Assembly (NCBI RefSeq): GCF_020217425.1
Contig: NZ_CP084090.1
Location: 2,914,001 to 2,978,000 of the forward strand
Origin: Halomicrobium urmianum
Lineage (GTDB): Archaea; Halobacteriota; Halobacteria; Halobacteriales; Haloarculaceae
Reading direction: 5' to 3'
Length of the DNA stretch: 64,000 nt
Shown: piece after piece, positions 1 through 64,000 of the stretch
Numbering within the stretch: the first letter of the stretch is position 1
Layout: each line of letters begins with the position of its first letter
Program-made: the position numbers and the translations under genes
Notes under the pieces: generated by a model
What the model was told of the DNA's origin: nothing
Database searches by the model: none
Seen by the model: only the letters and a program-made list of their open reading frames with translations

Positions 1-1
1 C

Positions 2-916
2 ATCGCCGCGCGCGTGCGAGAAGCACTGGACGACGTGGACGGGGAGATCGAACTCACCGCGAACGTCGACCGCGGCGTCGATCCCGTCGAGGACCCGCTG
101 CCGGGCGTCAAGAACGTCATCGCAGTCGCCTCGGGCAAGGGCGGCGTCGGCAAGAGCACGCTCTCGGTCAACCTCGCAGCGGGGCTGGCCGACCGCGGCG
201 CCAGCGTCGGCCTGTTCGACGCCGACGTGTACGGTCCGAACGTGCCGCGGATGGTCGACGCCGACGAGCAGCCGCAGGCCACCGAGGACGAGGAGCTCAT
301 CCCGCCCGAGGCGTTCGGCGTCAAGCTGATGAGCATGGACTTCCTCGTCGGCGAGGACGATCCCGTCATCTGGCGCGGCCCGATGGTCGACAACGTGCTC
401 ACGCAGCTGTGGAACGACGTCGTCTGGGGCAACCTCGACTACATGATCGTCGACCTGCCGCCGGGGACCGGCGACACTCAGCTGACCATGCTCCAGAACA
501 TCCCCGTCAGCGGCGCCGTCGTCGTCACGACGCCACAGGAGGTCGCGCTCGACGACGCGCGCAAGGGCCTGCGCATGTTCGGCCGCCACGAGACGCCCGT
601 GCTGGGCATCGTCGAGAACATGTCCACGTTCGTCTGCCCCGACTGCGGCGGCGAGCACGACATCTTCGGCAGCGGCGGCGGCCGCGACTTCTCCGAGGAG
701 ACGGATCTCCCCTTCCTCGGCGAGATCCCGCTCGATCCGGCTATCCGCGAGGGCGGAGACGACGGCAAGCCGCTCGTGCTGGAGGAGGACAGCGAGACCG
801 GCGACGCCTTCCGCGAGTTCGTCCGTCGGACGGCCATCAACCAGGGCATCGTCCACCGCAAGCGCCACGTCGACCGCCAGCGAGAGCGCGACGCGACGGA
901 GGAAGTCGAGCGGTAG
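2..916 (+). CDS. Mrp/Nbp35 (ApbC)-family Fe-S cluster carrier ATPase, 5' truncated
   Basis: P-loop NTPase of the Mrp/Nbp35/ApbC family, which assembles or carries Fe-S clusters in the cytoplasm. The open frame runs off the left edge of the window, because codons upstream of the GTG at 14 remain open, so the N-terminus is missing. The family often has a DUF59 (MIP18-like) domain there. The deviant Walker A motif GKGGVGKST lies about 40 residues in. A switch motif reading VDLPPGTGD and a C-terminal CPDC pair, the usual cluster-bridging cysteines, are also present. The stop at 916 is clear. It faces the convergent rps17e gene. The family call is secure; the cellular client is not visible. Confidence 0.93.
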   Translation: MAARVREALDDVDGEIELTANVDRGVDPVEDPLPGVKNVIAVASGKGGVGKSTLSVNLAAGLADRGASVGLFDADVYGPNVPRMVDADEQPQATEDEELIPPEAFGVKLMSMDFLVGEDDPVIWRGPMVDNVLTQLWNDVVWGNLDYMIVDLPPGTGDTQLTMLQNIPVSGAVVVTTPQEVALDDARKGLRMFGRHETPVLGIVENMSTFVCPDCGGEHDIFGSGGGRDFSEETDLPFLGEIPLDPAIREGGDDGKPLVLEEDSETGDAFREFVRRTAINQGIVHRKRHVDRQRERDATEEVER

Positions 917-983
917 CGAGCGCGGCGACACTGCCGCCAGCGCCGCCGCTATCCGGTTCGAGTCGCGAGACAGAATTAGACCG

Positions 984-1175
984 TCAGGCTTCGACCTGCG
1001 CGCCCTGCTTGCTCGTGACGTAGCCGGCGATCCGGTTGCGGACGCCCTTCGACTCGACGTTGGTCAGCTCGCCGACGACGTCCTTGTTGTGCTCGAAGTC
1101 GTCGCCGAAGGCGTCGGGGTATCGCTCCATCAGCAGCTTCGCGGTCTTCTTGACGTAGGCGGGCTTGATTGCCAT
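984..1175 (-). CDS. rps17e: 30S ribosomal protein S17e
   Basis: A 63-residue basic protein matching archaeal/eukaryotic ribosomal protein S17e along its whole length. It starts [10 protein letters not shown] and contains the typical ERYPDAF and NRIAGYVT segments. It is a small-subunit ribosomal protein. The ATG at 1175 is the only sensible start. On its own strand the upstream DNA has a T-rich box about 35 bases before the start that could serve as the promoter. It is monocistronic and converges on the Mrp gene. A longer antisense/upstream frame covering this locus is a shadow. Confidence 0.96.
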
Positions 1176-1377
1176 GTCCGCTCTTTCCCGTGTCGCGCCC
1201 TAAAAGGATTCGACTCGCTCCGGCGCTGCGAACCCTTATCTGACGAGACGGGACCAGCCCCGGGCGTGCCCTGAGAGTCACCCCGCGGCGTCCGCGGTAG
1301 CGCGACGCAGCGCCGCGGGATCGGACCGCGTCGCCTGTAAGCCCTCTCGCAGCGGCAACCACCTTCCCAAAGCGAGG

Positions 1378-1998
1378 TCACCACTCGGCGTCGACCTGCC
1401 GGCGGACCACGTCGAACGCCGCTCGCTCTCGCTCGCCGCCGCACCGCTCGACCACGTCCTCGAAGTAGGCCAGTCGCTCCAGCAGCCTGTCGGTGTCGTA
1501 GGCGTCGACGTCCAGCCGCGAGGCCGCGACGGTCGCCTCGACGACGGCGTAAAATCCGCGGTTGATAGCGGGGACAGCCTCCCGTTCGACGCCCGACTCG
1601 CGCGGCACCAGTTCCCACTCCACCCACTGCGTGTCGCCGTCGGTGCCGCTGTCGACCTCGCTCGCGTCGACCCGGACCCACGCGTCGGCCTCCTCGAGGA
1701 CGGGGTCGTCTGTCTCACGAACCGTCATCGCGGCCTCGGCGAAGGTCACGGGGTCGCGCGTGAACTGGACGTAGCCCCCGCCCTCCTCCCGGAAGTTCCG
1801 CCAGGTTCGGGTCCGGCCCCACGTTCGGGCCGTCGCCGCGCTGCCGCCTGTCGCCGGGTCGCCGTCGCGCCCCGGGTCGCCGTCTCCCTTCGGCGCGTGG
1901 ACGCCCAGCGCCGCGACGTTCCACCGGTCGTTCGGGCCCAGCGTCGTCACGACCGTCTCGGTGACCCCGTCGAGGTCGACCGGCCACTCCGCCGTCAT
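1378..1998 (-). CDS. DUF447 domain-containing protein
   Basis: A 206-residue soluble protein that looks like the archaeal DUF447 family, which has a flavin-reductase-like split-barrel fold. The N-terminus has the family-like run ETVVTTLGPNDRWNVAALG followed by GRTRTWRNF and YVQFTRDPVTFAEAA. Its ATG overlaps the stop of the CitG-like gene upstream by 4 bases (ATGA at 1995-1998). It is therefore the last gene of the cofD-led operon and is probably translationally coupled. The residues look suited to binding a flavin-type phosphate, but no reaction is known to me. Function is unassigned; the operon suggests a cofactor role. Confidence 0.8.
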   Translation of the reverse strand: MTAEWPVDLDGVTETVVTTLGPNDRWNVAALGVHAPKGDGDPGRDGDPATGGSAATARTWGRTRTWRNFREEGGGYVQFTRDPVTFAEAAMTVRETDDPVLEEADAWVRVDASEVDSGTDGDTQWVEWELVPRESGVEREAVPAINRGFYAVVEATVAASRLDVDAYDTDRLLERLAYFEDVVERCGGERERAAFDVVRRQVDAEW

Positions 1999-2828
1999 AC
2001 GTCCAGCCCTCGTTCCAGAGCGACGAACAGCGCACCAGCGACGAGGTCGGCCGTCGTGCCGGGATTGACGTCGCGGTCGATCAGCTCCGCGGCGAGCGCG
2101 TCGGCGTCCTCCTCCCCGTCGAGGACCGCCTGCGCCCGCCGGGTCACTTCCTCGGCCGTCTCGCGGTCGTTCCGCGTGACGACGAAGGTGTCGGGCTCCT
2201 CGGCCAGCAGTTCGAGGAAGACGATCGACGCCCGGTCCGGGACGGACCTGTCGGCCGCCAGCAATCGATCAGCCGCGTCGAAGACCCGCTCGAAGCCGCT
2301 GGTCCACTCGGCGGCCACGCCGTCGCGGTCTGCGCTGCGCTCCATCACGTCCGAGAGCGCGAGTCCGCGCTCGCGCAGCACCGGGACGGCGTCGCTGCCC
2401 CGGCGGACGTCCAGCGCTGCCATGTCCTCGGGCGGGTCGTCGACCGCGACGTCGACGTGCTCGAAGGCCCGGTAGAAGCCGGCCGCGTCCTCGACAGTCG
2501 TTTCCGCGACGACCTCTCGGGCTCGCTCACGGGTCAGATCGCCGCTCGCCGCCGTCGCGACCAGCGGCGTCACCACGAGGACGGCCCCGAACTGCGTGTT
2601 GCCGCCGCGCTGGTCGGCCATCCCCTCGATCGCGGTCTCGAAGGCCCGCCCGATCGGTTCGCCCTCGGCGGCCCGCTCGAACCCCGGACGCGCGCCGACG
2701 GCGCCCGCCAGAAAGTGCTCGAAGCGGAGGTCGTCGTACTCCCGCTCCCGGTCGACGTTGCCGGGCTTGGGCGTACTGGCGACCTCCAGCAGCAGCGCCA
2801 GTTCGGCGTTCCCCGCGATCGGCCTCAC
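1995..2828 (-). CDS. CitG-like triphosphoribosyl-dephospho-CoA synthase family protein
   Basis: A 277-residue member of the CitG/MdcB family. Characterised bacterial members join ATP to 3'-dephospho-CoA to make the prosthetic-group precursor of citrate or malonate lyase. Family motifs are visible: TPKPGNVDRERE near residue 17, and RGGNTQFGAVL near residue 93, equivalent to the NTHRGAIF-type motif. No citrate or malonate lyase gene is in the window. Archaeal homologues probably have another substrate. Both ends overlap neighbours by 4 bases, with DUF447 downstream and the Dus-like gene upstream, so it belongs to one polycistronic unit. The family call is good; the specific reaction is unknown. 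Confidence 0.82.
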   Translation of the reverse strand: MRPIAGNAELALLLEVASTPKPGNVDREREYDDLRFEHFLAGAVGARPGFERAAEGEPIGRAFETAIEGMADQRGGNTQFGAVLVVTPLVATAASGDLTRERAREVVAETTVEDAAGFYRAFEHVDVAVDDPPEDMAALDVRRGSDAVPVLRERGLALSDVMERSADRDGVAAEWTSGFERVFDAADRLLAADRSVPDRASIVFLELLAEEPDTFVVTRNDRETAEEVTRRAQAVLDGEEDADALAAELIDRDVNPGTTADLVAGALFVALERGLDV

Positions 2829-3589
2829 GGTGACACCTCCCGCTGTCGGAACCAGTCCTCGGTCGCCTCACGGACCCGGGCGAGGACGTCCGGGTCGTCG
2901 CTCGGGCGCCCGATGCTCACCGCGTCGGCGCCGTACTCGAGGTACTCCCGGACGGTCGCCGCGTCCCTGACGCCGTTGTTGGCGATCACGAACAGGTCCG
3001 TCGCCTCGACGACGTTCGCGACGACCCGCTCGGAGTCCATCGCGTCGACGTGGACGGCGTCGGCGCCGGCCCGATCGAGACGGGCAGCGAGATCGGGGAG
3101 GTCCACGCCGTCGACCTCGGTGCGGACCTTGACGCTGACCGTCGCGCCGGTCGCCGAGGCGGCCTCGACCTGCTTGGCGAGCTTTCCCGGCCGGCGTAGG
3201 AGTGCCTCGCCGGCGCCGGTGTCGCACATCTCCGCCTGCCGGCAGTGGGCGTTGATCTCGACTATCGCGCCGTGGTCTCGACAGAGGTCTGCGACCTCCT
3301 CGACAGGCACTAGCGTCGTGCTCCTGACGTTCACCGCCGGCCGGATCGGAACGTCGGCGAGCGCGCGCAGTTGCTCGCGCACGAAGCGGTACGGATCCGC
3401 CGGCAGGAACTCCTCGCGGTCGCGGTCGGCGACCATCTCGCGGGCGGCCTCGCGCGTCGGGCCGTCGAGCGCGATGCCGCCGAGGAAGGCGCAGCCGGCG
3501 TACTCCACACCGGCCCGGGCCCACTCGGCGTCGGACTGGCCGCTCAGGCTCGCCAGCGCGACGCGGGGCTCGAACTGGAGCGCGGTCAC
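2825..3589 (-). CDS. Dus-like TIM-barrel protein (tRNA-dihydrouridine-synthase superfamily)
   Basis: A 254-residue FMN-type TIM barrel related to the dihydrouridine synthase/dihydropyrimidine dehydrogenase superfamily. It keeps a Dus-like block with INAHC, in which the Cys aligns with the catalytic NxGCP Cys, followed by [10 protein letters not shown]. It also has VKVRTEV and the phosphate-binding end IANNGVRD...VSIGRPS. The HGRT motif of genuine tRNA enzymes is replaced by HVDAM, and the C-terminal tRNA-binding domain is missing. I therefore doubt that tRNA is the substrate. It overlaps CofD upstream and the CitG-like gene downstream by 4 bases each, suggesting a step in the same cofactor pathway. 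Confidence 0.8.
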
Positions 3590-4578
3590 CCGGCCACCTC
3601 CAGCGCCTCGGCGACGGCCCGGGCGACGCGCTCGCTGTCGGCGTCGCCGTCGATTGCCGTGTCCGTCCGGACGACGGGTCGATCCAGTTCCGTCGGGTCT
3701 GCTTCGTCGAGGACGAAGGCGTCGGCGAAGGGGTAGCTGTCCGCCACGCCCGCGGTCGAGGGCTCCCGGCCGACGGCGGCCATCAGGTCGGCGGCCGGTC
3801 CGGAGAACACCTCGTCGCCGACGAACGGGGAGACGGCGACGACGGTCGTCTCCCGCAGGGCCGCCTCGAAGCCGGGCACGGCGAGCATCGGCCCGATACT
3901 GGTGACCGGGTTAGAGGGGCCGATCACTACGGGGTCCGCGAGCGCCGCGTCGACGGCGTCGGTGGCCGTCGCCTCGTCGGCCCCGCGGAACTCGACGTCC
4001 TCGACGGGCGGTTCGCCGCCGCGCCCGACCCACCACTCCTGGAAGTGCTGGATGCCGTCGGGCGTCTGGATCAGCGTCGCCACGGGGTCGTCGCTCATCG
4101 GGAGCAGCGATCGCTCCAGCCCGAAGGCGTCCGCGAGGACTCGCGTGGCCTCGGTGAGGGACTGTCCCTCGTCGAGCAGGCTCGTCCGGGTGACGTGGAC
4201 TGCGCGGTCCCGGTCGCCGATGTGCATGAACTCCGCGACGCCGGAGAAGCGCCGCCAGCGGCCGATCTCTCGGCCCTCGGTCTGTCGCTCTGGCGGGAGG
4301 TAGCGCGGTCCGCTTCCCAGATCTGCCGCGTCGGCGAGTCGCTGGAGTTCCTCGTGGGTCTCGGCCGTGTCGTCGGCGATCCCCCACCACGTCTCCCGGT
4401 CGAGGACGCCGCCGTCGTGGAAGAGGACGGTGTCGACGTCCGGGCAGACGAGGTGACCGCCGAGGATGACGTCGTCGCCGGTGTTGCCGACGACCGTCGT
4501 CCCGGCCGGATCGAAGACGGCGTCGGCCCCGGCGAGGAGCTTCGGCGTCCCGGTGCCGCCGGAGAGGAACGTGACCAT
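3586..4578 (-). CDS. cofD: 2-phospho-L-lactate transferase (coenzyme F420 biosynthesis)
   Basis: A 330-residue CofD. It transfers the phospholactyl (or related phosphoenolpyruvyl) moiety to the deazaflavin Fo during coenzyme F420 synthesis. The start at 4578 gives [15 protein letters not shown], the family's N-terminal nucleotide-binding motif; an open extension to 4647 is not conserved-looking. VGNTGDD, the WGIADDT segment and the [13 protein letters not shown] block are all family signatures. It is the first gene of a four-gene operon with the Dus-like, CitG-like and DUF447 genes, all joined by 4-base overlaps. It diverges from the HD phosphohydrolase gene. Confidence 0.95.
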
Positions 4579-4679
4579 GGCCGGAGTTTGACGGTCGGTG
4601 CCGTAAAGCCTCCCGCTCGCGGCCGAACCAGTCGCGCTGAGGCCCACCCTTTTGTCCGAACGCGGTAAAGGACAATCAG

Positions 4680-5903
4680 ATGACGACCATCAAGGACAGC
4701 GTCCACGACCACATCGAAGTCGCGGGCGTGGCCGCGGACCTCCTGGAGACGCCGCCCGTCCAGCGTCTCCGCCACGTCAAGCAGCTCGGGACGGTGGATC
4801 TGGTCTATCCCTCCGCCAATCACACCCGCTTCGAACACTCGCTTGGGGTCTACTACCTGGCCGACCGGGCGCTCTCCCACCTCGGCATCGAGGGCCAGCA
4901 GGCCGAGCGCGTTCGCGCGGCCGCGCTGCTGCACGACGTGGGCCACTCGCCCTACAGCCACAACGTCGAGGGGCTGCTCCACCGGGAGACGGGCAAGTAC
5001 CACGACGACGTCCACGGGCTGCTGGGGCGCGGCGAGGTGGCGCGGGGCCTCACGGAGCACGACCTCGACCCGGACGCCGTGGCCGACCTCGTGGCCGGCG
5101 ACGCGGAGCTGGGCCAGCTCGTCTCCGGGGAGCTGGACGTCGACCGGATGGACTACCTCGTGCGGGACGCCCACCACACCGGCGTCCCCTACGGGACCAT
5201 CGACCACGAGCGGCTGCTCCGGGAGCTTCGCTTCGTCGACGGCGAACTCGTGCTCGACGAGGGCAACGTCCAGACGGCCGAATCGCTGCTGCTCGCGCGG
5301 GCGCTGATGAACCCGACCGTCTACCAGCACCACGTCGCCCGCATCGCCAAGTCGATGCTGCGCCGCGGGACGGAGCGCCTGCTGGCCGAGACCGACGTCG
5401 ACGCCGAGGAACTGCGGCGCTGGGACGACAGCGACCTGCTCGTGGCGCTGCGGGACTGCGAGGCGACCGCGGGCTACGCCCGGCGGCTGGACGAGCGGAA
5501 GCTGTTCAAGCGCGGCGTCTGGGCCGAGCGGCGGGCAGTGCCCGACGACATTCTCGAAGCTGACCACGACCAGATTCGCGAGTACGAGCGGACCATCGCC
5601 GACGAGGCCGAGGTCGACTCCGACGCGGTCGTCCTCGACGTGCCCGACGAGCCCTCCATGACCGAGTCGACCAGCCGCGTCGTCGTCAACGGTGAGGTGC
5701 GCCGGCTGGGCGACCAGTCGACGCTGGTCGACGCCCTGCGGGCCGCCCAGCGCGACCAGTGGCGGCTCGGCGTGTACGCGCCCGAAGCGGTCTCCGAGCG
5801 CGTCGGCAACGTCGCCATCCGGACCCTCGGACTCGACCTGGAGGGCTCGCTGGTCCGGGACGTCCGGCCCGGCGTCCACGCCACCCTCGACGAATTCAGA
5901 TAG
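4680..5903 (+). CDS. HD superfamily phosphohydrolase (SAMHD1/dGTPase-like)
   Basis: A 407-residue HD-domain hydrolase of the type found in YdhJ/SAMHD1-like dNTP triphosphohydrolases. The metal ligands are visible: FEHS (His53), [12 protein letters not shown] (His85-Asp86 with a following His94) and the later Asp in [15 protein letters not shown]. The C-terminal third is acidic and less conserved. The ATG at 4680 follows a 100-bp divergent intergenic region shared with cofD. The likely substrate is a nucleotide or phosphoester; which one cannot be read from sequence. Confidence 0.9.
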
Positions 5904-5968
5904 GAGTACCCGGGCGATCGGATTCGGATCTGACAGGGTACGCGAACAGCCAGAAAGCCCCGGCTGTC

Positions 5969-6204
5969 GTCGGGCGCGGAGCGCCCGACTGCTCGGGAGA
6001 CCCTCAGTCTCCCGGTGGCTACACTCGGGGGACTCGCTGCGCGCCTCGGTCGCTTCGCTCCCTGCAGTACTTGCGTCGTCCGCCGTCCTCAGAAGCGCTT
6101 CGCGCTTCTGATGGGCTGCGCAAGAGCTTTGCTCTTGCGAACGTCGTGTAGCCAGCCGCCGGGATACCTTCGGTCTCCCGAGCTCACGGCGGCGAAGCCG
6201 CCGT
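5969..6204. repeat. Array of five short perfect hairpins with 3-5 nt loops
   Basis: The hairpins are 5969-5989 (9-bp arms, loop GGA), 5994-6014 (8-bp arms, loop CCTCA), 6090-6110 (8-bp arms, loop CTTCG), 6119-6139 (9-bp arms, loop TTT) and 6186-6204 (8-bp arms, loop GAA). Arm sequences differ, so this is a structural rather than a sequence repeat. None is followed by a clear T-run, which argues against simple termination. Confidence 0.8.
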
Positions 6205-6209
6205 AAACG

Positions 6210-6268
6210 CCCCTTTCAGCCCCGCCCAGCCTGGATTGGTCAACCGGCATGGGTGGGACTGAAACGGG
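6210..6268. repeat. Imperfect 18-bp inverted repeat (TTTCAG...CTGAAA type)
   Basis: The left arm at 6210-6227 and the right arm at 6251-6268 match at 15 of 18 positions when one is reverse complemented, with a 23-base spacer. The ends read CCCCTTTCAGCCCC and GGGACTGAAACGGG. It resembles a single palindromic unit, not an array. Confidence 0.6.
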
Positions 6269-6335
6269 CCGGTCGCTTTCTGGCCGTTTACATTCCAGGT
6301 TCCATCACCAAACACTGCTGCAGGCGTGACCCACG

Positions 6336-6343
6336 GTTTTACG
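6336..6343 (+). promoter_or_regulatory. TATA-like box of the amidohydrolase gene
   Basis: The sequence GTTTTACG stands out in GC-rich DNA and lies about 28 bases before the ATG at 6368. This fits a leaderless haloarchaeal transcript and supports that start over the in-frame GTG/ATG choices upstream. Confidence 0.5.
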
Positions 6344-6367
6344 TCCGCCGACCGGCCAGTTCGGCGC

Positions 6368-7393
6368 ATGGAACTGACCGGGACGATACTGCAGGGCGAG
6401 TCCTTCGAGCCGGTCGAGGGCCGCGTCGTCGTCGAGGACGGGGAGATAGCGGCCATCGAGGAGACGGCCGTCGACTCCGACGACGTGATCCTGCCGGCGT
6501 TCGTCAACGCGCACACGCACATCGGCGACTCCATCGCCAAGGAGGCCGGCGGCGGGCTGACGCTGGAGGAACTGGTCGCGCCGCCGGACGGCCTCAAACA
6601 CCGGCTGCTCCGGCAGGCCGACCGCGAGGAACTGGTCGAGGGCATGGTCCGCTCGATCGACTTCATGGCCTCGACCGGGACGGGCGCGTTCGTCGAGTTC
6701 CGCGAGGGCGGCCTGGCGGGCGTCGAGGTCATCGAGGACGCGCTCGCCGGCTCGCCGCTGGAGGCGGTCGTCCTCGGGCGGGAGACGGTCGAGGCCATGG
6801 AGGCGGCCGACGGGTTCGGGGCCAGCGGCGCCAACGACGCCGACTTCGCCCGCGAGCGGAACGCGACCGAGCGCGCGGGCAAGATCTTCGGCATCCACGC
6901 CGGCGAGGTCGACGCGACGGACATCAACCCCGCGCTCGACCTCGATCCGGACTTCCTCGTCCACATGGTCCACGCGGAGGAGCTACACCTCGACCGCGTC
7001 GCGGACAGCGGGACGCCCGTGGTCGTCTGCCCGCGCTCGAACGTCGTCACCGACGTCGGTCTGCCGCCGCTGGCGGACCTGCTGGAGCGGACCACCGTCG
7101 CGCTCGGGACGGACAACGTGATGACCAACAGCCCGTCGATGTTCCGCGAGATGGAGTTCGCGGCGAAGCTGTTCGACGTCACCGCCGAGGAGGTCCTCCG
7201 GATGGCCACGATCAACGGCGCCTCCGTCGGCGGCCTCGACTGCGGCGTCGTCGAGACTGGCCGCGAGGCGCGCCTGCTGGTGCTCGACGGCGACTCGGAC
7301 AACCTCGCCGGCGCGCAGGACCTCGTCCGGGCCGTCGTCCGGCGCGCGGGCGCGAGCGACGTGAAGCGGGTCGTTTTGTCGGGGAAGGCTTAA
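6368..7393 (+). CDS. Amidohydrolase-family metal-dependent deaminase/chlorohydrolase-like protein
   Basis: A 341-residue member of the cytosine deaminase/atrazine chlorohydrolase branch of the amidohydrolase superfamily. Metal and catalytic residues can be traced: NAHTH (His49, His51), GIHAGE, the HMVHAEE histidine and the ALGTDN aspartate. It is shorter than typical SAH/MTA deaminases (about 430 residues), so the substrate is open; a purine, pyrimidine or guanidinium-type amide is plausible. The ATG at 6368 is chosen because of the TATA-like box 28 bases upstream. The UspA gene follows about 30 bases later and may be cotranscribed. Confidence 0.85.
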   Translation: MELTGTILQGESFEPVEGRVVVEDGEIAAIEETAVDSDDVILPAFVNAHTHIGDSIAKEAGGGLTLEELVAPPDGLKHRLLRQADREELVEGMVRSIDFMASTGTGAFVEFREGGLAGVEVIEDALAGSPLEAVVLGRETVEAMEAADGFGASGANDADFARERNATERAGKIFGIHAGEVDATDINPALDLDPDFLVHMVHAEELHLDRVADSGTPVVVCPRSNVVTDVGLPPLADLLERTTVALGTDNVMTNSPSMFREMEFAAKLFDVTAEEVLRMATINGASVGGLDCGVVETGREARLLVLDGDSDNLAGAQDLVRAVVRRAGASDVKRVVLSGKA

Positions 7394-7424
7394 CTCCCTG
7401 CCACGTGTAGTGCTATCAAGTACC

Positions 7425-7862
7425 ATGTACGACCGGCTGCTCCTGCCGACCGACGGCTCCGAGGAGATGGAGGGGGTCATCGAGCACGCCGCCGGCCTGG
7501 CCCGCGAGCACGACGCGGCGCTGCATGCGGTCTACGTCGTCGACGAGGGGGCCGCAGCCGGGGTCCCGATGGCGGGTGCGGGCGGCGACGTCCGGGGGAT
7601 GCTGGCCGAGCGCGGCGAGGAGGCGCTCGACGACGTCGCCGCGATCGCTGGCGACGCGCTGGCCGAGCGGACGATCCTCGACGGGACGCCGTGGCGCGAG
7701 ATCGTCGACTACGCCGACGAGCGCGACGTCGACCTGATCGCGATGGGCACGCACGGCCGCGGCGGGATCGATCGGCTGCTGCTGGGGAGCGTGGCCGAGC
7801 GGGTCGTCAGGCGTTCGCCGGTCCCGGTGCTGACGGTGCGCGTCGAGCGATCGGAGGAGTAG
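7425..7862 (+). CDS. Universal stress protein (UspA family)
   Basis: A 145-residue single-domain Usp protein. It starts MYDRLLLPTDGSE, with the nucleotide-binding Asp of the first strand. It ends with the ATP-binding signature GTHGRGGIDRLLLGS, the family's G-2x-G-9x-G(S/T) pattern, and SPVPVLTV. The ATG at 7425 is preferred to the upstream ATG at 7410, which only adds MLSST. Usp proteins bind ATP as dimers and respond to stress. The gene follows the amidohydrolase closely and converges on birA. Confidence 0.93.
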   Translation: MYDRLLLPTDGSEEMEGVIEHAAGLAREHDAALHAVYVVDEGAAAGVPMAGAGGDVRGMLAERGEEALDDVAAIAGDALAERTILDGTPWREIVDYADERDVDLIAMGTHGRGGIDRLLLGSVAERVVRRSPVPVLTVRVERSEE

Positions 7863-7890
7863 GTAACGCCGGACGGGCTCAAACAGCGGA

Positions 7891-8832
7891 CTACGCCGGC
7901 CGGAGGTGCTCGCAGTCGCCAGCGGCCACTGACACCCGCTCGCCGTCGACGTCGACCACGAGCGTCCCGGGGAAGGTGACGTCGACGGCAGCCCCCTCCA
8001 CGACGCCGTCGGCGGTCTCGACGCGGACCCGCTTGCCCAGCGTCGACGCGTTCTCCCGCCAGGCGTCGACGACGCCGCGGAGGTCACCCCGTAGCGCGTC
8101 GAACTCCTCGAGGACGCGCTGTGCGAACGCCCGCCGGTCGACGTCGCCGACCTCGGCCCGGACGCTGGTCGCCGGCGCGTCGCCCGGGAGGTCGCCGGGG
8201 TCGACGTTGACGTTGATCCCGACGCCGACGATCACCCAGGAGACGCGGTCGGCCTCGCCCTCCATCTCCGTGAGGATCCCCGCCAGCTTGCGCTCCGTGC
8301 CGTCCTCGCCGGTCACCATCACGTCGTTGGGCCACTTGATGCGGGCGTCGACGCCAGCCTCGCGGGCGGCCCGGGTGACCGCCACCGCCGCGGCGAGCGT
8401 GAACGCGGGCGCGTGGGCGGGCGGGACGTCGGGTCGCAGGACGAGGCTCAGCCAGATCCCCCCGCTGGGCGAGGCCCAGGCACGGTCCAGCCGGCCGCGT
8501 CCGCCGGTCTGTTCGTCGGCCAGCACCACCACGTCCTCTGCGCCGTCGTTCGCCAGCTCCCGTGCGCGCCGGTTCGTGCTGTCGATCGAGTCGTGGTGCT
8601 CCACGTCGAAGGGGGCGTCCAGCCCGTACTCGACGGCCTCGCCGCCGAACTCCGGGACCGATTCGAGGACGTAGCCGTCGCCGTCGCTCCCGATCTCGAA
8701 GCCCGCCTCCCGCAGCGCCTCGACGTGCTTCCAGACGGCCGCCCGCGAGACGTCCAGTTCCTCGGCAAGCGCCGGTCCCGTCGCCGGCCCGTCGGCGACC
8801 GCGTCCAGCACCCGTCGGCGCGTCTCTTGCAT
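7891..8832 (-). CDS. birA: Biotin--[acetyl-CoA-carboxylase] ligase, HTH-containing BirA
   Basis: A 313-residue bifunctional-type BirA. An N-terminal winged helix (about residues 1-60, including SRAAVWKHVEAL) is followed by the biotin protein ligase domain. GGRGRLDRAW (about 110-119) is the biotinyl-AMP loop and KWPNDV (166-171) carries the catalytic Lys. The C-terminal SH3-like domain ends at 7891. It should attach biotin to the AMKM lysine of the PccA biotin carrier domain encoded 1 kb downstream. The HTH suggests that it can also regulate transcription, with no operator identified here. Confidence 0.95.
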   Translation of the reverse strand: MQETRRRVLDAVADGPATGPALAEELDVSRAAVWKHVEALREAGFEIGSDGDGYVLESVPEFGGEAVEYGLDAPFDVEHHDSIDSTNRRARELANDGAEDVVVLADEQTGGRGRLDRAWASPSGGIWLSLVLRPDVPPAHAPAFTLAAAVAVTRAAREAGVDARIKWPNDVMVTGEDGTERKLAGILTEMEGEADRVSWVIVGVGINVNVDPGDLPGDAPATSVRAEVGDVDRRAFAQRVLEEFDALRGDLRGVVDAWRENASTLGKRVRVETADGVVEGAAVDVTFPGTLVVDVDGERVSVAAGDCEHLRPA

Positions 8833-8899
8833 ACCTCCCGGTACTCGGTCGCGGCCCTAAAGCAGTTCCCGACCGCGGAGCCGGCGGTCCGAGTCGGCG

Positions 8900-9145
8900 T
8901 CACGTTTCAAGGTTGAGTATCGTGTCGATCACGATGCCGAGGGTGACGAGTATCAGGAGGATCAACAGTCCGTCCGAGGCCCACGCGGGTACCGTCGACA
9001 CGGGCCAGATATATAGAACATCCAACAATATGAGTGTACAGAGTATGAGTAGTGGCGTCCGGTACCGACCGTCACGTGCGAAAGCCACGCCTACGAGCGC
9101 CGCCAGTCCCATTGAGAGATAGGACGCCAGTTCGATGGGGACCAT
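8900..9145 (-). CDS. Small hypothetical membrane protein, three TM segments
   Basis: An 81-residue hydrophobic protein with three predicted membrane helices: after the start (IELASYLSMGLAALVGVAF), in the middle (LLILCTLILLDVLYIWPV) and at the C-terminus (LLILLILVTLGIVIDTIL). The ATG at 9145 is preferred to one at 9190 because the extra 15 residues are not membrane-like. Its base composition is less GC-rich than its neighbours, as expected for Leu/Ile-rich codons. It lies between birA and the small 9296 gene. I do not recognise the family. Confidence 0.6.
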   Translation of the reverse strand: MVPIELASYLSMGLAALVGVAFARDGRYRTPLLILCTLILLDVLYIWPVSTVPAWASDGLLILLILVTLGIVIDTILNLET

Positions 9146-9295
9146 ACCGTCTGTGGCGACCGGGACGTGTAAATGGTCTCTGAATGTCACATAGGCAGTC
9201 TGAAACGTCCTGGGGAGTCCGCGCTCCCAGACTCCGGGAATTCAACCCCCGGTTTAGGGGGCAGGAGGCCACACGTCCACGTGAGGGACATACCA

Positions 9296-9490
9296 ATGCC
9301 AGTCACCGACCCCGTCGACGCGCCCGAGGGCTCGCTCGCCGACTTCCCCGAGTTCGACCTCGTCTGTACCGTCGACGAGGCGTCGGACCCGGAACTCGTC
9401 ACGATCCACTCGGCGGACGAGGAGGAGATGATCACCCACTGGATCACCGTCGACGAACCCCACGCGATGGATCTAGCGGAGATGCGCTGA
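9296..9490 (+). CDS. Small haloarchaeal acidic protein (DUF7511-like)
   Basis: A 64-residue very acidic protein. The C-terminal half, with THWITVDEPHAMDLAEMR, resembles the haloarchaeal DUF7511 family, which ends in a WITADE...MR-type motif. That assignment is from memory and moderate. The ATG at 9296 is chosen. An upstream extension to 9173 is basic and crosses inverted repeats. The gene stands alone between a membrane protein gene and the pccA terminator region. Function unknown. Confidence 0.65.
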   Translation: MPVTDPVDAPEGSLADFPEFDLVCTVDEASDPELVTIHSADEEEMITHWITVDEPHAMDLAEMR

Positions 9491-9553
9491 ACGGGGTGGT
9501 CGAACGCGCCCGTCCGTATAAAGGGAAGTAATGCTGCGGTAGCGGTCCAGCAT

Positions 9554-9713
9554 CCGCGAGCGCGCAGCGCTCGCGGTTCGCCGTCAGAGCGAAGCTCTGA
9601 CGAGCCCTTCGTCGTTTCCTCCGAAGGACACCGGTCGCGCGCAGAGCGCGCGACCGGGAGTTTTTGTACTAAATTTTTGCGAGTGGAGGTGCCGCAGGGC
9701 GGCGAAGCCGCCC
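9554..9713. repeat. Second array of perfect hairpins with 3-nt loops
   Basis: Four hairpins lie in 160 bases: 9554-9576 (10-bp arms, loop GCA), 9583-9601 (8-bp arms, loop GAA), 9631-9657 (12-bp arms, loop AGA) and 9697-9713 (7-bp arms, loop GAA). This is the same architecture as the array at 5969-6204, with unrelated arm sequences. The region separates the convergent DUF7511-like and pccA genes. Confidence 0.8.
9631..9666 (+). terminator. Hairpin followed by T-run
   Basis: A perfect 12-bp GC stem at 9631-9657 is followed by GGGAGTTTTTG, the shape of an intrinsic terminator for transcription from the left. On the opposite strand, T-rich stretches just after the pccA stop (9730-9752) could terminate pccA. 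Confidence 0.45.
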
Positions 9714-9752
9714 GAGGACACCCTCCGCAGTAAAAATTCAGTTGGTGAAAAT

Positions 9753-11606
9753 TTAGTCGATCACGAAGAGGGTGTCGCCCATATCCACGGAGTCGCCCTC
9801 GTCGACGGCGACGTCGGTGACGGTGCCACCGCGCTCGGCGACGACGTCGTTCTCCATCTTCATGGCCTCGAGGACGCAGAGGACGTCGCCGGCGGCGACG
9901 GACTCGCCTTCGTCGACCTCGACGTCGAGGATGGTGCCCTGCATCTCGGCGGTGACCTCGTCGCCCTCGGCGGCCGTCGCCGACCCGTCGGCGGAGCCGC
10001 CGCCTCCGCCGCTACCGCCGGCGCCGGGGCGCTCGGGGCGGGTACCGCCGCCTGCCTCGGCGTCGGCGACCTGGATCGGCGGGGCGCCGCGCTCCTCGAG
10101 TTCCACGTCGAAGCGCTTGCCGTTGACCTCGACGGTGAACTCCCGCTCCGTGACCTCCTCGTCGTCGCCCTCACCGGAGTCGGTCTCCGTCCCCCACCGC
10201 TCCTGGGCCTCGTCGATGCGCTCGGGGTCCATCTGCTCGTCGAGGTACTTCGTGGTGTGGGTGCCGCCCACGAAGGCGTCGTCGTCGAGCATCATGCGAT
10301 GGAACGGGATGATCGTCGGGAAGCCCTCGATGTCGTAGTCGGCGAGGGCGCGCTTCCCGCGGGCGATGCACTCCTCGCGGTCGCCGCCGTAGGTGATGAG
10401 CTTCGCGACCATCGAGTCGTAGTCGGTCACGAGGTCGTCGCCCTGTCGGGGCGCGTCGTCGACGCGGACGCCGATACCGCCCGGCGGGTCGTACACCTCG
10501 AACTCGCCGCCGGTCGCGGGCGCGAAGTCGTCGGCGGCGTTCTCGGCGTTGATCCGGAACTCCATGGCGTGGCCCTCGAGTTCGACGTCGTCCTGCTCGA
10601 AGGCGACCTCTTCGTCGGCGGCGACCCGGATCTGCCACTTGACGATGTCGATGTCGGTCAGTTCCTCGGTGACGGTGTGCTCGACCTGGATACGGGTGTT
10701 GACCTCGAGGAAGTAGAAGTTCGTGTCCGGTCCCAGTACCTCGCCCGGTTCGCGGTCGGTGTCCTCCTCGACGAGGAACTCGAAGGTGCCGGCGTTGTAG
10801 TAGTCCGCGGCGTCGGCGCCCCGGCGGGCGGCCTCGCCGATCTGCTCGCGCAGTTCGTCGGAGAGCGCGGGGCTGGGCCCCTCCTCGATGACCTTCTGGT
10901 GGCGGCGCTGGAGCGAGCAGTCCCGCTCGCCGAGGTGGCGGACGTTCCCGTGGTGGTCGGCGAGGATCTGGACCTCGATGTGGCGGGGGTTCTCGAGATA
11001 GCGCTCCAGGTAGACGGAGGGATTGGAGAAGTAGGCCTCGCCCTCGCGCTTGGCGCTCTCGAGTTGCTCCTCGGCGTCCTCGGGTTCGCGGACGATCTTC
11101 ATGCCGCGGCCGCCGCCGCCGCCCTCGGCCTTGATGGCGATCGGATAGCCGTGCTCGTCGCCGAATTCGTGGACCTCCGCGACGTCCTCGACGGGGTCGG
11201 TCGTCCCGGGGACGATAGGGACGTCGGCCTCCTGCATCACTTTCCGGGCCTGGGTCTTCTCGCCCAGCCGCTCCATGGCCGTGCTGGCCGGGCCGATCCA
11301 GGTGACCCCATCGGTCTCTTCGACGCGCTCTGCGAAGTCGGCGTTCTCGGCGAGGAAGCCGTAGCCGGGGTGGATCGCGTCGGCGTCGGCCTGCAGGGCG
11401 GCGTCGACGACGGCCTCCTGATCGAGGTAGGAGTCCGCAGCCCGCGCCGGCCCGACGTTGTACGCCTCGTCGGCGTAGCGGACGTGGCCGGAGTGCTTGT
11501 CGGCCTCGGAGTAGACGGCGACCGTGTCGACGCCGAGCTCCTCGCAGGCCCGCATCACGCGCACCGCGATCTCCCCGCGGTTGGCGACGAGAACCTTGTC
11601 GAACAT
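9753..11606 (-). CDS. pccA: Acetyl/propionyl-CoA carboxylase, biotin carboxylase + biotin carrier subunit
   Basis: A 617-residue alpha subunit. The N-terminal biotin carboxylase has an ATP-grasp fold starting [16 protein letters not shown], with the glycine-rich EGGGGGRGM loop and [10 protein letters not shown] Gly/Ala-rich linker leads to a C-terminal biotin carrier domain, whose EAMKMEND lysine (about residue 583) is the biotinylation site. The start at 11606 fits the family; an open extension to 11708 does not. It carboxylates biotin with ATP and bicarbonate for PccB. In haloarchaea PCC feeds propionyl-CoA into methylmalonyl-CoA. pccX lies just upstream, while pccB is displaced by about 1.6 kb. 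Confidence 0.95.
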
Positions 11607-11759
11607 ACCACCGTGTACCGAGGATCCACCCATAAAACTATGCGGAGCATCTGGTGACGGACGCCCCCGCAGTGTGCCGATCCGCGCCGCTCGAGCGGAC
11701 GTTCCCACGAGGGTCAGAGCGACGCCGCTGACGACCGGGGCGCGTCGCCACGGGCGCGC

Positions 11760-12041
11760 TCACATCCGGTCGATCCGACCCGCCGCGCTCCAGGAGTCGT
11801 CCGGCGCACCGGAGCGCACCCTGACCGACCGGTGTTCGGTGCGCTCGACGCGGCCGGCGAAGGTCCACTCCCGCCCGCGCCAGTCCGGCCGCTGGTCGCC
11901 GGCGCCCGCGGCGGCCGCCGCCGCGGCGGCGCGCTCCCTGTCCCGGAGGTGCGCGCCGATGGCGGCGGCGATCGCCGCCGCCTCCTCGTCCGTGGCCGAC
12001 GGCAACTGCTCGGCCACGGCCGCCGCGAGTGGGTTCGTCAT
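11760..12041 (-). CDS. pccX: PccX-like small subunit ('acc operon protein')
   Basis: A 93-residue protein with an Asp/Glu/Ala-rich helical N-terminal half (about 1-50, including an octa-alanine run) and a conserved basic tail containing [11 protein letters not shown]. The tail resembles the small haloarchaeal protein encoded in acyl-CoA carboxylase clusters, reported as the third PCC subunit in Haloferax mediterranei. It lies 153 bases upstream of pccA on the same strand. The alanine run makes similarity searches unreliable, so I rely on position plus the tail. Confidence 0.75.
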
Positions 12042-12164
12042 ACGAACGCCGGACCGTGTGGTCCGTCAACTATAGTCACCCATAGCGCCACGTCGGTCAA
12101 AAAACCACACCCCGCCTTCGACGCGCCACCAACGTTTTTCCGGACGGGCGGAGGAGTCGGGCCT

Positions 12165-12248
12165 ATGACTCGGGAGTGGGGTACTCGAGACGGGCCGACG
12201 TGGAGACAGAGATGGGTAGCGTCCTGCAGCCCGGAGGTGACCGGATGA
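12165..12248 (+). CDS. Possible 27-residue leader peptide overlapping the DUF4166 start
   Basis: The frame starts ATG at 12165 and encodes 27 residues with three tryptophans (EWGTRDGPTWRQRW in the middle). It ends in TGA at 12246-12248, which overlaps the next ATG as ATGA. A T-run at 12134-12140 lies about 28 bases before the start, as expected for a leaderless transcript. Its coding status is unproven; the geometry suggests translational coupling or attenuation. Confidence 0.35.
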   Translation: MTREWGTRDGPTWRQRWVASCSPEVTG

Positions 12249-12919
12249 CGGGCGTCTACGAGCGCGTCCTCGGGGACGCGGCCGACGACCTCCACCCGGA
12301 GGTGTGCGACCGCTACGCCCTGGAACCGGACGACGACGTCGCCACGGTCGGCCGCGGGCGGATGGACATCGAGCGGGGGACGCTGGCGCTGCCGGCGCTG
12401 TACCCGATGCCCGTCAGGAACCTGCTGTTCCCGGAGTCCGGGAGAGACGTCCCCTTCTCCGTGACGACGGCGGCCTGGCGCGACGAGGCCGGTCACGAGG
12501 CGCTGAGCACGCGTCGCGAGTTCGAGTTCCCCGAACAGACCCGCCGCTTCGACTCGGTGACCGTCTGGGACGCCGCAGCCGAGCGGCTGCTGGACTTCCT
12601 CGGGACGGGCGGGCACGTCGTCGCGGAGATGCACCCGCGCGTCGACGACGGCGCCCTCGTCGTCGAGAGCGGTCGGCAGTGGCTGCGCGTCGGCGACCGG
12701 TACGTCCGGACGCCCGGACCGATGGGGGTCGACGTGGAAGTCCGCGACCGCTACGTCGAGCGCGAGGATCACTTCCGCGTCGACGCGACGGTCGACAGCG
12801 CGCTGGTCGGTCGCGTCCTCTCCTACCGCGGGACGTTCACGCAGGAGCAGCGACCGATGGAGACGGTACCGCCGGACTTGCGGCCGACGAGCGAGATACG
12901 GCCCCTGCCGCCCCGATGA
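12245..12919 (+). CDS. DUF4166 domain-containing protein
   Basis: A 224-residue soluble protein matching the DUF4166 family in overall layout. An N-terminal helix (MTGVYERVLG) is followed by a beta-rich middle (GRGRMDIERGTL, FPFSVTT-like and REFEFPEQTRRFDSVT) and ends near VLSYRGTF. The ATG at 12245 is supported by a strong GGAGGTGA ribosome-binding sequence a few bases upstream, rare in this mostly leaderless genome. The stop overlaps the start region of the broken YndJ-like gene, so the two form a unit. DUF4166 and YndJ genes are, to my recollection, neighbours in Bacillus too. Function unknown. Confidence 0.75.
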   Translation: MTGVYERVLGDAADDLHPEVCDRYALEPDDDVATVGRGRMDIERGTLALPALYPMPVRNLLFPESGRDVPFSVTTAAWRDEAGHEALSTRREFEFPEQTRRFDSVTVWDAAAERLLDFLGTGGHVVAEMHPRVDDGALVVESGRQWLRVGDRYVRTPGPMGVDVEVRDRYVEREDHFRVDATVDSALVGRVLSYRGTFTQEQRPMETVPPDLRPTSEIRPLPPR

Positions 12920-13642
12920 CGGGCTCGACGCCGGGGCGAACGTCGGCCGCCGACGCTGCCCGGCCGGCCGGCCGTCGGCGGCCTCGCGCTGACCGACCTG
13001 AGCGCGGTCGGCGGCGCTGCGCTGTGGGCACTCGCCGCACTCGCTGGCGTGCTCACGCAGGTGGAGCGCGCGCTCGCGCTCGCGCCGCTAGTCGTCGTCC
13101 CGCTGGGAATCGGGCTCGTCGCGGACGGCGAGTTCGACGGGCGTTCCGGCCGACTGCTCGCGCTCGCCACGGTCCTCCAGCCGGTCGGGGCAGTGCTCCT
13201 CCTGGCGTCGCTCGTCCTGCCGTCCGGTCGGCCGACGGCACTCGCAGCAGCGGCCTGGATTCCCGTCACGGGCGCGCTGGCGCTCGCCGGGTTGTCGCGG
13301 ACCATGACCGCGGGCTCTCCCCCCTCTCGGAGACGCTCGTCGACGCGGGGCTTGCGTACGTCCCCGTCGCCGCCGTCGCGCTCGCGGTCTTCCACCTCGG
13401 GATCACGTTCTGGTTCGACCCCGTCGTTGTCCTCCTCACCGCCGTCCACTTCCACTACGCCGGGTTCGCGCTGCCGGTCATCGCGGGCGTCGCCGGCCGA
13501 CGGCTCGGTGATTCCAGCGGGCTCTTCCGGCTGATCGCCGGCGTGATCGCCGTCGGCCCGGCGATCATCACGGTCGGCATCTCGTTCTCGCCGCTTGTGG
13601 AGGTCGTCGCCGTCGCCGCGTCTACGGCAGCGGTCGCGGCCG
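12916..13642 (+). pseudogene. YndJ-like membrane protein gene, frame-broken and lacking its 3' end
   Basis: Three stretches in two reading frames together look like a haloarchaeal YndJ-family membrane protein. A start at 12916 is in frame 1. Hydrophobic segments in frame 2 run from about 12962 to 13310 and include RLLALATVLQPVGAVLLLASL. From about 13320 frame 1 resumes with YVPVAAVALAVFHLGITFWF, HFHYAGFALPVIAGV and AIITVGISFSPLV. The second shift coincides with a run of six C at about 13319-13324, where one missing base would restore the frame. No stop occurs before the convergent pccB stop at 13643, so the end is also lost. Sequencing error is possible for the indels but does not explain the missing end. 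Confidence 0.7.
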
Positions 13643-15193
13643 CTACAGGGGAATGTTCCCGTGCTTCCGCTCGGGGTTCTCCTTGCGCTTGCCGCGGAGC
13701 GTCTCCAGGTCGTCGATTAGGCGCGGCCGGGTCTCCTGTGGTTCGAGGACGTCGTCGACGAAGCCCCGCTTGGCGGCGATGTAGGGGTTGGCGAAGGCGT
13801 CGCGGTACTCCTCGACCAGTTGCTCCCGGCGGGCCTCGACGTCGTCGGCGTCCTCCAGTTCGTCGTCGTAGAGGACGTTCACGGCCCCCTCCGGGCCCAT
13901 CACGGCGATCTCCGCGGTCGGCCAGGCGTAGTTGACGTCGGCGCCGACGTGCTTGGAGGCCATCACGTCGTAGGCGCCGCCGTAGGCCTTGCGCGTGATG
14001 ACCGTCAAAAGCGGCACGGTCGCCTCGGAGTAGGCGTACAGGAGCTTCGCGCCGTGGTTGATGATCGCGCCCCGCTCCTGGTCCTTCCCCGGCATGAACC
14101 CGGGGACGTCGACGAAGGTGAGGACGGGGACGTTGAACGCGTCGCAGAAGCGGACGAACCGCGCGGCCTTCCGCGAGGCGTCGATGTCCAGCGTCCCGGC
14201 GTTGACGCGGGGCTGGTTGCCGACGACGCCGACGCTATGGCCGTCGAGGCGCGCGAAGCCCATGACGATGTTCCGTGCGAACCCCTCCGCCACCTCGTAG
14301 AAGGAGTCCTCGTCGACGACGCCACCGATCACTCGCTCCATGTCGTATGGCTTCCGGGGTACCTCCGGCACCACGTCGGCCAGGTCCTCGTCCCGGCGCT
14401 CGGGGTCGTCCCAGGGGTCGACCCGCGGCGGGTCCTCGACGTTGTTCGACGGGAGATACGAGAGGAGGTGGCTGATCTCGTCCATCGCGGCCTTCTCGTC
14501 GGCGGCGGTGAAGTGGGCGACGCCGGACTCCGTGGCGTGGGTCGTGGCCCCGCCGAGTTCGTCGAACCCCACCTCCTCGCCGGTGACCGTCTCGATGACG
14601 TCGGGGCCGGTGATGAACATGTGGCTGGTCTCCTCGACCATGTAGACGAAGTCGGTGATCGACGGCGAGTAGACCGCGCCGCCGGCGCAGGGGCCCATGA
14701 TCGCGGAGATCTGCGGGACGACGCCGCTGGCCCGCTGATTGCGGTGGAAGATGTCGGCGTAGCCGGCCAGCGAGTCGATCCCCTCCTGGATGCGCGCCCC
14801 GGCGGAGTCGTTGAGCCCGACGATCGGCGCGCCCGTCTCGATGGCCTTGTCCATTACCTTGCAGACCTTCTGTGCGAAGGCCTCGCCGAGCGAACCGCCC
14901 AGCACCGTGAAGTCGTGGGCGAAGACGAACACCTTGCGCCCGCCGACCTCGCCGTAGCCGGTGACCACCCCGTCGCCCGGGAACGACTTCTCCTCCATGT
15001 CGAAGTTGGTCGAGCGGTGTTCGCGCAGCTGGTCGATCTCGACGAACGTGCCGTCGTCCAGGAAGTAGTCGATCCGCTCGCGCGCGGTCAGCTTGCCCTT
15101 CTCGTGCTGGGCCTCGATGCGCTCCTCGCCGCCGCCCTCCTCCGCCCGGCGCTTTCGCTCTCGCAGGTCCTCGACGTCGTCCTCGCGGCTCAC
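13643..15193 (-). CDS. pccB: Acyl-CoA (propionyl/acetyl-CoA) carboxylase carboxyltransferase subunit
   Basis: A 516-residue carboxyltransferase beta subunit with the two crotonase-fold halves typical of PccB. The first half holds VVTGYGEVGGRKVFVFAHDF, LNDSAGARIQEG and MGPCAGGAVYSPS. The second holds GNQPRVNAGTLD, VPGFMPGKDQE and RKAYGGAYDVMAS. It moves the carboxyl group from biotin-PccA to acyl-CoA. The ATG at 15193 begins MSREDDVEDL. An in-frame-looking extension upstream lies in a repeat of CGCTCG units. In other haloarchaea pccB adjoins pccX and pccA; here an opposed DUF4166/YndJ segment separates them. Confidence 0.95.
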   Translation of the reverse strand: MSREDDVEDLRERKRRAEEGGGEERIEAQHEKGKLTARERIDYFLDDGTFVEIDQLREHRSTNFDMEEKSFPGDGVVTGYGEVGGRKVFVFAHDFTVLGGSLGEAFAQKVCKVMDKAIETGAPIVGLNDSAGARIQEGIDSLAGYADIFHRNQRASGVVPQISAIMGPCAGGAVYSPSITDFVYMVEETSHMFITGPDVIETVTGEEVGFDELGGATTHATESGVAHFTAADEKAAMDEISHLLSYLPSNNVEDPPRVDPWDDPERRDEDLADVVPEVPRKPYDMERVIGGVVDEDSFYEVAEGFARNIVMGFARLDGHSVGVVGNQPRVNAGTLDIDASRKAARFVRFCDAFNVPVLTFVDVPGFMPGKDQERGAIINHGAKLLYAYSEATVPLLTVITRKAYGGAYDVMASKHVGADVNYAWPTAEIAVMGPEGAVNVLYDDELEDADDVEARREQLVEEYRDAFANPYIAAKRGFVDDVLEPQETRPRLIDDLETLRGKRKENPERKHGNIPL

Positions 15194-15195
15194 GA

Positions 15196-15250
15196 TCGCT
15201 CCCTCCGCTCGCTCCCGCTCGCTCGTTCCGAGGACTCGCTTCGCTCACCT
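15196..15250. repeat. Low-complexity CGCTCGCTC repeat upstream of pccB
   Basis: It consists of iterated CGCTCG/CGCTCC units, including the string CGCTCGCTCGTTCCGAGG and an ACTCGCTTCGCTCA unit, immediately 5' of the pccB start. The GTTCCGAGG-containing string recurs near 29530 and 44552. Confidence 0.6.
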
Positions 15251-15373
15251 GACATATCTTGGTGGAGACGTGGCCGAGAAAAAAGCGTTACCCGGAATCG
15301 GACCCCGGCGTCGCTGTTGTCCCGACTTGTGACGCCCCCGATCGCCAAGACCGCTGAACCCGTACGCCGAGAC

Positions 15374-16303
15374 GTGACCCAGTACCTCCTCTACGGCGGC
15401 AAGGGCGGCGTCGGGAAGACCACTTGCGCGGCCGCAACGGGCATCAGACTCGCCGACCAGGGCGAACGAACTCTCGTGGTATCGACGGACCCGGCCCACT
15501 CCCTCGGCGAGGCGCTGGAGACCGACCTCTCCGGTGACCCAGCGGAGGTCGCCCCGGACTGCTACGCGGTCGAGGCCGACCCCGAGGACGGCCAGGAGAC
15601 CTACCGGCGGATCGTCGAGTCGCTGGCGGCGACGTTCCGGGAGGCCGGCATCGGGATGGACGAAGACGACGTCGACCGCCTGTTCGCGGCCGGCCTCGTC
15701 CCCGGGAGCGACGAGGTGGCGGCCCTGAAGTACCTCGACGATCCTCACGGCGAGTGGGACCGCGTCGTCCTCGACACCGCACCGACGGGGCACACGCTCC
15801 GCCTGCTCACGCTGCCGGACGTGCTGGAGGAGTCGATGGCCACCGCCGAGAACCTGCAGGGCCAGGTCCGCAGCCTGATCACGTCGGCGCGGAGTATGGT
15901 GATGGGCCCGGCGGCGTTCCTCGGCGGAAACGACGACGAGGAGATCCACGCGTTCCGCGACCGGATGGACCGCGTCGCCGAGCGCCTGCGCGACCCGTCG
16001 GAGACGGGCTTCCGGGTCGTGCTCGTGCCGGAGACGCTGGCCGTCGCGGAGACCCGGCAACTCGTCGAGCGACTGCGGTCGTTCGACGTCCCCGTCGAGG
16101 AACTCGTCGTCAACCGGGCGCTCGACCCGGAGGCGGCGGGCGACTGCGACCGCTGCGCGGCGCGGGCCGAGAGCCACGAACGGGCGATCGACCGGATCCG
16201 ATCGGAGTTCCCGGACCTGCCCGTCCGGGTGCTCCCAGACCTCGGCCCGGAGGCCTACGGGCGCGACGCGCTGGAGCGGCTGGGGTCCGAGCTGGTGCCC
16301 TGA
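15374..16303 (+). CDS. ArsA/Get3-family ATPase
   Basis: A 309-residue deviant-Walker P-loop ATPase of the ArsA/Get3 family. The P-loop GGKGGVGKTT is at about residues 8-17. The STDPAHSLGEAL block and the switch DTAPTGHTLRLL follow. A methionine-rich helix (MATAENLQ ... ITSARSMVMG) could handle hydrophobic substrates. A C-terminal CDRC pair resembles the Get3 zinc-type cysteines. Archaeal members may target tail-anchored proteins rather than pump arsenite; no arsenite genes are near. The GTG at 15374 is chosen because it sits just before the first beta strand; a GTG at 15328 is also possible. Confidence 0.9.
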   Translation: MTQYLLYGGKGGVGKTTCAAATGIRLADQGERTLVVSTDPAHSLGEALETDLSGDPAEVAPDCYAVEADPEDGQETYRRIVESLAATFREAGIGMDEDDVDRLFAAGLVPGSDEVAALKYLDDPHGEWDRVVLDTAPTGHTLRLLTLPDVLEESMATAENLQGQVRSLITSARSMVMGPAAFLGGNDDEEIHAFRDRMDRVAERLRDPSETGFRVVLVPETLAVAETRQLVERLRSFDVPVEELVVNRALDPEAAGDCDRCAARAESHERAIDRIRSEFPDLPVRVLPDLGPEAYGRDALERLGSELVP

Positions 16304-16324
16304 AGCGGAAATCGGATTCCGCGG

Positions 16325-16334
16325 CAGTTTTGAG
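16325..16334 (+). promoter_or_regulatory. TATA-like box before the UDG-like gene
   Basis: CAGTTTTGAG lies about 28 bases before the GTG at 16357. This favours a leaderless transcript starting there, even though the frame is open further upstream inside the ArsA gene. Confidence 0.4.
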
Positions 16335-16356
16335 TCCCGACGTCTTTCGGCCGGCC

Positions 16357-16989
16357 GTGAAGAACATCGCAGCCAGCCAGTCGAACCCCTTCGGCTTCGA
16401 TCCGGGCTGTGAGCAGTTTGTCCCCGGCTACGGCGACGCGAACGCCCACTTCCACGTCGTGGGGGACCACCCGGGCGTCCACGGCGGCGCCGAGTCGGGC
16501 GTCCCGTTCACCGGCTCCGAGGCGGGCGAGCGACTCCAGCGCGCGCTCGTCGAGGCCGGCCTCCTCGACGAGGCGGGGAGTCCGCCCGACGTGGACAAGA
16601 CCTACCTCTCGTACCTCCACATGTGCGTCCCCGACGGAGACGGGGGGCCGACGGAGCGCGACTACGACGACCTCGAACCGCTGTTCGACGCCGAACTCCG
16701 GGCCATCACGGCCCACGTCCTCCTGCCCGTCGGCGAGCGGGCGACCCGTCACGTCTTCTCCATCGCGACCGTGGAGTCGCCCGACGACGTCGACATGGAC
16801 GCCCGCCACGCCACGGAGATCACCGGCTCGGGCTGGCTCGTCGTCCCGATCAAGGAGCCGGCCGAGTGGACCGACGGCGACGAGGACGCCCTCGTCTCGA
16901 CGCTCGAGGCCATGCTCGCGACCGACTACCGCCGCGAGGCCGACCTCGGACGCTTTCTCCCCCACGGCGAGTCCTACCGCGTGCGGTGA
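16357..16989 (+). CDS. Uracil-DNA glycosylase superfamily protein (divergent family 4-like)
   Basis: A 210-residue protein aligned by eye with family 4 UDGs. VVGDHPG sits where GEAPG is expected, with GVPFTGSEAGERLQRALVEAGL following. YLSYLHMCVP aligns with the NVVKCRP region, and VLLPVGERAT with the VTLGRxA strand. Differences matter: the usual Glu-Ala is Asp-His, and I cannot find the four-cysteine 4Fe-4S set, only two Cys. It may repair other bases or be inactive. GTG is chosen as the start from the TATA-like box. Downstream lies a convergent transporter gene. Confidence 0.75.
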   Translation: MKNIAASQSNPFGFDPGCEQFVPGYGDANAHFHVVGDHPGVHGGAESGVPFTGSEAGERLQRALVEAGLLDEAGSPPDVDKTYLSYLHMCVPDGDGGPTERDYDDLEPLFDAELRAITAHVLLPVGERATRHVFSIATVESPDDVDMDARHATEITGSGWLVVPIKEPAEWTDGDEDALVSTLEAMLATDYRREADLGRFLPHGESYRVR

Positions 16990-17016
16990 GGTGACGGTCC
17001 GGTGAGGAGAGCCGCC

Positions 17017-18375
17017 CTAGAAGGGCGCGAAGAAGATCGCCCCGTCGACGAGGAACAGCTCGTTGACGCCGAAGGCGAGCGTCACGAGGATGCCGACGAG
17101 CACGACGATCCGGGTGGTCCACAGCCAGACCGGCCCGAACCACTCCGTACCGGTCGCCCCCTGGCGGAGTTCGTCGACGGCCTCGCGACCGATGACCCAG
17201 CTGACGAAAATCACGACGAACAGGACCGACAGCGGCAGGAAGAGGTTGTAGGCGACCGCGTCGAACCAGCCGAACCAGATCGAGATCCCGCCCGGATCGC
17301 CGGTGTCCCACGCCGACGGGAGTCCCAGCAGGAACAGGAGGACGCCGGCCGCGACGGCCAGACGCGTCCGTGCTACGTCGTAGTTGTCGGCGGCGTAGGC
17401 GATGAGCACTTCAAGTAGACTGATCGCCGAGGACAGCGCCGCCATGAGGACGACGCCAAAGAAGACCACGCCGAGCAGGTTCCCGAGCGGGAGCTGCGCG
17501 AACGCCGAGGCGACGGCGACGAACAGCGCATCGGTCGTCGTCTGCGTCGGGTCGGCCCCGATCGCGAACATGATGGGGAAGACCACGAGGCCGGCGAGGA
17601 CGCCGATCAGCGTGTTCGAGACGACGATCACTCCGCCATCGACCGCGAGGCTGTCGTCCTCGCCGACGTACGACGAGTAGGTGATCATGATCGCCATCCC
17701 CAGCGAGAGCGTGAAGAACGCCTGGCTGACCGCGTAGGGGATCACGCTCGGCGCGTTCGTCAGCAGGTCGCCGAAGTTCGGTGAGAGGAAGTACGCGTAT
17801 CCGTCGGCCGCACCGCCCAGCGTGAACGCCCAGGCGGCGAGGCCGATCATCAGCACGACGATGGAGGGGACCATCACCTTCGTCGCCCGCTCGATGCCGT
17901 CAGCGACGCCCAGCGCGACGATGCCAACGACCAGTCCGATGAAGACGGCCTGTCCGATGACCGCTTCGGGCCCCGAGGCGATGGTCCCGAAGAACTCGCC
18001 GGGGGCATCGAAGTACGCACCCGTCGCGCTGCCGATCATGTACCTGAGGACCCAGCCGCCGACGACGTCGTAGTACGACAGGATCCAGAAGCCGGTAACG
18101 ACGCTCAGCGCGCCGACGATCCGCCAGTTCCGGTGACCCAGTTCCTCGAACGCGTCGATCGCGTTGGACTTGGTCCGCCGGCCGATGGCGAACTCGGCCA
18201 TCAGGGCCGGAAAGCCCAGCAGGAGAACCGAGAGCAGGTAGAACACGACGAACGCCGCCCCGCCGTTGGCCGCCGTCTTGAACGGGAACTGCCAGATGTT
18301 CCCCAGACCGACGGCGCTGCCGATGGCGGCGATGAGAAAGCCGACGCGCGAGGTCCACGTTGCACGATTGCTCAT
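17017..18375 (-). CDS. Sodium-dependent transporter (NSS/SNF family)
   Basis: A 452-residue polytopic membrane protein of the neurotransmitter:sodium symporter family (LeuT-like). The start MSNRATWTSRVGFLIAAIG leads into the first helix, with the unwound sodium-site motif AIGSAVGLGNIWQFP. A second signature is FFTLSLGMAIMITYSSY (TM6 region). It has about eleven hydrophobic segments and lacks an extra C-terminal domain. It should import an amino acid or small amine with Na+, a sensible driving ion in a halophile. It is monocistronic. Confidence 0.93.
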   Translation of the reverse strand: MSNRATWTSRVGFLIAAIGSAVGLGNIWQFPFKTAANGGAAFVVFYLLSVLLLGFPALMAEFAIGRRTKSNAIDAFEELGHRNWRIVGALSVVTGFWILSYYDVVGGWVLRYMIGSATGAYFDAPGEFFGTIASGPEAVIGQAVFIGLVVGIVALGVADGIERATKVMVPSIVVLMIGLAAWAFTLGGAADGYAYFLSPNFGDLLTNAPSVIPYAVSQAFFTLSLGMAIMITYSSYVGEDDSLAVDGGVIVVSNTLIGVLAGLVVFPIMFAIGADPTQTTTDALFVAVASAFAQLPLGNLLGVVFFGVVLMAALSSAISLLEVLIAYAADNYDVARTRLAVAAGVLLFLLGLPSAWDTGDPGGISIWFGWFDAVAYNLFLPLSVLFVVIFVSWVIGREAVDELRQGATGTEWFGPVWLWTTRIVVLVGILVTLAFGVNELFLVDGAIFFAPF

Positions 18376-18502
18376 CCCTACCGTCGCTTCTCGTCGACGG
18401 GGAAAATCTCTGTGAAAGACCGGTGCGGCAGCGGCGCAATCGCCCGGGAGCCGACGCGACCACTCCGAAGGAGTCTATTCCTGCAGTCTGAATGGGAATT
18501 CA

Positions 18503-18709
18503 ATGGCCAACGAGGAGAGCGATCTCAGGGCCGTGCTGTACGTCGACGACGAGCATCGCGACGCCGCGGTATCAGAGGGTACTGAACCGTTCACGCGCCT
18601 GGAAAAGGTGCCCGTGTTCGGTCCGCGGAACGGCGAGAGCGAGATTAGCGTCGACCTCGAACCGGGTCGACGGGTCTGGCAGAGAGTAAGGACGCGGTCG
18701 TCGCTATGA
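18503..18709 (+). CDS. Small hypothetical protein
   Basis: A 68-residue frame with haloarchaeal acidic composition, beginning MANEESDLRAVLYVDDEHRD. The run AVLYVDDE recalls the start of a receiver domain, but nothing else of that fold follows. It may be a fragment or a stand-alone small protein. The ATG is preceded by the comparatively AT-rich GGGAATTCA. I do not recognise a family. Confidence 0.4.
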   Translation: MANEESDLRAVLYVDDEHRDAAVSEGTEPFTRLEKVPVFGPRNGESEISVDLEPGRRVWQRVRTRSSL

Positions 18710-18828
18710 TGCTCGCCGACCGGGGGCAAATTCTGCACAATCAGCGCTTCGGACCGTCGTCCTCACCGGTCGGATTACGCCTCTCTCGGCATGAACCGCG
18801 GTTCGCGCCGTCGCGCTCACTGGGCGTT

Positions 18829-19539
18829 TCATGCCTCACCGTACACCGGCACGGCGGCCCCGCTCGTCACGGAGGTAGCGTCGGAACACAGCGCCAGGAC
18901 GGTGTCGGCGATTTCGGCCGGGTCCACCCACTCGTCGTGGTCGGCGTCGGGCATCATCTCGCGGTTCATCGGCGTGTCGATGACGCTGGGCATGATCGCG
19001 TTGGCCCGCAACTCGCCCGTGTTCTCCTCGGCGATGGACTCGGTAAGCAGGCGCACGCCGGCCTTGGAGGCCCGGTAGATGCCGTCGCCCTCGCCGCCCG
19101 AAAGCGACGAGCGGGACGCGACCGAGACGATGGCGCCGTCGCCGTCGCGGACGTGCGGGACGGCGTGCTTCGAGGCGAGGAACATGGTCTTCAGATTCAC
19201 GTCCATCAGGAAGTCGAACGTGTCGACGTCGGTCTCCTCGATCGGGTCGCCGCCGCGCCACGTACCGGCGACGTTGCAGAGGTAGTCGAGGTCCCCGTGC
19301 TCGTCGACCACCTCGCCGACCACGCGCTCGACGTCGTCCTCGTCTGTGAAGTCGCCCTGGTGGAAGTCGATCCGGTCTGGGTTCTCGAACTGGCAGTCCT
19401 CGCTCTCGGGCTCGACCACGTCGGCGCCGCAGACGGTCGCGCCGGCGTCGTCGAAGGCCGTCGCGACGGCGCTACCGAGGGCCCCGCCGACCCCGGTGAT
19501 CAGCGCCACCTCGCCGTCGAAGTCGAATTCGGCTGACAT
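18829..19539 (-). CDS. Short-chain dehydrogenase/reductase (SDR)
   Basis: A 236-residue classical SDR. The cofactor motif TGVGGALGSAVA is near residue 15. The acidic residue after the second strand suggests NAD(H). NVAG replaces NNAG. The catalytic Ser lies in SVASRSS and the YRASK motif is present. The C-terminus ends in VPVYGEA. The frame is open far upstream on this strand, but the ATG at 19539 starts the fold exactly. The substrate is unknown. It lies just downstream of the formyltransferase/deacetylase pair, 59 bases away on the same strand, so it could share a transcript. Confidence 0.92.
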   Translation of the reverse strand: MSAEFDFDGEVALITGVGGALGSAVATAFDDAGATVCGADVVEPESEDCQFENPDRIDFHQGDFTDEDDVERVVGEVVDEHGDLDYLCNVAGTWRGGDPIEETDVDTFDFLMDVNLKTMFLASKHAVPHVRDGDGAIVSVASRSSLSGGEGDGIYRASKAGVRLLTESIAEENTGELRANAIMPSVIDTPMNREMMPDADHDEWVDPAEIADTVLALCSDATSVTSGAAVPVYGEA

Positions 19540-19598
19540 GCGTGAGCGGTCGGCGGCGAGGGGGATAAAGCTACGGCGCGTGACCGGGGCGCGCACCC

Positions 19599-20399
19599 TC
19601 ACCCCAGCAGCGCCCCGCGGGCGGTCTTCTCGACGAAGATCAGTACGGGCTGGCCCTTCGGCAGGGTGTAGAGGTCGCCCAGTTCCTCCTCGGCGAGGCT
19701 CTCGGGCTCGAAGTCGGGGTCCCGGAGGTTCCGCACCCCGTCGGCGAGCATCGGCTCGGAGGCGGCGAACAGGCGGCGGCGGACCGCCCGCCAGGTGGGT
19801 GCGTCGCCGATACGTATCCGGCGCTCGGCGACGATTTCGCCGCCGTCCAGCGTCTCGTTGAGCCGCTGGAGGGTCACCCCGGCCGTCTCGCGGCCGTGGA
19901 CGTACTCCCAGAAGCCCATCGGCTGGCCGCGGTACTCGCGGAGGTTCCCGTGGTGGAAGCTCAGCACGCCACGCTCGGGCGCGGTCAGCGCGTCGCCGAC
20001 CAGGAAGCCGAAGCCGAAGCGGACGGCCACGTCGGTCTCGGTCAGTCGCTCGACCGCCGGATCGGGGAGGGCGTTCTTCCAGCCGTCGACCGTCTCCGGT
20101 TCGCAGGCGATCCGCTCGGCGTCCTCGATCCCGGGGAGGTCGGCGACCCGGCGGCGCTCCAGCGGCTCGATCTCCCTGCTCAGGACCTCGGCGAGGCCGC
20201 CGACGACGGCCCACTCCCGGAGTTCGACGGCCCGGTGGAGGGTCTCGACGGGGGACCGCTCGCTGGTCGAGGCGTCCCTGACCTCCAGGGTGATCCGTGC
20301 CGGCGTCTCCGCGACCATCCGCTCGACGGCGTCGGCCGCCCACGCCGGGAGCGTCTCGCCCGAGGTGAGCAAGGCGACCCGCGTGACGTCGTCAGGCAC
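19599..20399 (-). CDS. Formyltransferase-family protein
   Basis: A 266-residue protein whose middle part has the formyl-transferase fold signature SFHHGNLREYRG (about residues 146-157), equivalent to the HxSLLPxYRG region. GFWEYVHGRETAGVTLQ, the expected following strand and helix, comes next, then LDGGEIVAERRI. The N-terminal 120 residues are poorly conserved, and the classical Asn of the Asn-His-Asp triad is not certain. Its start overlaps the end of the deacetylase gene by 8 bases. The pairing suggests N-formylation of an amino group exposed by deacetylation, for example on a sugar. That is inference. Confidence 0.75.
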   Translation of the reverse strand: MPDDVTRVALLTSGETLPAWAADAVERMVAETPARITLEVRDASTSERSPVETLHRAVELREWAVVGGLAEVLSREIEPLERRRVADLPGIEDAERIACEPETVDGWKNALPDPAVERLTETDVAVRFGFGFLVGDALTAPERGVLSFHHGNLREYRGQPMGFWEYVHGRETAGVTLQRLNETLDGGEIVAERRIRIGDAPTWRAVRRRLFAASEPMLADGVRNLRDPDFEPESLAEEELGDLYTLPKGQPVLIFVEKTARGALLG

Positions 20400-21348
20400 G
20401 GCCAGTCACCTCCGCCGTCCGGCCGCGGACGCGATCGTTGAGCGCCGCCATGGTCAGGACCTCGACCTCGCCCGTGCTCCGCCGCGCGGCCAGTTCCGAC
20501 AGGAAGCCCTCGATCACGGGCCACTGGTACTCGTTGGCGACGTCGTAGAGGTGTGACCAGAGGTGGCAGTGCCCGTCCGACTCCACGGCGGCGTCGACGG
20601 CCCGGCGGAGGTAGGTCCGCTGGAGGCGCTGGCGGAGGGCGACGGGCACCGCCGAGAAGGGGGCCGGCGGATCCCGCTGGCCCAGCGGCAGCGTCGACGC
20701 CGTCAGCGAGGGGTAGGTCGTGCAGTACGTCTCGACGACGCCGTCGACCAGCCGCGGCTCGAAGGTCGGGTGCGGACCGATCACGAGCTCCTTCAGCCGG
20801 GCCAGCCGACCGCGGTCGCTGGTGTCCCGGGACAGGCGGACGACCTCGAGGCCCGCGTCTCGCAGCGCCGCCCGCGGCGGCGGGTAGTGCCGGGGCGGCA
20901 CGATAGAGACGGTCTCGTTTCCCACGTTCCGTCGGTGGAGACGCTGGCACCGGGACAGCTCCCAGTCCAGGGTCGCCGCGCTCACGTCGTCGCAGGGGAC
21001 GTGCGAGTAGGTGTGCGTACAGATCTCGTGGTTCGTCGGCCGGTCCCGGATCGCGGCGACCGCGTCGGGCGCGTAGAACAGCGGGTCCGACACCGCGTCG
21101 GTCCCCGGGTCCGCGTCGAACCAGCCGCTCTCGTGGGGACCGTCGTGGTCGCCGTCGCAGGCCGATTCGAGCAGGTGTCCCACGACGTCGAAGCTGATCG
21201 GTACGTTCAGGGCGTCACAGCGGTCGAGGAGCCGTCGGAGATACGCTCGCTCCGGGACACCGTCGTCGCTGAGGTGAGCGTCGTCCGCGAGATCGTGGAC
21301 TCCCCACCCGAGTTCCACCTCCATGCTGATCGTCACCGTTCCGGGCAT
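20392..21348 (-). CDS. Polysaccharide deacetylase-family protein
   Basis: A 318-residue NodB-type domain protein. The first strand, TISMEVELGWG, carries the acidic pair that replaces the TFDDG Asp residues. The metal-binding THTYSH (HxxxH) is at about residue 131, and VPPRHYPP occupies the motif-3 position. No signal peptide is visible, so it acts in the cytoplasm, as expected for a nucleotide-sugar or lipid-linked-sugar deacetylase. It is translationally overlapped with the formyltransferase gene. The long upstream region contains hairpin repeats and lies opposite the GDPD start. Confidence 0.82.
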   Translation of the reverse strand: MPGTVTISMEVELGWGVHDLADDAHLSDDGVPERAYLRRLLDRCDALNVPISFDVVGHLLESACDGDHDGPHESGWFDADPGTDAVSDPLFYAPDAVAAIRDRPTNHEICTHTYSHVPCDDVSAATLDWELSRCQRLHRRNVGNETVSIVPPRHYPPPRAALRDAGLEVVRLSRDTSDRGRLARLKELVIGPHPTFEPRLVDGVVETYCTTYPSLTASTLPLGQRDPPAPFSAVPVALRQRLQRTYLRRAVDAAVESDGHCHLWSHLYDVANEYQWPVIEGFLSELAARRSTGEVEVLTMAALNDRVRGRTAEVTGRA

Positions 21349-21691
21349 GGGACGGCAGAGAACGCGCCCCCTCTTTGGAAGCAGGCGGTTTTCCGCCGTG
21401 AACGCGCCGTTACCGAGCGCTAAGGTGACGTTACCGGGCGCACGCAGGCGCGCCGGACCGGCAGAGCGCGGTCCAGTGCCCGCACTGGACGCCGAAAGGC
21501 TCGCTTCGCTCGCCTTTCGAGCCCAGCCTCACGCAGTTCGGCTGGACGCCGCTGGAGCACCACTCCAGCGAGCCCGCGATCACTCCGTTCGCGCGGACGC
21601 CGGAGGACGAGCGGAGTGAGTCCTCCGAGCTCAGTCTCGCTCCGCTCGACTGGACGGCAAAGCCCTTGCCAGGCCGGACCCAGGCGCTGCC
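21349..21691. repeat. Gene-free divergent region with degenerate ~55-bp tandem repeat of hairpins
   Basis: There is no gene here. At 21471-21652 there are six consecutive dyads: 21471-21490, 21493-21519, 21523-21545, 21551-21569, 21601-21627 and 21632-21652. Three have 9-11-nt inner sequences of the TCGCTTCGCTC type. The string CTGGACGCCG or a close variant recurs at about 21485, 21542, 21593 and 21649. This gives a period of 51-57 bases and indicates a diverged tandem array. Confidence 0.7.
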
Positions 21692-22345
21692 ATGGAGTGC
21701 ATCGCGCATCGCGGCTTCGCCGACCGGTACCCGGAGAACACGCTGGGCGCCGTGCGCGCGGCGGAACGCGCAGACCTCGTCGAGGTCGACGCTCGCCGCA
21801 GCGCCGACGGCGAGGTGGTGGTCGTCCACGACGAGACGGTCGACCGGGTGACTGGAACGACGGGAGCGGTACGGGACTTCACCGCGGAGGAACTCGCCGC
21901 ACTGGACGTGCTCGGCTCCGGGGAGGGAGTCCCCATGCTCGCGTCGGTCTGCGAGGCCCTTCCGGCCGACGTCGGGATCAACGTGGAACTGAAAGAGCGC
22001 GGCCTCGCCGCCGACGTCGCAGCGGTGCTGGACGGCGCCGGCCCGGACCGCGTCCTGGTGTCCTCCTTCGACGCCGGCGCGCTGCGGGAGATGCGCGAGG
22101 CCGGCGACTGGCCGCTCGCCTACGTCTTCGAGGAGGCCCCCGAGGCGGGCCTCGACCGCGCCCGCGACCTCGGCTGCGCTGCCGTCCACCCGGAGTGGCG
22201 GCTCCTCGACGAGGGGTTCGTCGCGGCCGCCCGCGAGGGCGACCTCGCGGTCAACGCCTGGACGGTCGACGACGCCGAGTCGGCCCGCCGCGCCCGCCGG
22301 GCCGGCGTCGACGGCCTGATCGCCGACAGCCCGGAGTTCTGCTGA
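21692..22345 (+). CDS. Glycerophosphodiester phosphodiesterase
   Basis: A 217-residue GDPD TIM barrel. The catalytic start is MECIAHRGFADRYPENT (His-Arg and the PENT Glu-Asn). VEVDARRSADG supplies the metal-binding Glu and Asp, and VVHDETVDRVTG the second catalytic His. The C-terminal NAWTVDDAESA and GLIADSP blocks are typical. It hydrolyses glycerophosphodiesters to glycerol phosphate and an alcohol. In archaea the substrate may be a glycerol-1-phosphate headgroup. There is no signal peptide, so it is cytoplasmic. Confidence 0.95.
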   Translation: MECIAHRGFADRYPENTLGAVRAAERADLVEVDARRSADGEVVVVHDETVDRVTGTTGAVRDFTAEELAALDVLGSGEGVPMLASVCEALPADVGINVELKERGLAADVAAVLDGAGPDRVLVSSFDAGALREMREAGDWPLAYVFEEAPEAGLDRARDLGCAAVHPEWRLLDEGFVAAAREGDLAVNAWTVDDAESARRARRAGVDGLIADSPEFC

Positions 22346-22371
22346 TCGCGGTCGAGGGCGACAGTCGCGGG

Positions 22372-23163
22372 TCAGAGCCCGGCGAGGTTCTGCCGGAGCC
22401 TGATGGTCGCGGTCATCAGCGCCGTCGCGGTCATGATGACGAAGACGACCTGGACGTGGCGGACGATGGCCCGGTCCAGCGACGCCAGCACGGCCAGGTC
22501 GGCGACGAGCACTAGCGACGCGAACAGGAGGACCGGCAGGAGGTGACGCAGGAGCGTGTCGACGACCGTCCCCTGGACGCGCGAGGCCGAGATGCCCCGC
22601 CGGGCAGTCGCCAGCCCGAGGCCGGCGAGCACGAGCGCGCTCAGGCCGCCGAGCGCGGTGACGGCGTCGCTACCGGCGGCGGCGATCCGGCCGACGAACA
22701 CGGCGAGCACTGCCGCCGCGCCCAGCGGCCAGACCCAGTCCGGGACGGCGACCCCGGCGTCCCCGGGCAGCGCGTGGTGACACAGCGTCGTCGCGGCGAA
22801 CGACAGCGCGAGGACGTGGGCCAGCAGGACCGCGCTCCGGTACGGCGTTCGCAGCGACGAGACGATCTCGAGGAGGCCCAGCAGCGCGAACACCGCGGCG
22901 GTCGCCCCGACGACCACCAGCGACGCCCACAGCCCGTCCCGGCCGAGGTCCGTCGCCCGGTCGTTGCGGTGCGCGTAGAAGGCGAAGCGCAGCCCCAGCA
23001 CCGCCAGCAGCGTCAGGGCGATGAAGAAGATGAACGTGAGGTTCGCGTTGCCCTCGATCAGGTGGAGCCCGACCTCGACGTCGCCAACCACCTGCGCCGC
23101 TCCGCTCTCGGACGCCGGTCCGTCACCGACCATCCGCGTCACCGACGGCCCGTCACCGACCAT
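22372..23163 (-). CDS. Hypothetical polytopic membrane protein
   Basis: A 263-residue protein with about seven hydrophobic segments, the first at NLTFIFFIALTLLAVLGL and the last at VFVIMTATALMTATIRL. The N-terminus carries two tandem copies of a MVGDGP-starting decapeptide from a 30-bp DNA duplication, so the true start may be the second Met (23133). The first start overlaps the end of the kinase-like gene by 11 bases, suggesting a joint transcript. I do not recognise the family. Confidence 0.7.
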   Translation of the reverse strand: MVGDGPSVTRMVGDGPASESGAAQVVGDVEVGLHLIEGNANLTFIFFIALTLLAVLGLRFAFYAHRNDRATDLGRDGLWASLVVVGATAAVFALLGLLEIVSSLRTPYRSAVLLAHVLALSFAATTLCHHALPGDAGVAVPDWVWPLGAAAVLAVFVGRIAAAGSDAVTALGGLSALVLAGLGLATARRGISASRVQGTVVDTLLRHLLPVLLFASLVLVADLAVLASLDRAIVRHVQVVFVIMTATALMTATIRLRQNLAGL

Positions 23164-23170
23164 CCGCGTC
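23111..23170. repeat. 30-bp tandem duplication at the kinase stop/membrane-gene start
   Basis: CGTCACCGACCATCCGCGTC occurs exactly at 23121-23140 and 23151-23170, within 30-bp units. It includes the kinase stop codon (23153-23155) and both candidate ATGs of the membrane protein. Confidence 0.75.
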
Positions 23171-24535
23171 CCCCCCTGCGTCCACGGCGCGAAGGTCGGC
23201 GGCCAGGTGTTCGACGCTCTCGTAGCGGCGGAGCTTGCGCCGGGCCATCGCCTTGCTGACGACGTCGTCGATCCGGTCGGGGACGTCGGCGACGGCGCCG
23301 GGCAGCGGCGGCTCCGATTCGAGGACGCGCCGCCGGACGGTTCCGTAGTCGCCGTCGTAGGGCGATTCGCCCGTGAACAGCCGGTAGATCACCGATCCGA
23401 GACCGTAGATGTCGGTCGCGTGGTCGACCCGGCCGAAGTCTCGGTCGAAGTACTCCGGCGCGGCGTAGCGCGGATCCAGCCGCCCGGTCGGGTCGAAGTG
23501 GCGCCTGACCGCGCCCATCAGTGCGACGTTGGTCAGGAGCGGGGGCTGGCGCTCGTCCTCGTCGATGACGTTCCCGTAGTAGGCGACGTTCCCCGCGTCG
23601 ACGCCGCCGTGGACGACGCCGCCCGCGTGGGCCTCGACCAGGGCGTTCGCGATCCGCTCGGCGTTCCACCGGGCCGTGGCCGGCGGGAGGCGGCCCCGGT
23701 CGGACAGCGTCACGCCCGCGTACTCGACGACCGCCCACGGCCGCGGCTCGGTCCCCCAGTCGTACAGCGTCGCGACGTCCTCGTGGTCGTCCGCGGACGC
23801 CCACCGTGTCAGCGCCGCCGCGAGGTCCTCGGCGAAGGCTTCCTGGCCCTCGTCGGGCCGGTGGAACAGCGCCAGACCGACCGGGAGCTCCTCGCCGTCC
23901 CGCACCCCCAGCGCGCGGTAGACGTCCGCGTACCGGCGCCGGCGCCGCCCGGCGAGGACGGTCAGCCGGTCGAACTCGGAGGCGTACTTGATCGCCGAGA
24001 GCTCGCTCGAGGCTGTCCAGCCGTCGCGGGCCGGCGGTCCGGCCACGGCCTCGTCCGCAGGGGTCCCGTCGCTCTCCCTGTCGTCCCCGCCATCGTCGAA
24101 CGTGGCGGGGTCGGACGGCGTCCTCATCGCGCCGTCCGCTTCCGGCATCACAGCGTCGAGGTCGCCGCCTGCCCCGGGCTCCGCCCCCGGTCGGCCGTCG
24201 CGTACGGGGATCGCTGCGTCGTCGTTACCGCCTGCGAGCGCGTCCGCGACGCGCTCGTGCTGCGTCCGCGCGAGGTAGTCGGCGAGCAGTCGCAACTCGG
24301 CCGGCGCGTCCCCGTCGATGCGTCCGGCGAGCCGCCGGGTCACGTAGCGGACGGCGTCTGGGTCCGCGCGAACGACCCGACAGAGGGCCCACGCCGCGCC
24401 GATCCGGACTGCGGGATCGGGTTCTGTCAGCCGGTCCACGAGCCGCGGGAGGCTGCGCCGACCCCGGTCCGGCGACTCGACGACGGCCAGCAGGTCCGCC
24501 AGCGGATCCTCGGGCCCCGCTCGGTCCCGGTCCAT
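23153..24535 (-). CDS. Ser/Thr protein kinase-like protein, probable pseudokinase with HEAT-like N-terminus
   Basis: A 460-residue protein. Residues about 1-90 have helical repeat features (LPRLVDRLTEPDPAVRIGAAWALC, like HEAT units). A low-complexity acidic linker follows, then a kinase-like domain from about 175. The C-lobe is recognisable: HGGVDAGNVAYYGN at the catalytic loop, RYAAPEYF at APE, and ATDIYGLGSVIYRLFTG. However, the catalytic HRD Asp aligns with Gly and the DFG motif reads TNV, so phosphotransfer is doubtful. I also see no GxGxxG loop. It is followed with an 11-base overlap by a membrane protein gene. Confidence 0.78.
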   Translation of the reverse strand: MDRDRAGPEDPLADLLAVVESPDRGRRSLPRLVDRLTEPDPAVRIGAAWALCRVVRADPDAVRYVTRRLAGRIDGDAPAELRLLADYLARTQHERVADALAGGNDDAAIPVRDGRPGAEPGAGGDLDAVMPEADGAMRTPSDPATFDDGGDDRESDGTPADEAVAGPPARDGWTASSELSAIKYASEFDRLTVLAGRRRRRYADVYRALGVRDGEELPVGLALFHRPDEGQEAFAEDLAAALTRWASADDHEDVATLYDWGTEPRPWAVVEYAGVTLSDRGRLPPATARWNAERIANALVEAHAGGVVHGGVDAGNVAYYGNVIDEDERQPPLLTNVALMGAVRRHFDPTGRLDPRYAAPEYFDRDFGRVDHATDIYGLGSVIYRLFTGESPYDGDYGTVRRRVLESEPPLPGAVADVPDRIDDVVSKAMARRKLRRYESVEHLAADLRAVDAGGDADGR

Positions 24536-24637
24536 TCGCTGATATGCCTAGCTGCCGTGATATTCATCCTTGCGGTGTCCGGGGTCGTATCGACCCCACC
24601 GGCCGTGCGGGACACCGGCACGCCGACTGCGAGGGCG

Positions 24638-25852
24638 TCAGAGCCGGTCGAGTACCGGGTCGGGGTCGGCGATTCCGACCACCGTCGTTGCCTCGCCGGC
24701 GGCCCAGTCTGGCGCCGTCAGTTCCACGGTCGCGGCGTCGACTACCCGTCCAGCGACGGCGGGCGACGCGGCGGCCTCGCGCACCGCGTCGTAGCGGACC
24801 GCGGCCTGCGGCGCGTCGAGCCAGCGGTCGTACGCGACGACCGCGTCAGGGTAGAGCCGGTACTCCAGGGGCCCGAAGCGGAGGGCGTAGACGGACGCCC
24901 GCACGACCGCGAAGGCGGCGACGACGAGGACGGCTCCGATGCCGACTGCCCCGCCGACGACGGCACCGAGGGCGACCAGCGGCGTGAGGAAGAACGGGAG
25001 CCGCCCGCCGCCGCCCGTGGCGAGGTAGCGGACGCCGGTGGCGAGCCCCTCGATGGCGATGGCGCGCCGGCGGGGCCGCAGCCGCTCTTCGGGGTCCCCG
25101 TCGGGGACGGGCACCGGCTCGGGTTCGACCGCCGTCTCGCTCGCGGCGACGTGGCCCGCCAGCAGCGGCTCCCCGTCGTGGGCGTGGTCGCGCCAGAAGC
25201 CGTAGAGGTCGTAGGCGATCTTGCCGATGACGATCAGGGCGAGGGCGGCGGCTGTCGAGACGCCCGCCCCGTCGGTCGCGAGCGACAGGAGTTGGACGGC
25301 GGCGATGAGCGCCGCGAACCCGACGAGGTGACTGAACGGCCCCGCTGCGAGTTCGCCCGGCGAACCCTCGCGGTAGCGGCCGCCGCGCACGTAGTCCCAC
25401 CAGAACTCCCCGCCGCGCGCGAGGAACACGCCCAGCGCTCCAGCGAGGAGCACCTCGGCGACGGCCGGCGTGACCGTCGGATCCGTGAGTGCAAAGGCAA
25501 CGAGGGAGACCCCGGCTTCGAGCGCGCCCAGGAAGAACAGCCCGGGCACCGTCGGCAGGTTGCGGACGTACAGCGGCGGCAGTCCGGGGAGGTCGACGGC
25601 GCCGCGCTTGGCCCGGAGCGGTTCGAACAGCCCAGTGTACTCGCTCTCCTCGACGACGTGCGACTGCCGCTTCCGGGCGAAGGGGACCTTCGCGCCGGTC
25701 CAGAACAGGACCGCCCACGCCTCGACGACGGACAGTCCGACCAGGGCGGCGGGCGACCAGTCGAGCGCGGCGGCGCCGACCAGCGGGACGGCGTTGGAGG
25801 CGATCAGGGCGGCCCGCGGAAGCGGGCGCTGGCGGAGGGCGTCGGCGTTCAC
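24638..25852 (-). CDS. DUF6498-like membrane protein
   Basis: A 404-residue membrane protein. The N-terminal half has about six helices, with a cytoplasmic-looking loop (AKVPFARKRQSH) and GEFWWDYVRGGRYRE, which recalls the haloarchaeal DUF6498 family. Further helices lie near residue 300. A C-terminal soluble tail (from about residue 320) has strands like a small PH-type domain and ends in DPDPVLDRL. Transcription proceeds toward the kinase-like gene, 102 bases downstream. The family name is from memory and moderately sure. Confidence 0.65.
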   Translation of the reverse strand: MNADALRQRPLPRAALIASNAVPLVGAAALDWSPAALVGLSVVEAWAVLFWTGAKVPFARKRQSHVVEESEYTGLFEPLRAKRGAVDLPGLPPLYVRNLPTVPGLFFLGALEAGVSLVAFALTDPTVTPAVAEVLLAGALGVFLARGGEFWWDYVRGGRYREGSPGELAAGPFSHLVGFAALIAAVQLLSLATDGAGVSTAAALALIVIGKIAYDLYGFWRDHAHDGEPLLAGHVAASETAVEPEPVPVPDGDPEERLRPRRRAIAIEGLATGVRYLATGGGGRLPFFLTPLVALGAVVGGAVGIGAVLVVAAFAVVRASVYALRFGPLEYRLYPDAVVAYDRWLDAPQAAVRYDAVREAAASPAVAGRVVDAATVELTAPDWAAGEATTVVGIADPDPVLDRL

Positions 25853-25946
25853 GGCTCGACGTGTAGAAACGACCGGGAAGTCGGTTTCGGCTCGCGCTGT
25901 TCAGCGCGTGCGGGCCCAGAGCGTGAAGAGCAGGAGGAACCGGGCG

Positions 25947-26903
25947 CTAGTGGATGCCCATGGCTTCGATCTGCTCTTGATACCGGTTCCGGATGGTGAC
26001 TTCGGTCACCTGGGCGACGTCGGCGACCTCGCGTTGGGTCTTCTTCTCGTTGCACAGCAGCGAGGCGGCGTAGATGGCGGCGGCGGCGTAGCCCGTCGGC
26101 GACTTCCCGGAGAGCAGGCCCTGCTCCGCCGTCACGTCGATGATCTCGTTGGCCTTGGACTGAACCTCCTCGGAGAGCTCCAGTTCCGAGGCGAACCGGG
26201 GGACGTACTGCTTGGGGTCGACCGGCTCCATCTTGAGCTTCAGTTCCTGGGCGACGTAGCGATAGGTGCGGCCGATCTCCTTCTGCTCGACCCGGGAGAC
26301 GTCCGAGACCTCTTCGAGGCTGCGCGGGATGCCCTCCTGGCGGCAGGCGGCGTAGAGGCAGGAGGTCGCGACGCCCTCGATGGAGCGGCCGCGGATGAGG
26401 TCCTCGTCGAGCGCGCGGCGGTAGATGACCGAGGCGACCTCGCGTACCGACCGCGGAACCCCGAGCGCGGAGGCCATGCGGTCGATCTCGGAGAGGGCGA
26501 ACTGGAGGTTGCGCTCGCCGGCGTCCTTGGTGCGGATGCGCTCCTGCCACTTGCGCAGGCGGTGCATCTGGGAGCGCTTCTTCGAGGAGATCGAACGACC
26601 GTACGCGTCCTTGTCCTTCCAGTCGATCGTCGTCGTCAGCCCCTTGTCGTGCATCGTCTGCGTCGTCGGCGCGCCGACGCGGGACTTGTTCTGCCGCTCG
26701 GAGTGGTTGAACGCGCGCCACTCGGGGCCGCGATCGATGTTCTCCTCCTCGATGACCAGGCCGCAGTCCTCGCAGACCAGTTCGCCGCTCCCGTCGGCTG
26801 TGATCTCGGCCGAGTCGCACTCCGGACAGGTGCGCTCGCCCTCGACCTCGGTCTCCTCGTCCTGCTCCCCGTCGTGCTCGCGCTGGCGCGTGGGGCGCTC
26901 CAT
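25947..26903 (-). CDS. tfb: Transcription initiation factor IIB
   Basis: A 318-residue archaeal TFB. It has an N-terminal zinc ribbon (CPEC about 26-29, CEDC about 45-48), a B-finger/linker (EWRAFNHSE) and two cyclin-like repeats. The repeats include [19 protein letters not shown] and [20 protein letters not shown], and the protein ends ...[12 protein letters not shown]. It recruits RNA polymerase to TBP-bound promoters through BRE contacts. Haloarchaea usually encode several paralogues; which one this is cannot be told. A strong TATA-like box (26930-26942) lies just upstream. Confidence 0.96.
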
Positions 26904-26929
26904 GTGTTCTTTTATGGAGAACCGATTGA

Positions 26930-26942
26930 GTTTTATAAAACT
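26930..26942 (-). promoter_or_regulatory. TATA box of tfb
   Basis: On the minus strand the sequence is GTTTTATAAAAC-like, a near-perfect archaeal TATA box about 30 bases before the ATG at 26903. It predicts an almost leaderless transcript. The surrounding 26904-27010 segment is unusually AT-rich for this window. Confidence 0.7.
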
Positions 26943-27119
26943 TTGGTTGCCAGTCGCTAACGTGGTGCTTCCTGATACGGAATCGGTGCCTTCTGGTAAC
27001 TTATATCTTCGTTACAACAGTTCAACACGTCGAACGCGGGGGCTGTCAGCGATCGGAATCGGTGGAGCGGTGCCCGCGCGACGGTAAAGGCTTTCACAGG
27101 CGAACCCGGGGTAGGTCCC

Positions 27120-27998
27120 ATGGACGTCGCCGTACTCGGCGCGACTGGGACGGGGCAGGCGATCGTCGGCTACTGCGCCGACGCGGGCCACGCGGTGCGA
27201 CTGTACGACGACGATGCGAGCGCCGTCATGGACGCGATCGACGACGTCGAGCGTGAGTACGGGATCGACGCGACGGAGAGCGTCGACGGGACGACGGGGC
27301 TCGGAGGCGCGGTCGGCGACGCGGACCTCGTCGTCGACGCCGGCGACGACGCCGAGCGCGACCGGCGCGAGCGCCTGGCTGCAGCGGAGGAGCTGATCGA
27401 TCCGGAGACGCTCGTCGCCGTAGGCGACCCGCGGACGTCGGTTACCGGCGTCGCCGCGGGGCTGCGGCAGCCTGGCCGCGCCGTCGGCCTCCACCCCGTC
27501 GACGACGACGCGAGCGTGGTCGAGGTGGTCGTCGCCGAGGCGACGACGGCCGACGCTCGCGACCGCGCGACCGAGGTCGTCGAGGATCTGGGCGCGACGC
27601 CGGTCGTCGTCGGCGACGCGCCGGGGCTGGCCAGCGCGCGGCTGGAACTGGCCGCCATCGTCGAGGCAGTTCGGCTCGTCGAGGAGGGTGTCGCCACCGT
27701 CGAGGGCGTCGACGCGGCGATGGAGCGCGGGCGCGGGCGCGAGCGTGGCCCGCTGGCGCGCGCCGACAAGATGGGACTGGACCGCGTCCTCGAGGGCCTG
27801 GAGGACCTCACCAACCGACTCGACGGCCGGTTCGAGCCGCCGGGACTGCTCCGCGAGAAGGTCGCCGACGGGGATCTGGGCGTCCGGACCGGCACCGGCT
27901 TCTACGAGTGGGAGGACGGGGAGCGCGCGCGGCCGGCAGGACCCAGCCCCGGCGTCGAGGTGCGCTCGGCCGCGCCCGAGGACCCCCGCGAGCTATGA
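27120..27998 (+). CDS. 3-hydroxyacyl-CoA dehydrogenase family protein
   Basis: A 292-residue 3-hydroxyacyl-CoA dehydrogenase-like protein. The N-terminal NAD fold begins MDVAVLGATGTGQAIV and has the acidic YDDD after strand two. The catalytic-His region reads VGLHPVDDD where GMHFFNP is usual. The C-terminal helical domain contains ARADKMGLDRVLEGLE and the ending RTGTGFYEW. It oxidises 3-hydroxyacyl-CoA with NAD in fatty-acid or polyhydroxyalkanoate metabolism. The active-site variation means the substrate may differ. Its stop overlaps the next gene by 4 bases. Confidence 0.88.
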   Translation: MDVAVLGATGTGQAIVGYCADAGHAVRLYDDDASAVMDAIDDVEREYGIDATESVDGTTGLGGAVGDADLVVDAGDDAERDRRERLAAAEELIDPETLVAVGDPRTSVTGVAAGLRQPGRAVGLHPVDDDASVVEVVVAEATTADARDRATEVVEDLGATPVVVGDAPGLASARLELAAIVEAVRLVEEGVATVEGVDAAMERGRGRERGPLARADKMGLDRVLEGLEDLTNRLDGRFEPPGLLREKVADGDLGVRTGTGFYEWEDGERARPAGPSPGVEVRSAAPEDPREL

Positions 27999-28588
27999 GC
28001 CGGAAGCAGCGCGCACCGGACGACGACGATGACCCCGACATGGGCGACCTCTTCGACGACCTCCAGCACCTGGAGTCGCTGGTCGACTCCGATCACGAGC
28101 GCGAACGCGTCCGCGAGGCGATGCAGACCGCCACCAAGGTCCAGGATCAGGACGCCGTCTTCGGCCGCGTGGTCTGGGGCTTCGGCGCGGCGGACCTGGC
28201 CGAGGCCGCGCTCGGAGCCCTGCTGTTCGGCGTTCCGATGGCCGTCGAGGGCGGCACCAACGAGGCCGGCGCGTTCGTCGCGGCCAATCCGTCCTTCTTC
28301 GCCGTAACCGTCCTCGCCACCGTCGGGACCGTCCTCGGCATCCTCTACGTCGCCGAGTTTCAGGACGTCCGGGTCGCGAACCCCATCCTCGGTTTCGTCC
28401 CCCGTCGGCCCGTCGGCGTCCTCAGCGCGTCGTTCGTGACTGCCGTCGCCCTCCTCACCGTCTGGGGCCGGGTCGTCTGGACGCCCGGCGACCTCGCCGC
28501 CAACTGGGAGCCACTGTGCATCTGCGTCGTCGCTACCTTCCCGATGGCCATCGGCGCCGCGCTCGGCGACATCCTCCCCGGGAGCTGA
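27995..28588 (+). CDS. DUF2391-family membrane protein
   Basis: A 197-residue protein with an acidic, probably coiled N-terminal 50 residues followed by about four membrane segments. The segments include FGAADLAEAALGALLFGVPMA, FFAVTVLATVGTVLGILYV and the last near the end, ICVVATFPMAIGAALGDIL. The layout and the VWGFGAADLAEA block fit the DUF2391 putative integral membrane family. It is translationally coupled (ATGA at 27995) to the hydroxyacyl-CoA dehydrogenase gene. The function is unknown. Confidence 0.75.
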   Translation: MSRKQRAPDDDDDPDMGDLFDDLQHLESLVDSDHERERVREAMQTATKVQDQDAVFGRVVWGFGAADLAEAALGALLFGVPMAVEGGTNEAGAFVAANPSFFAVTVLATVGTVLGILYVAEFQDVRVANPILGFVPRRPVGVLSASFVTAVALLTVWGRVVWTPGDLAANWEPLCICVVATFPMAIGAALGDILPGS

Positions 28589-28958
28589 CCGTCACCGTTC
28601 GATCGGCCGTCAGGATGCCGACGCTCGCGTCTCGGCGCGAGCGTCCGGGGAGGCACGGGGCGCGGTAGCGGAGGCGGTGCGGCAGCGGAGGCGGTGCGGC
28701 GGTCTAGCAGCAGGGTCCCGCGGCACCCTGGCGCGCCGCGAGGACGGAGGGAACGGACGCGTTCACTCGAAAGCGCCGCCGAGCGACCGCGAGGCGTGCG
28801 CAAGGCGGGCCTGGCGTCCTGTCGAGCGTAGCGAGACAGGGCTCGAAAGACGAGCGAAGCGAGTCTTTCGGTTGATAACTAAGGGCGAGCGCGAGCGCCA
28901 GCGACGCGCGAGGGCTTAGTTGGCAAGGGTTAAAAGCCGCGGTCGGATACGGGGAGGT
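28589..28958. repeat. Gene-free region with tandem 17-mer and GAGCGNAGCGAG hairpins
   Basis: There is no gene here. A 9-bp-arm hairpin at 28621-28644 follows the DUF2391 stop. The 17-mer AGCGGAGGCGGTGCGGC is perfectly duplicated at 28667-28683 and 28684-28700. Two hairpins with an inner GAGCGTAGCGA or GAGCGAAGCGA occur at 28818-28840 and 28844-28870. A TATA-like GGGTTAAAAG at 28927-28936 probably drives the zinc micro-protein gene. Confidence 0.75.
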
Positions 28959-29138
28959 ATGAGCGAGAGCCAACAGAAGCGCACCCAGAAGTGCGTCTCC
29001 TGCGGCATCAACATCGCAGGGACGAACGCGGCCGCGTTCAAGTGCCCCGAGTGCGGCCAGCAGATCTACCGCTGCGCCAAGTGCCGCAAGCAGAGCAACC
29101 TCTACGAGTGCCCGGACTGCGGGTTCAGGGGGCCGTAA
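28959..29138 (+). CDS. HVO_2753-type zinc finger micro-protein
   Basis: A 59-residue protein with four CxxC pairs (CVSC, CPEC, CAKC, CPDC). This pattern and length match the haloarchaeal zinc micro-protein HVO_2753, for which a role in swarming and biofilm formation has been reported in Haloferax. Two zinc fingers are expected. The ATG at 28959 lies directly after GGGGAGGT. A longer start at 28920 adds basic residues and is unlikely. It precedes the aEF1-beta gene by 2 bases, the same arrangement as in other haloarchaea. Confidence 0.92.
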
Positions 29139-29140
29139 CG

Positions 29141-29407
29141 ATGGGGAAGGTCGCCGCGCGCATCAAGGTCATGCCGCAGAGCCCCGAAGTCGACCTGGAC
29201 GCGCTCCAGGAGCGCCTGGAGGGTGCCCTGCCCGAGGGGACGAAGATCAACGGGTTCGAGCGCGACGACGTGGCCTTCGGCCTCGTGGCGCTGTTCCCGA
29301 CCGTCATCGTGCCCGACGACACCGGCGGCACCGAGGCCGTCGAGGAGGCCTTCGCCGACGTCGAGGGCGTCGAGAGCGTCGAAGTCGACGAAGTCGGCCG
29401 TATCTAA
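29141..29407 (+). CDS. ef1b: Translation elongation factor 1-beta
   Basis: An 88-residue archaeal EF-1 beta, the guanine nucleotide exchange factor for EF-1 alpha. It starts [19 protein letters not shown] and has the single alpha/beta domain, with [15 protein letters not shown] and a C-terminal [12 protein letters not shown]. It sits 2 bases after the zinc micro-protein stop, so the two are certainly cotranscribed. Confidence 0.95.
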
Positions 29408-29521
29408 CGCCGGCACCACTTCTCGCGGACGCGGATCCGGAGCGGCTGCTACGCCGTCGTCGGAGCCTGGCGACCGGCTCGACGACTCCCCGGACCTCTC
29501 GGCTCCGCCGCTCGCCTTCGT

Positions 29522-29553
29522 CGAGGCCGCTCGCTCGTTCCGAGGCCTCGCTA
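29522..29553. repeat. GCTCGCTCGTTCCGAGG-containing hairpin
   Basis: CGAGGCC at 29522-29528 pairs with GGCCTCG at 29544-29550 around CGCTCGCTCGTTCCGA. The loop string recurs at about 15213 and, with one change, at 44552. It lies between ef1b and the rpl21e promoter. Confidence 0.6.
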
Positions 29554-29579
29554 CCGCTCGGACTCGTAGCGTAACGCAC

Positions 29580-29588
29580 GTTTTATTA
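29580..29588 (+). promoter_or_regulatory. TATA box of the rpl21e-rpo4 unit
   Basis: GTTTTATTA is about 30 bases before the rpl21e ATG, separated from ef1b by 170 bases. This indicates an independent, nearly leaderless promoter. Confidence 0.65.
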
Positions 29589-29615
29589 GGGCGACCGGAC
29601 AAGCGAGGGGCACGA

Positions 29616-29906
29616 ATGCCCAGTTCGAACGGACCCCTCGAAGGCACGCGCGACAAGCTGAAGAACGAGCCCCGCCAGAGCGGAACGAGCCCGCCCCAGC
29701 GGGCCATCCAGGAGTTCGAGGAGGGCGAGAAGGTCCACCTCAAGATCGACCCCTCGGTCCCGAACGGTCGCTTCCACCCCCGCTTCGACGGCAAGACCGG
29801 CGTCGTCGTCGGCGAGCAGGGCGACGCCTACAAGGTCGAGATCACCGACGGTGGTTCGACCAAGACGATCATCGTGACGGCCGCGCACCTCCGCCAGCAG
29901 GAATGA
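29616..29906 (+). CDS. rpl21e: 50S ribosomal protein L21e
   Basis: A 96-residue ribosomal protein L21e. It starts [15 protein letters not shown] and has the SH3-like core [20 protein letters not shown] and [15 protein letters not shown]. It is a component of the large subunit. Its stop overlaps the rpo4 start by 4 bases, so ribosomal and RNA polymerase subunits share a transcript, a conserved archaeal arrangement. Confidence 0.96.
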
Positions 29907-30259
29907 CGATCTTCAAGGAGAAGCTCGAGGAGGAGTACCTGACCCTCGCCGAGGCGAAGGCCGTCCTCGAGGACCTCGAGGCCGAGCGAGCGGCCGACGA
30001 GGAGCGCGAGATGCGGTACGAACTCGCGCGGGCGACCGAGCACGTCAACCGCTTCGCGCTGCTGGAACCCGAGGAGGCCCAGGAGTTCGTCGACCAGCTC
30101 ATGGAGCTGGAGAAGGTCGACGAGCCGACGGCCTACAAGATCGCGAACCTCCGCCCGCTGGACCGGGACGAGCTACGGGCCGTCTTCGCCCAGGAGCGGT
30201 ACTCGCTGTCCGGTGACGAACTCGACGAGATTCTCAACGTCGTCAAGCAGTACGCGTAA
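29903..30259 (+). CDS. rpo4: DNA-directed RNA polymerase subunit Rpo4 (RpoF)
   Basis: A 118-residue Rpb4-type subunit. It begins [19 protein letters not shown] and ends in the HRDC-like helical domain, with [23 protein letters not shown] and [12 protein letters not shown]. With Rpo7 it forms the polymerase stalk, which binds nascent RNA. It is cotranscribed with rpl21e and upstream of the DUF655 and rsmA genes. Confidence 0.95.
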
Positions 30260-30327
30260 GCCGGGCGGCGCGAGCGGGTCCGACGGCGGCGCGTTCACGG
30301 TTCGCTCCGGGAGACGGCGACCCACGC

Positions 30328-30337
30328 CATTAAGTAG
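30328..30337 (+). promoter_or_regulatory. TATA-like box before the DUF655 gene
   Basis: CATTAAGTAG is 22-31 bases before the ATG at 30359, separate from the upstream rpo4 stop by 70 bases. An independent leaderless promoter is likely. Confidence 0.5.
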
Positions 30338-30358
30338 GTTCTAGTCCTATCGCCGGGC

Positions 30359-30928
30359 ATGAGTGATTCCGAGAGCGGCGGCGGAATCGAGGCCGTCGTG
30401 CTCGACGTCCTGCCACACGGACGGAGCGACGACGATCGGCCTCGGTACCAGAAGGAGCCGCTCGCCTTCGCCATGGGGACCGAGGACTTTCGCCTGTACG
30501 AGATCGTCCTCGACGAGGACGCAGACGTGAGCTTCGGCGATCGGATCGACGTCACCGATCGGTCCTTCCAGCGGGTCGACGAGGTCGAGTACGAGGACCT
30601 GCCCAGCGGCGCCCAGTCGGAACTGGAGTACGCCGTCGAGGACCTCGTGGAGGACGAGGCCGGACGGTTCGTCGACTTCTTCAACGAGGCCCAGCCGATC
30701 ACGCTGCGGCTCCACCAGCTGAACCTCCTTCCGGGCATCGGGAAGAAGCTCAGGAACTCGATCCTCGACGAGCGCAAGCGCCAGCCCTTCGAGAGCTTCG
30801 AGGACCTGGCGGACCGGGTCGGCGGCCTCCACAGCCCGCAGGAGGTGCTGGTCGAGCGCATCCTCGAGGAGTTGCGCGAGGACGACCTGAAGTACCGGAT
30901 CTTCGTCCGCGAGGAGGATCAGGAGTGA
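30359..30928 (+). CDS. DUF655 domain-containing nucleic-acid-binding protein
   Basis: A 189-residue DUF655 protein. An OB-like N-terminal part (VVLDVLPHGRSDD through DRIDVTDRSF) is followed by a helix-hairpin-helix segment, LNLLPGIGKKLRNSILDERK at about residues 120-139. The context (rpl21e-rpo4 upstream, rsmA directly downstream with a 4-base overlap) is conserved in archaea and suggests ribosome or RNA work. The exact role is not known. Confidence 0.92.
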   Translation: MSDSESGGGIEAVVLDVLPHGRSDDDRPRYQKEPLAFAMGTEDFRLYEIVLDEDADVSFGDRIDVTDRSFQRVDEVEYEDLPSGAQSELEYAVEDLVEDEAGRFVDFFNEAQPITLRLHQLNLLPGIGKKLRNSILDERKRQPFESFEDLADRVGGLHSPQEVLVERILEELREDDLKYRIFVREEDQE

Positions 30929-31872
30929 GCGGGCCCGAGAGCACCGAGGACGGCGCCGCGGCGGACGCGGGCGAGTATGGGGACCGCGACCCCGACGCCC
31001 TGCGCCGGCGGGCGGACGTCTACGGCGACCCCGGACAGGACCAGCACTTCCTCGTCGACGACCGGGTACTGGACCGGCTGCCGGGCTACGCCGACGAGGT
31101 CGTCGGCCTCGCCGACGCCCACGTCCTGGAGATCGGGGCCGGCACGGGGGCGCTGACCGATCGCCTGCTGGCCGCGGCCAGCCGCGTCACCGCGGTCGAG
31201 CGCGACCCGGACCTCGCCGCGTTCCTCCGCGAGGAGTTCGCGTCCGCCGTCGACGACGGTCGGCTGACCGTCGTGGAGGGCGACGCGCTGGAGGTCGACC
31301 TGCCCGAGTTCGACGTCTCGGTTTCGAACCTGCCCTACGGGGCCTCCAGCGAGATCGCCTTCCGCCTGCTGCCGCTGGACCGGCCGCTCGTGCTGATGTT
31401 CCAGCGGGAGTTCGCCGAGCGGATGGCCGCCGACCCCGGGACCGACGACTACGGCCGGCTCTCCGTCACTGCTGGCCACTACGCCGACGTCGAGGTGGTC
31501 GAGACGGTGCCTCGCGAGGCGTTCGACCCACAGCCCCGCGTCGAGAGTGCCGTAGTGCGGACGGTACCGCGAGATCCTGACTACGAGGTGCCGAGCGACG
31601 ACTTCTTCCTCCGGTTCCTGAAGGCCGTCTTCACGCAGCGGCGGAAGACGATGCGCAACGCCGTCCGGAACACGGCCCACATCTCGAATCTGGGCGACCC
31701 GGACGCGGTGGTCGACGCCGCCTCCGCGAGAGAAGCGAGCGGAGGTTCGTCGGACGAGTCCGACGGTGTCGACGAGGAGCTGATGGGCCGCCGGGCGGGC
31801 GAACTGACGCCGACGACGTTCGCCGAGCTGGCGACGCTGGCCTGGGAAGTCGGGGAGCCAGAGGATGGCTGA
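30925..31872 (+). CDS. rsmA: 16S rRNA adenine dimethyltransferase (KsgA/Dim1)
   Basis: A 315-residue rRNA N6,N6-dimethyladenosine transferase. The SAM-binding motif is VLEIGAGTGALTDRLL, followed by VTAVERDPDLAAFL. The catalytic NLPY is at about residue 134, and the C-terminal helical domain contains AVFTQRRKTMRNAVRN. It dimethylates the two adjacent adenosines of helix 45. Around residues 266-280 there is an unusual Ser/Ala/Gly/Glu-rich insertion coinciding with two DNA hairpins (31721-31765). It overlaps its neighbours by 4 and 8 bases. Confidence 0.95.
   Translation: MSGPESTEDGAAADAGEYGDRDPDALRRRADVYGDPGQDQHFLVDDRVLDRLPGYADEVVGLADAHVLEIGAGTGALTDRLLAAASRVTAVERDPDLAAFLREEFASAVDDGRLTVVEGDALEVDLPEFDVSVSNLPYGASSEIAFRLLPLDRPLVLMFQREFAERMAADPGTDDYGRLSVTAGHYADVEVVETVPREAFDPQPRVESAVVRTVPRDPDYEVPSDDFFLRFLKAVFTQRRKTMRNAVRNTAHISNLGDPDAVVDAASAREASGGSSDESDGVDEELMGRRAGELTPTTFAELATLAWEVGEPEDG
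31721..31765. repeat. Hairpin pair inserted in frame within rsmA
   Basis: CCTCCGC (31721-31727) pairs with GCGGAGG (31739-31745) around GAGAGAAGCGA. CGTCGGAC (31748-31755) pairs with GTCCGACG (31758-31765). The inner sequence resembles the GAGCGAAGCGA of the intergenic hairpins near 28844 and 21493. Confidence 0.65.
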
Positions 31873-32512
31873 GGACGAGGCGAGTTCTGGCAGCGAGCGC
31901 ACGACGGACCCGGACGGCGACGACGGGGATCGGGGCCGGCCGGACCTGGCCGATCAGCGCGGCGTCGAGCGGGTGTACCAGCCGGCGGAGGACTCCCGGT
32001 TGCTGGCGGAGGCTGCCACGGGATTCGTCGAACCGGGCGACCGGGCGCTGGACGTCGGCACCGGGTCCGGGTACGTCGCCGAGGCGCTTTCCGCCGCCGG
32101 CGCGGACGTCCTCGCCTCCGACGTGAACCCCCACGCCTGCCGGCAGGCCAGAGAGCGCGGCGTGGCTGCGGTTCGCGCGGACCTGGTAGCGCCGTTCCGC
32201 GAGGACGCCTTCGACGTCGTGACGTTCAACCCGCCGTACCTGCCGACCGACGAGGACAGGGAGTGGGACGACTGGATGGAGGAGGCGCTGTCCGGCGGGC
32301 GGGACGGCCGCCGGCTGATCGATCCGTTTCTCGAGGACCTCCACCGGGTGCTGGTGCCGGGCGGGCTCGGATTCGTGGTGCTGAGCAGCCTCACCGGCAT
32401 CGACGGCGTGCGCGACTACGCCCGCCGGAACGGCCTGCTCACCCGGGAAGTCGCCTCTGAGAAACACCCCTACGAGCGGCTGGTCGTGCTGGAACTGACG
32501 GCGAACCACTGA
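31865..32512 (+). CDS. HemK2/MTQ2-type protein methyltransferase
   Basis: A 215-residue class I methyltransferase. VYQPAEDSRLLAEAA, the family's AEDS block, and DVGTGSGYVAEAL (motif I) precede the catalytic NPPYLPT. These are the hallmarks of HemK2/MTQ2, which methylates the Gln of the GGQ motif in class-1 release factor (with Trm112 as partner in eukaryotes and some archaea). The first 40 residues are an acidic haloarchaeal extension. The start overlaps rsmA by 8 bases, so it is part of the DUF655-rsmA operon. Confidence 0.92.
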   Translation: MAEDEASSGSERTTDPDGDDGDRGRPDLADQRGVERVYQPAEDSRLLAEAATGFVEPGDRALDVGTGSGYVAEALSAAGADVLASDVNPHACRQARERGVAAVRADLVAPFREDAFDVVTFNPPYLPTDEDREWDDWMEEALSGGRDGRRLIDPFLEDLHRVLVPGGLGFVVLSSLTGIDGVRDYARRNGLLTREVASEKHPYERLVVLELTANH

Positions 32513-32615
32513 TTGGGGGGTGGCGTCTGGTCTGCAGTAGGTTCCCGCGTAGCACCCTGCCGGTGACCACTCCACATGGAGGGCTTTTGCGTGGCGACCG
32601 CCAAGTCACGACGAC

Positions 32616-34007
32616 ATGCGACTCGTTCAGGCGACGGTGCCGCACGGCGTGCTCGATGGGGTGATAGAGCGCCTCGACGAGCACGGCGTCGACTACGTCG
32701 CGATGGACGAGATGGCGACGGACGAGTACGTGGCCGTCCTGCACTTCTCGACGACCAAGGACAGGCTGGAGTCCGTCCTCTCGGACCTCTACGAGGCGGG
32801 CCTGGACGCAGACGACCACGTCACGATCATCGACAGCGAGGTCGACCTGTTCGGTCGTGTGGAGGCGAGCCCCGGGACGAAGGAGGAACACAGCGGCGTC
32901 GCCGGCGGAGAGCTCGTCGGCCGCACGGAGGACCTCCTCCCCGACGGCCGGACCTACGTCTCGATGATCGTCCTGAGCGTGGTCGTCGCGACGACCGGCC
33001 TGTTGCTGGACTCGGTCGCCGTCGTCGTCGGGGCGATGGTCATCGCCCCGCTGTACGGGCCGGCGGTCAGCACCAGCGTCGGCACTGTGGTCGGCAACCG
33101 GCGGCTGTTCTCCCGGGGGATCGAACTCCAGGTGATGGGCGTGGCCATCGCGGTCGTCACTGCGACGCTGTTCGCCTGGTTCCTGAAGGTCGGCTACCTC
33201 TCGCCCGCGGGGCTCGCCATCACGTCGACCCCGCAGATCGCCAGCCGGCTCTCGCCGGACATCCTCTCGCTCGTCGTCGCGCTCGTCGCCGGCGTCGCCG
33301 GCATCCTCGGCATGGCCACGAGCACGCGCGTCACGCTGGTCGGCGTGATGATGGCCGCGGCGCTGCTCCCGCCCGCGGCGGTCGTGGGCATCGGGATCGC
33401 CTGGTGGGAGCCGCCCGTCGCCGTCCACGCCGCCACTCTCCTCGCCGTCAACGTCCTCGCGATCAACTTCGCAGGGCTCGTGACCCTGTGGTACCTCGGC
33501 TACCGACCCCACTCGCGGATTCAGCTCTCGCAGACCCGCCGGCATCTGGCGAAGCGAGCCGTGATGCTCTTCGTCGGCATCGTCCTGGTCTCCGGGCTGC
33601 TCGTGACCGTTTCCTACCAGAACGTCCAGCAGTCTCAGCTGGAACAGAGCATCAGCGATCAGGTCCAGGGGACCCTCGACGACGATCGCTACGCGAACGT
33701 CAGCCTCGTCGACGTCAAGGCCATCGAGGAGCACTCGGCCATGCTGAGCAAGACCGATCGAGTGGTGGTCACGATCGGTCGACCGCCGGACCAGGCGCGG
33801 CCGGGGCTGCGGTACGAGATCGGCGGACTGGTCAGAAACCAGACGGCAGACGACGTGGCTGTCGACGTGAGAGTGGTCCTCGTGTACACCGATACCTGGG
33901 ACAGCGACGTCTCCAACCCGATAGCGGCGGTCCCTGCCGCCGGCCAGCTGGATGTCTCTGACCCGGCCGCTACCCTCGACCGACCGCCTGGACCTGCGAC
34001 CGGATGA
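32616..34007 (+). CDS. DUF389 (TIGR00341) family membrane protein
   Basis: A 463-residue protein. About 100 N-terminal residues form a cytosolic ferredoxin-like domain (MRLVQATVPHGVLDGVIERL). The DUF389 membrane core follows, beginning SMIVLSVVVATTGLLLDSVA and including VVGAMVIAPLYGPAVSTSVG and MAAALLPPAAVVGIG. A C-terminal periplasmic-like domain ends the protein. A T-rich box about 25-35 bases before the ATG suggests a leaderless transcript. The function of the family is unknown; the GAMVIAPLYGP-type motif suggests a channel or transporter. Confidence 0.88.
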   Translation: MRLVQATVPHGVLDGVIERLDEHGVDYVAMDEMATDEYVAVLHFSTTKDRLESVLSDLYEAGLDADDHVTIIDSEVDLFGRVEASPGTKEEHSGVAGGELVGRTEDLLPDGRTYVSMIVLSVVVATTGLLLDSVAVVVGAMVIAPLYGPAVSTSVGTVVGNRRLFSRGIELQVMGVAIAVVTATLFAWFLKVGYLSPAGLAITSTPQIASRLSPDILSLVVALVAGVAGILGMATSTRVTLVGVMMAAALLPPAAVVGIGIAWWEPPVAVHAATLLAVNVLAINFAGLVTLWYLGYRPHSRIQLSQTRRHLAKRAVMLFVGIVLVSGLLVTVSYQNVQQSQLEQSISDQVQGTLDDDRYANVSLVDVKAIEEHSAMLSKTDRVVVTIGRPPDQARPGLRYEIGGLVRNQTADDVAVDVRVVLVYTDTWDSDVSNPIAAVPAAGQLDVSDPAATLDRPPGPATG

Positions 34008-34074
34008 GCTCGGGCCGCCTCGAACCCGCGTACCTCGCCGGGCCGGATTACCGCAGAGCATGATTCCGAATAGG

Positions 34075-34084
34075 AAATATTAAA
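34075..34084 (+). promoter_or_regulatory. TATA box of the metE-like pair
   Basis: AAATATTAAA lies 26-35 bases before the ATG at 34110, in a clearly AT-rich patch. The palindrome CGTACGTACG sits between it and the start at about 34097-34106, overlapping the expected transcription start. Confidence 0.65.
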
Positions 34085-34109
34085 GCTCGTCATTTCGTAC
34101 GTACGGCCA

Positions 34110-35123
34110 ATGCCAGAGGTAGTCTCAGCGACGCCCGGTCTCTATCCGCTGCCGGACTGGGCCAAAGACGAGCTCGCCGGTCTGAAGGGTCGCCAGAAGG
34201 GCGGTCTGATCTCCGGCGACGAGGGCGAGGAGATAGTCGCGGCCTACGAGCGGGCCCGCGAGGAAGTCGTCGACCTGCAGACCGAGGCCGGCCTCGACCT
34301 GGCCGTGGAGGGGCAACTGCGGTGGGACGACATGCTCGCCCACCCGCTGGCCGTCGCCGACGCCGTCGAGACGCGGGGCATCGTCCGCTACTACGACAAC
34401 AACAACTTCTACCGGGAGCCAGTCGTCACCGACGACCTCGCCGCCAGCGGCGACGTCGCCGCCGAACTCGACGCCGCGGCCGACCTGACTGACGACGGGC
34501 TCGCGGCCGTGCTGCCCGGTCCGTACACGCTCGCGGACCTGGCGGCCGACGAGCACTACGGCGACAGCGAGTCGTTCCTCGCGGCCGTCGCCGACTTCCT
34601 CGCCGCCGAGGCCGAGCAGTTCCCCGACGTGGAGACGCTGTTCCTGCTGGAGCCGTCGCTGCTGGAGTCCCCGCCGGGCGACGGCGCGGATGAGCGCGCC
34701 AGCGAGGCCATCGACACGGTCGCCTCCGCGGTCGACGCCGACGTGGTCGCCCACACCTACTGGGAGTCCCACGGCGGCGACGGCAGCCTCGACGAGAAGG
34801 TGTACGCTCACCTGCTGGACGCCGACGTCGACGCCGTCGGCTTCGACCTCGTGGCCGACCACGAGGGGAGCACCTACCTCGTCAACGAGTACGGCTGCAC
34901 GGACGACGTCGCGCTGGGCGTCGTCGACGGCCAGAACACGCTGGTCGAGGAGACCGACGAGGTCGCCGAGCGCGTCGAGTGGACGCTCTCGAACACGCCC
35001 GGCGCCGACTTCGAGACGGTGTACGCCACGATCAACACGCCGACGTTCTACCTGCCCTCGAGCAAGTTCGAGGAGAAACTGGAGACGCTCGGCGCCCTCG
35101 AGCTGACGGAGGTGACAGCATGA
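34110..35123 (+). CDS. MetE N-terminal-like methionine synthase-related protein
   Basis: A 337-residue TIM-barrel protein of the cobalamin-independent methionine synthase (UROD/MetE) superfamily. It begins MPEVVSATPGLYPLPDWAKD and carries an AVEGQLRWDDMLAHP block and LPGPYTLADLA. I cannot find the complete zinc set (His-x-Cys, Glu, Cys) of a catalytic MetE C-terminal half. It probably works with the next gene, whose start overlaps its stop by 4 bases. In haloarchaea such pairs are annotated as methionine synthases; the methyl donor is not the polyglutamate folate of bacteria with certainty. Confidence 0.85.
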   Translation: MPEVVSATPGLYPLPDWAKDELAGLKGRQKGGLISGDEGEEIVAAYERAREEVVDLQTEAGLDLAVEGQLRWDDMLAHPLAVADAVETRGIVRYYDNNNFYREPVVTDDLAASGDVAAELDAAADLTDDGLAAVLPGPYTLADLAADEHYGDSESFLAAVADFLAAEAEQFPDVETLFLLEPSLLESPPGDGADERASEAIDTVASAVDADVVAHTYWESHGGDGSLDEKVYAHLLDADVDAVGFDLVADHEGSTYLVNEYGCTDDVALGVVDGQNTLVEETDEVAERVEWTLSNTPGADFETVYATINTPTFYLPSSKFEEKLETLGALELTEVTA

Positions 35124-36205
35124 GCAACCGACCCGCCAACAACCGCGAGCAGTTCCGACCCGAGGACCACGACAACGACAACTTCCTGCTGACGACGGTC
35201 GTCGGCAGCTACAAGAAGCCCAAGTGGCTCGACCGCGCGCGCGAGCTGTACGAGGACCCCGAGGACGGCTTCGGCGAGGAGGAGTGGCAGGAGGCCACGG
35301 ACGACGCCGCTCGCCTCATCACCGAGGAGCACGAGCGTTCCGGCCTCGACGTCGTCGTCGACGGCGAGATGCGGCGCAAGGAGATGGTCGAGTACTTCGC
35401 CCACCTGATCGAGGGCTACGAGTTCAACGGCCGCGTGAAGGTGTGGGGCCACAACTACTTCGACAAGCCGAGCGTCGCCGACGAGGTCGAGTACGGCGAG
35501 GAGTGGCTCGTCGACGAGTACGAGTTCACCAGCGGCGTCGCCGACAGCCCCGTCAAGGTGCCGATCACCGGCCCGTACACCCTCGCGAACTGGACGTTCA
35601 ACGAGGCCTACGAGGACGACGCGGCGCTGGCTCGCGACCTCGCGGACCTCGTGAACACGGAGATCGAGCGCCTCGTCGACGCCGGCGCTCGCTACATCCA
35701 GATCGACGAGCCCGCGCTGGCGACCACGCCGGACGACCACGCCATCGTCGGCGAGTGCCTGGAGCGCATCGTCGAAGACATCCCCGAGGAAGTCCGCATC
35801 GGCCTCCACGTCTGCTACGGCGACTACTCCCGCATCTACCCCGAAGTGCTGGACTACCCGGTCGACGAGCTCGACCTGGAGCTGACCAACGGCGACTACG
35901 AGCAGATCGACGTCTTCACCGAGCCCGAGTTCACGCTCGACCTCGCGCTGGGCGTCGTCGACAACCACACCGCCGAGGTCGAGTCCGTCGCGGAGATCAA
36001 GGAGAACATTTTGCAGGGCTTCAAGGTCGTGCCCCCGGAGCAGCTGACCATCTCGCCGGACTGCGGCCTGAAGCTGCTACCCCGCGAGATCGCCTACCAG
36101 AAGATGGAGAACATGGTCCGGGCCGCCCGCGAGGTCGAGGCGGAACTCGACGCCGGCGAAATCGACGTCGGGTACGCGGCGCCCGAGGTTAGCGCCGACG
36201 ATTGA
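35120..36205 (+). CDS. Methionine synthase, MetE C-terminal-like catalytic subunit
   Basis: A 361-residue protein homologous to the catalytic C-terminal half of MetE. It includes TTVVGSYKKPKWL at the start and VDGEMRRKEMVEYFAH. YIQIDEPALAT carries the conserved homocysteine-side Glu/Asp. Zinc-type ligands are HVCYGD (His and Cys) and SPDCGLKLLPRE (Cys). It transfers a methyl group to homocysteine. The stand-alone catalytic half fits the 'core MetE' type of archaea, which may use methylcobalamin or a methyl-pterin. It is coupled to the preceding gene. Confidence 0.9.
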   Translation: MSNRPANNREQFRPEDHDNDNFLLTTVVGSYKKPKWLDRARELYEDPEDGFGEEEWQEATDDAARLITEEHERSGLDVVVDGEMRRKEMVEYFAHLIEGYEFNGRVKVWGHNYFDKPSVADEVEYGEEWLVDEYEFTSGVADSPVKVPITGPYTLANWTFNEAYEDDAALARDLADLVNTEIERLVDAGARYIQIDEPALATTPDDHAIVGECLERIVEDIPEEVRIGLHVCYGDYSRIYPEVLDYPVDELDLELTNGDYEQIDVFTEPEFTLDLALGVVDNHTAEVESVAEIKENILQGFKVVPPEQLTISPDCGLKLLPREIAYQKMENMVRAAREVEAELDAGEIDVGYAAPEVSADD

Positions 36206-36443
36206 ACCGGCGAGCGCGTCGGCGCGAACCGTTAGTCGGCCGCGCTTGAGACGACTGACCCAGTGAGCGCGTCGGCGCGAATCACTGATCGTCGCGGTGA
36301 CGGCCGTCAACGGCTCCCGATTTATAATCAGTTTTTCTAGACGTCGAGACCAGATAGTCACAGTTCCTTCGTAGGACGACCGTATGCTATCGGATCACGA
36401 ACAAGAGTTATAGGTCAGTCAACCGACCACTTCGACAAGAACT

Positions 36444-36953
36444 ATGTCCAGTGACGATCCCCAGCTGCGAGCGGAACTGTACCTGCGCGGCGACACCTAC
36501 GGCACCTACGAGGCCCAGCAGGCGGTGCTGGAGCGAGTCGAGCGACTGGAAGCGGGCGACGTGCTCGACGCGGCCGAGGTGGCCGACGAGTGGCAGCGCA
36601 TCCGGACGACCGACGAGGACCGCCGCGACGGCGCCGTCGAGACCTACGGGGAGTTCGCCGACTGGGCCAGGCGCAACGGCTACAGCCTCGGGCCGGCCTT
36701 CGAGCAGCGGACGCGCTCGTACGTGGGCCTCGATCGGGTCGACGACGTGGTCGTGTTCCCCGTCGTCTCGCTGGCCGTCTACGAGGACGACCGGCTCCGG
36801 GGCGTGTTTCCCTGCTCGGACGACGAGCGGACCTACCGCGTGCAGGACTGCCTGGAGGCCTTCGAGCGGGGCGACGCCGGCTGGCTCGCGCAGTTCGACA
36901 CCGTGACCGTCGACCGGACCGAACCCCGCCTCGGACCGGCGGCCGGCGACTGA
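36444..36953 (+). CDS. Conserved haloarchaeal hypothetical protein (HTH-like N-terminus)
   Basis: A 169-residue acidic protein. The first 50 residues (AELYLRGDTYGTYEAQQAV, VLERVERLEAG, VADEWQRIRT) look like a small helical domain. The middle reads GYSLGPAFEQRTRSYVGLDR, followed by beta strands VVVFPVVSLAVYEDDRLRGV. It has only two Cys (FPCSDDE and VQDC). I have no secure family for it. It lies between the metE pair and the PfkB gene on the same strand but with separate promoters. Confidence 0.75.
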   Translation: MSSDDPQLRAELYLRGDTYGTYEAQQAVLERVERLEAGDVLDAAEVADEWQRIRTTDEDRRDGAVETYGEFADWARRNGYSLGPAFEQRTRSYVGLDRVDDVVVFPVVSLAVYEDDRLRGVFPCSDDERTYRVQDCLEAFERGDAGWLAQFDTVTVDRTEPRLGPAAGD

Positions 36954-37009
36954 CGCCGACCGCGAGGAGTCCGCCGCGACTCCGGGACGTCGCCCCCGGG
37001 CTCCGGGAA

Positions 37010-37018
37010 CTATTTATC
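37010..37018 (+). promoter_or_regulatory. TATA box of the PfkB gene
   Basis: CTATTTATC is about 26 bases before the ATG at 37041. A leaderless transcript therefore favours that ATG over the GTG at 37035. Confidence 0.6.
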
Positions 37019-37040
37019 GCGCCGCAGCGCACTCGTGAGT

Positions 37041-37898
37041 ATGCCGCGGGTCGTCTGCGCCGGGCACGTCAACTGGGACGTCACCTTCCGGGTGGACAGG
37101 CTACCCGGGCCCGACGACGAGGCGCGTATCGTCGACGAGACGCACTCCGGCGGCGGCAGCGCCTCGAACGTCGCCGTCGTCCTCGCGGAGCTGGACGTGG
37201 ACGCCACGCTCCTGGGAAGCGTCGGCAGCGACGAGTACGGCGAGCGGACGCGCCGGGAACTGACCGGCGTCGGGGTGGACACGCGCCTCGTCGAGTCCGG
37301 CGGCGGTACCGCCGTGAAGTACGCCCTCGTCGACGCGGACGGCGAGGTGGCGGTGCTGGGCTCCGACGGCGCCAACGAGGCCTACGCGGCCGACGACCTC
37401 CCCGACGAGGACCTGGCGGCCGCCGATCACCTCCACCTGACCGGTCAGGACCCGGAGACGGCCCGCGAACTCGCCCGGCGGGCCGTCGAGGCCGGCGTGC
37501 CCGTCAGCTTCGACCCGGGCCGGCGCCTCGGCGACCGCGCGTACGACGCCGTCCTCGAACACGTGGACACGCTCTTCTGTAACGACCGCGAGGCGACGGT
37601 GGCCGCCGATGCGGGACTTCTCTCGGCCGTCCCTCGCGTCGTGGTCACCGACGGGGCCGGCGGCGCCCGCCTGGAGGTCGACGGCCGGACGGTGACCCAC
37701 GACGGGTACGACGTCGATCCCATCGACACGACCGGCGCCGGCGACGCCTTCGCGGGCGGCTACCTGGCGGCGCGCTTCGCGGGCGACGAGGAGTACGCGC
37801 TGGCGGTCGGCAACGTCTGCGGCGCCCTGGCGGCCCGGACGGTCGGCGCGCGCGTGCAGGCAGACTGGCGCGAGGTCGAGGCGCTGCTGGACGACTGA
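37041..37898 (+). CDS. PfkB-family carbohydrate/nucleoside kinase
   Basis: A 285-residue ribokinase-fold sugar kinase. It begins MPRVVCAGHVNWD and has the first PfkB signature-like SGGGSASNVAVVLAELDVD near residue 37. The second signature, DTTGAGDAFAGGYLAARFA, near residue 230 contains the anion hole and catalytic Asp. The substrate (fructose phosphate, KDG, ribose or a nucleoside) cannot be inferred from the residues visible. A GTG six bases upstream is an alternative start. It converges on the APH-like gene. Confidence 0.92.
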   Translation: MPRVVCAGHVNWDVTFRVDRLPGPDDEARIVDETHSGGGSASNVAVVLAELDVDATLLGSVGSDEYGERTRRELTGVGVDTRLVESGGGTAVKYALVDADGEVAVLGSDGANEAYAADDLPDEDLAAADHLHLTGQDPETARELARRAVEAGVPVSFDPGRRLGDRAYDAVLEHVDTLFCNDREATVAADAGLLSAVPRVVVTDGAGGARLEVDGRTVTHDGYDVDPIDTTGAGDAFAGGYLAARFAGDEEYALAVGNVCGALAARTVGARVQADWREVEALLDD

Positions 37899-37922
37899 CG
37901 CAATCGGTGTCAGAGCCGCCCG

Positions 37923-38939
37923 TCAGGCCTCGGGCAGCGACTCGACGAGCCGCTCGAACTGCTCGCGGTACTGGGCCTCGGCGCGGGCCCGCGTCAGCCC
38001 CGTCTCGTCGGCGAAGGCGTCCTGAAAGCCGCCCATACGCCACAGCAGCGTCGAGAGCTGGTAGATCGGCCGCCGGCGTTCGTACGCCTCGCCGAACTCG
38101 AACGCCCGCTCGGAGCGGTAGCCGTCGTGCAGCGCCCCGCGGAGCCGGTCGCGGACCTCGGGGTCCCGGAACGAGGAGTCGACGAAGAGGAACTCGGTCG
38201 CTGCGACGTGGTACTCGGGGTGGGCGGCGAGGACGTCCTGCCAGTCGAGGATGGCCGTGATCGGATCCTCGAGGTCCCCGTCGAACAGGAGGTTCGCCGG
38301 CCGGAAGTCGTCGTGGACGAGTCGCGGGACGCCCTCTTCTGGAACGAGGTCCATCGCGGGCTCCAGCGCCGCCTCGGCGCGCTCACGGAGGTCGGCGAAG
38401 GGGGTCCCCTCCAGCCCGTCGAGGTGGCCCCACGTCAGCTCCCGGAAGTACTCCCGCCAGCTACCGGTCAGGTCGCGGACGATGATCCGGTCCTCCCAGA
38501 GGTCGAGCCAGCCGTAGGCCTCGAAGGCGATCTCCTCGTGGAGGTCCCCCAGCATCTCCCCGGCCTGTCGCATCACCCGCTCGCGGACGTCAGTCGTCAG
38601 CTCCGGGAACGCTTCCGCGAGGTTGTCGCCCTCGAGCCGCGCCGTCACGAAGTAGGGCGGCACGTCCATGTCGGGGTCGGGCTCGAAGACGAGAATCTCC
38701 GGGACGGGAACGTCGGTGCGCTTGGCGACGTACTCGTGGAGTTTCGGTTCGACCGCGAACGACTCCATGTTCGGCGGCTCGAACTTCAGGACCACCTCGT
38801 ACTCCTCGCCCCGGTGTTCGAGGGTCACCATGTACACGTCGCTCTGGTGGCCCCCTCCCGGCCGCTCGAACGAGAAGTCCGCGTAGTCGGGGCCGGACTC
38901 CTCCAGGACCGCCTCGACGTCGGCGACGGGACTCGACAC
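37923..38939 (-). CDS. APH-like phosphotransferase family protein
   Basis: A 338-residue aminoglycoside-phosphotransferase-fold protein. It has an N-lobe with GGGHQSDVYMVTLE and a VVLKFEPP lysine. The catalytic loop is LVHDDFRPANLLFDGD (HxDxxxxN) and the metal Asp region is AILDWQDVLAAHPEY. Such proteins phosphorylate small hydroxylated molecules; in haloarchaea the substrate is unlikely to be an aminoglycoside. The GTG at 38939 (VSSPVADVEAVLEE) is chosen; an open extension to 39089 lacks family-like sequence. Confidence 0.88.
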   Translation of the reverse strand: MSSPVADVEAVLEESGPDYADFSFERPGGGHQSDVYMVTLEHRGEEYEVVLKFEPPNMESFAVEPKLHEYVAKRTDVPVPEILVFEPDPDMDVPPYFVTARLEGDNLAEAFPELTTDVRERVMRQAGEMLGDLHEEIAFEAYGWLDLWEDRIIVRDLTGSWREYFRELTWGHLDGLEGTPFADLRERAEAALEPAMDLVPEEGVPRLVHDDFRPANLLFDGDLEDPITAILDWQDVLAAHPEYHVAATEFLFVDSSFRDPEVRDRLRGALHDGYRSERAFEFGEAYERRRPIYQLSTLLWRMGGFQDAFADETGLTRARAEAQYREQFERLVESLPEA

Positions 38940-39054
38940 GGGCCCCCGTTGTACGGGGAGGGTCAAAAGTGTGCTAGGTCCGCACGCGATCACCTCTGGT
39001 CGGTCCGATGTGGGACCCCTCGTACTGATTTGCGCTGACGCCGTAGTCGAACGC

Positions 39055-39159
39055 GTGACAGAGCCAGACCGCGACGCCCACTGCCGCATCTGCGGGGAGG
39101 AGTTCGAGGACCACGGCGAACTCCGCCGCCACCTCCGGGAAGTCGGGCTCGTCGACTGA
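39055..39159 (+). CDS. 34-residue C2H2-type zinc finger micro-protein
   Basis: A GTG start gives MTEPDRDAHCRICGEEFEDH and then GELRRHLREVGLVD. CxxC is followed by His residues spaced as in a C2H2 finger (CRICGEEFEDHGELRRH). Short single-finger proteins like this are common in haloarchaea. The frame is open upstream to 38971, but that extension lacks conserved features. It sits 6 bases from the convergent MptE-like gene. The gene call is plausible, not proven. Confidence 0.55.
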   Translation: MTEPDRDAHCRICGEEFEDHGELRRHLREVGLVD

Positions 39160-39165
39160 CGACGG

Positions 39166-39852
39166 TCAGTTCACTGGCAAGGGGGCGGTGTCGATCGCGG
39201 CTCGCCGCCCGTCGAGCACTGCGAACCGCTCGCCGCGCCGCCGTTCGAGCCAGTAAAGGAGCCGCTCGGCCCAGGCGAGCTTGCGGGCCTTCGGGCCGGT
39301 CGCGGCCGCGAAGTCCCAGCCCGGGAAGACCAGGGCCGCTGCCCCCAGGTGGTCGGCGAGGAAGGCGGCGCGGTCCCCGTCGGTGAACCCCCCGAGGTTC
39401 ACCACAGGATCGGCCGGCGCGGCCTGCGTCGTCGGCAGGAGCCTGTCGTGCTCGCAGTCGGGGACGTGCCGAGCGAGCAGGTCGCGGTTGTCGCCGTGCG
39501 CGTGGACGGCGACGGGCGTCCCCTCGCGGGTGAGCGCCGCGATCCGCTCCCCGTGCTTGTCCAGGTCGGTGACGACCCAGTCGACGTCGACGCCGGCCGC
39601 GACCAGGCGGTCGGCCGCGGTGGAGGCGGCCACGACGGCGTCGGCGTCCCGGGCCACGTCGGCCTCGTCCTCCAGCGTCGGCGCCGCCCCGGCGACGGCG
39701 ACGGTCTGCCCAGTAAACCAGTCGTTACGCGGCCGGTAGGACGAGGTTACCAGAGCCGCGAGCTCGTCTCGCGCCCGCTCGTCGCCAGCCCGGTCGAAGC
39801 CGAAGTCGGCGAGGATCGCCTCGTACACCGGTTCCCACTCGCTGAAGTCCAT
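39166..39852 (-). CDS. MptE-like 6-hydroxymethyl-dihydropterin pyrophosphokinase
   Basis: A 228-residue DUF115-type protein matching the archaeal 6-hydroxymethyl-7,8-dihydropterin pyrophosphokinase MptE. The features seen are EPVYEAILADFGFD, TVAVAGAAPTLEDEAD, VVTDLDKHGERIAAL, VHAHGDNRDLL, and NLGGFTDGDRAAFLADHLGA. It makes the activated pterin that dihydropteroate synthase uses. The DHPS gene lies about 130 bases upstream on the same strand, which supports a shared folate/pterin pathway. Confidence 0.88.
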   Translation of the reverse strand: MDFSEWEPVYEAILADFGFDRAGDERARDELAALVTSSYRPRNDWFTGQTVAVAGAAPTLEDEADVARDADAVVAASTAADRLVAAGVDVDWVVTDLDKHGERIAALTREGTPVAVHAHGDNRDLLARHVPDCEHDRLLPTTQAAPADPVVNLGGFTDGDRAAFLADHLGAAALVFPGWDFAAATGPKARKLAWAERLLYWLERRRGERFAVLDGRRAAIDTAPLPVN

Positions 39853-39981
39853 AGCTGTGGCTCACCAGTTCAGCGCACGATAAACCGAAGTTGAGCCGAA
39901 ATGGCACGACCGTGTACCCCTACCCGGGTGCCCTTTCGGCCTTCACCGCTCCATTTTGGGGCATCCGGCATAAGCTTTCTC

Positions 39982-41157
39982 TTACCGCGAACGTGTTGCC
40001 GCTCGTGATAATGCGTCGGTTAACCCCGGTTTCTCGACTGATTCAGCCAGGTCCGCGATCGCCGCGGACGTTCCGATCACCACCGCGTCCTTCTCTCCCG
40101 TCACCGTCGCGTCCGCCTCCGCTGCGGCCGTCTCGAGCAAGTCCCGATCCGCCCGATCGAGGCCGGTCACCCGGAGTACCCGGTGGACCTGCCGGTCCGG
40201 ATCGAGTTCGACGCCGGCCGCCGCGGCGTGCCGGCGGAGTTCCCCCGGATCAGTCACGTCCAGTTCCTCAACTCCGAACTCGGCGTCGGCGACGAGTCGC
40301 CGGCGGAACGCGTCGCCGATCTTCGCGGCGTCGACCGTCTCGGCGACGTCGTGGGTGCGGACGACGTGAGCCCCCCTGTCGATCGCCATCGCCGTCGCCG
40401 CCAGCGAGACTGGCAGGGCCTCCTCGGTCGAGCGGTCGGCGACGCTGCGGAGGAAGTTCTTCCGGTTGATCGAGACCAGCATCGGCCGCCCCAGGGCGCG
40501 GAACTCTCGCAGTCGGCGGAGCGTCTCCCGGTCGTCCTCGAGGGTCTGGGCCTCGGACCAGCCGCCGAAGGCGGGGTCGACGATGGTCTTGTCCGTGAGG
40601 CCGTTCTGCCTCAGCGCCTCGTACACCTCGTCGACGTAGTCGGCCGACTCCGCCCACTCCCGGGACCTGCGTTCGGCCCAGGGCGTCTCCTCGACGGCTC
40701 CGGGCCGCTCCAGATCCGGCGGGCTGGCCATCTTGGCCACCGCCACGTCGTACTTCTCGCAGACCGCGGGCATCTCGGGATCGGCGAACCCGCAGATGTC
40801 GTTGACCATGTCGAAGCCCCTCTCCAGCGCCGCCTCGGCCACCTCGTGGTAGCGCGTCTCGATGGAGAAGACGGCGTCCCCGCTGGTCGACTCTCTCGTC
40901 TGGACGGCGGTGTCGAGCCGCTCCAGTTCCTCCTCCGCGGAGAGCACCTCGAAGCGCTTGTTGGCCGACTCCAGACCCACGTCAACGATATCCGCGCCCT
41001 CGCCGATCAGTGCCTCGTCGACGTACTCGGCCGCCTCGGCGTGGTCGGCGAACACGCTGGGGTCGTACGGCGACTCCGCGCTGACGTTGAGCACGCCCAT
41101 GATCCGGGTCGGGTGGTCGTCGCCGATTCCCAGCCCGGCGGCGTCGACGTTCTGCAT
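39982..41157 (-). CDS. folP: Dihydropteroate synthase with C-terminal extension
   Basis: A 391-residue protein. The first roughly 285 residues are a DHPS TIM barrel: MGVLNVSAESPYDPSVF, ADIVDVGLESANKRFEV (matching DxGxxST with replacements), NDICGFADPEMP, VDPAFGGWSE and a final HVVRTHDVAET. It condenses the pterin pyrophosphate with 4-aminobenzoate or an archaeal equivalent. About 105 further residues (from AEFGVEELDVTDPGE on) form an extra alpha/beta domain not found in bacterial FolP. The ATG at 41157 is clear. It is adjacent to the MptE-like kinase. Confidence 0.9.
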   Translation of the reverse strand: MQNVDAAGLGIGDDHPTRIMGVLNVSAESPYDPSVFADHAEAAEYVDEALIGEGADIVDVGLESANKRFEVLSAEEELERLDTAVQTRESTSGDAVFSIETRYHEVAEAALERGFDMVNDICGFADPEMPAVCEKYDVAVAKMASPPDLERPGAVEETPWAERRSREWAESADYVDEVYEALRQNGLTDKTIVDPAFGGWSEAQTLEDDRETLRRLREFRALGRPMLVSINRKNFLRSVADRSTEEALPVSLAATAMAIDRGAHVVRTHDVAETVDAAKIGDAFRRRLVADAEFGVEELDVTDPGELRRHAAAAGVELDPDRQVHRVLRVTGLDRADRDLLETAAAEADATVTGEKDAVVIGTSAAIADLAESVEKPGLTDALSRAATRSR

Positions 41158-41210
41158 GGAGCGTACTGGGGAGTACAGCCCCAAAAACGGACTGTTCGCC
41201 GCCGCCTCCG

Positions 41211-41492
41211 TCACTCGTCGAAGATCCGGTTCACCGGCACGCGTCCGGAGGGCGAATCGTAGCCCGGCAGTTCGGTGCCGCACTCCCTGCAGAAGCGGAA
41301 GCCGGGGTCGTTCGAGGTTTCGCAGTCCGGACAGCGGCCGGGGAACCGAGACGGATCAACCTCCAGCAAGCTCGAGTAGTGCGAGGGCAGGACCTCCCGC
41401 CGGCTGTCTCGCCGCGTCGCACCGAGCACGGCCCAGAACGTGATTCCGAAGGTGAACGCCCCCACCAGGGCGAGTCCGACGACCGATTCCAT
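41211..41492 (-). CDS. Membrane-anchored zinc-ribbon protein (DUF7577-like)
   Basis: A 93-residue protein. One N-terminal membrane helix (VVGLALVGAFTFGITFWAVL) precedes a linker, a zinc ribbon with CPDC and CREC around residues 54-72, and a basic tail. The ribbon resembles the haloarchaeal DUF7577 type; that name is from memory. The ATG at 41492 starts directly before the helix, whereas a longer open frame to 42038 is the antisense of the next gene. Topology predicts a cytoplasmic ribbon. Function unknown. Confidence 0.75.
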   Translation of the reverse strand: MESVVGLALVGAFTFGITFWAVLGATRRDSRREVLPSHYSSLLEVDPSRFPGRCPDCETSNDPGFRFCRECGTELPGYDSPSGRVPVNRIFDE

Positions 41493-41648
41493 GCAGTCAC
41501 TTGTCTCCCGCGGAGAATAAATCCACCACCTGTCACGAGTGGTTCCTCGCCGCGCCCGTGTGTCGGCCTCGCGCGGGACGACGGAGACGACCGCGGCCAC
41601 GGACGGCTGATCGCGCCGCTTTTCACGGACCCCGGCTAACCGCCGGGC

Positions 41649-42176
41649 ATGGGCAAGGTCAGCATCGGACTCCGGGGGTGGCGCTTCGACGAGGAGGAGG
41701 TGTTCGACGACGACGGGCGGATCCGGCCGCTCGGGACGATGAGCGAAGACACCAAGCGCCGCGTCCTGCGGCTGACCGAGCGGATCACCGACCCCTGCGA
41801 CGCCTGCTGGCTGATCCACGGCGAGGCGAACGTCGCGCAGTGCCGGCCGGCCGAGGTCATCTACGGAGAGCCCCGCGGCGAGGTGGTGCTCTGCCGGGAG
41901 CACGAACCGGACTTCGTCTACTGGTTCCGCGAGGTCGCCGACGACGACCTGATCGGCACGCCGGACCTGGGCGACGCCTTCCACGAGTGGTTCCTCGACG
42001 GCGGCCGCGCTCCCGAGGGGTACGGCGGCGTCGAGCACGTCGACCGCGACCCCGAGGACGTCCCCGAAGCGCCCGACCCGAGCGAGGCAATGCCCGGCCT
42101 CGAGGAGGAACTCGAGCGGGTGGACGACGAGGACCTCGACGCGCTGGACGTCGACCTCGACGACCTCGACGTATGA
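41649..42176 (+). CDS. Conserved haloarchaeal hypothetical protein
   Basis: A 175-residue acidic protein. The start [20 protein letters not shown] is characteristic, followed by [10 protein letters not shown] and a Cys/His-rich middle ([26 protein letters not shown]). These could bind a metal (Cys, Cys, Cys, His, Cys, His). A low-complexity acidic C-terminal tail ends in [10 protein letters not shown]. Its stop overlaps the start of the TrmJ gene by 4 bases, so it is probably linked functionally to RNA modification. I do not recall a characterised homologue. Confidence 0.82.
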
Positions 42177-42931
42177 CCGTCGCCGTGGCCGTCGTCGACG
42201 CCGAGACGCCCGGCAACGTGGGCACCATCGCCCGCTCGATGAAGAACTTCGGGTTCTCCGACCTCCTGCTCGTCGACCCGCCGGGACTGGACCCCGAGGG
42301 CGAGGCCTACGGCTTCGCCGGCCAGGCGCGGGAGGACGTCCTCCCGAACGCCCGCGAAGTCACTTTCGACCACCTCACCGAGAACTACCACACCGTCGGC
42401 TGCACGGCCGTCACCAACGAGGACGGGAGCAACCACGTCCGCTACCCCTTCGTCACCCCGGCCGAACTGGCCGACGAGCTGTCCGCGGTGGTCGGCGACG
42501 GGGCAACCGGTGCCGACGGAGGGGACAGCGGAACCGACGTGGCCGTCGTCTTCGGCCGCGAGCGCGTCGGCCTGACCAACGACGAACTCGCCCGCCTCGA
42601 CCGGATCTGCTCGATCCCCGCCAGCGCCGACTACCCCGTGCTCAACCTCGGGCAGGCCGCCACAGTCGTCCTCTACGAGCTCCGGGCGCTGGGCGTCGAC
42701 GAGACCCAGCTCCCCGAGATCAGCGACCGGGCGACCCCGAGGGAGGTCGAGGGCCTGCACGAGCAGTTCGACGACTACCTCGCTGCCGTCGACCACCCCG
42801 AGGAGAAGCGCGCGAAGGCCCGACGGATGTTCCGCCGGCTGCTCGGCCGCGCGTACCCGACTGGCCGCGAGGTCACGACCCTGCGTGGGCTCCTCCGGCG
42901 GGCCGGCCAGAAGCTCGACCGAGAGGACTAG
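42173..42931 (+). CDS. trmJ: tRNA (cytidine/uridine-2'-O-)-methyltransferase TrmJ
   Basis: A 252-residue SPOUT methyltransferase. Motif 1 reads [14 protein letters not shown], motif 2 [15 protein letters not shown], and motif 3 [21 protein letters not shown], forming the trefoil-knot SAM site. A helical C-terminal tail of about 80 residues matches TrmJ rather than TrmL. Archaeal TrmJ methylates the ribose of C32 in tRNA. It is coupled to the upstream metal-binding-like hypothetical gene. Confidence 0.92.
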
Positions 42932-42955
42932 TCCGCGTTTTTCGGCGATCAGGAC

Positions 42956-44458
42956 TCACGGTGTGGCGTGCTGCCCGGTTCCGTCAGTGACGCCGTAGGT
43001 CTCGCCGACGTAGGCGAACACGTCCGTCGCGAGCGACGGTTCGTAGGTCCAGAAGCCGTGGTACTCCTCGGGCCGGGTCTCGCGGACGACGAGCGCGCCT
43101 GTGCGGTCGGTCCGCCCGTCGCCGTCGTACGCGAGGAACCAGGTCTCGCCGATCTCCGCGGAGGCGTCGGGGCGGACGGTCACGTTCTCGTGGTCGGGAT
43201 CGGGAACGACGTCGGGAGCGCCGTAGACGTTGACCTCGACGCCGCTCTCGGCGACCCGTCGGATCACCCGGCGGGAGCGCGGGCTCTCCCAGTAGCGTGA
43301 CAGCTCCTGGAAGCCCGCCATGAGCGTCCCGCCGCCGGTCTGCCAGGCCGTCATCTCGATGGCGGTGCTGGCGTCGATCAGTAGCTGCCGGCCGACGCCG
43401 CGGGCGCCGAACACGCGCTCGTCCAGCGCCTTCAGGACGTCCGGCCCGCTGCGCTGCTCGAAGGGGTCGTCCTCGGCCGTCGCCGCGGCGATGCCGCCCG
43501 CCAGTTCCGACAGCGACGAGGCGGCGATCATGCTCGGGCCGCGGTGCAGCAGCGCGACGTCCCGCGGTCGCTCCGTGCCCGTCGCCGTCTCGCGGACGTC
43601 GACGTCCAGATCGGCGAAGAAGCGACGGATCCGTTCGAGGCGCTCGTCCGCGCTCTGGCGGTTGACGACGGTCAGCGTCGGCCGGTCGCCGTCGACGCGG
43701 TCGATCAGCGCCGCGAAGGAATCGAAGTCGACGCCGGAGCCGGAGGGCACGGGCGCCGCGGTCGGCGTCGCCGGCGCGTCCGGGTCTGGCGGCGTGACGT
43801 CGGCGCGGACCCGCGCCGGGACCGACAGCTCGTACCACTCGTCGGGCGCGCCCAGTCCCTCTAGACGGGTCTCGATTCCGCCGGCCCCCTCCCGGACGAG
43901 CAGCGTCCCGTCGACGAACGCCCGCAGGCGCTCGATCTGGCGGCGTTCGAGCGTGTCCGAGTGGGCGGTCAGCACCGCCAGCCCGTCGCGCTCGTCGACG
44001 GCGCGGGCCAGCGCGTGGACGAACCTCACGGGGGCCTCGCCGCCGGATCGCACCGACAGCGTCGTCAGCGAGAACAACCCGACGCGGGCGGTCCCACCGC
44101 TGTCGAGCTCGTCCAGCAGTTCCGTCGTCGCCGTGCCGACCGCCCCGAGGTCGGCCGGAGAGGCCACCCGTCGGGTCGTGGCGTTTTCGTCGCCCTCGTC
44201 ACTCTCGTAGACGTCGCCGGCGCAGTCGACAACGCCGATCGACGGCGCCGGCCCGTCGACGGCGTGCTCGTACTCGACCCGGACGGCTGCGGAGCTGCTG
44301 TCGGTCGAGACGAGGACGGTCGCGTCCGCGGGGTCTGCACCGGCCGCGAGCAATCCGAGCGCGAGGCTGCGCTTGCCGGCCATCGGCGGGCCGGCGACGA
44401 GCAGCGTCGTCCCGGCGGGAACTTCGTCGACGGGCAACAGCCCCCCGGTGTCGAACAT
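42956..44458 (-). CDS. RecA/KaiC-like ATPase-fold protein with C-terminal DICT sensory domain
   Basis: A 500-residue protein. The N-terminal 230 residues resemble a KaiC/HTR-like RecA domain: LLVAGPPMAGKRSLALGLLA is a Walker A variant with AGKRS, and GTARVGLFSLTTLSVR and LAVLTAHSDTLERRQIE follow. A Pro/Ala linker leads to a DICT-type domain from about 245, with LTVVNRQSADERLERI, STAIEMTAWQTGGG, LMAGFQELSRYWES and VEVNVYGAPDVVP. DICT domains are light- or ligand-sensing modules of signalling proteins. The ATG at 44458 is preferred to the GTG two codons earlier. Confidence 0.75.
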   Translation of the reverse strand: MFDTGGLLPVDEVPAGTTLLVAGPPMAGKRSLALGLLAAGADPADATVLVSTDSSSAAVRVEYEHAVDGPAPSIGVVDCAGDVYESDEGDENATTRRVASPADLGAVGTATTELLDELDSGGTARVGLFSLTTLSVRSGGEAPVRFVHALARAVDERDGLAVLTAHSDTLERRQIERLRAFVDGTLLVREGAGGIETRLEGLGAPDEWYELSVPARVRADVTPPDPDAPATPTAAPVPSGSGVDFDSFAALIDRVDGDRPTLTVVNRQSADERLERIRRFFADLDVDVRETATGTERPRDVALLHRGPSMIAASSLSELAGGIAAATAEDDPFEQRSGPDVLKALDERVFGARGVGRQLLIDASTAIEMTAWQTGGGTLMAGFQELSRYWESPRSRRVIRRVAESGVEVNVYGAPDVVPDPDHENVTVRPDASAEIGETWFLAYDGDGRTDRTGALVVRETRPEEYHGFWTYEPSLATDVFAYVGETYGVTDGTGQHATP

Positions 44459-44508
44459 GGCCACCGGTTGGGGATTGCGCCATACAAAGCCAACGGTCAG
44501 CGGGGTGG

Positions 44509-44590
44509 CCGCGAGAGAGCCGCTCTCGCGGCTCGCGGGTCGCTACGCTCCCCGCTCGCCCGTTCCGAGGCCTCACCCTGTTCGGCCTCG
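44509..44590. repeat. Hairpins and shared motif between gatE and the DICT gene
   Basis: A 9-bp-arm hairpin at 44509-44531 and a 7-bp-arm hairpin at 44566-44590 flank the string CGCTCGCCCGTTCCGAGGCC, which recurs near 29530 and 15213. It fills the space before the DICT gene and directly abuts the gatE stop. Confidence 0.6.
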
Positions 44591-44594
44591 CACC

Positions 44595-46466
44595 CTACGC
44601 TCGCTTCTGAATCTCCTCGCGGAGCACGTCGCTGACGACGTCGCCGTCGGCCTTGCCGCGTAGCGCGCCCATACACTCGCCCATCAGCGCGGAGAAGGCG
44701 CCCATGCCCTCTTCTTCGACCTGGTCGACGTTGCGCTCGACGACGCCGGCGACGGCCTCGCGGACCTCGCTCTCGTCGACGCCGCCCAGATCCTCTTCTT
44801 CGACGGCCTCCTCGGCGGTGAGCGAGGGGTCGTCGGCGAGCGCCCGCAGGAGGTCCTCCAGGCCCTCGCGGGGGACCTCGCCGTCCTCGACGAGGTGTAG
44901 GGAGTCGGCCAGGTGCTCGTCGGTGAGGTTCTCCACGGGCACGCCGTCGCGGCGCAGTTCGGTCAGCGTCGACTCCAGCGTGCCCGCGGCCAACGTCGCG
45001 TCGACGCCGTCGGCGACGACGTCCTCGAACAGCGGCATGTACTCGCCGTAGGCGACCTGCTCGGCCAGCCCCGCGTCGAGGCCGTGCTCGTCCTGGTAGC
45101 GGTCGACCTTCTCGGTCAGCAGTTCGGGCGTGTCGACCTCGGTGGGGTCGGGCTGGACCGGCGGCGCGTCCGTCTCGGGGTACATCCGTGCCGCGCCGGG
45201 TAGCGGCCGGAGGTAGCGGGAGGTGCCGTCCTGCTCGGCGTCGCGGGTCTCCTCGGGGACGCCCTCGATGGCGGTCGCCGCGCGCTCCGCGACGGCGTCG
45301 ATGGCCAGGTCGGCGGTCTCGGGGTCGTCCGCGACGATGGCGACGGCGTCCTCGGGGCCGGCCCCGACGGCGTCGCGCAGGGATTCGACCTCGTCCTCTG
45401 TCACGCCGTAGGCCGGTAGCTCGTCGGTGTGGAAGATGCCGCCGGCGCCGTGGCGCTTGGCGTGGTCCGAGAACTCCGTCCCGAGGCGGCGGTCGGGCTG
45501 GACCTCGCGGCCGACGAGGCCGTCGAAGCCGTACAGCGGAACGGCGTGAACCTCTCCCCCCGAGGACAGCGCGCCGGAGATGACGCCCGAGTCGGTACCC
45601 TCGAAGACCTCGGTGACGTCCCGCGGTTCGCCGACGCTTGCCTCGCGGGACCGGAGTTCGTCTGCGATGTCGAGCAGCTCGACCTGGCGGCCGACCTCGT
45701 TGCGGACGATGTCGTCGATGTCCTCCAGGCTCTGGACGCCCTTCAGTTCGATCCGGGCGCCCTCGGCGATGGAGACGTTGACGTCCTGACGGATGGTGCC
45801 GAGGCCGCGCTTGACCTTGCCAGTCGAGCGCAGCAGCATGCCGATCCGCTCGGCGGCCTCGCGGGCCTGCTCTGGCGAGCGGATGTCGGGCTTGGTCCCG
45901 ATCTCGACCAGCGGAATGCCGAGGCGATCCAGAGAATAGCGGACGCCGCTGTCGGTCTCCTCGACGCGCTGGGCCGACTCCTCCTCCAGCATCATGTCCT
46001 CGATGCCGACCGGCCCCTCCTCGGTCTCGATGACGCCCTCGTTGGCGACGAGGATGGTCCGCTGGAAGCCCGTCGTGTTCGAGCCGTCGACGACGATCTT
46101 CCGCATGACGTGGGCCTCGTCGACGACGGTCATGTCCAGCAGCTGGGCGATCTCCAGCGACGTGTCCATGGCCTCCCGATCCACGCGGTGGGGCGGCTCG
46201 TCGTCCTCCTCGACGAGGCAGGTGGTGTCGTAGGCTAGGTACTCGAACTCGCGGTCGACGCGGCTCTCCTCCAGTGCGGCGTCGTCGATCTCGCCGAGTT
46301 CGCTCTTGGTCGGATGGAGATAGCGGGTGAAGGTCCGGACGGCCTCCTCGGGCTCGCGCAGCTTCGTCGGACACTCGCAGAACAGCTTGGTCTCGGTGTC
46401 CAGTTGCTGGTGGATCTCCAGCCCGGCCACGAGACCGAGGTCCTCGTAGTCGTAGTCCTCACTCAT
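44595..46466 (-). CDS. gatE: Glutamyl-tRNA(Gln) amidotransferase subunit E
   Basis: A 623-residue GatE. It has the GatB-type cradle (LEIHQQLDTETKLFCECP near the start, and IRQDVNVSIAEGARIE), a GatE-specific insertion, and a C-terminal GatB/YqeY tail domain ending VVSDVLREEIQKRA. With GatD it converts Glu-tRNA(Gln) to Gln-tRNA(Gln), the archaeal route to Gln-tRNA. gatD is not in this window. The ATG at 46466 gives MSEDYDYEDLGLVAG. Confidence 0.96.
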   Translation of the reverse strand: MSEDYDYEDLGLVAGLEIHQQLDTETKLFCECPTKLREPEEAVRTFTRYLHPTKSELGEIDDAALEESRVDREFEYLAYDTTCLVEEDDEPPHRVDREAMDTSLEIAQLLDMTVVDEAHVMRKIVVDGSNTTGFQRTILVANEGVIETEEGPVGIEDMMLEEESAQRVEETDSGVRYSLDRLGIPLVEIGTKPDIRSPEQAREAAERIGMLLRSTGKVKRGLGTIRQDVNVSIAEGARIELKGVQSLEDIDDIVRNEVGRQVELLDIADELRSREASVGEPRDVTEVFEGTDSGVISGALSSGGEVHAVPLYGFDGLVGREVQPDRRLGTEFSDHAKRHGAGGIFHTDELPAYGVTEDEVESLRDAVGAGPEDAVAIVADDPETADLAIDAVAERAATAIEGVPEETRDAEQDGTSRYLRPLPGAARMYPETDAPPVQPDPTEVDTPELLTEKVDRYQDEHGLDAGLAEQVAYGEYMPLFEDVVADGVDATLAAGTLESTLTELRRDGVPVENLTDEHLADSLHLVEDGEVPREGLEDLLRALADDPSLTAEEAVEEEDLGGVDESEVREAVAGVVERNVDQVEEEGMGAFSALMGECMGALRGKADGDVVSDVLREEIQKRA

Positions 46467-46558
46467 TGGTTCCCGCTCGGAGCGCCTGACGCAAAAAACG
46501 CACCGTTCGGCCGCGGACGCGCCCCGGATTTTTGCCGTCTCGGACCGTCCTGCCGCGC

Positions 46559-47431
46559 ATGGACGTGCGTCCCCTGGTACTCGCGCTGGTCGCCGTCACC
46601 GCCGGCTGCGGCGGGCTGGCGGGCCCCGACCGGGAGACGCCCACGCTCACGCCGGCGCCGGTCCCCGAACAGGGCGACGGCGGGGGGCTCGTAGCGACCG
46701 GGGTCGCAGCCGACGGCTCGATCGACGCCGGACGCCTGGCCCGCGCTCACGCGCGGGCGGTCGAGAACGAGTCCTACGCCTTCCGGAGCGCACGCGGGAC
46801 CACCAGTACGCGGGCGAACCGGACGGCCCCGACCAGCCTGCAGCGGACCCTCAGCGTCGAGGGGCCGCACAGCTATCACTACTGGACCGATCGCCGCCTG
46901 GCCCGCATCGACGGCCGCCTGCGCTTCCTGGCCAACTACAGCGAGTACGCCGACGACGGCGTCGGATACGTCCGGTACACCACCGGCGCCGAAAGCGGCG
47001 TGACCTATCGGCCCATCAGCGGTGCGACCCCGAACCGATTCGTCTCGCTGGCGACCGAGCCGATCAGACGCCACCTCGCCCTCGAGGACGCCGACGTGAC
47101 CGCGATCAGGCGAGACGGCCAGCGCTACTACGAAGTCGAGAAGGCCCGGGACCAGCTGGTGACGGGCGAACCGGTCGAGAACTACACCGTCACGGCCCTG
47201 ATCCGTCCCGACGGGTTCGTCCGATCGCTGTCGGTCTCCTACGTCGATCCCGAACAGCAGCGGCGGGCGTTCCGCCGGTTCGAGTACGCCGACGTCGGAG
47301 AGACGACGGTCGAGCGACCCGAGTGGGTCAGCGATGCCCGAGCGTCGATCGATTCCGACGGCGAAGACGGGCCGAACGCGACGCTCGGCGACGGCGTCAC
47401 GGACGGTTCCGACAGACGCTTCGCTGGCTAG
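46559..47431 (+). CDS. Haloarchaeal lipoprotein (DUF7537-like)
   Basis: A 290-residue secreted lipoprotein. A short signal (MDVRPLVLALVAVTAGCGG) carries the lipobox TAGC, so Cys17 would be lipidated. A Thr/Pro linker follows. The mature domain is beta-rich, with SIDAGRLARAHARAVENESY, DGVGYVRYTTG, YTVTALIRPDGFVRSLSVSY and RRFEYADVGETTVERPEW, like the DUF7537 lipoproteins; that assignment is from memory. The start at 46559 follows a TTTTT box by about 25 bases. It faces the convergent fumC. Confidence 0.82.
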   Translation: MDVRPLVLALVAVTAGCGGLAGPDRETPTLTPAPVPEQGDGGGLVATGVAADGSIDAGRLARAHARAVENESYAFRSARGTTSTRANRTAPTSLQRTLSVEGPHSYHYWTDRRLARIDGRLRFLANYSEYADDGVGYVRYTTGAESGVTYRPISGATPNRFVSLATEPIRRHLALEDADVTAIRRDGQRYYEVEKARDQLVTGEPVENYTVTALIRPDGFVRSLSVSYVDPEQQRRAFRRFEYADVGETTVERPEWVSDARASIDSDGEDGPNATLGDGVTDGSDRRFAG

Positions 47432-47571
47432 TCGTCACCTCACGGTTCTCGGAGAGAGTCCGGTTCGCGCACGCTACCGCGGCGCTCACTGACTACTCGT
47501 CCCCTCGCGGTTCTCGGTGACGTCTAGTGCTCGGCGACGAAACGCCTCGCTGGCTAGTCGTCACCGAGAAT
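47424..47571. repeat. Diverged ~63-bp repeats spanning two convergent stop codons
   Basis: TCGCTGGCTAGTCGTCACC occurs at about 47421-47439 and 47547-47565, covering the stop codons of the lipoprotein (plus strand) and fumC (minus strand). A degenerate copy (TGACTACTCGTCCCCTCGCGG) sits halfway at about 47490. The lipoprotein C-terminus and fumC end may have been shaped by a local duplication. Confidence 0.6.
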
Positions 47572-48963
47572 AACCCGCTCGGTCATCGCAGCCGGATCCA
47601 GCACCTCGTCGGCCTCCTCTTCGGAGAGGTACCCCTCCTCGACGACGACTTCCTTGACCGTCTTGTCCTCTGCGAGGGCCTGCTTGGCGACCTTGCTGGC
47701 CTTGTCGTAGCCGATGGCGGGGTTGAGCGCGGTCGCCAGCGCCATGGACTGTTCGACCTGATTCTCGCAGTGCTCGCGGTCGGCCTCCAGCTTGGCGACG
47801 AACTTCTCGGCGAAGGCCTCGCTGCCGTTGGCGATCAGGCGCGCGGACTGCAGGAAGTTCGACGCGAGGACGGGCTTGTAGAGGTTGAGGTCGATCTGGC
47901 CCTCGGCGGCGCCGGCCGACACGGCGGCGTCGTTGCCGACGACTTGCTTGTGGACCTGGTTGACGGCCTCAGCGACGACCGGGTTGATCTTGCCGGGCAT
48001 GATCGAGGAGCCCGGCTGGTTCTCGGGCTGGTCGACCTCGCCGAGGCCGTTTCGCGGGCCGGAGGCCAGCAGGCGCAGGTCGTTTGCGATCTTGTTGAGC
48101 GAGCCGGCCACCGTCTCGAGGGCGCCGTGGGCCTCGCCCATGGCGTCGTGGGCGGCCTGGGCCTCGAAGTGGTTGTCGGCCTCGCGGAACTCGATACCCG
48201 TCTCGTCGCTGATGTACTCGGCCGCCTTCTCCGGGAACTCGGGGTGGGTGTTCAGGCCCGTCCCGACGGCGGTCCCGCCGAGCGCGAGCTCGGCGAGGTG
48301 GTCGGTGGTGTTCTCGAGGCGCTCGATGCCCTTCTCGATCTGGGCGCGGTAGCCCGAGAACTCCTGGCCGAGGCGGATCGGCGTGGCGTCCTGGAGGTGG
48401 GTGCGACCGGTCTTGACGACGTCGTCGAACTCCGCTTCCTTCTCTTCGAGGGCGGCCCGCAGCGTCTCCAGCGCGGGGAGGACGTCGTTCTCGACCGCTT
48501 CGAGGGAGGCGACGTGCATCGCCGTCGGGATCACGTCGTTGCTGGACTGGCCGAAGTTGACGTGGTCGTTAGGGTGGATCTCGCGGGTACCGATCTCGCC
48601 GCCGTAGATCTCCGTGGCGCGGTTGGCGATGACCTCGTTGGCGTTCATGTTCGAGGAGGTCCCGCTGCCGGTCTGGAACACGTCGACGGGGAACTGGTCG
48701 TCGTGCTCGCCGGCGATGACCTCGTCGGCGGCCTCGACGATGGCCTCCACCTTGTCGTCGGGGACCGTCTCGAGGTCGCTGTTAGCCAGCGCGGCGGCCT
48801 TCTTCACGATGCCGAGCGCGCGGACGAACCGGCGCCCGAAGGTGACGTCCGAGATGGGGAAGTTCTCGACGGCGCGCTGGGTCTGGGCGCCCCAGTAGGC
48901 GTCCGCCGGCACCTGCATCTCGCCGAGGCTGTCCTGCTCCGTGCGGAACTCGTCGTCGGTCAT
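47554..48963 (-). CDS. fumC: Class II fumarate hydratase
   Basis: A 469-residue class II fumarase. It opens with MTDDEFRTEQDSLGEMQVPA and has the YWGAQTQRA motif. It has the substrate segment GSGTSSNMNANEV and the signature GSSIMPGKINPV, whose Ser is the catalytic base loop. It is part of the TCA cycle, reversibly hydrating fumarate to malate in the cytoplasm. The length is normal. Confidence 0.96.
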   Translation of the reverse strand: MTDDEFRTEQDSLGEMQVPADAYWGAQTQRAVENFPISDVTFGRRFVRALGIVKKAAALANSDLETVPDDKVEAIVEAADEVIAGEHDDQFPVDVFQTGSGTSSNMNANEVIANRATEIYGGEIGTREIHPNDHVNFGQSSNDVIPTAMHVASLEAVENDVLPALETLRAALEEKEAEFDDVVKTGRTHLQDATPIRLGQEFSGYRAQIEKGIERLENTTDHLAELALGGTAVGTGLNTHPEFPEKAAEYISDETGIEFREADNHFEAQAAHDAMGEAHGALETVAGSLNKIANDLRLLASGPRNGLGEVDQPENQPGSSIMPGKINPVVAEAVNQVHKQVVGNDAAVSAGAAEGQIDLNLYKPVLASNFLQSARLIANGSEAFAEKFVAKLEADREHCENQVEQSMALATALNPAIGYDKASKVAKQALAEDKTVKEVVVEEGYLSEEEADEVLDPAAMTERVILGDD

Positions 48964-49041
48964 ACAGTGTGGGGGTCGGCCGCACGCGCGTAAAACCCGG
49001 CGGTTCCGTCCTGCCACCGCCGGCGACGCGGTTCCGGACCG

Positions 49042-50022
49042 TCAGGTCCACCGGTCGAGGCCCGTCTGCGCGACGGAGTCCTCGATGCGGCCGAAGGCCG
49101 TCTCGACCTCGTCGGCAGCGACCTCCCACTCGTCGGTGACGTACGCCCGGGCCGCGTCGAGGTCCGGGTCGACGTCGCGGTCGAACGCGTAGTCGTCGGT
49201 GACTGCGGGGTCGAGAAAGAGGTTCCTGATGCGGTCGCCGTGGTCGACGTGCTCGCCGCGGGCCTCCAGCGCCCTCCAGAGGTCGCCGTGCTCGCGGACG
49301 AGCTTGATCGCCGTCTTCGGGCCGATGCCCGAGATGCCCTCGTTGAAGTCGGTGCCCATCAGGATCGCGGCGTCGACGAGTTGCTCCCAGGTGACGTCGT
49401 GGCGCTCCAGCGTCGCCTGGAAGTCCATGAGCTCGGGGTCGCCGCTGCTGGTGAGCTGGCGGAGCGTCAGCGGCGCGCCCAGCAGGAGCGCGTCGTAGTC
49501 CTCCGTCCCCACGTAGTCGACGTCGTCCTGCCGGGCCATGTACGCGGCCTGCGCCTCTCCCTCCGCGGGCGCGTCGATCACGGGGACGTCGAGCAGTTCG
49601 AGCACTTCACGGGTCGTCGTCAGAATCGTGTCGGTGAGCCGCTGAGTCTGGGAGTCGAGGCGGGCGACGGCGACGTCGTCTCCCTCCTCCCGCGCGGCCT
49701 CGAGCTCCTCCTCGCGCTGCTTCCGCTCTTCGCGGCGCTGCTCGACCTCCTCCGCCTTCAGGTCGGTCACGGAGCCGTCGAAGACGAAGACGGGCGTCAG
49801 GTCGTGCTCGAAGAACTTCGGAAGGCCCTGGACGACGCCGACGAGGTTGGCCACCTCGGTCCCGTCGGCGGTGGTGTAGGCGCCGTCGCGCGTGAACCGG
49901 ACTGTCGTCGTCAGGTAGCGGTACAGCCAGTTGTGCGCGTCGACGGCGACCACGCTCCCGCCGAGGTCCTCGAAGGCGACGTCCTCGATGGCCGCCAGCG
50001 ACCGCAGGTCCGAGTTTCCCAT
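49042..50022 (-). CDS. fen: Flap endonuclease 1
   Basis: A 326-residue FEN1. It starts [15 protein letters not shown] with [14 protein letters not shown] (first metal Asp). [15 protein letters not shown] and the acidic [13 protein letters not shown] (Glu residues of the active site) follow, then [13 protein letters not shown] and the helix-hairpin-helix [20 protein letters not shown]. The PCNA-interacting C-terminus ends [10 protein letters not shown]. It cleaves 5' flaps during Okazaki fragment maturation and repair. Confidence 0.96.
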
Positions 50023-50060
50023 CGACGGCGGATAGGGGAGATTCCGGCTTGAATCCCCCG

Positions 50061-50609
50061 CTACGACTGTTCCGATCGTTCGTCGGCGTCCGGCGCGTCA
50101 GCGACGCCGGGTGGCACCCCGTCCGTCCGCTCCAGGAACGTCTCCTCCGCGTCCGAGAGGTCCCGCTCGCGGAACCGGTCCAGGCCCGCCCGGTATCGCT
50201 CGGGGTCGCGGTCGCTCGGCCACTCCAGGACGAGTTCGGCGACGCCCGTCGTCTTTCCCGTGAAGCCGAAGCCGGCGCGGTAGCAGGCCTCGTAGGCAAA
50301 GGGGTTGTTGACGGCGATCCGGACCCGTTCGTAGCCCCGCTCGCGCGCGCGGCCGAGAGCGAACGCGAGGAGTTCGGGTCCGATCCCCTCGCCGCGGCGG
50401 TCCTGCCGGACCGTCACGTACCGCAGCCAGAGTCGGTCGGTGTCGGTGCGGTCCTCGTTGAACGCGACCGCGCCGATCACCTCGCCGTCCTCGCGCGCGA
50501 CGGCCTTGCCGGTCGAGGACATGACGAACTTTCCCGCGTAGGCGAACTCGCGGTGATCGAGGTCGAGCGTCGGCCCGTCCGAGGGCCACCCGAGCAGGGA
50601 CAGTTCCAT
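50061..50609 (-). CDS. GNAT-family acetyltransferase
   Basis: A 182-residue GNAT protein. The acetyl-CoA site includes [20 protein letters not shown], motif A with R-x-x-G-x-G and a single replaced position. The family features [20 protein letters not shown] and [16 protein letters not shown] follow. The C-terminal tail is acidic and disordered. The acceptor is unknown. The ATG at 50609 is used because the longer upstream frame is antisense to the start of the DUF3054 gene. Confidence 0.88.
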
Positions 50610-50696
50610 GCCCGGAGATGCGCGCGCCAGGACCAAGGATATACCCCGTCGACCGAGAGCGGGACACCCAAGTCGGAGCCGGCCACAGTCTCCCCC

Positions 50697-51131
50697 ATGA
50701 GCACCGTCTCGTCGCTGCGCGGCCGGATCGACGCATCGCCTCTGACCGCCGCCCTCGCCGTGGGCGACGTCGGGGCGATCACGCTGTTCGTCGTCCTCGG
50801 ACAGCTGTCGCACGAGGTCGGCCCGCTCGCGAACCCCGAACGCGTCGTCGGAACGCTGGCGCCGTTTCTGATCGGCTGGGTCGTCGCGTCGCTGGTCGGG
50901 AGCCTCTACACGCGGGACGCACTGCAGCCGCCGGTGCGCGCCGCGTCGTGGACGCTGCCGGCCTGGATTCTCGCCGTAGTGGTCGCGCAGGCGCTGCGGG
51001 CGACCCCCTTCTTCCCGGGGAACGCGGCGCTGACGTTCGCGCTCGTCTCGATCGCAGTCGGCGGCGGTCTTCTGATCGGCTGGCGAGTCCTGCTGGCGGT
51101 GGCCAGCAGTCGCCTCTATAGTAGCAATTGA
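50697..51131 (+). CDS. DUF3054 family membrane protein
   Basis: A 144-residue membrane protein with four hydrophobic segments (LAVGDVGAITLFVVLGQLSH, TLAPFLIGWVVASLVGSLY, LPAWILAVVVAQALR, ALVSIAVGGGLLIGWRVLL), matching DUF3054. The last five residues (LYSSN) and the stop are encoded inside the left arm of the 51114-51203 inverted repeat. The natural C-terminus was probably replaced there. The ATG at 50697 is chosen; the frame extends upstream to 50049 as antisense shadow. Confidence 0.88.
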   Translation: MSTVSSLRGRIDASPLTAALAVGDVGAITLFVVLGQLSHEVGPLANPERVVGTLAPFLIGWVVASLVGSLYTRDALQPPVRAASWTLPAWILAVVVAQALRATPFFPGNAALTFALVSIAVGGGLLIGWRVLLAVASSRLYSSN

Positions 51132-51203
51132 AACTACTTACACATCGAGGGGCACCTGGGGTTCCCCTCGAGTGTGTCAGTGCGTTCAATTGCTACTATA
51201 GAG
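51114..51203. repeat. Perfect 19-bp inverted repeat with internal hairpin (MITE-like or bidirectional terminator)
   Basis: CTCTATAGTAGCAATTGAA at 51114-51132 is the exact reverse complement of 51185-51203, with a 52-base spacer. The spacer has an inner 8-bp GC stem (TCGAGGGG and CCCCTCGA) bordered by ACACA and GTGTGT. It lies between two convergent genes. A 16/19 half-copy occurs at 58711-58729. Confidence 0.85.
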
Positions 51204-51314
51204 CTGTCGGGTAGTCGGCCGGCGAAGAGTGCGAGGGGAGGGGACCAGTCAGGGGAACGACGATGCCATGCCCTGAGTGCCATGGAGGGCTCGACGTCGC
51301 TCCGCTGCGTCAGA

Positions 51315-51482
51315 TCAGCGTAGCTCGCCGGCTCCGAGGGACACCGTCGACTGGATCCACGCGTCGTGGTTCTCGCGGTCGTAGATCACGAACTCCTCGT
51401 CGCCGATGTTGAGTTCGGCGTAGCGCCGACCCTCCTCGTCGGTGGTGCCCTGGTTCACGTCGTCCGTGGCGTGCGTACTCAT
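51315..51482 (-). CDS. Small haloarchaeal protein (DUF7331-like)
   Basis: A 55-residue acidic protein. The C-terminal part, EEFVIYDRENHDAWIQSTVSL, resembles the haloarchaeal DUF7331 family, whose members share a VIYDxENxxAWIQSD block. That assignment is from memory. The ATG at 51482 fits; a longer frame to 51554 adds an unrelated basic stretch. It is monocistronic, facing the inverted repeat at its 3' end. Confidence 0.7.
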   Translation of the reverse strand: MSTHATDDVNQGTTDEEGRRYAELNIGDEEFVIYDRENHDAWIQSTVSLGAGELR

Positions 51483-52026
51483 GTGTATCCGGGGGAGCAG
51501 GACGTCTGTCCCTCCGCTCGCCGGTAACAGATGGGGGCTCATAAGCCCTCCCATCCAGTTATCACTGGTTGTAATTTCACGTTAGTTGCCAGTAAATACG
51601 GTTCTATACGTTATCACGTGTGAGATTATTCTGTTCGGGAAGGAGTACCGAGCGACGTCGCAGCGGCGTCCTCGTCCGCGTACCGATACGAGCGCGACGT
51701 TAATGGAGTGTTACGGTCGGCCCGATCCGCTTCCGTCCACCCTTCCGCGGCCCGGCCTCCTCGTCGGAGGGGCACCGGCCGCGTCTTCGGGGCTGACCGA
51801 ACCCCTGTCGCCGCGAGTGGCGCGTCGTCGGCCCACTGGCGTCGAGATCGCTCGTCTGAATCCGCTCCTCGCCGGCGCGCGCGCCGGAAATCCGGACTGT
51901 AGCCATTCATAAGTTACGAGAATAATCTATCTATACACTGCGTCGAATACGACGTGCCTACACGCAACCTTACGTGGTAATTACGGGGAACATTTATGTA
52001 CCCGTACCCCGTTATTACAAGTACGC
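51483..52026. other. Gene-poor, AT-patchy intergenic region
   Basis: These 544 bases hold no convincing gene. Basic, low-similarity frames on both strands at 51586-51912 are rejected. Two AT-rich patches (about 51555-51640 and 51905-52020) flank a GC-rich middle containing the palindrome CCGGCGCGCGCGCCGG at about 51869-51884. The right patch contains the TATA box for the next gene. Confidence 0.65.
51991..52000 (+). promoter_or_regulatory. TATA box of the small membrane protein gene
   Basis: CATTTATGTA lies about 27-36 bases before the ATG at 52027, inside an AT-rich patch. It predicts a nearly leaderless transcript. Confidence 0.6.
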
Positions 52027-52245
52027 ATGACCGGTTACTACGACGCCGTCCTCGGCCTGATCCCGCTCGCTCTCGCAGGCATCTCCGCCGCTCTCTGGTC
52101 CCTGGGACTCGAGTGGACGACAGCGATCCCGCTGGCCTCAGTCGTCGCTGTCGGCCTGATCGGTCACGCAATGTTCGTTCGGACGCCGGTCGACGCCCGA
52201 TCGCAGGAGAGCGCCAGGACCGAGTCGACGCAGATGGCCGACTGA
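52027..52245 (+). CDS. Small membrane protein, two TM segments
   Basis: A 72-residue protein with two predicted helices (AVLGLIPLALAGISAALWSL and AIPLASVVAVGLIGHAMFV) and a short polar C-terminal tail. The start MTGYYDAVLGLIPL looks like a family of small haloarchaeal membrane proteins I have seen, without a known function. It has its own TATA box, and the ornithine cyclodeaminase-like gene follows 159 bases later. Confidence 0.78.
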   Translation: MTGYYDAVLGLIPLALAGISAALWSLGLEWTTAIPLASVVAVGLIGHAMFVRTPVDARSQESARTESTQMAD

Positions 52246-52404
52246 CCCGGCTGTTTACCTTCTCTACCCCCGATTTCTCCGCTCTGTTCTCTCCGCTCTC
52301 TCGTCGACTCGTTGGCCTTCCCGACCGACGCACGCTGCGCCGCAGAGGCCTTTCTCCGCCGTCTCCCGCCGACGCTTATGTGAATCCCCGGCGTAGACGC
52401 ACCC

Positions 52405-53406
52405 ATGAGCGACGACGGCACAGCGCTGTTCCTGACGAGCGAGGAGGTCGCCGACCTCGCCGACCCGGCCGACTACGTGGCTGCGGTCCGCGAGGGGTAC
52501 CGCGAGCGGGGGCACGGCGCGCCGGCGGAGCCGCGCACCACGCTCTTCTCGGACGAGCCGGCGGGGATGTTAACCGGGTACATGGCGATGCTGCCGGAGA
52601 CCGGCGCCATGGGAGGATACACCTACGCCGCCGGCTTCGGCGAGCGGGACGCTAGCTTCGTCTTGCCCCTGTTCGACGCCGACAGCGGCGAACCGCTGGC
52701 GGTCTTCGACGGGGCGTCGTTGAATCCCTACAAGACGGGAGCGACGGGTGCAGTCGGGGTCGACGCCCTCGCCCGCCGGAGCGTCGCCGACCTGGCGCTG
52801 TTCGGGAGCGGCTCGCAGGCCCGCGGGCAACTGCTCGCGACGACGGCGGTCCGCGACCTCGACCGCGTCGAGGTGTATTCCCCGACGGCCGAACACCGCG
52901 AGTCCTTCGCCGCCGAGATGAACGACCGCCTCGACCCGACCGTCGCGGCGGTGGCCTCCCCCGCCGCCGCAGTGGAGGGGGCCGACGTGGTGATCACGGC
53001 GACGAACGCCAGCGAGCCCGTCTTCGACGGCGACCTGCTGGAGCCGGGCACCCACGTCACGGCGATGGGCCAGTACCATCCGGAGAAGCGGGAGGTGGAC
53101 TCGACAACGGTCGCCCGGTCGACGTACGTCCCCGACCTCCGGGCCCGCGTCGAGCAGGACGCCGGCGCCTTCCTGCTGGCCCGCGAGGAGGGCGCCGTCG
53201 GCGACGACCACGTCCACGCGGAACTCGGCGAGGTCGTCACCGGCGCCGCGGTCGGGCGGGCCAACCACGAGGAGATCACGCTGTTCGACAGTGGCGGCAC
53301 GGGCATCGAGACGGTGGCGGCCGCGCACATGCTCTACGAGCGCGCCCGCGAGGAGGGGCTCGGCCGGGAGATCGAGTTCACGCCGGCCAGCGTCGCGATG
53401 GAGTAG
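52405..53406 (+). CDS. Ornithine cyclodeaminase/archaeal alanine dehydrogenase family protein
   Basis: A 333-residue protein of the OCD/mu-crystallin family. It has the substrate-binding N-terminal part (VAAVREGYRERGHG, PYKTGATGAVGVDALA). The NAD fold reads LALFGSGSQARGQLLAT with VEVYSPTAEHRESFAAE, and ADVVITATNASEPVF follows. Archaeal members are often NAD-dependent alanine dehydrogenases, bacterial ones ornithine cyclodeaminases; the distinction is not clear here. A TATA-like CTTATGTG box at about 52376 suits a leaderless ATG at 52405. Confidence 0.9.
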   Translation: MSDDGTALFLTSEEVADLADPADYVAAVREGYRERGHGAPAEPRTTLFSDEPAGMLTGYMAMLPETGAMGGYTYAAGFGERDASFVLPLFDADSGEPLAVFDGASLNPYKTGATGAVGVDALARRSVADLALFGSGSQARGQLLATTAVRDLDRVEVYSPTAEHRESFAAEMNDRLDPTVAAVASPAAAVEGADVVITATNASEPVFDGDLLEPGTHVTAMGQYHPEKREVDSTTVARSTYVPDLRARVEQDAGAFLLAREEGAVGDDHVHAELGEVVTGAAVGRANHEEITLFDSGGTGIETVAAAHMLYERAREEGLGREIEFTPASVAME

Positions 53407-53441
53407 CGCTCACGGCCTGCGGGCGTCTGTTGTCGGCAGAT

Positions 53442-54467
53442 CTAGAGCCCCAGCGCCTGGACCAGCGTCATGCCGCTGGCCAGCGCCCCCAGGAGGTAGC
53501 CGCCGATGGCGCCGCCGTTTAGCAGCGGCAGTCCGGCGTGGGCCCGGCCCTTCATCACCATCCACAGCAGTCCGGCCAACCCGGCGAAGGTGCCGACCAT
53601 CGCCGCCAGCGCCGTCACCGGGACGCCGAAGACGGCGACGATCCCCTCGGGCGCGAAGAAGGCCGCGCTGGCGACCAGCACCGTCGGGATCACGGCGTCG
53701 CCTAGGCCGATGAACATGGCCTCGCGGTCCAGGGGCGACTCCGAGCCCTCGTCGTCCGGTTCATGGGCCTCGTCGACGTCTGCGGTGTCTCCGTCTGCGT
53801 CTTCTCCCTCTTCACTCTCTTCGCCCTCGTCGTCGTCCAGCGCCGTGTTCGCCGACGGGTCGGTCTCGAGGAAGGAGTACGACGCGGAGAAGGGGATGAC
53901 CAGCACCACGGGCACCCGCAGGTCCATGACGCCGGAGGCGAGCGTCAGCATGTGCTCGGTGCCGTAGACGCTGATCGCGTCGTAGACGGCCAGCACTGTG
54001 AGCAACACGATCGCCGGCAGGATGCCGAAGGAGATGCCGAACAGCCCCGCGGCGCCGGCCCCCATGAACGCGCCGGCCACGTCGATCACGTACCACTCGG
54101 GGTAGACGTACAGGGCGACGCCGAGCGCCGCCGCGCAGGCGACCGCGACGAGGTTGAACGACCCGACGGTGACGACCGGCGGCAGCAGCACCTGGAACAC
54201 GTACAGCGAGAGCCACGCGCCGGACCCGATCACGAGCAGGCGGATGAACTCGTCGACGCCGAACTTGAACGCCGCGAGCATCACCGCCGTCGCGACCAGA
54301 ATCGCCCCGAAGTAGGCGAGGCTGTTGGTCGGGTCCTGCGGGTCCTCGACCGGCTGGTAGCCGGCCGACTGGAAGGGCTCGACCAGCGCCAGCGCCGCGA
54401 CCTGGACGAACAGGAAGATGGCCACGACGATTCCGACGCCGAGGGCGGCCCGCCGTCGCTGTGACAT
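53442..54467 (-). CDS. Presenilin-family intramembrane aspartyl protease (PSH)
   Basis: A 341-residue polytopic protein of the archaeal presenilin/signal-peptide-peptidase homologue family. The two catalytic aspartates are visible: LAVYDAISVY (YD motif) and FIGLGDAVIP (GxGD). The PAL-like site reads GLPLLNGG. An acidic cytoplasmic loop (EEGEDADGDTADVDEAH region) between the catalytic helices is a haloarchaeal addition. It should cleave single-pass membrane substrates within the bilayer. It is oriented toward the OCD gene; the gar1-srp19 pair lies upstream. Confidence 0.9.
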   Translation of the reverse strand: MSQRRRAALGVGIVVAIFLFVQVAALALVEPFQSAGYQPVEDPQDPTNSLAYFGAILVATAVMLAAFKFGVDEFIRLLVIGSGAWLSLYVFQVLLPPVVTVGSFNLVAVACAAALGVALYVYPEWYVIDVAGAFMGAGAAGLFGISFGILPAIVLLTVLAVYDAISVYGTEHMLTLASGVMDLRVPVVLVIPFSASYSFLETDPSANTALDDDEGEESEEGEDADGDTADVDEAHEPDDEGSESPLDREAMFIGLGDAVIPTVLVASAAFFAPEGIVAVFGVPVTALAAMVGTFAGLAGLLWMVMKGRAHAGLPLLNGGAIGGYLLGALASGMTLVQALGL

Positions 54468-54504
54468 GGGCGACCCTCCGGAGGGGGAGGGTTTCAGGGT
54501 TACG

Positions 54505-54732
54505 TTAGCGCGTGTACAGCGGCCGACCGACCAGCGTCGGCAGGCGCACGCCCTCGGCGGGCGAGACGGCGACGTAGGGCCGGCCTACCGGTCCGAACAC
54601 GTCGACGACGGAGCCGGCCGTCTTCAGGTCGTCCGTGACGACCTCGCTGCCGACGTCGGGGTAGTCGGCGTCCGACGAGCGGACGACGGCCAGCCCCTGA
54701 GCGGTCCGGACGACCTCGCCCACGCGCTTCAT
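54505..54732 (-). CDS. H/ACA ribonucleoprotein component Gar1-like protein
   Basis: A 75-residue Gar1-type beta-barrel ([51 protein letters not shown]). It partners Cbf5, Nop10 and L7Ae in RNA-guided pseudouridylation. Its start overlaps the SRP19 stop by 4 bases, an arrangement seen elsewhere in archaea. Confidence 0.88.
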
Positions 54733-55007
54733 TCCCGGATGACCTGCAGGTAGGCCGCGACGGCGCCCAGCAGGTCGCTCTTGGAGGCGTCGTCGGCGCC
54801 CCGGACGACCACGCGACCGCGGGGCTCGTACTCCCGCGGATACGTCACGTCTCGCTCGATGACTGCGTCGTAGCCCACCTGCTGGACGGCCTGTGCGATC
54901 TCGTCGACCTCGGGGTCGGAGACGGCCTGCTCCAGGGACACGCGCCGGCCCTCGTTGCGGGTCAGGTCCGCGTCGAGCGCGGCCGGCCAGATGACGTTCT
55001 CGACCAT
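54729..55007 (-). CDS. srp19: Signal recognition particle protein SRP19
   Basis: A 92-residue SRP19. It has [20 protein letters not shown] at the start, [20 protein letters not shown] in the middle, and [17 protein letters not shown]. It binds 7S RNA and promotes SRP54 assembly. The ATG at 55007 is certain. It is coupled to the downstream Gar1-like gene. Confidence 0.94.
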
Positions 55008-55029
55008 ACCGGAAGTGACCGCGCCCGTC

Positions 55030-56253
55030 TTATACCTCTTTCCGACGGGCGGCGACCAGTACTGCCGCGAGGACGGCCATCGCCGTCGCCGCGACGCCGA
55101 ACCCGGGCCCGTCGCCGGCGGTCGGCGTGGGCGTCGTCGCGTCACCGTCGTCGGCCGGCGTCTCCGCCTCCTCTCCCGTCGGCGTTGCGGCGTCTGTCGG
55201 CGTCGCGGTCACCGCCTCGGTCGGCGTCGGCGTCTCGGTGGCGGTCGACGCGCCGGCCTCGGTCGCCGCCGGCGTCGCGGTGCCGTTCTCGAAGGCCTCG
55301 GGGTGGAACGCCCGGGCCAGTTCCTCGACGACCAGCGCGACGCGCGGGCCGGGCTGGCTCACGTCGTTGGCCGTCACCTCGACGACCTGGTCCTCCTCGA
55401 CGGCGGTCGTCCCGTTGTAGGGAGCGCCCTGCGGCGGCTGGGCGTCCGAGGGGTAGACGATCCACTCGGGGTCGGCTTCGGCGACGACTTCGCGGTTCAG
55501 CTCCTGGTACCCCTCGATGCCGGCCTCGGCGGCCACGTTCTCGCCGCCGGCCGTCTCGACGACGTCGTGGACGTGGGTGCCGTTCCCGGTCGTGAAGTCG
55601 AAGAAGTAGTACAGGACCGACGGTCGTTCGCGGCCATCGATCGCCTCGCGGACGCGCTCGATGCGCTCGCGGGTCTCCGCGACCGTCTCGGCGGCGCCCT
55701 CGCACTCGCCGACGAGCCGACCGGTCTCGTCGATATCGGCGTAGATGCCGTCGATGCTGTCGACCTCGTCGAAGTGGTACACCGTCATGCCGGCCTGGCG
55801 GAGCTGCCGGACCGTCTCGACGGGCGTGACGTTGGCCGCCAGCACCAGGTCGGCGTCGGTGCCGACCACGCGCTCGACGTTGGTCGTGCCGTCGTCGTTC
55901 TTCACGTTCACCCGGCCGCTGCGGTTCTCGAGGTAGTCGGTGTTCGAGGTGTTCGGCAGCCCGACCACCTTCTCGGCGGCCCCGATCTCGTAGGCGATCT
56001 GGGCGTCGCTGGGCTGGAGGGCGACGACGCTCTCGGGTTCGGACTCGACGGTGACCGTCTCTCCGGTCGCGTCCGTCATTTCGACCGGGAACTCACAACT
56101 CGACTGGGTCACCGCGACGTCAGTCGCCGCGGTCCCTGCCGCCAGCGACGCGCCCGTGCCGCCGGACGCGGTGGCCGCGGCTGGGATCGCCCCTGCGATC
56201 AGTGCGACTGTCAGTATCGACGCGAACGCGACTGCCGAAAGGTGCCGTCGCAT
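55030..56253 (-). CDS. btuF: PGF-CTERM-anchored cobalamin-binding protein (BtuF-like)
   Basis: A 407-residue extracytoplasmic substrate-binding protein of the BtuF/FecB type. An N-terminal signal peptide (first 30 residues) is followed by the binding domain: [60 protein letters not shown], and [14 protein letters not shown] long Thr/Pro/Glu-rich spacer leads to a C-terminal [10 protein letters not shown]...RRKEV tail, a PGF-CTERM signal expected to be processed by an archaeosortase. It is divergently transcribed from btuC and captures B12 or a related corrinoid outside the cell. Confidence 0.9.
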
Positions 56254-56277
56254 GCACGGACCTGCGACCGTGTGCAA

Positions 56278-56299
56278 CAAGTACTTGACTAACCCAAGT
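56278..56299. promoter_or_regulatory. Palindromic operator candidate between btuF and btuC
   Basis: CAAGTACTTG (56278-56287) is a perfect 10-bp palindrome, followed after 7 bases by another CAAGT (56295-56299). It lies in the 52-base divergent region just upstream of both starts. No regulator gene is adjacent. Confidence 0.45.
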
Positions 56300-56305
56300 C
56301 TGGTT

Positions 56306-57403
56306 GTGACCGTGTCGCGAAGCCGCCGGTTCACCCTGTTCGCGGGCCTGGCCGGGACGCTCGCGGTCGCGGTACTCGCGAGTGCGACGGTGGGCCCGGT
56401 CGGCGTCGATCTGCCGACGGTGGCGAAGGCGGCGCTGAACGCGGTCGGGATCCCGGTCGGCCTCGCCGTGGCCGTCGAGAGCGTCGGAGCCTCCGGCGTC
56501 GGCGTGCCCGTCCCGGTCCCGGACCTCACCTACGCCTACCCCTTCCAGTTCGCCGTGCCGGAGACCGACGAGACCATCGTCCGGCGGATCCGCCTGCCCC
56601 GCATCGTCCTCGGGGCGGTCGTCGGCTTCGCCCTCGCCGCGGCCGGGACGGTCATGCAGGGCTTCTTCCGGAATCCGCTGGCCGATCCCTCTATCGTCGG
56701 CGTCTCGTCGGGGGCGGCCGTCGGGGCCGTCGCCGCCATCGTCGTCGGGGCCGGCCTCCCGCTGCGGGCCTCCGCGTTCGCCGGCGCACTGCTCGCGGCC
56801 TTCGGCGTCTACCTGATCGCGACCGAGGAGGGCCGGACGCCCGTCGCCACGCTGCTGCTCGCCGGCGTCGCCGTCCAGACGTTCCTCGGCGCGGTCGTCT
56901 CCTTCCTGCTGGTCAACGCCGGCGAGAGCCTCGAGCGGGCGGTCTACTGGCTGATGGGCCACCTCCACAACAGCACGTGGGCGGAGGTCGAGGCGACGCT
57001 GCCGCTGGCGGTGGTGACCGTGGGCGTCCTCTACGCGTACGCGCACGACCTGAACGTCCTCCTGCTGGGCGAGGCCGACGCCCACGCGCTCGGGATCGAG
57101 GTCGAGCGGACCAAGCGACTCCTGCTCGCCCTCGCTAGCGTCGTCACGGCGGCGGCCGTCGCCGTCGCCGGCGTCATCGGCTTCGTCGGCCTCGTCGTCC
57201 CCCACGTGCTCCGCCTGCTGGTCGGTCCGGACCACCGCGTGCTCCTGCCCGCCAGCGCGCTGGCCGGCGGGACCTTCCTCGTGGCGGCGGACACGCTGGC
57301 CCGCGCCGGCCCCGCCGAGGTGCCGGTCGGCATCGTCACCGCCGCAGTCGGGGCCCCGTTCTTCCTGTACCTGCTACGCCGCCGGGAGGTGCACACGGTA
57401 TGA
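56306..57403 (+). CDS. btuC: Vitamin B12 ABC transporter permease
   Basis: A 365-residue FecCD-type permease with about ten helices. It includes [40 protein letters not shown], the family's GxxxQxxxRNPLAxPxxLG site, [18 protein letters not shown] and [20 protein letters not shown]. The GTG at 56306 or 56312 is the likely start; longer extensions are antisense to btuF. Its stop overlaps btuD by 4 bases. With BtuD and BtuF it makes a complete cobalamin importer. Confidence 0.92.
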
Positions 57404-58686
57404 GCGGTGACGAGTCGAGGAGGAACGGCACGGGCGGTCGGGACCCGACCGTCGACGTCGCCGGCGTCGACGTCTCGTTCGGCGACCTCGACATCCTCGA
57501 CGGCGTCTCGCTGTCGGTCGAGCCCGGCGAGTTCGTCGGTCTGGTCGGGCCGAACGGCGCCGGCAAGACCACGCTGCTGCGGACGATCAACGGCGCGGTG
57601 ACGCCCGACGCCGGGCGCGTTTCCGTCGGCGGCCGGCGGATCGACGACCTCTCGTCGCGCGAGGCGAGCCGCCTCGTCGCGACGGTCCCGCAGGACACGA
57701 GCGTCCGCTTCGCCTTCGCCGTCGAGGACCTGGTCGCCATGGGACGGACGCCCCATCGCTCGCGGTTCGGCGGCGACCCGAACGCCGCCGAGCACGTCGA
57801 ACGCGCGCTCCGGCGGGCAGAGGTCGACGGCCTCCGCGAGCGCCGCGTGGACGAGCTCAGCGGCGGCGAGCGACAGCGGGTCTACCTGGCCCGAGCGCTC
57901 GCGCAGGACGCCCCCGCGCTCGTCCTCGACGAACCGACGGCCAGCCTCGACGTCAACCACGCCGCGCGCACCCTCTCGCTGGTCCGGGACCTCGTCGGCG
58001 AGGACCGGGCCGCGGTCGCGGCGATCCACGACCTGGAGGCGGCGGGGCGGTACTGCGACCGCCTCGCCCTGCTCCACGACGGCGGCGTCGTCGCGCGCGG
58101 GCCGCCGGGAGAGGTGCTCACGTCGGCGACCCTCGAGACGGCGTTCGACGCGCGGGCGGCGGTCACGGAGAACCCCCTCACGGGATCACCGGCCGTCACC
58201 ACGCTGCCGGCCCCGGCCGACGGGTCCATCCGCGTCCACGTGATCGGCGGCGGGCGCGTCGGCGCCGGGGTCGTCGGGCGGCTCCGGGGAGCGGGCCACG
58301 ACGTCAGCGTCGGTCCGCTCCCGGCCGGCGACGCCGCGCTCGGCGTCGCTCGCGCGCTCGACGTTCCCGCCGACGTCGCGCCGCCGTTCGCGCCGCTCCC
58401 GGAGGCGACGCTCGCTGACGTGCGGGAACGGGTCCGTGCGGCGGACGTCGCCGTCCTCGCAGACCCCGCCGTGGCGCCGTCCCTGGACCGGATCGACCTG
58501 GCCCGCGAGGCCGATCGGCTCGTGCTCGTCGCCGACCGACCGCTCGACGAGCGCGACCACTCCGGAGCGGAGGGTCGGCGCAGGGTCGAGCGCCTCCGTG
58601 CCGAGTCGACCGTCGTCGCTGCCGACGAGGTCGCCGACGCGGTCCGACGCGCCGCGCAGTCGCGCCGGGCGGCCGCCGACGACTGA
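57400..58686 (+). CDS. btuD: Vitamin B12 ABC transporter ATP-binding protein with C-terminal extension
   Basis: A 428-residue ABC ATPase. It contains Walker [10 protein letters not shown], signature [18 protein letters not shown], Walker [13 protein letters not shown] and the H-loop [13 protein letters not shown]. The ATPase occupies residues about 15-260. The remaining roughly 165 residues begin with a Rossmann-like [21 protein letters not shown] and include a second strand-helix set. This is an unusual regulatory or nucleotide-binding extension of the kind seen in haloarchaeal BtuD. It is coupled to btuC. Confidence 0.92.
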
Positions 58687-58710
58687 TCACTGACCGGATG
58701 TATTATTGTG

Positions 58711-58729
58711 TTTAATTGCTACTGTAGCG
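58711..58729. repeat. Half-copy of the 51114-51203 inverted repeat arm
   Basis: TTTAATTGCTACTGTAGCG matches the right arm at 51185-51203 at 16 of 19 positions. It lies 7 bases before the CAP-protein ATG and 24 after the btuD stop. Confidence 0.65.
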
Positions 58730-58735
58730 AGTATC

Positions 58736-59482
58736 ATGGTGAACAGAGCAGTCCTGGGCGTCGTCGCGCTCGTCCTCGTCTCGTCGCTGGCCGTCGGCGG
58801 TCTGGTGGCGGCCCAGCTGGGCGGGACGGACGACCCCGCGGCCGGGCAGGGTGTCGACGGCTCGCCCGCCGCGACGGAGGTGGGCGGCGCGACGCCGACC
58901 CCTGATGTCGCGACGCCGACACCGACGCCGACGGAGCCCTCACCGACTCCCACGGCGGTCCGGACGACCGTTTCCGCCGGGTCGTTCAACGAGACGCGCA
59001 TCGCCGTCGAGGTGGTCCACCGGATCAACGACGGTCGGGAGCAGGCCGGCGTCGAACCGCTCTCCCACTCCGGGACGACGGCCCGGGAACTGGATCGCAT
59101 GGCGCTGAACCACAGCCGCTCCATGGCCGCGACCGACGCGGTCGCCCACGCGCTCGACGGGACCGGCACCACAGGTCGGTACAAGGCGAACGAACTCCAC
59201 AGCCGTTGCTCGTACTCGCCGCCGGACAAGATCGGCCTCCTGGAACCGAGGGAGAGCTTCGAGGCGGTCGGATCGACGGTCGCCGGCCGGCACTACGAGG
59301 CGGGCGGCCGGGAGCGGTTCCACGGGACGGAGAGCGCCGTCGCCGCGACGGTGGTCGACAGCTGGCTCGATTCGAACGCCTACAGCGACCACTTGCTCGC
59401 CCCCGGCCTCGAGCGAATCGGCGTCGGCGTGACGGTCCGCGACGACGGACGGACGTATGTGACCGTCAACTTCTGCGGCTAG
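58736..59482 (+). CDS. Secreted CAP-domain (SCP/PR-1-like) protein
   Basis: A 248-residue extracellular protein. An N-terminal hydrophobic anchor (AVLGVVALVLVSSLAVGGLV) precedes a Pro/Thr-rich linker. The CAP domain from about residue 83 contains VVHRINDGREQAGVEPL, LDRMALNHSRSMAATDAVAH and IGVGVTVRDDGRTYVTVNFCG. CAP proteins are mostly secreted; the function in archaea is unknown. The ATG at 58736 gives the signal directly; the upstream codons would lie in the repeat half-copy. Confidence 0.85.
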   Translation: MVNRAVLGVVALVLVSSLAVGGLVAAQLGGTDDPAAGQGVDGSPAATEVGGATPTPDVATPTPTPTEPSPTPTAVRTTVSAGSFNETRIAVEVVHRINDGREQAGVEPLSHSGTTARELDRMALNHSRSMAATDAVAHALDGTGTTGRYKANELHSRCSYSPPDKIGLLEPRESFEAVGSTVAGRHYEAGGRERFHGTESAVAATVVDSWLDSNAYSDHLLAPGLERIGVGVTVRDDGRTYVTVNFCG

Positions 59483-59573
59483 CCGGCAGACGACGATCCA
59501 CCCGGCCGCGCCGCGGTCTCTCGGTCTTCTCTCCTGTGTGACCCCCGACCGGGGACGTACCATCGCGGCGACA

Positions 59574-59593
59574 GTGTTAAACGTTATCAACAC
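59574..59593. promoter_or_regulatory. AT-rich dyad upstream of the winged-helix gene
   Basis: GTGTT (59574-59578) and AACAC (59589-59593) flank AAACGTTATC. The dyad overlaps the promoter position, 17-37 bases before the ATG at 59611, and could be an autoregulatory site. Confidence 0.35.
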
Positions 59594-59610
59594 CCATAGG
59601 CTGGTGAACC

Positions 59611-59874
59611 ATGTCGGACGAACCCGCGGAACGGAGTACGATCACCGGCGACGACGTCCTCGCGGCGCTCGCGCGGTCGGGACCGGAGTACGGTCCCGTA
59701 CTCGCCCACGAACTGGGCGTCCCGAACGAGACCGTACGGCGGCGATGCCGCGCGCTGGCGGCGGTCGGCGCCGTCGAGCGCGTGACCGAGGAACCGCTCT
59801 ATCGCCTGACCGAGCGCGGGAAGCGGGACGTCGGCGCGGCTCCCGGCGGCGAGCGGCGGCCGATTACCAACTAG
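59611..59874 (+). CDS. Small winged-helix DNA-binding protein
   Basis: An 87-residue single-domain winged helix-turn-helix. TITGDDVLAALARSGPEYGP is the first helix. HELGVPNETVRRRCRALAAVGAVER forms the recognition unit, followed by a wing (TEEPLYRLTERGKRDV) typical of haloarchaeal MarR/PhiH-type repressors. It probably controls itself or the divergent/convergent neighbours; the dyad just upstream could be its operator. The target is unknown. Confidence 0.85.
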   Translation: MSDEPAERSTITGDDVLAALARSGPEYGPVLAHELGVPNETVRRRCRALAAVGAVERVTEEPLYRLTERGKRDVGAAPGGERRPITN

Positions 59875-59884
59875 GTTCTCCCGA

Positions 59885-60319
59885 TCAGTCGCCGGCCCGT
59901 CGCCACAGCACCAGCGGCTCCATCGTCAACACCGTCTCGTCGCCGGCGGTAGTCCGGACGGCGCTCCGGACCAGTCCCCGATCATCGTCCCAGGGCTCCG
60001 TCTCGCGGACCTCGATTTCGGCCGTGAGGGTGTCGCCGGGACGGACCGGCTCCAGGAACCGCAGTTCGTCGACCCCGGTGGCGGCCAGCGCCGCCCTGTC
60101 CGCGTAGTAGTCGTCGACGAGCAGCCGCATCGTCATCGCGGCCGTGTGCCAGCCGCTGGCGATCAGCCCGCCGAACGGCGAATCGGCCGCCGCTTCCTCG
60201 TCGGTGTGGATCGACTGCGGGTCGTAGCCCTCGGCGAACTCGACGATCTCCGCCGCCGTGACCTCGTACTCGCCGACGGTCGCCGCGTCGCCGACGGTCA
60301 CGTCCTCGAAGTACTCCAT
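59885..60319 (-). CDS. MaoC-family (R)-specific enoyl-CoA hydratase-like protein
   Basis: A 144-residue hot-dog protein. It has FEDVTVGDAATVGEYEVTAA at the start, the catalytic YDPQSIHTDEEAA (Asp and His), SPFGGLIASGWHTAAMTMRL and LRFLEPVRPGDTLTAEIEV. This is the MaoC/PhaJ-type hydratase fold acting on trans-2-enoyl-CoA. It may contribute to lipid or polyhydroxyalkanoate metabolism; no other such gene is adjacent. Confidence 0.92.
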   Translation of the reverse strand: MEYFEDVTVGDAATVGEYEVTAAEIVEFAEGYDPQSIHTDEEAAADSPFGGLIASGWHTAAMTMRLLVDDYYADRAALAATGVDELRFLEPVRPGDTLTAEIEVRETEPWDDDRGLVRSAVRTTAGDETVLTMEPLVLWRRAGD

Positions 60320-60418
60320 GTCGGCGCGACGGCGGGCACGATCAAAAGCGAGGCGACTGCTCGGGGACGGACGGAGGCGGGCGGCGGGAAACTGCGGGGA
60401 GAGAACTCGTCGCGGTCG

Positions 60419-61168
60419 TCAGGACGACTGCTGCTCGTCCAGCCAGCTCTGGAACTCCTCCTGGCTGCGGACGTCGATCTCGCCCAGCATCTGCGAGTGG
60501 CCGGTGCCGCAGTACTCGGCGCAGTAGAGCTGGTACTTGCCGGTCTCGGTGATCCGGGTCTGGATGTTCTCGTACTGGCCGGGCATCGCGTCCTGCTTCA
60601 GCCCGAGCGAAGGCGCGTGGAACGCGTGGATCCAGTCGGTGGAGGTGACCCTGAGCAGTATCGTCCGGTTCGCCGGCAGTACGAGCGTGTTCGTGGAGCT
60701 GACCCGGTTGTCTGGGCCGGCCTCCTGGGACGTGTTCTCGGCCGTGCCGTTGTAGTAGAAGTTGAAGTTGTATCGCTGTGCCTCGACCTCGACTTCGAGG
60801 ACCTCGCCCTCGGTCTGGACCTCCTGGGAGGCCTCGGCGGAGACCAGCGGATTGGCGAGCACCTGGTAGGAGGCGACGCCGACGAACAGCAGGATGATCG
60901 CCGTCGCGACGGTCCAGGTAATCTCCAGCCGGCGATTCTCCTTGGTCGGGAGCGGGTCGTCGTTGTCCTTGAACTTGAGGACGGTGTAGATGAGGATGCC
61001 CTCGACGAGCACCGTGATCGGGACCGCGGCGTAGAGGAGGTTCTCGTTGAGGTCCCAGATGGCCCGTCCCGTTTCGGACCCCGCCCACTGCGCCGCCGCG
61101 GGCTGCGTGCCGACGGCGAACAACACCGCGCCGAACAGCGCGACGAGGCCAGCGCGCACTCTGGTCAT
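60419..61168 (-). CDS. coxB: Cytochrome c oxidase subunit II
   Basis: A 249-residue subunit II. A signal peptide (first 28 residues, ending QPAAAQ) is followed by two membrane helices (LLYAAVPITVLVEGILIYTV and ITWTVATAIILLFVGVASYQ). A cupredoxin CuA domain follows with WIHAFHAPSLG (His) and LYCAEYCGTGHSQM (Cys, Glu, Cys, His, Met). It accepts electrons and passes them to subunit I. The ATG at 61168 is chosen for the signal. Subunit I is not in the window. Confidence 0.95.
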   Translation of the reverse strand: MTRVRAGLVALFGAVLFAVGTQPAAAQWAGSETGRAIWDLNENLLYAAVPITVLVEGILIYTVLKFKDNDDPLPTKENRRLEITWTVATAIILLFVGVASYQVLANPLVSAEASQEVQTEGEVLEVEVEAQRYNFNFYYNGTAENTSQEAGPDNRVSSTNTLVLPANRTILLRVTSTDWIHAFHAPSLGLKQDAMPGQYENIQTRITETGKYQLYCAEYCGTGHSQMLGEIDVRSQEEFQSWLDEQQSS

Positions 61169-61363
61169 GTCTTGTCCGGCGATTAGGAACTCGGGGATAA
61201 ATAGCTGCTGTCTTCTTCCCGCGACGACCGAGTGCAGAGCCGAATCGATTCGGGCGGATTGCATCGCTCCGGACCGCGGTCGCGCTCGTTGGCACCGGAG
61301 CGCGGCCGACGGCAGGAAGCGCGAGGACTAAGTGCGACGCCGCGAAGCCTACGCTAGGAACGA

Positions 61364-62767
61364 ATGGATCGGACGCCTCGGTTCACGACTCTGCTCGCCG
61401 CGTCTGCGATCGGCGTCTACCTGCTCGTCGTCGCCGGAGCCACCGCCTCGGTCGCCGACGCCGTGCGAGCCTGTACGAGCTGGCCGACCTGCCAGGGGCC
61501 CGTCCTCGGCGACCTCGACCTCGCCGTCGCGTGGGGCCACCGGATCGCGGCGCTGCTGGCGGGCGCGCTCGTCGCAGCGACGGCAGCGGCCGCCTACGTC
61601 GGCGACGTCTCGCGGCGCGTGCGCGCGACGCTCGCGGTCGCGGCCGCCCTCTACCCGGTCCAGATCGCGCTCGGCGCGTTCGTCGCCACGTCCGGTGCCG
61701 CCGGTCACCTCCCCGGCGCGCACCTCGCGGCCGGGATGACCATCTTCGTCTCCCTGGTCGCCGCGCTGGCCTGGCACCTGGAGGCCGAGACGGGCAGCGA
61801 CGACGGGGGAGTCGACGAACTCGTCGACGACCCCGCGGCCGACGGGGCGGCCGAGTCGGACGACGACCCCGTCCCCGGCGTCGCCGACCTCTCCCGGCGC
61901 GAGCGGATCGTCGGGACGCTGTTCGCGTACTTCCGGCTCACCAAGCCCCGGCTGATGTGGCTGCTCTGCCTGGTCGCTGCGGCGGCGATGGCGCTGGCCG
62001 CGGGCCCCGCGCTCCAGACGCGGACGATCCTCCTGACGCTGGGCGGTGGCGTCCTCGCCATCGGCGCGTCCGGGACGTTCAACCACGTGCTGGAGCGGGA
62101 CGTCGACAAGCGGATGGACCGGACCTCGGACCGCCCCGTCGCGACACACCAGATCCCGGTCAGGAACGCCGTCGCGTTCGGCGTCGCGCTGGCGCTCTCC
62201 TCGCTGGTCGCGTTCTGGCAGCTGAACGCCCTCGCGGCCGCGCTCGGGCTCGCGGCCATCCTGTTCTACAGCGTCGTCTACACGCTCGTTCTCAAGCCGA
62301 ACACGGTCCAGAACACGGTCATCGGGGGCGCGGCCGGCGCGCTGCCGGCGCTGATCGGCTGGGCGGCCGTCACCGGCGACGTCCAGCTCCCCGGGCTGGC
62401 GCTGGCCGGCGTCATCTTCCTGTGGACGCCCGCGCACTTCTACAACCTCGCGCTGGCGTACAAGGAGGACTACGCGAAGGGCGGCTTCCCGATGATGCCG
62501 GTGGTCCGCGGCGAGACGGAGACGCGGAAACACATCTGCTACTACCTCGGCGCGACGCTCGTGGCGGCCGGCGCCCTCGCGGCGCTGACGCCGCTGGGCG
62601 CGCTGTACGCCGCGACGACGGCGACGCTGGGCGCGGTCTTCTTGGCCGCCGTCGTCGTCCTCCACCGCGAGCGGACCGAGCGGGCGGCCTTCCAGGCGTT
62701 CCACGCGTCGAACGCCTACCTCGGCGCCCTCCTGATCGCCATTGTAGTCGACGCGCTCGTCCTATGA
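61364..62767 (+). CDS. Fused heme A synthase-like (CtaA) and heme O synthase (CtaB)
   Basis: A 467-residue membrane protein. Residues 1-150 have four helices with CtaA-like features (ACTSWPTCQGPVLG, AVAWGHRIAALLAGALVA, HLPGAHLAAGMTIF), followed by a 40-residue acidic linker. Residues about 190-467 are a UbiA-type prenyltransferase with FRLTKPRLMWLLCLVA, NHVLERDVDKRMDRTSDRP (first Asp-rich motif) and YKEDYAKGGFPMMP (second). The enzyme farnesylates heme b to heme o; the CtaA part may assist heme a formation. It diverges from coxB. Confidence 0.9.
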   Translation: MDRTPRFTTLLAASAIGVYLLVVAGATASVADAVRACTSWPTCQGPVLGDLDLAVAWGHRIAALLAGALVAATAAAAYVGDVSRRVRATLAVAAALYPVQIALGAFVATSGAAGHLPGAHLAAGMTIFVSLVAALAWHLEAETGSDDGGVDELVDDPAADGAAESDDDPVPGVADLSRRERIVGTLFAYFRLTKPRLMWLLCLVAAAAMALAAGPALQTRTILLTLGGGVLAIGASGTFNHVLERDVDKRMDRTSDRPVATHQIPVRNAVAFGVALALSSLVAFWQLNALAAALGLAAILFYSVVYTLVLKPNTVQNTVIGGAAGALPALIGWAAVTGDVQLPGLALAGVIFLWTPAHFYNLALAYKEDYAKGGFPMMPVVRGETETRKHICYYLGATLVAAGALAALTPLGALYAATTATLGAVFLAAVVVLHRERTERAAFQAFHASNAYLGALLIAIVVDALVL

Positions 62768-63432
62768 ACACGACCACGTACTCCATCGACCGGTTCGAGG
62801 TCCGCAAGGACACGCTCCTGTGGGGCCTGCTGCTCCTGAACAGCGAACTCCTGCTCGTGTTCGCCTACCTGCTGCTGAGCCCGAACACCATCACCGGCCT
62901 CACGCCGGTGGTGGTCCCGTTCGTCTGGATCAACCTGGGCCTGTGGGCCATCGTCCGGACCGACGTGCCGCCGGCGGGCCAGCGCCGGCGGAGGATCGGC
63001 GTCGCCGTCGCGGTGGCGTACTTCGGTCTGCTGACCTACTTCGGCGGCATGTGGGGCCTCGGCCACCCTGAGATGCCCTCGTCGCTCCGGCTCGAGCTGT
63101 TCTCGCTCCCGCCCGGGTGGGCGCCCGCGCTGCTGGCGAACACCCCGTACCTGCGCCTGAGCGTCCTCTCCTACCAGGTCGTCGGCTACCTCGCGCTGGC
63201 GTACCTGGTGTACGCGACGGTGCTCGACGCGGCGGGCTCGGCGGTCACCGGCGTCGTCGGCCTGCTGTCGTGCGTCTCCTGTTCGTGGCCGATCCTGGCC
63301 GGCGTCGTCACGGGCCTCGTCGGCGGGTCGACGGCCGTCGCCGCCGCCGTCTACGACCAGTCGTACCTCCTCTCGACGGTCGTCTTCTCGGTGACGGTCG
63401 GCCTGCTGTACTGGCGGCCCGGGTTCCGGTAG
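62764..63432 (+). CDS. Haloarchaeal membrane protein (DUF7546-like)
   Basis: A 222-residue protein with about seven hydrophobic segments. The first follows a polar start (YSIDRFEVRKDTLLWGLLLL). Later ones include VVPFVWINLGLWAIV, VAVAYFGLLTYFGGMWGLG and AGVVTGLVGGSTAVAA. A cysteine triad-like LLSCVSCSWPILAG lies in a membrane segment and could coordinate copper or heme. It overlaps the CtaA-CtaB gene by 4 bases, so an accessory role in oxidase biogenesis is likely. The family name is from memory. Confidence 0.78.
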   Translation: MNTTTYSIDRFEVRKDTLLWGLLLLNSELLLVFAYLLLSPNTITGLTPVVVPFVWINLGLWAIVRTDVPPAGQRRRRIGVAVAVAYFGLLTYFGGMWGLGHPEMPSSLRLELFSLPPGWAPALLANTPYLRLSVLSYQVVGYLALAYLVYATVLDAAGSAVTGVVGLLSCVSCSWPILAGVVTGLVGGSTAVAAAVYDQSYLLSTVVFSVTVGLLYWRPGFR

Positions 63433-63501
63433 CTGGCCGTCGCGACGACTGACCGGGAGACGTCCACGGGCCTTTTGGTGCCGCGAAGCGACCCTGCGAA
63501 C

Positions 63502-63732
63502 ATGACCCGCGTCGAAATCGAGTACTGCGTGCCCTGTGGCTTCCGCGAGCGAGCGCTCGACGTCCAGCGAGCGATCCTCGCCGCCTGCGAGGACGAGATC
63601 GACGAACTGGCGCTGGTGATGGGCGAGCACGGCGTGTTCCGCGTGCTGGTGGGCGAGGAGATCGTCTTCGACAAGGACGAGGGCGAGTTCGACGTCGACG
63701 CCATCGCGCGGGACGTCCGGGCGGCGCTCTGA
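63502..63732 (+). CDS. Rdx-family (SelT/SelW-like) protein
   Basis: A 76-residue thioredoxin-like Rdx protein. [20 protein letters not shown] shows the CxxC of the SelW/SelT family, with Cys instead of Sec. The end is [18 protein letters not shown] thiol-redox role is likely; the partner is unknown. The ATG at 63502 follows a CTTTTGG box by about 25 bases. Confidence 0.92.
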
Positions 63733-63797
63733 GTCGGCGTTCGCCGTCGCCGCCCGGAGTCGAAGCGGCTTTCGGGCCGCCGGGCGGAGAGCCGTCC

Positions 63798-64000
63798 ATG
63801 GACGAGGTACTGGTGGCCGAGGAGCTCCGCCGGGCGTACGGGGACGCGGTGGCCCTCTCGGGGGTGTCGCTGTCGCTGTCGGCGGGCGAGGTGTTCGCGC
63901 TGGTGGGGCCCAACGGCGCCGGCAAGACGACGCTCGTCCGGGCGCTGACGGGAACGACGGACGCCGAGGGTCGCGTCGAACTGTTCGGCGGCCCGCCGCG
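63798..64000 (+). CDS. ABC transporter ATP-binding protein, 3' truncated
   Basis: The first 67 residues of an ABC ATPase: [20 protein letters not shown], the strand [26 protein letters not shown] (Walker [10 protein letters not shown], preceded by the usual FALV), then [15 protein letters not shown]. The rest lies beyond the window. The close spacing after the Rdx gene may mean a separate promoter. Substrate cannot be told. Confidence 0.9.

Follow-up and report, generated by a model that had tools for sequence, protein, structure and literature searches.

Methanopterin bears an alpha-ribosyl 5-phosphate on its ribitol, and beta-RFAP synthase (RFAPS) is the first committed enzyme of its synthesis. 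Tetrahydromethanopterin biosynthesis in methanogens involves RFAPS and DmrX, and goes with a Dus-mmp9/CitG/DUF447/DmrX cluster. A bacterial H4MPT/methanofuran island of the methylotroph type is found on pEMPC1 of Sinorhizobium sp. BG8. According to the published view, methanopterin-specific enzymes are absent from haloarchaea, which are reported to use tetrahydrofolate; Mer and Mch are probably folate-dependent, and HVO_2628, the RFAPS homologue of Haloferax volcanii, probably does not make RFAP (PMC8305020). In F420 synthesis, an archaeal dehydro-F420-0 reductase, named CofX, has been predicted, but the enzyme is still to be found (Bashiri et al., PMC6450877).

Here, we have analysed a stretch of 64,000 nucleotides from Halomicrobium urmianum (GCF_020217425.1, NZ_CP084090.1:2914001-2978000; hereafter the window) that contains a four-gene operon led by cofD. 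Our comparisons show two modules in this operon, CofD with a Dus-like protein (module A) and a CitG-like protein with a DUF447 protein (module B), and tie module B to an RFAPS homologue and to Mer. The sequence-only reading of the window had placed the four genes in one direction; they are indeed all on the minus strand, and the family scans agree (Table 1). It had also described an ATGA overlap at every junction. The coordinates are right for all three junctions, but ATGA is found only between the CitG-like and DUF447 genes; the other two overlaps are GTGA, so that the Dus-like and CitG-like genes start with GTG. Exact 4-base ATGA/GTGA overlaps recur among the named haloarchaea at 42 of 76 cofD-Dus, 53 of 68 Dus-CitG and 56 of 69 CitG-DUF447 junctions. 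The overlap coupling in the operon exceeds chance.

Table 1. Genes and overlaps of the cofD operon, its neighbours, and the RFAPS homologue of the same genome (positions in the window; last row on C1)
Feature	Position	Strand	Assignment or remark	Basis
cofD	3586..4578	-	2-phospho-L-lactate (or enolpyruvyl) transferase, F420 synthesis; module A	TIGR01819, PDB 3c3d
Dus-like FMN TIM barrel	2825..3589	-	GTG start; module A	PF01207, TIGR00736, AlphaFold model
CitG-like, archaeal type	1995..2828	-	GTG start; module B	PF01874, PDB 3h9p
DUF447 protein	1378..1998	-	module B	PF04289 + PF20766
cofD/Dus-like overlap	3586..3589	-	GTGA (TCAC on plus strand)	
Dus-like/CitG-like overlap	2825..2828	-	GTGA (TCAC on plus strand)	
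CitG-like/DUF447 overlap	1995..1998	-	ATGA	
rps17e	984..1175	-	conserved downstream neighbour, outside the pathway	from translation
HD-domain protein	4680..5903	+	divergent upstream neighbour; synteny conserved	PF01966 + PF19276
beta-RFAP synthase homologue	C1:656332-657279		unlinked to the operon	

CofD scores 384 bits against the TIGR01819 equivalog (cut-off 257.45), and it matches the structure of M. mazei CofD (PDB 3c3d, E=1e-72). The DUF447 protein is above threshold for both PF04289 (78.4 bits) and PF20766 (68.4 bits). Its solved homologues (PDB 2iml, 2nr4, 2ptf, 3b5m) are of the FMN split-barrel type, which would fit a reductase. The CitG-like protein resembles the CitG/MdcB triphosphoribosyl-dephospho-CoA synthases in its PF01874 match (242 bits, Pfam gathering score 27) and in its likeness to a solved archaeal homologue (PDB 3h9p, E=5e-27). 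Unlike them, it stays below every CitG/MdcB equivalog cut-off (MdcB, 45 versus 282 bits; CitG, 41.8 versus 272 bits), and it is accompanied by C1-carrier genes, with no lyase genes seen nearby. That it is not a canonical CitG, as had been suspected, is supported.

The Dus-like protein (254 residues) shares with the tRNA dihydrouridine synthases DusB and DusC an FMN-type TIM barrel, the active-site Cys, the Lys and Arg of a VKxR motif, and NN and GR motifs. Among 24 haloarchaeal sequences, C116, K154, R156, H180, N204, N205 and R228 are invariant. In contrast to DusB and DusC, HVDAM takes the place of HGRT, and the AlphaFold model (pLDDT 94, made with an alignment) ends with helix 233-252, leaving no C-terminal tRNA-binding domain. 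The Cys is retained in INAHCRQ, so that all three features read earlier from the sequence are borne out. The match to PF01207 is 42.5 bits, and that to TIGR00736 (the MJ0144 family) covers nearly the full model at 110 bits, below the cut-off of 218.7. The earlier view that this is no ordinary tRNA Dus is upheld. Judged by family name and by the conserved Cys, the Dus-like protein could still make tRNA dihydrouridine and the CitG-like protein triphosphoribosyl-dephospho-CoA, their company in one operon being accidental. We regard this as extremely unlikely, since neither protein comes near its equivalog cut-off (Dus or CitG), the Dus-like protein has lost HGRT and the tRNA-binding domain, the gene order is conserved across archaeal families, and CitG, found in almost every haloarchaeon, is lost together with RFAPS.

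Structure comparison shows that the folds nearest to the Dus-like model are DusC, DusB, DHODB and DPD. As all four are flavin enzymes acting on C=C bonds, the Dus-like protein is probably a C=C reductase. It is coupled to cofD and retained with cofD, which makes it a good candidate for CofX. The reaction proposed would be the FMN-dependent reduction of dehydro-F420-0, carried out by a TIM barrel rather than a nitroreductase fold. A candidate is thereby offered for a gap named in the literature. However, the Dus-like protein is not found everywhere that CofD is. One genome with CofD (G012) has no TIGR00736 match, Dus is absent at the cofD locus of Halapricum hydrolyticum, and no TIGR00736 match at E<=0.001 was found in 41 of the 110 genomes of the phylum sample. 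These gaps, together with its absence from several CofD-bearing archaeal families, speak against a universal CofX role.

The order cofD-Dus-citG-DUF447 is ancient and conserved. All four genes are together in 69 of the 80 named haloarchaeal cofD loci; nine loci have cofD-Dus only (one of them, L167, stops at a contig end), the Halapricum hydrolyticum locus has cofD-CitG-DUF447, and one has cofD alone. Outside the haloarchaea, families f18 and f32 show the same order, and the CitG, DUF447 and CofD families are each present in more than 100 of the 110 phylum-sample genomes. The comparison across haloarchaea and methanogens that the sequence-only reading had recommended thus came out in favour of conservation. 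In f18 and f32, the gene next to the operon encodes the dihydromethanopterin reductase TIGR02700 (with a score of 244 in f32, where the cut-off is 251), and the same reductase follows the Dus-CitG-DUF447 cluster in a Methanosarcina-type locus. The methanogen cluster is like the haloarchaeal operon in having CitG-like and DUF447 genes adjacent and in identical order, preceded by Dus-like and, in some families, headed by cofD. The two differ in that DmrX is not beside the haloarchaeal operon and the haloarchaeal RFAPS homologue is divergent. The Dus-like protein of the Methanosarcina-type locus L113 is extended at its C-terminus by a methanogenesis marker 9 domain (TIGR03277), and an extension of this type is visible by alignment in several other methanogen-type loci; the haloarchaeal Dus-like protein is without it. 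In family f21, CitG adjoins DUF447 and Dus lies apart.

The tight operon with its 4-base overlaps, and the linkage of cofE to mer elsewhere, would be compatible with all four genes serving one CofD-led product, F420-linked or nucleotide-like, as had been thought plausible. We consider this very unlikely, because the two halves of the operon come apart in both directions. Genomes that have lost CitG and DUF447 still have CofD and Dus; many methanogen loci have Dus-CitG-DUF447 together and cofD elsewhere. In the Sulfolobus acidocaldarius control, CitG, DUF447 and RFAPS are present and a CofD match is absent. The Sinorhizobium island, which lies on a plasmid, comprises CitG, DUF447, an RFAPS homologue, a DmrX-like protein, a DHPS-like protein (TIGR00284), an MptN-like ligase, Fae and FhcB, and CofD was not recognised among its called genes. 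This island resembles our system in keeping the CitG-like, DUF447 and RFAPS genes together, and differs from it in the presence of Fae and Fhc and in that CofD, Dus-like and Mer were not recognised. A single F420 modification is rejected on the same grounds, as CitG and DUF447 exist without CofD, and CofD without them. The earlier statement that CitG-like and DUF447 genes lie near C1-carrier genes in methanogens and methylotrophs was correct, as seen in the archaeal loci and in the Sinorhizobium island.

Membership of CitG and DUF447 in a methanopterin-type arm would predict that haloarchaea without them are also without the unlinked RFAPS homologue. We examined this prediction in 292 haloarchaeal genomes at least 90% complete. 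CitG is absent in seven and the RFAPS homologue in seven, with five in common (G034, G095, G145, G327 and G395). The overlap has P=2.6e-8 by genome, genomes being taken as independent, and P=1.4e-4 by genus, the genus count being the sole correction for kinship. DUF447 is absent in exactly these five and present in the other 13 of 18 chosen genomes, and Mer, the F420-dependent reductase of the methylene carrier, is absent in exactly the same five of 22 chosen genomes, the other 17 having a Mer at least 51% identical. These data show joint inheritance of the RFAPS homologue with CitG, DUF447 and Mer. None of these genomes has lost CofD, and Dus still adjoins cofD there; the Dus-like protein, a conceivable member of the co-lost module, thus stays with cofD in the loser loci. 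A first hint of the co-loss had been seen in two genomes of the phylum sample.

By DNA containment, G145 corresponds to Halobacterium salinarum DSM 3754, G395 to Halobellus captivus, G384 to Halobellus clavatus and G362 to Halococcus morrhuae. The losers fall into three lineages, namely H. salinarum, the genus g29 (G034 and G095) and Halobellus. In the CofD tree, whose deeper forks are weak, H. salinarum sits on a starred branch within relatives that keep the genes, and the g29 pair and Halobellus fall elsewhere; assuming ancestral presence, at least three losses would be needed. The joint disappearance of four genes from three separate genomic places speaks against an interpretation as stray relics. 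Three genomes are exceptions. G328 and H. clavatus are without CitG and keep RFAPS, DUF447 and Mer, which suggests that CitG is not strictly needed and looks dispensable and that DUF447 acts with RFAPS; G237 is without RFAPS and has CitG, DUF447 and Mer. Among the amino acids listed as essential for H. salinarum is methionine (PMC2674319). This fits a loss of methyl-carrier synthesis, without being proof of it, as other amino acids are needed too.

Linkage outside the operon points in the same direction. In three Halobellus genomes (G328, H. clavatus and H. limi), DUF447 is relocated into the order Mer-DUF447-RFAPS, plasmid-borne in H. limi. In G328 and H. limi, npdG lies divergently upstream of this cluster and two methionine synthase genes follow it. 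Mer follows cofE in 15 haloarchaeal genomes, including Halomicrobium urmianum. The sequence-only reading had named C1 metabolism and then set it aside on the ground that haloarchaea make no methanopterin; the co-loss with RFAPS and Mer indicates that this lead is worth following.

We argue that haloarchaea probably keep a methanopterin-type arm, which would supply Mer and methionine synthesis with a C1 carrier that bears ribose and would be coupled to F420. Its substrates, product and order of steps are what we infer from the families and linkages above. The operon would join two cofactor pathways, the products of both being used in a single reaction. On the side of module A, which would make the F420 side chain, CofD would link a phospholactyl or phosphoenolpyruvyl unit to Fo, and the Dus-like flavin barrel would then probably reduce a C=C bond, dehydro-F420-0 being the best candidate substrate. 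Module B would work with the unlinked RFAPS homologue: RFAP synthase would combine a benzoate with PRPP into an arylamine riboside, the DUF447 protein (FMN fold) would reduce an intermediate, and the CitG-like protein, by analogy with CitG, may use ATP as the donor of a 5-triphosphoribosyl group for a hydroxyl, adenine being released. Such a ribosyltransferase would be a natural fit to the alpha-ribosyl 5-phosphate of methanopterin. The predicted product is a ribose-bearing tetrahydropterin, which Mer with F420H2 could take to the methyl level and from which methionine synthase could accept the methyl group.

The RFAPS homologue of Halomicrobium urmianum itself is above the cut-off of TIGR00144 (149.9 versus 113.5) and below that of the NF040726 equivalog (167 versus 328). 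The haloarchaeal proteins keep R26 and the glycine-rich loop HxGxGSGTQ and have Asn at the position of D19 (M. thermautotrophicus numbering). D19 and R26 are the reference residues of the M. thermautotrophicus enzyme, of which the D19N variant is partly active (PMC6787355). The score below NF040726, the Asn at D19, the published use of folate, and the exceptions G328, G384 and G237 count against the methanopterin-type arm. MCH, an earlier enzyme of this C1 chain, is retained by 290 of the 292 haloarchaea, all five losers included, so that part of C1 metabolism is independent of the product. That the whole C1 pathway depends on this product is weakened by the same observation, as MCH would have been expected to be lost.

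These points could also be read in another way: Mer would act on ordinary tetrahydrofolate, and RFAPS, the CitG-like and the DUF447 proteins would make another small molecule that matters for methionine, such as an arylamine riboside or a ribosylated folate side chain, all being lost when methionine synthesis was abandoned. The assignment of Mer and Mch to folate in the literature cited above, the retention of Mch in the losers and the methionine synthases adjoining RFAPS-DUF447 in Halobellus limi would suit this reading. We nevertheless think it unlikely, though a serious possibility, since the company that RFAPS, CitG and DUF447 keep with H4MPT genes, in archaea as in bacteria, points towards a pterin as product, and Mer immediately precedes DUF447 and RFAPS in the clustered loci.

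If the methanopterin-type arm is retained, the operon would supply gene candidates for late steps of methanopterin synthesis. In the papers that we searched, nothing was found on DUF447 with haloarchaea, on a CitG-like protein with methanopterin, or on triphosphoribosyl with methanopterin. A more ambitious proposal, unlikely to hold in all of its parts, would be that the Dus-like protein is CofX (perhaps replaced elsewhere), that the CitG-like protein is the missing ATP-dependent ribosyltransferase, and that a new methanopterin-like C1 carrier serves Mer and methionine beside folate. H. salinarum, a natural loser, and Hfx. volcanii, a control genome in which the CitG, DUF447, RFAPS and CofD families are all present, form a ready-made pair for testing.

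The surroundings of the operon are conserved as well. S17e is found within 700 bp downstream in 50 of the 69 four-gene loci, and the divergent HD gene in 42 of the 69. Read by eye, a TATA-like CTTTACG lies about 25-30 bases before the ATG of cofD.

In a genome of family f33, the Dus-like barrel is degenerate and lacks the active-site Cys, and the marker-9-type C-terminal region is still intact. In Halapricum hydrolyticum, Dus is missing at the locus and cofD overlaps CitG directly by 4 bases. In an f21 genome, the gene directly before the Dus-like gene looks like dapF and is not cofD. PF01874 matches the CitG-like proteins of genus g21 (genomes G026, G107 and G139) in two pieces of one single open frame, as if an insertion peculiar to this genus lay close to the C-terminal part.

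The gene divergent to cofD in the window encodes an HD-domain protein, a possible functional partner; HD relatives also lie near cofD in other archaeal families (loci L111, L117 and L097).

In three haloarchaea, the RFAPS homologue is followed by a conserved gene whose product starts with RIPFGI..D..I.GGAP.GSVVLL and looks like a RadA/KaiC-type ATPase. The haloarchaeon G290 has an additional, second RFAP synthase that scores 288 bits, far higher than the haloarchaeal copy of the same genome, in surroundings of ~50% GC that also encode an integrase-like protein.

Coordinates of the features at the compared loci and in the window
Feature	Locus	Position
Degenerate Dus-like gene (f33)	L119	4427-5380
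cofD/CitG overlap (H. hydrolyticum)	L174	7005-7008
Apparent dapF followed by Dus-like gene (f21)	L115	6165-7731
HD-domain gene	window	4680-5903
Gene after RFAPS homologue	L122	9419-10255
Gene after RFAPS homologue	L240	1241-2077
Gene after RFAPS homologue	L241	2836-3672
Second RFAP synthase (G290:C1:131130-131960)	L239	5131-5961

Follow-up and report, generated by a model that had tools for sequence, protein, structure and literature searches.

A palindrome on the stop codon of a haloarchaeal DUF3054 gene is most probably a miniature element mobilized by an IS630 transposase

A gene that ends within a palindrome

How does a protein-coding gene come to end inside a perfect palindrome? In the window, the 64,000-nt stretch of haloarchaeal DNA analyzed here, the DUF3054 gene (50697..51131, plus strand, 144 amino acids; Pfam PF11255, E 6.3e-24) encodes a C-terminus, ...SRLYSSN-TGA, that ends within the left arm of an inverted repeat. 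The arms, of sequence CTCTATAGTAGCAATTGAA, lie at 51114-51132 and 51185-51203 and are exact reverse complements of 19 bp each, just as an earlier note on this DNA had described them. That note also saw a GC stem nested in the spacer. Folding bears this out: a GC-rich inner stem-loop (CGAGGGGCACC...GGTTCCCCTCG; 51146..51170, plus strand) forms part of a nearly complete hairpin across the 86-mer at 51116-51201, on either strand. When folded as RNA, the 86-mer reaches -51.6 kcal/mol, with a z of -9.4 relative to 200 dinucleotide shuffles. The convergent setting is likewise confirmed, as a small downstream gene on the minus strand (51315..51542), predicted by a home-made codon-usage gene caller and present in the list of open reading frames, faces DUF3054. 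An Rfam search of the window gave no match to the palindrome or to anything else in the window.

Two explanations had been offered, a miniature inverted-repeat element (MITE) that supplied the gene's end and a bidirectional terminator. Our best reading is the former. The palindrome is most probably a MITE mobilized by an IS630 transposase.

An abundant repeat family in haloarchaea

Although the palindrome is the only member of its family that our covariance model, R1, detects in the window, it is not an isolated feature. It belongs to a large family, of which we aligned 86 distinct copies from three contigs of the same genome (69 of them exactly 86 bp). This agrees with the definition of a MITE as an element with many dispersed copies and no transposase gene. 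An exact-core pattern finds 53 copies in this genome, and a first search with a 121-bp region had yielded 113 candidates, 40 of which were scored. Mean mutual identity is 86% among the 83 copies of at least 80 bp, and 95.5% among 40 sister copies from three genomes of the same genus.

In variants of 65 and 76 bp, the inner stem is incomplete. Forms of about 63-65 bp in this genome (L133, L134 and L145) retain both ends, while most of the inner stem is gone. Two further copies (contig C1 at 2505228 and contig C3 at 396694) have common flanks, implying duplication of a longer segment between the two contigs.

The search for other haloarchaeal copies that the earlier note proposed was productive. 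Of 146 genomes in the taxonomic family, R1 detects the element in 43, which represent 10 of 22 genera; of 293 genomes drawn from the order, 87 carry it, from 31 of 87 genera. The R1 matches listed cover model positions 1-86. A sister copy matched 55 plasmid records, including those of Haloarcula, Natrinema, Natronorubrum and Halomicrobium, and most of the 20 plasmid matches listed overlap no annotated feature. The same copy had no match among 50,697 phage records, and the consensus of the copies in this genome matched neither plasmids nor phages. We rejected 30 stretches from a 17-mer scan of genome contigs, whose titles are not haloarchaeal, and the four matches examined from pattern scans of viral contigs, which lie in AT-rich DNA without the palindrome.

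Comparison of the copies places the boundary at C51116 and G51201, so the outermost CT/AG of each 19-bp arm is chance flank. The repeat unit is thus 86 bp (51116..51201, plus strand; R1 104.8 bits, E 7.4e-19) and consists of C, TA, an 80-bp element, TA and G. Its terminal inverted repeats are 17 bp each, including the flanking C on the left (51116..51132, plus strand) and the flanking G on the right (51185..51201, minus strand).

Sister families in other genera have the same length, the same ends and the same ACACA(T/C)CGA...GTGTG frame, and keep the inner stem with a different sequence, CGATCGCAC/GTGCGATCG where the copies in this genome have CGAGGGGCACC/GGTGCCCCTCG. In an alignment of 41 sequences, 83.8% of the cells in the palindromic structure pair, whereas shuffles reach 74.9% and slid controls 31-45%. 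The covariation score of these sequences is 0.240 versus 0.090, a value inflated by their relatedness and by the origin of the structure. In the copies of this genome, arm pairs 7-11 contain 12 double changes, of which 11 preserve complementarity. By contrast, RNAalifold predicted unpaired arms for a mixed set of sequences. Given the pairing excess, the covariation and the complementary double changes in the arms, the palindrome is maintained, either through selection for the hairpin or because one arm is copied from the other.

Target site and duplication

Conservation among copies ends at C-TA-TAGTAG...CTACTA-TA-G, and no direct repeats longer than TA occur outside these boundaries in 65 copies. 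To find empty sites, we joined the flanks of 18 copies from the three same-genus genomes and searched the same three genomes with them. For 12 of the 18, this retrieved 15 empty orthologous sites, in each of which exactly 2 bp separate the flanks. The dinucleotide is TA in nine sites (within CTAG in seven, CTAC in one and CTAA in one), TG in three, CG in two and CA in one; the six sites without TA count against this reading, and would reflect later substitution or another target. Five more retrieved sites (L265-L269) are occupied, rearranged or carry other insertions. Among the 86 copies in the DUF3054 genome, 47 have C...G flanks and 58 have TA at both ends. These empty sites establish that the element inserts at TA, usually in CTAG, and that the TA is duplicated, with a net gain of 82 bp per insertion. 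The target-site duplication that the earlier note had asked about is therefore TA.

It is thus for sister copies, and not for the DUF3054 copy, that empty sites reveal a precise insertion with duplicated target. As no orthologous empty site can be aligned to this copy base by base, the limits of its body (TAGTAGC...GCTACTA, 80 bp; 51119..51198, plus strand) and its duplicated TA on the left (51117..51118, plus strand) and right (51199..51200, plus strand) are assigned from the sister copies, whose empty sites keep C|TA|G with one TA. We infer that this copy arose in the same way as they did.

Two retrieved sites, L265 and L266, as well as positions 387-450 of a query in the empty-site search, contain a third abundant short palindrome, CATACTACCGGCTGTAC...GTACAGCCGGCAGTATCA. 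It has dozens of partial matches in three genomes, near orthologous sites of the 86-bp element, and is similar at its ends to another IS630 group (L289), which has TATACTGACGGCT ends. The element copy at L268 (G001:C1:1714600-1715050) has yet another palindrome nested in it, TACGG...CCGTA, which is about 80 bp long and bordered by TGA on either side. The ends of this palindrome resemble those of an IS630-type IS in the same genome (L272).

The full palindrome, the GTAG near each end and the covarying arms are also reminiscent of REP/BIME-like elements, for which a RAYT/Y1 tyrosine transposase of the IS200/IS605 type, acting on single-stranded hairpins, would be responsible. However, the element duplicates a TA target and has symmetrical termini. 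In addition, REPs, which are GTAG-tagged units, measure 20-40 bp (PMC3733652), compared with 86 bp here. We regard a REP-like origin as extremely improbable. PATEs and other IS605 derivatives, which have no terminal inverted repeats and no duplication, were rejected because the element has both.

Insertion on stop codons

When the flanks of the DUF3054 copy are joined computationally, they read CGC-CTC-TAG, which reconstructs a stop codon as it would have been before insertion. The sequence CTC-TAT-AGT-AGC-AAT-TGA would have replaced CTC-TAG. The earlier note attributed the last five residues and the stop to the arm. The stop and four residues, YSSN, do come from the element, but the L (CTC) is native, since the outer CT/AG is flank. 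Automatic parsing of DUF3054 C-termini succeeded at 11 of 30 loci (this one and 10 relatives, with 19 loci of relatives unparsed). All 10 parsed relatives, including all six same-genus genomes, have DUF3054 ends with neither YSSN nor the repeat. The earlier note would have withdrawn its proposal of an inserted gene end if related DUF3054 genes shared this end and the repeat had no other copies; the parsed relatives do not share it, and other copies are abundant. These data, together with the empty sites of sister copies, support the conclusion that the palindrome landed exactly on the DUF3054 stop codon, which gave way to four additional codons followed by a replacement stop.

Landing on a stop codon is frequent in the family. 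We determined insertion contexts with the home-made gene caller for 49 copies whose flanks extend 850 bp or more on each side, after joining these flanks with TA. Eleven lie exactly on a stop codon, 32 are intergenic and six are inside predicted genes (one of these is 14 bp from the 3′ end). Random positions meet a stop codon in 7 of 5000 cases. One copy, L019, sits on a CTAG that supplies the stop codons of both members of a convergent gene pair. CTAG is strongly avoided in the window: it occurs 24 times, whereas dinucleotides predict 91 occurrences and trinucleotides 65. Of the 24 sites, 9 are stop codons. Because CTAG is rare and so many of its occurrences are stops, its use as the target is enough to explain insertion on stop codons, and no additional preference is needed.

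The contexts also bear on the bidirectional terminator. On this hypothesis, the palindrome is a conserved terminator or mRNA 3′-end hairpin selected at gene ends, which would fit a hairpin that is very stable on both strands, the covariation of stem and arms, and the convergent genes on either side at DUF3054. However, the location of the copies gives it no support. Apart from two at locus edges, the intergenic copies comprise 15 between tandem, 12 between divergent and 3 between convergent genes, which is near the 307:211:107 of random positions; in other words, 3 of 30 are convergent versus 107 of 625 random intergenic positions. Moreover, no T-run follows the stem, and transposition is evident from the empty sites. 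A terminator selected at gene ends is thus highly improbable.

A likely partner in the IS630 family

If the palindrome is a MITE, a transposase should recognize its ends. Duplication of TA points to the IS630/Tc1-mariner group, according to the ISY100 paper (PMC2170065). We searched 13 genomes (this one and 12 other carriers) for the DDE_3 domain, and found matches in seven. They include a group of 1059-bp IS630 elements with the ends TATAGTA...TTAGAAC and TATAGTA...TTAGAA...TTGCTCAC. Its protein is an IS630-family transposase (NCBIfam NF033545 above the cut-off; DDE_3 E 1.4e-38), whose C-terminal part had no match in the PDB. The group includes the annotated ISNpe3 of Natrinema pellirubrum and the ISNamo16 family of Natrialba magadii, with the same ends.

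These IS elements end in TATAGTA/TACTATA, and the flanks are C...G in 15 of 17 unique copies, a count that leaves out six degenerate or doubtful copies. The 7 terminal bp (TATAGTA) are therefore identical in the element and the IS630 group, and both use a duplicated TA in a C...G context. An IS630-associated transposon studied by Tenzen and Ohtsubo in 1991 reportedly also prefers TA in CTAG. Past TATAGTA, 11 of 12 comparisons of an element end with an IS630-end consensus are no better than shuffles; one right end of the element does resemble the B-end consensus beyond the 7 bp (shuffle p 0.0006). In Natrialba magadii, an IS of this group lies between element-like ends, as judged by eye, as if it had inserted into the CTAG of an element copy.

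A likely autonomous relative of the kind anticipated by the earlier note thus exists in other genomes, as an IS630 group with the same 7 terminal bp, but was not found in the DUF3054 genome, which has no match to DDE_3 (PF13358) or to the IS630 query protein. Both of the IS-type ends found in this genome are element copies. Three candidate parents with paired ends 0.85-1.1 kb apart were rejected: L130 is two neighboring copies, L131 is a single copy into which an IS5-family IS has inserted, duplicating 9 bp, and L132 is an element copy plus a lone end. The IS in L131 (1128-2064, or about 1088627-1089563 of contig C1) encodes a 277-aa transposase and has the duplication AAACTAGTT. IS630 elements of the same genus, such as L272, were rejected as partners for their different ends. 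Among 146 genomes, the element and the group's transposase (at about 60% identity or more) co-occur no more often than by chance, in 12 of 43 carriers (Fisher p 0.40), counting only the matches listed for both.

Given that the genome has no such transposase or DDE_3 protein and that co-occurrence is not in excess, we consider the pairing with the IS630 group likely rather than demonstrated. Since the assembled genome lacks the cognate transposase, its copies are probably stranded or were mobilized from outside. Stranded MITEs do occur, and a cognate transposase in the same genome is not a strict requirement.

It is also conceivable that the element is a MITE of some other TA-duplicating DDE family and that convergence at the 7-bp end explains its likeness to IS630. 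The IS427-like group of IS5 is an example of such a family. Most end comparisons do find only these 7 bp in common, and co-occurrence with the IS630 group did not exceed chance among the matches listed. However, the IS630 copies share the TA target and mostly the C...G flanks, and the one IS5-family IS that we examined, in L131, has a 9-bp duplication and different ends. We therefore think another DDE family improbable, and favor IS630.

In the proposed mechanism, an IS630 transposase like that of ISNpe3 or ISNamo16 would act in trans and recognize the TATAGTA... ends. It would excise the 80-bp body and insert it at TA within CTAG, thereby duplicating the TA. With CTAG scarce and many remaining sites being TAG stops, the element would often land on stop codons. 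At DUF3054, insertion would have split CTC-TA|G, so that the gene gained YSSN and a new stop from the element. The site before insertion would be expected to carry CTCTAGAG.

Both partners bring a replacement stop. In the frame of the destroyed stop, codon 5 is TAG in 33 of 34 IS630 ends. Among 83 element copies from the DUF3054 genome, it is TGA at 76 of the left ends and 74 of the right ends; among 40 sister copies, the respective numbers are 40 and 39. An insertion on a stop codon would then add four residues, and the protein would keep a stop. Two facts speak against selection for this stop: the codon is part of the conserved motif at the end, and it is missing from one subfamily, that of L198 and L209.

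Comparison with known systems

The analysis gives boundaries, a target and a likely transposase to a widespread and mostly unannotated haloarchaeal repeat, present in 31 of the 87 genera sampled from the order. It also offers a testable answer to how small repeats without a transposase move in haloarchaea, and a mechanical route to short C-terminal protein tails, in which a CTAG-targeting element takes over a stop codon. The choice of target merits attention, as CTAG is methylated in Haloferax and haloarchaeal viruses avoid it (PMC11001535).

Our search of the literature on haloarchaeal MITEs, IS630 MITEs and CTAG repeats, with ISfinder and most subscription papers outside its scope, listed no description of this family. 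The kind of element, a TA-duplicating MITE, is already known. Correia/NEMIS, RUP and ERIC are short palindromic bacterial MITEs that duplicate TA, with the duplication hidden in their ends; they occur in other hosts and differ from the haloarchaeal element in sequence and partner. Another short MITE with a CTAG target is the 100-bp MITEPsy1 of Pseudomonas syringae, but it has a 4-bp duplication and ends related to the IS5-family ISPsy2 (PMC3189936). The ISNpe3/ISNamo16 group has the TATAGTA ends, the TA at both ends and the C...G flanks of a CTAG target. However, those elements are 1059 bp long and encode a transposase in two overlapping frames, whereas the element here is 80 bp, has no gene and is almost entirely palindrome.

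Among described elements, the small mobile repeats (SMRs) of Haloquadratum walsbyi come closest (PMC3119063). SMR-A and SMR-B are 80-110 bp long, with prominent terminal inverted repeats, no gene and tens of copies, and HqIRS41 is 80 bp. The element resembles them in all these respects, and in having a haloarchaeal host. Compared by description, not by sequence, it differs in its TA duplication, IS630-like ends and proposed IS630 partner, as the SMRs are said there to have neither a target duplication nor a related transposon, and their movement is called enigmatic (PMC3119063). A tentative and rather doubtful extension of our reading is that the element, like its partners in the IS630 family, is a stop-codon cassette, and that the Haloquadratum SMRs may be of the same kind, with a TA duplication hidden in their palindromic ends.
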